DNA from: an uncultured Elusimicrobium sp.
Lineage (GTDB): Bacteria > Elusimicrobiota > Elusimicrobia > Elusimicrobiales > Elusimicrobiaceae
Reading direction: 5' to 3'
NCBI GenBank assembly: GCA_946061795.1
Contig: CAMGSK010000011.1
Coordinates: forward strand, 1-17,209
DNA: 17,209 nt
In this document: positions 1 to 17,209 of the stretch, piece by piece
How the letters are laid out: the number at the start of each line of letters is the position of its first letter
Numbering within the stretch: position 1 is the first letter of the stretch
The notes under the pieces: model-generated
Database searches by the model: none
What the model was told of the DNA's origin: nothing
What the model saw: the letters and a program-made list of their open reading frames with translations, nothing else
Program-made: the position numbers and the translations under genes

Positions 1-2525
<2,525 letters not shown>

Positions 2526-2566
2526 TATTCTTTAATCCAAAGAATGTGTCTAGTGTAAAATAACAC

Positions 2567-2596
2567 TTGCGCTTTTCTAAAGTTATCTGATATAAT
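2567..2596 (+). promoter_or_regulatory. Promoter-like sequence inside the 23S-5S spacer
   Basis: TTGCGC at 2567-2572 and TATAAT at 2591-2596 are separated by 18 bp. TG at 2588-2589 adds an extended -10 element. The predicted start, near 2603, falls exactly at the base of a strong hairpin. It would give a transcript that reads through two hairpins into 5S rRNA. This is a pattern match only. A promoter inside an rRNA operon spacer is not required, because the rrn promoter upstream should already transcribe this DNA. Confidence 0.5.
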
Positions 2597-2602
2597 AACA
2601 GT

Positions 2603-2710
2603 AGGTTGGAAGGAAGTCGATGACCCGTTGAAAAAACGGCGAGAAGGATTCCAACCGGGTTTAAACAAAGGAATTGTTGTTCCCGTCCGATGATGATTCC
2701 TTTGTTAAAC
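2603..2710 (+). ncRNA. Structured 23S-5S spacer RNA (two strong hairpins)
   Basis: GGTTGGAA (2604-2611) pairs perfectly with TTCCAACC (2649-2656). Inside it CCGTT (2625-2629) pairs with AACGG (2635-2639) around a GAAAA loop, leaving a purine-rich internal loop. Next, GTTTAAACAAAGGAAT (2659-2674) pairs with ATTCCTTTGTTAAAC (2696-2710): 15 bp with one bulged A and a 21-nt loop. No U-run follows, so transcription should continue to 5S. It may be a processing substrate for RNase III-type cleavage, a 5S leader or a separate small RNA; the sequence does not decide. Earlier in the spacer are two small hairpins, at 2527-2545 (ATTCTTT/AAAGAAT) and 2552-2567 (AGTGT/ACACT). No tRNA gene is present between 23S and 5S. 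Confidence 0.45.
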
Positions 2711-2758
2711 AGATTTGATCTTTATTAAGAAGTCCTACTTCTTGAAAGGGGTAGGAAT

Positions 2759-2882
2759 GAGACTGATAATATTTCCGATAAGGCAACACCCGTTCCCATT
2801 CCGAACACGGCAGTTAAGCTTATCAGGGTCGATGGTATTGGCGCCCAATTCGGCGCTGAGAGAGTAGATCGTTGTCGGTCTC
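2759..2882 (+). rRNA. rrf: 5S ribosomal RNA
   Basis: The segment has the 5S signature CACCCGTTCCCATTCCGAACACGG near 2787-2810, including the conserved CGAAC. GATAAG/CTTATC forms helix II. The ends pair as helix I (GAGACTGAT with the 3' strand GTCGGTCTC). Pairing extends outward: GGGTAGG at about 2749-2755 can pair with CCTATCC at about 2886-2892, giving a precursor stem for end processing. The ends are set from helix I and could shift by two or three bases. The gene is immediately followed by an intrinsic terminator, so it closes the rRNA operon. Confidence 0.93.
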
Positions 2883-2900
2883 ATCCCTATCCTTTTTTTA

Positions 2901-2926
2901 TGCCCTGCAAATGCAGGGTATTTTTT
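2901..2926 (+). terminator. Intrinsic terminator of the rRNA operon
   Basis: TGCCCTGC (2901-2908) pairs with GCAGGGTA (2913-2920) around a 4-nt AAAT loop, with one G-U pair. A run of six T follows at 2921-2926. An additional T-tract (2893-2899) precedes the stem. The position directly after 5S rRNA supports the assignment. Confidence 0.9.
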
Positions 2927-2934
2927 GCATAATT

Positions 2935-2974
2935 ATTTGGCGTTATTGCCAAATGAATGATAATTTGCTATATT
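2935..2974 (+). promoter_or_regulatory. arsR promoter with overlapping operator (copy 1)
   Basis: ATTTGGC (2935-2941), six bases, then GCCAAAT (2948-2954) form a perfect 7-bp inverted repeat. The right half overlaps a -35 box TTGCCA (2946-2951), which is 17 bp from TATATT (2969-2974). TG at 2966-2967 extends the -10. A bound dimeric regulator here would block RNA polymerase, the standard autorepression arrangement of ArsR/SmtB regulators. The same inverted repeat occurs again after the gene, which strengthens the operator call. Binding by the adjacent regulator is inferred. Confidence 0.7.
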
Positions 2975-3008
2975 ATATACAGAAAGATTTGATTACCGGG
3001 GAATACGT

Positions 3009-3299
3009 ATGGATGCATTTGACAGGCAGTTGTTGGAACAGCAGGTGGTATTCTTTAAGGCATTATCGCATCCTACGCGTTTATGGATTGTGCGCCAGTT
3101 GCGTGAGCGGGATTATTGTGTGCATGAATTTGTAAAAGAAATAGGAGATGATTTTTCTACGGTATCTAAACATTTGGCGGTACTGAAAGAAGCGCATATT
3201 GTAGCGGACCATAAACAGGGAAAAACCGTTTTTTACCATTTGGCGCATCCGTGTATTATTGGTGTATTGTCGTGTGTAGAGGAAACAACGGAAGAGTAG
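3009..3299 (+). CDS. ArsR/SmtB-family winged-helix transcriptional regulator
   Basis: This 96-residue protein has the compact size and layout of ArsR/SmtB regulators, small dimeric repressors that release DNA on binding a metal, metalloid or thiol-reactive signal. FKALSHPTRLWIVRQL (about 16-31) is the helix before the sensor helix. FSTVSKHLAVLKEAHIV (about 49-65) is the recognition helix-turn-helix. KQGKTVFYHLA (69-79) is the wing. The usual metal-binding ELCVCDL is replaced by DYCVHEF, leaving Cys37 and His39. Cys82 and Cys89 near the C-terminus (HPCIIGVLSC) could complete a thiol site. The start is chosen for the GGGG at 2998-3001 seven bases upstream. No transporter or enzyme gene follows it; a terminator-like repeat does. 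The gene is visibly more AT-rich than the ribosomal cluster, which fits an accessory gene. The inducer cannot be named; arsenite or a reactive sulfur species is a guess. Confidence 0.88.
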   Translation: MDAFDRQLLEQQVVFFKALSHPTRLWIVRQLRERDYCVHEFVKEIGDDFSTVSKHLAVLKEAHIVADHKQGKTVFYHLAHPCIIGVLSCVEETTEE

Positions 3300-3319
3300 G
3301 ATAAATTTTTTTCTCATAT

Positions 3320-3360
3320 ATTTGGCTTTTGTGCCAAATGATAATGAATTTTGCTCTTGT
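3320..3360 (+). promoter_or_regulatory. Second copy of the operator, without an evident target gene
   Basis: ATTTGGC (3320-3326), six bases and GCCAAAT (3333-3339) repeat the arsR operator exactly in both arms and in spacing. The flank is also related (AATTTTGCT here, TAATTTGCT in copy 1), so the whole promoter-operator may be duplicated. The matching -35 is GTGCCA (3331-3336). The corresponding -10 is a weak TCTTGT (3355-3360) preceded by TGC. Downstream there are only two hairpins before the end of the convergent pilin gene. It could be a remnant of a lost target gene's promoter, a second site for cooperative binding, or the promoter of a short RNA. Confidence 0.6.
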
Positions 3361-3388
3361 ATTTCTTTTTATCCCTATAAGCATCTGT

Positions 3389-3407
3389 GCCGGAATATTT
3401 TTCCGGC
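3389..3407 (+). repeat. Hairpin GCCGGAA / TTCCGGC
   Basis: A perfect 7-bp stem with a 5-nt TATTT loop lies just before the 15-bp inverted repeat. With that repeat it would form a two-hairpin RNA of about 95 nt if transcription begins at operator copy 2. Nothing else was recognised between arsR and the repeat. Confidence 0.5.
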
Positions 3408-3410
3408 CCT

Positions 3411-3456
3411 AAGGGGGCTCCTCTTAAGAATGCGATCCTCAAGAGGAGCCCCCTTT
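3411..3456. terminator. Bidirectional terminator-like inverted repeat between convergent genes
   Basis: AAGGGGGCTCCTCTT (3411-3425) and AAGAGGAGCCCCCTT (3441-3455) are perfect complements, a 15-bp GC-rich stem with a 15-nt loop. It lies between the end of arsR (plus strand) and the end of the pilin gene (minus strand), where a shared terminator is expected. Only three T follow on the plus strand and two on the minus strand, so it is not a textbook U-run terminator. It could instead protect 3' ends. Confidence 0.6.
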
Positions 3457-3486
3457 CTGCCAGTATGGATAATGTGAATCCTTACT

Positions 3487-4044
3487 CTACGGAAGAGGAG
3501 AAAACTCCTTACCGATCACTTTTTTACAAAAAGTTCCTTCTTCTTGAGAAAATACGGCCCCTGTTCCGCGAATTTGTTCTACACAATAAATAATATTTGG
3601 GTCTGCTTTCCAATTTTCTTTGTGGTCCCATTGACCAAAAAAGTATGCAAATCCACTTCCCCGGTAGGGTCCCGTCAGTCTGCCCATGTATATGACGGGG
3701 ATAATATTGCCGTTGTCCGCTATCCATTGCAGTTGCAAAGACCAGTCTTGGGAAGAGCGGGTGGCTTTTAATCCCGTTTTCCAGGTGGTCGTACCGTTCC
3801 AAGGGACCTGAATGTCCAATACATCAAAGGAGGAGGCCCATTCCCCGTTGGCCATGTAATAAGCTGTATAAGCCTGAGCCACCGATTTGAGCGTAATTAA
3901 GGCTTGGGTCGCCTGGCTTTTTGCCACCGCTTTTTGGTATTGCGGCAGCGCGATAGAACTTAAGATCCCACTAATTAATACTATGACCAGCAGTTCGATT
4001 AAAGTAAATCCCCGGTAAGAGGTCGGTTTAAGTGTTGCGTTCAT
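3487..4044 (-). CDS. Type IV pilin / pseudopilin-like protein
   Basis: A 185-residue protein with a class III (prepilin) signal: a 12-residue basic leader ending in Gly12, then Phe13 and the conserved Glu at mature position 5 (Glu17) in GFTLIELL. Residues 13 to about 37 form the hydrophobic helix that anchors the subunit and packs in the filament core. ALPQYQKAVAKSQATQAL continues the amphipathic helix. Cys154 and Cys173 near the C-terminus could form the D-region disulfide of type IVa-like pilins. A prepilin peptidase would cleave after Gly12; the product would sit in the inner membrane and assemble into a pilus or pseudopilus. The start at 4044 gives a proper leader peptide and has an AGGAA element upstream. 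The frame stays open for 44 more codons, but these lie in the structured leader and would spoil the signal. No pilus assembly genes are adjacent. It is an isolated pilin gene of the kind I associate with Elusimicrobiota. Confidence 0.85.
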   Translation of the reverse strand: MNATLKPTSYRGFTLIELLVIVLISGILSSIALPQYQKAVAKSQATQALITLKSVAQAYTAYYMANGEWASSFDVLDIQVPWNGTTTWKTGLKATRSSQDWSLQLQWIADNGNIIPVIYMGRLTGPYRGSGFAYFFGQWDHKENWKADPNIIYCVEQIRGTGAVFSQEEGTFCKKVIGKEFSPLP

Positions 4045-4331
4045 CGTTTGGTTCCTATAGACAAGCTCTGTACAATAAAAACGGCCATCATACAGAGCCT
4101 CCAAGAAGTTGCCCTTATATAATAGCCGTGGCTTATCGTTAGACGATAAACACTGGGCACAAAACGGAGGGCTCATGACTTCCCTGAGTTTTGTGCCTAA
4201 AACGGCTATATTTGACTTCTTGGAGAACTTCTTGCGAAGTTAACCCGCATGCCGAATGCGGTTCAAATATAGCTATAAATTGTATGTTTACGCCCGGCGG
4301 CGTTTTGTTCCGAAACTCCTTCCGTTAAATA
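4045..4331 (-). promoter_or_regulatory. Long structured 5' leader of the pilin gene, candidate attenuator or riboswitch-like RNA
   Basis: Read on the minus strand, the leader is almost entirely paired. Helices seen: 4264-4273 with 4205-4214 (10 bp, perfect), 4215-4225 with 4099-4109 (11 bp, perfect), 4202-4209 with 4122-4129 (8 bp, perfect), 4156-4165 with 4188-4197 (10 bp, perfect), 4133-4139 with 4143-4149 (7 bp), and 4065-4072 with 4091-4098 (8 bp, perfect). A 6-bp hairpin at 4226-4241 has a GCAA (GNRA) tetraloop only in the minus-strand RNA, supporting that orientation. Segment 4205-4209 is shared by two helices. Segment 4122-4129 can instead pair with 4081-4088 (8 bp with one U-G), which is followed by UUUU in the RNA. 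This matches no family I can name. Confidence 0.55.
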
Positions 4332-4337
4332 TGCATT

Positions 4338-4366
4338 ATTCTACAAAAACGGAAAAACACTGTAAA
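4338..4366 (-). promoter_or_regulatory. Promoter for the pilin gene
   Basis: On the minus strand, TTTACA (4366 to 4361) and TAGAAT (4343 to 4338) are 17 bp apart, each one base from consensus. The predicted start is near 4331, giving a leader of about 287 nt. It lies back to back with the rplJ promoter about 45 bp away. Confidence 0.65.
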
Positions 4367-4385
4367 GAAAAACTCAAAAACAGAC

Positions 4386-4414
4386 TGTCTTTGCTCATCG
4401 TTTTTTGTTATAAT
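4386..4414 (+). promoter_or_regulatory. Promoter of the rplJL-rpoBC cluster
   Basis: A perfect TATAAT (4409-4414) is preceded by TG at 4406-4407, an extended -10. The -35 region is poor (TGTCTT at 4386-4391 at 17-bp spacing). The predicted start is near 4421, at the base of the hairpin at 4423-4468. Extended -10 promoters tolerate a weak -35. No other promoter was seen before rplJ. Confidence 0.65.
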
Positions 4415-4422
4415 ATATACAG

Positions 4423-4470
4423 AAGCCGCGGATAAGACGATTGCAAAAAGGGTTGCAATAGGCGGCTTTT
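4423..4470 (+). promoter_or_regulatory. Promoter-proximal hairpin in the rplJ leader
   Basis: AAGCCGC (4423-4429) pairs with GCGGCTT (4462-4468), and inside it ATTGCAA (4440-4446) pairs with TTGCAAT (4453-4459). Four T in total (4467-4470) end the structure, two of them in the stem. It would be the first thing transcribed from the promoter. It may protect the 5' end or act as an early weak terminator. It does not resemble an L1 or L11 leader that I can recognise. Confidence 0.45.
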
Positions 4471-4503
4471 ATTGATAAAATAGAATAAGAAGTATCCCGG
4501 ATT

Positions 4504-4614
4504 TTTAAACGCCAACCATTGATACCTCCGTCGGAGAACGACGGATGTGGTGTCTTTGGCTGTCGTTTTCTCTGTCTAAAATTAACAGAGAAGAGACAGA
4601 AAAAGGCGTTTAAA
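4504..4614 (+). promoter_or_regulatory. L10-type autoregulatory leader of rplJ
   Basis: TTTAAACGCC (4504-4513) and GGCGTTTAAA (4605-4614) are perfect complements that close a leader just before the rplJ ribosome-binding site. Inside are a CCGTCG/CGACGG hairpin with a GAGAA loop (4528-4544) and a TTCTCTGT/ACAGAGAA hairpin (4568-4592). The latter competes with pairing of TCTGTCT to AGACAGA further on. In many bacteria, L10 bound with L7/L12 represses its own operon by binding a structured leader at this location. The assignment rests on position and architecture; the kink-turn of the known L10 leader was not traced base by base. Confidence 0.65.
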
Positions 4615-4627
4615 TACAGGCAATAAA

Positions 4628-5152
4628 ATGAACCTGACTAAAGAACAAAAGAAACAAAAGTCGCAAGAGTTGTCTGCCGAAATCACCAATGCCGGCACCA
4701 TTTTCTTCACGGCCTATCAAGGCTTGAAGTTTGTGGATATGGCTGATTTGAGAGCGAAACTTGCCCCGACCGGAGCCAAATTCCGCGTTGAGCGCAACGC
4801 CATCTTGGATCACGCCATCCGGCAGGCCAAAATTGAAGGAGCTGACGGAAAGCTTTTTCAAGGGCCTACGGCGGTGGCCGTCGGCGGCGATATCGCCGCT
4901 GTAGCCAAAACGCTGGTGGATTTCCAAAAGACCCAAGCGGCTTTGAAGCTCAGAGCTTGCTATTCCGACGGAGTATGGTATGACGAGGCTCAGGTAAAAC
5001 AATTGGCTACCATCGGTACCAAAGAAGAAAACCTGTCCAAGTTGGCCGGTGCGTTGTACAGCGCGGTTGCCCAGTCGGCGCAAGTCCTGCAGGCTCCGAT
5101 CAGGGATTTTGCCTACGTTATCAAAGCCTTGGAAGAAAAACAGGGCAAATAA
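4628..5152 (+). CDS. rplJ: 50S ribosomal protein L10
   Basis: L10 forms the base of the ribosomal stalk. Its N-terminal domain binds 23S rRNA next to L11, and its C-terminal helix carries two or three L7/L12 dimers. At 174 residues the length is normal. The N-terminal segment MNLTKEQKKQKSQELSAEI, the core FRVERNAILDHAI (about 52-64) and GPTAVAVGGD (about 79-88) are typical. The C-terminal region from about 140 (LAGALYSAVAQSAQVLQ, then the terminal helix ending ALEEKQGK) matches the L7/L12-binding end. An AGG lies about eight bases before the start. It is first in the operon, after its leader. Canonical rplK and rplA are not upstream. The 353-nt gap to rplL is much longer than usual. Confidence 0.96.
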   Translation: MNLTKEQKKQKSQELSAEITNAGTIFFTAYQGLKFVDMADLRAKLAPTGAKFRVERNAILDHAIRQAKIEGADGKLFQGPTAVAVGGDIAAVAKTLVDFQKTQAALKLRACYSDGVWYDEAQVKQLATIGTKEENLSKLAGALYSAVAQSAQVLQAPIRDFAYVIKALEEKQGK

Positions 5153-5505
5153 TAACGTCTGCTTTATTGCAAGGGAGCTTTGGCTCCGGGGTAATATAAG
5201 CGAAACGGTTTATACGAGGCTGGTGCTATCGTCAGCGGAGTGATTTTGAAAATTCAGAGCGGGTTTGGATTTTCTTTGCGACGCAGCATAGCGTTAGTTA
5301 TGTAAGGAGCAAAAAAATCCAAAACCGCCGGAATTTACAAAATTGTACGGCGATAATAAACGAAAGTTTGTAAAAGCCGTGGCCGTTTAAAAGGCAAGGT
5401 CCAAACCCGACATCGTTCGGTAGTAGCCCCTAACGGGATAAATGCACGGGCGTAAACCCGGTTTACGCAGAAGCGCAGCTACTCTATACATAAAGGAAAA
5501 ATAAA
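5153..5505 (+). other. Long structured rplJ-rplL spacer, no gene seen
   Basis: This 353-nt gap has no credible coding frame. It contains, in order: GGAGC/GCTCC around a TTTG loop (5174-5187). A long hairpin at 5250-5336: AAATTC/GAATTT outside, then 5259-5273 with 5314-5328, 14 of 15 positions paired, with ACGC/GCGT inside. A 34-nt hairpin at 5347-5380: ACGGC/GCCGT, an internal loop, and six pairs capped by a GAAA tetraloop. CCGA/TCGG (5407-5420). Last, GCGTAAAC/GTTTACGC with a 3-nt loop (5450-5468), 24 nt before the rplL ribosome-binding site (5492-5497). Segment 5260-5269 can instead pair perfectly with 5400-5409, so two folds are possible. Conserved regulatory RNA is the likeliest reading; no known family was recognised. 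Confidence 0.5.
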
Positions 5506-5892
5506 ATGGCTAAATTGACCAATGAAGAATTAGTAAACGCTATTGCTGAACTCACCGTTCTGGAACTTTCCGAACTCGTGAAAGCTATTGAAGAAAAATT
5601 CGGCGTTAAAGCCGCCGCTCCCGCCGTGGCCGTAGCTGCCGCTCCCGCCGCTGCCGGTGCCGCCGCTGCCGAAGAAAAAGACGAATTCAACGTCATGCTG
5701 ACCGCCGTTGACGCCGCCAAAAAAATCGCGGTGATCAAAGTCGTGCGCGAAATCACGGGCTTGGGCTTGAAAGAAGCCAAAGACCTCGTGGAAGGCGCCC
5801 CGAAAGCTGTGAAAGAAAACGTTGCCAAAGCCGAAGCTGAAGAATTGAAAAAGAAAATCACCGAAGCCGGCGGCACCGTCGAACTCAAATAG
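5506..5892 (+). CDS. rplL: 50S ribosomal protein L7/L12
   Basis: Acidic, multicopy stalk protein that recruits and activates translational GTPases, including EF-G and EF-Tu encoded downstream. At 128 residues it has the usual three parts: an N-terminal dimerisation and L10-binding helical domain (about 1-33), an Ala/Pro-rich flexible hinge (about 34-57) and a C-terminal domain (about 58-128). The last includes [20 protein letters not shown], the GTPase-contacting helices, and ends GGTVELK. AAAGGA at 5492-5497 lies eight bases before the ATG. It follows rplJ after a 353-nt structured spacer. A 6-bp hairpin (ATAGTC/GACTAT) overlaps its stop codon, and an attenuator-like stem follows. Confidence 0.97.
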
Positions 5893-5908
5893 TCAGCAGA
5901 CTATATTT

Positions 5909-5937
5909 CCCCGCCCTCTTTACGGGGGCGGGGATTT
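5909..5937 (+). terminator. Attenuator-like hairpin between rplL and rpoB
   Basis: CCCCGCCC (5909-5916) pairs with GGGCGGGG (5926-5933), followed by ATTTGT, a short T-stretch. In E. coli a partial terminator at this same place lowers rpoBC transcription relative to rplJL. Here the strong GC stem and weak U-run suggest the same partial function. The 6-bp hairpin at 5889-5904 sits directly before it. Confidence 0.65.
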
Positions 5938-5965
5938 GTCCCTTCCGCTTCGTATGAAGCCCAAG

Positions 5966-6015
5966 CCGGTGAATTTATTTTTGTCTTATGCGTGCACAAA
6001 AATAAATTTATTCGG
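5966..6015 (+). promoter_or_regulatory. Long AU-rich stem upstream of rpoB, candidate RNase processing site
   Basis: AATTTATTTTTGT (5972-5984) and ACAAAAATAAATT (5996-6008) are perfect 13-bp complements with an 11-nt loop. CCG/CGG pairs close the base at 5966-5968 and 6013-6015. A small GCTTC/GAAGC hairpin (5947-5960) precedes it. E. coli has an RNase III cleavage stem in the same rplL-rpoB interval, so a processing role is a reasonable inference. The stem ends 13 bases before the rpoB ribosome-binding site. Confidence 0.5.
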
Positions 6016-6042
6016 CTAAGACCAAGGCAGGAATAAAACGCA

Positions 6043-9000
6043 ATGATACCACAGAAAAATTTTGGCAAGATTTCTTCCAAACTACCGCTTCCCGACTTGC
6101 TGGACATGCAAAAACAGTCTTTTGTGGACTTTTTGCAGCTGGACGTCGCGCCTTCCAAAAGAGAACTCAAAGGCCTGCAGGCCGCGTTTGAAGACGTGTT
6201 CCCCATCGAAGCGCCCGACGGCAGCATGCGTCTGGAATTTTTGAAATATGAGCTGGGCTCTCCCCGCTACGCCACGCCGGCTGAAGCCGCCGTGCGCGAC
6301 AGCACTTACTCCGCCCCGCTCAAAGCCCTTTTGCGCTTGTACGTCAAGCAGAAAAACGGCAAGATGAAGGAAGCGTCCGACCAGGACGTCACGCTGTGCG
6401 ATTTGCCCTTGATGACCGATTCCGGCTGCTTTGTGTTCAATGGAGCCGAACGCGTGGTCGTCAGCCAGATGCACCGCTCCCCCGGCATTATTTTTGAAGA
6501 AGACGAAGAGAAAAAACAGTCCACCCTCGGTAAAAAGCTGTATGTGGCACGCATCATACCCTACCGCGGCGCGTGGATTGAGTTCTCCTTTGACTTGATG
6601 AACGCCTTGTGGGTGCGCATTGACCGCAAGAAAAAAGTCTTGGCTTCCACGTTCCTGCGCGCTTGCGGACTGGAAACCAACGCCCAAATCATTCAGGCAT
6701 TTTACAATTGCGAAGACGTAGCGATTAAACCGACGGAAATTGACAATGTCATCGGCCGCTACGCCGCTGATGATATTTACGATCCTTCCACCGGCGAAGT
6801 GCTGTGGAACTTGGACGATAAAGCCACCATCCCCGTGGATGACAAACTTTTCCAAACGTTGGTGGAAAAAGGCGTAAAAACCATTAAAGTCATTTCCGGC
6901 AAACCCCGTCAGGACGACCCGGGTATTTTGGCCACGCTGGAGCACCGCAAGGATTCCATTCGCACCGCCGCCGAAGCCCAGGCCGAAATTTACAAGAAAA
7001 TGCGCGGCCAGGATTTCGTCGTGAAAGAACAGGCAGAGCACTTCTTGGATAATCTGGTGTTTGACAATATCCGCCGCTACGACCTCAGCTTCGTGGGCCG
7101 CTACAAAATCAACAAGAAATTTGCCAAGATGTTTGAATTGGTGAACAAACTGAAATTCAAAAAATTCACCACGCCGTCCGAACGCCGCCGCACGTTGGCG
7201 CCGGAAGACGTGATTGTCACCGTCAAATATCTGTTGGCTTTGAACGCCGGCGAAGACGCCCAAAAGATGTACGGCGATGATTTTACCTTTAAAGTGGACG
7301 ACATTGACCACCTCGGCAACCGCCGCGTACGCGGTATCGGGGAATTGTTGGAGAACCAAATCCGCATCGGTTTGTCCCAAATGGCCAAAACCGCGCGGGA
7401 CCGCATGAACCGCGAACTGACCTCCTTCACCCCGCGCGCTTTGGTAAACGCGCAGCCGGTGCAGGCGATTATCCGCAAATTTTTTGGTACGTCCCAGCTC
7501 TCCCAGTTTATGGACCAGATTAACCCGCTGGGCGAATTGACGCACAAACGCCGCTTGTCCGCTTTGGGTCCCGGCGGTTTGAACAGAAAACGCGCTGGCT
7601 TCGAAGTGCGCGACGTGCACTATACGCACTATGGCCGCGTCTGCCCGATTGAAACGCCGGAAGGCCCGAACATCGGTTTGATCACTTCTTTGGCCTGCTA
7701 TTCCAAGGTCAACAAGTACGGCTTGATTGAAACGCCATACCGCAAAGTGGAAAACGGCAAAGTGACTGATAAGGTGGAAGAGCTGACCGCTGACGCCGAA
7801 GACGATAAGTTTGTCGCCCAGGCCAATATCGCGCTGGACAAAAACGGCAAGATTATGGAAGAAGCCGTGGCCTGCCGCGTCCGCTCCGATTATCCTATGG
7901 TCGCTCCCAAAAACGTGGACTATATGGACGTGTCCCCGCTGCAAGTCATCAGCGTATCCGCCGCGCTCATCCCGTTCTTGGAACACGACGACGCCAACCG
8001 TGCCTTGATGGGCTGCAACATGCAGCGCCAGGGCGTGCCTTTGCTCGTGACGGAAGCCCCGTTTGTGGGTACCGGCATTGAACACGAAGTGGCGCGCGAC
8101 GCCGGAAGCGCCGTGGTGGCCAAACGCCCCGGCAAAGTGCAATTTGCCGACGGATCGCGCATCGTGGTGGAAACCGCCGACGGCTCCACGGACGTGTATG
8201 AACTTTTGAAATATAAACGCTCCAACCAGGACACCTGCATCAACCAGCACCCTATCGTCTTTGCGGGCGATACGGTAAAGAAAGGCCAAGTGCTGGGAGA
8301 CGGTCCGTCTATGAACAACGGCTGCCTCTCTCTGGGCCGCAACATGCTGGTGGGCTTTATGTGCTGGGAAGGGTATAACTACGAAGACGCCATTTTAGTG
8401 TCCAGCCGCTTGGTGCGCGACGACGTTTTCACCTCCATTCACCTGCATGAATTCAGCGTGGATGCGCGCAACACCAAACTGGGCGCGGAAGAAATTACCC
8501 GTGATATCCCGAACATCGGCGCGGACGCTTTGTCCCACTTGGACAATGACGGCATCGTGATGCCCGCCACCGTGGTGGAACCGGGCGACATTCTGGTCGG
8601 CAAAGTGACCCCCAAAGGCGAACAACAGCTGACCCCGGAAGAAAGACTGCTCAAAGTCATTTTCGGTAAGAAAGCCGATGACGTGGTGGACGCTTCTCTG
8701 CGCGTACCTCCGGGCACCAGCGGTAAAATCCTGGGAACCCGCGTGTTCGTGCGCAAAGAAAAACTGACCAAAGCCGAAGAAAAAGCCCGCCTCAAAGCGT
8801 TGGAAACGGAACGGGACGAAGCTTTGGCCCTTTTGGCCGAACAGCGCAAACGCGCGTTGGACAATGCCAAAGCCACTATTAAGAAAGAAGCCGCGCTGAA
8901 AGAAGAAACGGCCCGCTTGAACAAGTTGTACAAAATGTTTGAAAAGAAAGCCGTGGAACATTTTGAGCGCGAAATTGAATTTTCCAAACAAGGCGACGAA

Positions 9001-9894
9001 CTCGCGGTGACGGTTAACAAATCCGTCAAAGTTTACATCGCCTCCAAACGCAAACTGCACGTGGGCGACAAAATGTCTGGCCGCCACGGAAACAAAGGTA
9101 TTGTGGCCCGCATTTTGCCCGAAGAAGACATGCCCTTCCTGCCGGACGGCACGCCGCTGGACGTCGTGCTCTCCCCGTTGGGTATTCCTTCCCGTATGAA
9201 TGTGGGACAGCTTTTGGAAACCATGCTCGGCTGGGCGGCCAAACAGCTTAACTACAACGCCGCAACCCCGGTCTTTGATGGACCGACGGAAGCCGAAGTG
9301 GTGGAACAGGTTAAACTGGCCAAAGAGAAAATTTTGGACGACAAAGGGCTGAAAGGCAAAGAGCGCGAAGAGTACGCCAAAAAGTACTTGCCCGACGACT
9401 ACTGCCGCATCACCCTTTACGACGGACGCACGGGCTTGCCGTTTGAAGAAAAAGTGACCATCGGTTATATGTACATGCTCAAACTGATTCACTTGGTGGA
9501 AGACAAAGTGCACGCCCGTTCCACCGGTCCGTACAGCTTGATTACGCGCCAGCCTTTGGGCGGTAAAGCCCAGTTCGGCGGTCAGCGCTTCGGTGAAATG
9601 GAAGTGTGGGCCATCGAAGGCTACGGCGCGACGTACACCTTGCAGGAATTCCTGACGGTGAAGTCCGACGACTTTGTGGGCCGCACCAAAATGTACGAAT
9701 CCATCGTCAAAGGCGACGCCCCGGCTCAGCCCGGCGTGCCGGAGTCTTTCAAAGTCTTGATTAAAGAACTGCAGGCCCTGGGCCTGAGCGTGGACCTCTT
9801 GAAAAAGATGAAAGACAATGACGCCAAACTCCCCGCCGCCGCGCAAAACGCGGCGCCGGTGGAAGAGGCGCAGGAAGCGGAAATCGTCAAATAG
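6043..9894 (+). CDS. rpoB: DNA-directed RNA polymerase subunit beta
   Basis: The beta subunit forms one pincer of RNA polymerase and half of the active site. At 1283 residues it lies between B. subtilis (about 1193) and E. coli (1342). Landmarks: the rifampicin-pocket segment LSQFMDQINPLGELTHKRR from residue 486, with Asp491, His501 and Ser506 matching E. coli Asp516, His526 and Ser531; GYNYEDAIL at 777-785; GDKMSGRHGNKG at 1008-1019 with the active-site lysines; and GGKAQFGGQRFGEMEVWAIE from 1173, near the C-terminal clamp region. Residues about 905-983 are a highly charged coiled-coil insertion at the place of E. coli lineage insert SI2, but shorter. An AGGA element lies about ten bases before the start. 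rpoC follows after 19 bases. Confidence 0.98.
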   Translation: MIPQKNFGKISSKLPLPDLLDMQKQSFVDFLQLDVAPSKRELKGLQAAFEDVFPIEAPDGSMRLEFLKYELGSPRYATPAEAAVRDSTYSAPLKALLRLYVKQKNGKMKEASDQDVTLCDLPLMTDSGCFVFNGAERVVVSQMHRSPGIIFEEDEEKKQSTLGKKLYVARIIPYRGAWIEFSFDLMNALWVRIDRKKKVLASTFLRACGLETNAQIIQAFYNCEDVAIKPTEIDNVIGRYAADDIYDPSTGEVLWNLDDKATIPVDDKLFQTLVEKGVKTIKVISGKPRQDDPGILATLEHRKDSIRTAAEAQAEIYKKMRGQDFVVKEQAEHFLDNLVFDNIRRYDLSFVGRYKINKKFAKMFELVNKLKFKKFTTPSERRRTLAPEDVIVTVKYLLALNAGEDAQKMYGDDFTFKVDDIDHLGNRRVRGIGELLENQIRIGLSQMAKTARDRMNRELTSFTPRALVNAQPVQAIIRKFFGTSQLSQFMDQINPLGELTHKRRLSALGPGGLNRKRAGFEVRDVHYTHYGRVCPIETPEGPNIGLITSLACYSKVNKYGLIETPYRKVENGKVTDKVEELTADAEDDKFVAQANIALDKNGKIMEEAVACRVRSDYPMVAPKNVDYMDVSPLQVISVSAALIPFLEHDDANRALMGCNMQRQGVPLLVTEAPFVGTGIEHEVARDAGSAVVAKRPGKVQFADGSRIVVETADGSTDVYELLKYKRSNQDTCINQHPIVFAGDTVKKGQVLGDGPSMNNGCLSLGRNMLVGFMCWEGYNYEDAILVSSRLVRDDVFTSIHLHEFSVDARNTKLGAEEITRDIPNIGADALSHLDNDGIVMPATVVEPGDILVGKVTPKGEQQLTPEERLLKVIFGKKADDVVDASLRVPPGTSGKILGTRVFVRKEKLTKAEEKARLKALETERDEALALLAEQRKRALDNAKATIKKEAALKEETARLNKLYKMFEKKAVEHFEREIEFSKQGDELAVTVNKSVKVYIASKRKLHVGDKMSGRHGNKGIVARILPEEDMPFLPDGTPLDVVLSPLGIPSRMNVGQLLETMLGWAAKQLNYNAATPVFDGPTEAEVVEQVKLAKEKILDDKGLKGKEREEYAKKYLPDDYCRITLYDGRTGLPFEEKVTIGYMYMLKLIHLVEDKVHARSTGPYSLITRQPLGGKAQFGGQRFGEMEVWAIEGYGATYTLQEFLTVKSDDFVGRTKMYESIVKGDAPAQPGVPESFKVLIKELQALGLSVDLLKKMKDNDAKLPAAAQNAAPVEEAQEAEIVK

Positions 9895-9913
9895 CGTTCG
9901 GAGAATTTAACAC

Positions 9914-12900
9914 ATGCAAACTACCAAAAAAATCAAAAAACTCGGAGAACTAAACTTCTTTGATTTTGACGCGATTAAACTGGGCATCGCCAGCCCGGAG
10001 CAGATCATGTCTTGGTCTTACGGCGAAGTGAAAAAACCGGAGACCATCAACTACCGCACGCTCAAACCGGAGCGAGACGGTCTGTTCTGCGAACGCATTT
10101 TCGGCCCCACCAAGGACTACGAATGCGCCTGCGGCAAATACCGCTGGGTGAAATTTAAAGGCATTACCTGCGACCGCTGCGGCGTGGAAATTACCGAAGC
10201 CAAAGTGCGTCGCGAACGCATGGGCCATATTGAGCTGGCTGTGCCCGTGGCCCACGTGTGGTTCCTGCGCAAAAACCCGTCGCGCATCGGCATTTTGCTG
10301 GATATGCGCACGACGGATTTGGAGCGCGTGGTGTATTACGCGTCCTACGTGGTCATTGAAGACTGCGTGGACAGCGTGACCGGCCGCACCGATTTCAAAA
10401 AAGGCACGCTCTTGTCCGACGCGCAAGTGCGCGAAGCCCGCAAAAAACACGGCTCCCGCCTCAAAGTGGACATCGGCGCGCCCGCTATCCGCACGCTGTT
10501 GGAAGGCATTGATTTTGACAAAGAAATTCCGGCTTTGCACGAACAGCTCAAAAATACGCAAAGCGAATTGGAGCGCACCAAACTCATTCGCCGTGTCAAA
10601 ACGATGGAAGAGTTTAAAGAAAGCGGCAACCGCCCCGAATGGATGATTTTAAGCGTCCTACCGGTGATTCCGCCGGATTTGCGCCCGCTGGTACCGCTCG
10701 ATGGCGGCCGCTTCGCCGCGTCGGATTTGAACGACTTGTACCGCAGAATCATCAACCGCAACAACCGCTTGAAACACATTGAATCCTTGCGGGCTCCGGA
10801 AGTGATGATTTACAACGAAAAACGTCTCTTGCAGGAAGCCGTGGACGCGCTTATTGAAAACGGCGCGCGCGGCAAAGTGTTTATCGGGCCGGGAGGCAGA
10901 CCTCTTAAATCCCTTTCCGACAGCATTAAGGGTAAACACGGACGTTTCCGCCAGAACCTGCTGGGTAAACGCGTGGACTATTCCGGCCGCTCCGTCATCG
11001 TCGTGGGCCCGAGCCTGAAAATCCACCAGTGCGGACTCCCGAAACTGATGGCATTGGAACTGTTCAAACCTTTTATCATCGGCGAACTTATGAAAAAGGA
11101 AGGCGTCACTCTCAAGTCCGCCAAAAAAATGTTGGAGCGCGTCCGCCCGGAAATTTGGGACATTTTGGAAAAAGTGACCAAAAATCACCCGGTGCTGTTG
11201 AACCGCGCCCCGACGCTGCACAGACTGGGTATTCAGGCCTTTGAACCGGTGCTGATTGAAGGTAAAGCCATTCAGCTGCACCCGCTGACCTGCGCCGCTT
11301 TCAACGCCGACTTCGACGGTGACCAGATGGCCGTTCACGTGCCGCTGTCTTTGGAAGCGCAAATGGAAGCCCGCACGCTGATGCTGGCGTCTAACAATAT
11401 TTTGTCTCCCGCTTCCGGCAAACCTATCGCCGCTCCGTCTCACGACATGGTGTTGGGCGTAAACTTCATCACCAAAATCAAAGACGGCGATTTGGGCGAA
11501 GGCTCTATCTTCGGCAGCAAAGAAGACGCGCTGGTCGCGCTGGAATACGGCAAGCTGTCTTTGCACGCCAAAATCAAAGTGCGCGGCATTAACGTTTTGG
11601 CCGAAGAAGGTTTGGACCCCAAAGACGCGCAGAACGCTTCCAAATGGAAAGATTACACTTCCGCCGGACGTATTATTTTCAACAATATTCTGCCCAAAGG
11701 CTGGCCGTATATGAACAAAGCCATCGGCAAGAAAGAGTTGGGCGCGTTGGTGGACGAATGCTATAAGAGCAAAGAATACGGCCGCTATGAAGCCGTGCAG
11801 CTTTTGGACAAGATCATGAAACTGGGCTACAGCTACGCCACCCAGTCCGGTCTGTCCATTTCCGTGGCCGACATGACGATTCCCGCTGCCAAACAGAAGT
11901 ATATTGACGAAGCGAAAAAGAAAGTCAAAGCCATTCAGGCCCAGGCCGAAGCCGGTATCATCACCGAAGGCGAACGCTATAACAAAGTGGTGGATATCTG
12001 GACGCGCGTGACCGACGATGTGGGAACGGAACTCTTCAAAGAAATGAAAAAATTTGAAGACGGCAAATACGATCCCAAACTCGGGCAGCGTTTTAACTCC
12101 GTGTATTTGATGGCCGATTCCGGCGCGCGCGGAAGCCGCCAGCAGGTGCGCCAGCTGGCCGGTATGCGCGGTCTGATGGCCAAACCGCAGAAAAAGCTGA
12201 CCGGCGGACAGGGCGAAATTATTGAAAACCCGATTACCGCCAACTTCCGCGAAGGTTTGTCCGTGCTCGAGTACTTTATTTCCACGCACGGCGGACGTAA
12301 AGGTTTGTCTGATACCGCTTTGAAAACCGCCGACGCAGGTTATCTGACCCGCCGTCTGGTGGACGTGGCCCACAACGTGGTGGTCACGGAGCACGACTGC
12401 CACACGCACAACGGCATTGTGGTGAAATCTTTGATGAGCGGCGAAGAAATGGTGGAACCCATTGAAGAACGCATTTTGGGCCGCACCAGCTTGGAAAACG
12501 TGGTGGTCAAAGTGCAGAAAGCCGACGGCACCGAAGAAGAAAAAACCATTATTAAAGAAGGCGACGTCATTACGCTGGAGCAGAGCAAGCTGGTCAAAAA
12601 ATACGGCGTGGAATCTGTGCGTATCCGCTCCGTGCTGACCTGCGAATCGCCTTACGGCGTATGCGCCAAGTGCTACGGTGTCTCTTTGGCGACCGCCAAT
12701 ATGAGCAACCCCGGAGACGCAGTGGGTATCATTGCCGCACAGTCCATCGGCGAACCGGGCACGCAGCTGACGTTGCGTACCTTCCACATCGGTGGTACGG
12801 CCTCGCGCGTGTTGTCCCGCTCCCAGGCCGTGGCTGAAATTTCCGGTAAAGTGACGTTTAAAGACATGAAAGTCATCACCAACGTGTATGACAACAAAAT

Positions 12901-14092
12901 CTGTCTTTCCCGCAACGGCTCTATCTTTGTAGAGGCCGGAAATGGTACAATAAAAGAATATAAGATTCAGTACGGCGCCACCGTTTACACCAATGACAAG
13001 GCGACCGTTGAAAAAGGCACCCTGCTTGCTGAGTGGGACCCGCACTCCATTCCTGTGCTTGCCGAAGCCAAAGGCACCGTGCGTCTGACCGACGTTATTG
13101 AAGGTATCACCTTGCAGGAAGAGCGCAACAAAGTGACCGGCGTTATTGAAAGAAAAATTATCGCCAGCCGCATGGGTAAGAAAAACCCGCGCATCAGCAT
13201 TGAGGGCAAAACCGGCAAGACCAGCCTTCCGCTGCCGATTGACACCATTTTGATGGTGGAAAACGGAGAAGAAGTGGAAGCGGGTGACGTCTTGGCCAAG
13301 ATCGGCAGAGAAGCCGGCGGCACAAAAGACATCACGGGCGGTCTGCCCAGAATCGCGGAGCTCTTTGAAGCGCGCCGCCCCAAAAACCCGGCCATTATCT
13401 CCGAGTTTGAAGGCGTAGTGAGCTTGGAAACTTCGCCCAAAGGTTTGATTGAAGTCGTCGTAAGGAACGCTGAAACGAATCAGGAAAAATCCTACAGCAT
13501 TCCCCAAGGCAAACACTTGGTCGTCTATGAAGGAGACCATGTGGGCGTCGGCGAAGCGCTGACCGACGGTGCCATTGACCCGCATGACGTGTTGCGCGTC
13601 AAAGGCGAAAAAGAAGCGCAAGAGTTCCTGTTAAACGCCATCCAGGAAGTGTACAGACTGCAGGGCGTGACGATTAATGACAGACATATCGAGGTTATTG
13701 TCCGTCAGATGTTGGGGAACGTGAAAATTCTGGATGCGGGCGACACCCACTTCCTAAAAGGAGAAATCTTGAGCCGCGCAAGCTGGCTGCGGGAAAACGC
13801 GAAGATGAAAGCCGAGGGCAAAAACCCGGCCGACGCGGAAACCATCCTTTTGGGTATCAGCAAGGCGTCTCTCGCTTCCGAATCATTTATCTCGGCGGCC
13901 AGCTTCCAGGAAACCACCAAGGTCCTGACGGACGCCGCCATCACGGGCCAGGTGGACGATTTGCAAGGCCTGAAAGAAAACGTCATCGTGGGTCATTTGA
14001 TCCCGGCGGGTACGGGTATTTCCGCCAGACAGATTGCCGACGAATTTGAACAAAAACGCAAAGAACAGAAAGAAACAGGAGAGAAGCAATAA
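9914..14092 (+). CDS. rpoC: DNA-directed RNA polymerase subunit beta'
   Basis: Catalytic partner of beta, 1392 residues, close to E. coli (1407). The first zinc site is Cys71, Cys73, Cys86 and Cys89. The Mg-binding motif [10 protein letters not shown] places the catalytic aspartates at 466, 468 and 470. The second zinc site is Cys829, Cys910, Cys917 and Cys920. The bridge-helix and trigger-loop region runs through [20 protein letters not shown] (ending about 958). The trigger loop is split by an insertion of roughly 170 residues (about 965-1135), resuming at [17 protein letters not shown]. This is the SI3-type insertion of many Gram-negative lineages and is absent from Firmicutes. GGAG lies about ten bases before the ATG. 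The stop codon shares a base with the rpsL start (TAATG), implying coupled translation. Confidence 0.98.
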
Positions 14093-14472
14093 TGCCTACA
14101 GTAAACCAATTAGTGAAATACGGGCGCGCGAAAGAAACGAACCGGACCAAATCTCCGGCCTTGCAAGCCTGCCCCCAGAGACGGGGCGTTTGCACCCGTG
14201 TTTATACCACGACCCCTAAAAAGCCGAACTCTGCTTTGAGAAAGGTGGCCCGTGTGAAATTGACTTCCAAAGTTGAAGTGACCGCTTATATTCCCGGAGT
14301 GGGACACAACCTGCAGGAACACTCTATCGTGCTCGTGCGCGGCGGACGTGTGAAAGACTTGCCGGGTGTGCGCTACCACATCATCCGCGGCGCGTTGGAC
14401 GCGTCCGGAGTTGAAAACAGAAAACAGGGCCGCTCGCTGTACGGCGTGAAAAGACCCAAAGCCGGTAAATAA
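14092..14472 (+). CDS. rpsL: 30S ribosomal protein S12
   Basis: S12 sits at the decoding centre and affects codon-anticodon accuracy. The 126-residue sequence has the conserved [20 protein letters not shown] (27-46) and [13 protein letters not shown] (84-96). Lys43 and Lys88, equivalent to the streptomycin-resistance positions 42 and 87 of E. coli, are wild type. Asp89 is the residue that RimO methylthiolates in other bacteria. Its ATG overlaps the rpoC stop as TAATG, and a GGAGAGAAG stretch inside the end of rpoC serves as ribosome-binding site. The direct fusion of the rpoBC operon to the str-type operon (rpsL, rpsG, fusA, tuf) with no gap implies joint transcription. Confidence 0.98.
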
Positions 14473-14489
14473 GAGGAGAATGATTTAAT

Positions 14490-14969
14490 ATGCCTAGAAA
14501 AGGTTTAAGACCCCGTGACAGAAGACCGCAGCCCGCGCCGGATTTCAAACACAATTCCGTGCTGGTGGCCCGGTTTGTAAACAAATTGAATTTTGAAGGC
14601 AAAAAAGCGACCGCCGAAAAAATCTTGAACGACGCGCTCGTGATTATCGCCGACAAGACCAAAGAAGACGGCGTGGCCGTGTTCAACAAATGCATTGAAA
14701 ACGTCCGCCCGCTGGTGGAAGTAAAAGCCCGCCGCGTCGGCGGCGCTACCTATCAGGTGCCGACAGAAGTCAAACCGCTGCGCAGCACCTCTTTGGCTAT
14801 GCGCTGGCTGATTGGCGCGGCCCAAAGCCGCAAAGGCCGCCCGATGGCCGAAAAATTGGCTGAAGAAATTATGCTCGGCGCCAAAAAAGAAGGCACCGCG
14901 TTCAAAAAACGCGAAGACGTGCATAAAATGGCCGAAGCCAACCGCGCTTTTGCGCATTTCAAGTGGTAA
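14490..14969 (+). CDS. rpsG: 30S ribosomal protein S7
   Basis: Primary 16S rRNA-binding protein that nucleates assembly of the 30S head and contacts the E-site tRNA. The 159 residues include the hallmark NVRPLVEVKARRVGGATYQV (about 71-90) and the C-terminal KKREDVHKMAEANRAFAH helix. The N-terminal segment MPRKGLRPRDRRPQPAPDF is Arg/Pro-rich and aligns loosely with the usual start. GAGGAG (14473-14478), right after the rpsL stop codon, precedes the ATG by 11 bases. In E. coli S7 represses translation of its own operon through an rpsL-rpsG spacer structure. Here the spacer is only 17 bases, too short for an equivalent element. Confidence 0.98.
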   Translation: MPRKGLRPRDRRPQPAPDFKHNSVLVARFVNKLNFEGKKATAEKILNDALVIIADKTKEDGVAVFNKCIENVRPLVEVKARRVGGATYQVPTEVKPLRSTSLAMRWLIGAAQSRKGRPMAEKLAEEIMLGAKKEGTAFKKREDVHKMAEANRAFAHFKW

Positions 14970-14983
14970 TTTAGGGATATATT

Positions 14984-17080
14984 ATGGCTGAGTTCAAAAC
15001 CTATCCTTTAAACAAAATCAGAAACATCGGTATTATCGCCCACATTGACGCGGGTAAAACCACCACGTCCGAGCGCATTTTGTACTACACGGGCAAAGTG
15101 CACAAAATCGGCGAGACGCACGACGGCGCGTCCGTGACCGACTGGATGGAACAGGAACGCGAAAGAGGTATCACCATTACCTCCGCCGCCATTTACTGCG
15201 TGTGGAAAGACTGCCAGCTCAACATTATTGACACTCCGGGACACGTGGACTTCACGGCCGAAGTGGAACGTTCTTTGCGCGTTTTGGACGGCGCGGTCTG
15301 CTGCTTTGACGGCGTGCAGGGTGTGGAGCCCCAGTCCGAAACAGTGTGGCGCCAGTCTGACAAATACCATGTGCCGCGCATCGCTTACATCAACAAAATG
15401 GACCGCACGGGCGCGGATTTCTTCCGCTCCGCCAACTCCATTAAAGAAAAGCTGGGCGGAAACGCCTGCCCGATTCAGATCCCCATCGGCGCGGAAGATA
15501 AATTCGTCGGCGTGGTGGACTTGGTCAAAATGCAGGGTATTATCTGGGACGGCGACCACAACGGCGCGACGTTTAATTACGTGGATATCCCGGCCGATCT
15601 GAAAGAAACCGCGGAAAAATACCGCACCGAAATGATTGAAAAACTCGCCGATTTTGACGAGTCCATCATGGAGCGCTATTTGGGCGGCGAAACCAACTTT
15701 ACCGAAGACGAAATCAACAAAGCCATCCGCAAAGGAACCTTGACGGGCAAATTCTTCCCCGTGATTTGCGGTTCGTCTTACAAAAACAAAGGCGTGCAGC
15801 CTTTGCTGGACTGCGTGAACTTGTATCTTCCCTCTCCTGAAGATATTCCGCCCGTCAAAGGAACCAATCCCGACAGCGGCGAAGAAGAAGAACGCAAAGC
15901 GTCCAACAAAGAGCCTTTCTGCGGTTTGATTTTCAAAGTGCAGACGGACCCCTTTGTCGGTAAGCTCAGCTATTTCCGCATTTATTCCGGCGTGCTCAAA
16001 GCGGGCGACACCATTCTGTTCCCCGCCAAACGCGCCACGGAGCGCGTGGGCCGCATGATGCGCATGATGGCCGACAAACGTGAGGAAGTTAAAGAGCTCG
16101 GCGCCGGCGAAATTGCCGCCACCGTGGCCATTAAGAACTCTCAAGTCGGTCAAACCATCTGCGCCCCCGATCATCCGATCGTGCTGGAAAGCATTACGTT
16201 CCCTGAACCGGTTATCTCCGTGGCCGTGGAGCCGAAGTCCAAAGAAGACGAAGAAAAAATGGGCATCGCGCTGGGCCGCCTGGCCGAAGAAGACCAGACC
16301 TTCCGCGTCCGCACGGACGAAGAAACGGGCCAGACCGTTATTTCCGGTATGGGCGAATTGCACTTGGACATCATCGTGGACCGCATGAAACGCGAGTTTA
16401 ACGTGCAGGCCAATGTCGGCGCGCCGCAGGTGGCGTACCGCGAGACGATTACCAAGACCGTCCAGCAGGAAACCAAATTTGTGCGCCAGTCTGGCGGCCG
16501 CGGCCAATATGGTCACGTGCTCTTGAGACTGGAACCGCAGGAAAAAGGCAAAGGGTTTGAGTTCGTCAACGAAATCACCCAGGGACGCATTCCGAAAGAA
16601 TACATCCCCGCCATTGAAAAAGGCTGCCGCGAAGCGTTGGACAGCGGCGCTTTGGCCGGATTCCCGCTGGTGGACATTAAAGTTGCCGTGTACGACGGAT
16701 CTTTCCACGAAGTGGACTCCTCCGAAATGGCCTTTAAAATCGCCGCGTCTATGGCCTTGAAAGACGGCGCGAAAAAAGCCAACCCGATTATCTTGGAGCC
16801 TATTATGAAAGTGGAAGTGGTGGCTCCGGAAGCCAACCTGGGCGACATTATCGGTGACTTGAGCTCCCGCCGCGGTCAAATCGGTGAAATGGGCGTACGC
16901 GGAAATGTGCGCTTCGTGCGCGCGGAAGTGCCTCTGGCCGAAATGTTCGGCTATGCCACCAACGTTCGCTCTTTGTCTCAGGGCCGCGCTTCGTTTACCA
17001 TGGAACCCAGCCACTACGCTGAGGTACCGGGCAACGTGGCCAAAGCCATTATTGAGAAGAGAACGGCCGTTAAAGCCTAA
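14984..17080 (+). CDS. fusA: Elongation factor G
   Basis: Ribosomal translocase GTPase, 698 residues, full length. GTP-binding motifs: [10 protein letters not shown] (residues 19-28, P-loop), [11 protein letters not shown] (switch I region), DTPGH (83-87) and NKMD (137-140). Domain II starts around 300 ([19 protein letters not shown]). Domain IV contains [16 protein letters not shown] from 547, the part that reaches the decoding centre. Domain V ends with [22 protein letters not shown] (14973-14976) lies seven bases before the start, which follows rpsG by 14 bases. The high-identity canonical motifs suggest the housekeeping EF-G rather than an EF-G2 or tetracycline-protection paralogue. A strong terminator follows. 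Confidence 0.98.
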
Positions 17081-17087
17081 GTTTATC

Positions 17088-17120
17088 CCCGCGTCCGCCT
17101 GCCGGCGGGCGCGGGTTTTT
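17088..17120 (+). terminator. Intrinsic terminator between fusA and tuf
   Basis: CCCGCGTCCGCC (17088-17099) pairs with GGCGGGCGCGGG (17104-17115): 12 bp including one U-G, with a 4-nt TGCC loop, then five T (17116-17120). The T-run is followed at once by AAAAACCCCC, so GGGTTTTTAAAAACCC (17113-17128) is a perfect palindrome that competes with the terminator's 3' arm. Only 34 bases separate it from the tuf start, and no promoter was seen there, so termination is presumably partial. Confidence 0.8.
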
Positions 17121-17154
17121 AAAAACCCCCATTAAGTAAGGAGATTTATCTACT

Positions 17155-17209
17155 ATGGCAAAGGAAAAATTTTCGCGGTCTAAGCCGCACGTGAACGTGG
17201 GAACGATCG
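17155..17209 (+). CDS. tuf: Elongation factor Tu, first 18 codons only
   Basis: The window ends inside this gene. The 18 complete codons read MAKEKFSRSKPHVNVGTI, which matches the EF-Tu N-terminus just before the P-loop (GHVDHGKT would follow). AAGGAG at 17138-17143 lies 11 bases upstream of the ATG. Its place after rpsL, rpsG and fusA is the classic str-operon order. EF-Tu delivers aminoacyl-tRNA to the ribosome as a GTP complex. Confidence 0.93.
   Translation, partial: MAKEKFSRSKPHVNVGTI

Follow-up and report, generated by a model that had tools for sequence, protein, structure and literature searches.

A Structured Leader Upstream of a Type IV Pilin-like Gene

The window considered here, which is the whole stretch of 17,209 nucleotides that was analyzed from an uncultured Elusimicrobium sp., carries on its minus strand a type IV pilin-like gene (3487-4044), and the minus strand of 4331-4045 forms the leader of this gene. 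The minus-strand fold reaches -99.3 kcal/mol (z = -5.05), a stability that none of 200 shuffles equaled. As the plus strand is likewise structured (z = -4.88, 0/200 shuffles), the strand is not settled by folding energy alone, but it is by a promoter-like site, a U-run, the sense orientation of the pilin gene, and the homologues described below, all of which point to the minus strand. In the window leader, the promoter-like site with the highest score is found upstream of segment A, and on the basis of this predicted promoter the transcript is expected to start near 4331. The features of the locus are as follows, in the order of transcription:

4361..4366, minus strand: -35-like TTTACA, belonging to the top-scoring promoter-like pair of the window leader (17-nt spacer; scored without shuffle control)
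4338..4343, minus strand: -10-like TAGAAT of the same pair (17-nt spacer)
4277..4283, minus strand: ACAAUUU motif just 5' of A; by eye, like motifs precede A in many f1 copies
4263..4273, minus strand: segment A, anti-antiterminator 5' strand; perfect complement of B, with covariation of A:B and PA
4245..4261, minus strand: hairpin PA within the A:B junction; predicted folds and covariation of A:B and PA
4226..4241, minus strand: hairpin PB with a GCAA loop; predicted folds, sequence strongly copy-dependent
4215..4225, minus strand: segment E, 5' strand of the private antiterminator lock; 11-nt complement of F, pairing copy-specific
4205..4215, minus strand: segment B, partner of A, overlapping C and the first base of E; complement and covariation
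4202..4209, minus strand: segment C, 5' strand of P1 (antiterminator); complement of D, covariation
4156..4197, minus strand: hairpin P2; predicted fold and covariation, apical loop AAGUCAUGAG at 4172-4181 with the palindrome UCAUGA at 4173-4178
4131..4151, minus strand: hairpin P3; covariation and stepwise folds
4116..4129, minus strand: segment D, serving either as the 3' side of P1 or as the 5' side of the terminator; complement, covariation, and hairpin energy
4099..4109, minus strand: segment F, 3' strand of the private lock, or upper part of the terminator hairpin when that forms; complement and covariation
4082..4094, minus strand: segment T, 3' strand of the terminator; D:T covariation, hairpin of -23.6 kcal/mol
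4077..4081, minus strand: U-run after the terminator (UUUUU in the window)
4065..4098, minus strand: post-terminator hairpin, in the loop of which T can sit; fold and complement, similar complements being seen by eye in some other copies
3487..4044, minus strand: type IV pilin-like gene downstream of the leader, 185 aa; PF07963 N_methyl at 27.5 bits versus a cut-off of 21.2, inferred start at ATG 4044

The first-pass annotation of this DNA had described three perfect complements, and each of them is found at 100%: A:B (4205-4215/4263-4273, 11 nt), C:D (4122-4129/4202-4209, 8 nt), and E:F (4099-4109/4215-4225, 11 nt). Two of its three further hairpins are also present, at 4156-4197 (arms 88% complementary) and at 4065-4098, and the third, P3, does exist with an extent of about 4131-4151, slightly wider than the 4133-4149 it had been given. 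As had been noted, only the minus strand reads GCAA in the loop at 4232-4235, and PB, which carries this loop, is among the least conserved parts of the leader.

A Leader Family in Two Distant Families of Elusimicrobiota

Blastn recovered a second copy of the leader in the window's own genome and hit 45 of 199 relatives, three of these by weak, short matches outside the family, and it returned no match against phages and plasmids. A first alignment gathered 28 of 31 loci, leaving out L020 (degenerate), L006 (near-identical to L007), and L019 (contig-cut). The core of these 28 copies is a three-way junction of 31 predicted pairs, and for 19 of these pairs one or more sequences carry a change at both positions. 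P1 encloses P2 and P3 in the aligned copies.

A covariance model of this core (R1), built without the A, E, F, and T segments and with E-values that are rough owing to a short calibration, matched 78 of the 199 relatives and 89 of 340 genomes sampled across the phylum. The positive genomes fall in six of 100 genera, two of them in the window's family (78 genomes) and four in a distant family, f21 (11 genomes: G299, G305, G311-G313, G315, and G317-G321); under strict filters, none of the remaining 94 genera sampled gave a match. The presence of the leader in two distant families may stem from horizontal transfer or from many losses.

Copy numbers vary widely. As 20 candidates were scored per genome among the relatives and 11 in the phylum search, the counts are lower bounds: in the search of the 199 relatives, 56 of the 78 genomes hold 1-5 matches and 22 hold 7 or more. 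With 150 candidates scored, G000, G040, G044, and G075 yielded 4, 43, 18, and 38 copies, respectively, and ten genomes picked for high counts hold from 18 to 127, the highest number found. An exact DNA pattern of the P2 loop and the J2-3 junction, which covers one loop class, recovered 11 stretches from 10 genomes among genome contigs, all assigned to Elusimicrobi*, and none among viral contigs.

No Rfam family matched over the leader in the window or in 13 further loci (4227 families, E-value up to 1), in line with the first-pass remark that the leader fits no known family. With regard to the literature, no earlier account of it appeared among the top-ranked titles and abstract openings of a mostly open literature, and no pilin term occurs in the main text of two surveys of structured RNAs (PMC2864571 and PMC8040213). 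The former names the termite-gut motifs Termite-flg and Termite-leu (PMC2864571), both of which are present in Rfam and do not match the leader.

Upstream of the core, the family shares a 5' stretch, ACAAUUU.AUCUGUUUUUGG, which supplies A, the partner of B at the start of the core. The window deviates from the family on both strands of A:B, with CUAUAUUUGA pairing with UCAAAUAUAG where the family form is CUGUUUUUGG with CCAAAAACAG. By eye, the leaders of f21 (L177, L179, L189, and others) replace ACAAUUU.AUCUGUUUUUGG by their own 5' consensus, AACUUAAUAUUGAAUGUUUUUGG, with PA as UCCGAAAGGA. Also by eye, six leaders of G075 (L110, L111, L116, L121, L125, and L143) show, next to a small hairpin that precedes the AAUUU motif, an AUG with UAA or UAG directly behind it, that is, a start-stop; the start-stop of L121 is preceded by AGGAG, and the window copy has no such element.

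The Leader Mainly Precedes Pilin Genes

To describe the downstream genes, we considered every copy found in G000, G040, G044, and G075, that is, 103 copies. A sense N-methyl type IV pilin follows 73 of them, 70 being recognized by a wider sequence pattern (52 by a first one), L114 and L170 by Pfam, and L116 by the first pattern; the same leader thus stands before other pilin genes, as the earlier reading had led one to look for. For 102 of the 103 copies, the sequence read includes the start of an open reading frame in sense orientation, the exception (L077) running off its contig. The best promoter-like sites, scored without shuffle control, end 100-139 nt before the core in 38 of the 103 copies and are more scattered in the rest.

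L077 aside, 29 copies precede other genes, most of which were examined with Pfam; those behind L137 and L156 were judged by their likeness to those behind L127 and L154. These genes encode glycosyltransferases of family 2 (L074, L080, L130, and L151) and family 8 (L136), staphylococcal-nuclease-like proteins (L139, L148, L154, and L173), TPR proteins (L127, L138, L141, L158, and L176), DUF4422, LicD, a bacterial sugar transferase, two HAD hydrolases, a DNA methylase, an NgoFVII-like PLD protein, and a YgjP-like metallopeptidase, and several have no Pfam hit or sub-threshold ones alone. A second set took the 64 copies listed highest among the 281 of G060, G025, G054, and G087, and 62 of these 64 precede pilins (61 by script, L252 by eye). 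The association with pilins is weaker in f21: in a sample of 30 of 65 places there, one of which (L201) ends at its contig, a pilin-like start was seen by eye after about six copies (L186, L194, L195, L198, L200, and L206), and for four copies the sequence read shows no open frame.

The pilin of the window had been described as a lone gene, a description that does not fit the 77 N_methyl matches held by its genome. More broadly, N_methyl matches number from 56 to at least 150 per genome in ten genomes of the window's family (G000, G025, G029, G040, G044, G046, G060, G066, G075, and G082; at least 150 in G060), and three f21 genomes hold 7, 59, and 89. The pilins carrying the leader form a part of each repertoire, and G066 has none according to R1. 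The leader family points to an RNA-controlled regulon in Elusimicrobiota rich in N-methyl pilins and suggests a specific mechanism by which the expression of some of these pilins may be prevented or selected.

Covariation Supports Mutually Exclusive Helices

A larger alignment was built from 97 leaders, namely the window and 96 of the 103 copies, leaving out L078 (the window itself), L081, L165, L167, and L172 (A motif), and L166 and L175 (no T match); the four omissions made for a poor A-motif match flatter A slightly, and the row of the window is shifted by one column at A:B. In this alignment, the antiterminator structure (E:F, C:D, P2, and P3) has 90.6% of its cells paired versus 71.7% in shuffles, and 33 of its 39 pairs show changes on both sides. 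The corresponding values are 95.5% versus 88.2% and 11 of 15 pairs for A:B with PA, and 91.2% versus 82.6% and 7 of 12 pairs for D:T. In each of the three structures, the covariation score lies above all 500 shuffles, and sliding the pairing by 1-3 columns leaves at most 68% of cells paired. The count of both-side changes was matched by 4 and 5 of 500 shuffles for the antiterminator structure and D:T. Since the shuffles ignore relatedness, it is the slid controls and the change counts that carry the argument.

On this basis, a lack of covariation, which the first-pass annotation had named as grounds for rejecting its proposal, is excluded for these 97 leaders. The overlap of B and C, together with covariation for both pairings across the family, supports the claim that A:B and C:D exclude each other, and D:T covariation combined with the U-run (five adjacent columns, each with U in 91-94 of the 97 rows) supports the claim that a freed D forms a terminator stem. 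Two of the helices call for more detail. Taken alone, C:D shows both-side changes in three of nine pairs and one-side variation in six, few both-side changes being found owing to the mutual constraints among C, D, B, and T. As for A:B, it pairs almost as well between copies as within them, the two median energies lying at -14.4 and -13.5 kcal/mol versus -10.0 in shuffles; this near equality arises because both strands are conserved, and the support for A:B therefore rests on few changes.

A Predicted Order of Folding

We then considered the minimum-energy folds of growing transcripts, computed for naked RNA at 37 °C and without kinetics, in 94 of the 97 rows (L076, L088, and L114 being out for lack of T columns). 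A:B is predicted in 93 of the 94 once B has been made and in all 94 after P2 and after P3. Once F has emerged, C:D and E:F are predicted in 93 each, and once T has emerged, the terminator and A:B are predicted in 80 each, the antiterminator being kept in 14. In f21, A:B is predicted in 28 of 29 leaders, the antiterminator in 27, and the terminator in 27, with the antiterminator kept in two. A comparison of energies on the exact alignment pairs, covering 69 of the 97 rows, gave the terminator state in 59, the antiterminator in 8, and another state in 2. The window follows the same predicted order in the span up to T, and over 4040-4331, with the downstream hairpin included, it keeps the antiterminator as its minimum-energy fold; default termination is hence not universal, given this window fold and the 14 leaders that also keep the antiterminator.

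The terminator had been called weak on account of a 33-nt loop. This assessment is contradicted by the window hairpin (4129-4082), which has a folding energy of -23.6 kcal/mol and runs into UUUUU, and F lies in the upper part of this hairpin, leaving no open loop of 33 nt; across 101 leaders, the median energy of the terminator hairpin is -21.7 kcal/mol.

Taken together, these observations make it very probable that the window leader is a transcription attenuator controlling the access of polymerase to the pilin gene. An intrinsic terminator lying between the predicted promoter and the gene, combined with a covarying and exclusive antiterminator, fits that class. According to the mechanism that we propose, A:B would pair first; the emergence of D and F would then allow C:D and E:F to strip B/C from A and to hold D, forming the antiterminator; and, once T emerges, D may move to T to make the strong hairpin with its U-run while A:B re-forms. 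As this last stage is the minimum-energy state in most copies while the antiterminator comes earlier, the outcome would depend on the lifetime of the antiterminator. If the P1-P2-P3 junction is held, the polymerase would read through into the gene; otherwise, transcription would terminate, yielding a short transcript of the leader, some 255 nt in length.

What Could Set the Switch

With regard to the input of this putative attenuator, one may first think of a translation-coupled attenuator of the trp/his type, in which a ribosome on a short leader peptide would mask A. A ribosome-site-plus-start pattern does occur in 19 of the 103 upstream regions versus 8.7 in shuffles, and frames reach A in 9 of 103 versus 5, a small excess; however, 84 of the 103 regions lack the pattern, the window leader contains no ATG in the span from the predicted transcript start to A, and several leaders have their best promoter-like site near A, all of which makes this reading very improbable.

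Another candidate is a trans-acting RNA-binding protein, for instance of the ANTAR or BglG/SacY-like type, that would set the switch at ACAAUUU/A or at PA and PB. The recurrence of the motif before A and of the tandem hairpins PA and PB is compatible with a single factor serving all copies, but the regulator genes searched for (with G000 being 86% complete) give little hold to this idea: ANTAR was found in none of five genomes of the window's family and in two of four f21 genomes (0/14 in controls, so that the sensitivity of the search rests on the two f21 matches), CAT_RBD in none of nine genomes, and CsrA above cut-off in none of the nine, with one sub-threshold match. We therefore regard control by a protein as possible but somewhat unlikely. 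Control by ANTAR, CAT_RBD, or CsrA in particular is unlikely in the window's family, none of them giving a match above cut-off in the five genomes searched. For the attenuator, the input candidates suggested by sequence would then be a ligand, some other protein, or an RNA contact to which P2 points. The most likely input, put forward with less assurance, would be such an RNA contact or a ligand acting at the P2 loop or the J2-3 junction, and the first candidate is that leaders belonging to one loop class touch each other.

A Private Lock in Most Copies

E:F reaches at least eight perfect pairs in 92 of 101 leaders (of the 103 copies), whereas 0.3% of mismatched combinations do so, and in three of the nine failures (L076, L088, and L114) the script had matched T wrongly. 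The second set behaves likewise, with 61 of 64 copies versus 0.6% of mismatched combinations, and E and F are complementary in 28 of 30 f21 copies, a count made without cross control. The 9-mers of E are distinct in 98 of the 101 leaders. Among leaders with cores 80-90% identical (88 pairs), E is shared at 35%, equal to what is seen at 60-70% core identity, when in the same 88 pairs A is shared at 98% and the P3 stem at 80%, core identity itself including P2 and P3; the variability of PB is that of E. With their own E, 98.9% of 94 folds are predicted to form E:F, and 98.9% to form C:D; when the E of another leader is swapped in, E:F is left in 23.4% and C:D in 74.5%, so the antiterminator has support besides E:F.

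This variability bears on a reading raised by the first-pass annotation, that of a dispersed palindromic, MITE-like mobile element with 11-bp ends sitting before the gene by chance. The many dispersed copies of some genomes are what one would expect of such an element; yet E and F, its proposed ends, differ from copy to copy where terminal inverted repeats would not, a sense frame starts behind all copies other than the one that runs off its contig, and an internal terminator with its U-run is conserved, so that we give this reading almost no credence. In the attenuator that we favor, the private E:F helix would instead confine strand exchange to one molecule, even though A, B, D, and T are near-identical in dozens of leaders. 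The divergence of E and F may reflect simple drift, E and F answering only to each other, or selection against cross-talk.

A Self-complementary Loop at the Tip of P2

Folding of 197 leaders gave 195 P2 loops of four or more bases, 37 of them distinct, and a 6-nt palindrome is present in 24 of these 37 versus 6.6% of shuffled loops. Counted per copy, 75% of P2 loops hold a 6-nt palindrome and 93% one of at least 4 nt, when no such hexamer occurs among the distinct loops of P3 (0/67), PA (0/80), and PB (0/65), which are shorter on average (0.1-1.2% in shuffles). The 24 palindromic loops do not represent 24 independent events, since they share eight hexamers (UAAUUA, UCAUGA, UUAUAA, UUCGAA, UUGCAA, UCUAGA, CACGUG, and UAGCUA). 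Other loop classes carry GAUC, AGCU, or a GACG tetraloop; several classes coexist within single genomes, and the main ones also occur in f21.

Another reading is that the leader is a metabolite riboswitch, with the P1-P2-P3 junction or the A:B domain as the aptamer and the remainder as the expression platform. A conserved three-way junction joined to a terminator and conserved unpaired positions, such as the A of J2-3 at column 184 (96 of 97 rows), would suit an aptamer. However, the P2 loop falls into several unrelated classes, alike mainly in their self-complementarity, which is unlike a fixed pocket, the Rfam search of the 14 leaders was negative, and the downstream genes show no evident common metabolic pathway; on balance, we hold a riboswitch to be conceivable, albeit doubtful.

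A more speculative possibility, which we consider unlikely and advance tentatively, is that kissing P2-loop contacts, made by terminated or nascent leaders with others of the same class, bias in trans the choice between antiterminator and terminator across the pilin repertoire, the private E:F helix keeping strand exchange intramolecular. Against a dimer, the hexamers UAAUUA and UUAUAA consist of A and U only, the flanks are not always purines, and CGCU and a few other P2 loops are non-palindromic. If such contacts were genuine, they would amount to a sense-sense, same-class RNA regulation in bacteria, and the resulting network of leaders could coordinate or restrict which of many pilins are expressed. 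The combination of a private lock with a self-complementary loop also constitutes a natural test of cross-talk avoidance among dozens of similar RNA switches.

Relation to Known RNA Systems

The trp and his attenuators consist of four segments forming three mutually exclusive pairings, the last of which is an intrinsic terminator, and their outcome is decided during transcription. The leader shares this logic through A:B, C:D, and D:T; unlike them, it has no general leader peptide, adds the private helix E:F and the P2/P3 three-way junction, lies mainly at pilin genes, and is present in many copies in some genomes. In transcriptional riboswitches, a conserved junction is coupled to an antiterminator/terminator exchange, a trait that the leader has in common with them, but it differs from them in having no Rfam match and in its class-variable, mostly self-complementary apical loop.

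As for the P2 loop, the HIV-1 dimerization loop has a two-six-one layout, which the 9-nt P2 loops match. HIV-1 is described as forming kissing dimers via a six-nucleotide palindromic loop and Moloney viruses via a GACG loop, in the portion of the source available (PMC7357161), and the apical 6-nt palindrome or GACG tetraloop of P2 resembles, to that extent, the HIV-1 DIS and MoMuLV/MoMuSV elements (PMC7357161). Unlike these retroviral kissing loops, P2 belongs to bacterial mRNA leaders, some of its palindromes are A-U only, its flanks are not always purines, and its dimer is putative. The accessible part of the same source also describes the Guanidine-II riboswitch, whose small hairpin loops kiss through self-complementary bases, thought to do so between two hairpins of one RNA (PMC7357161); in contrast, each leader has one P2. 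Finally, in the two-hairpin antitermination system of ANTAR proteins, as presented in the available part of its description (PMC3369936), the antiterminator excludes the terminator; the leader is similar in this respect and differs in the absence of an ANTAR gene from the five window-family genomes examined.

Other Structured Elements

Several further elements were observed around the leader copies. In the window, an inverted repeat at 4409-4482 (TATAATATATACAGAAGCCGC / GCGGCTTTTATTGATAAAATA, 71% complementary) lies upstream of a plus-strand frame at 4628, likely rplJ, and the Rfam search of the window gave no ribosomal-leader match there. Two Rfam matches were set aside: one to c-di-GMP-II at 1736-1809 of the window, which lies inside the 23S rRNA and far below the gathering score, and a sub-threshold one to mir-202 in L157 (659-721), on the plus strand and thus opposite to the leader strand there. 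By eye, a long inverted repeat (GGGGGCTCCTCTT...AAGAGGAGCCCCC) at 3413-3455 of the window, between an ArsR-like frame and the pilin gene, is probably a terminator. In L188, a sub-threshold match to the glmS ribozyme (2011-2179; 25.9 bits versus a gathering score of 37, E-value 0.016) lies about 400 nt past the leader and is possibly a divergent glmS.
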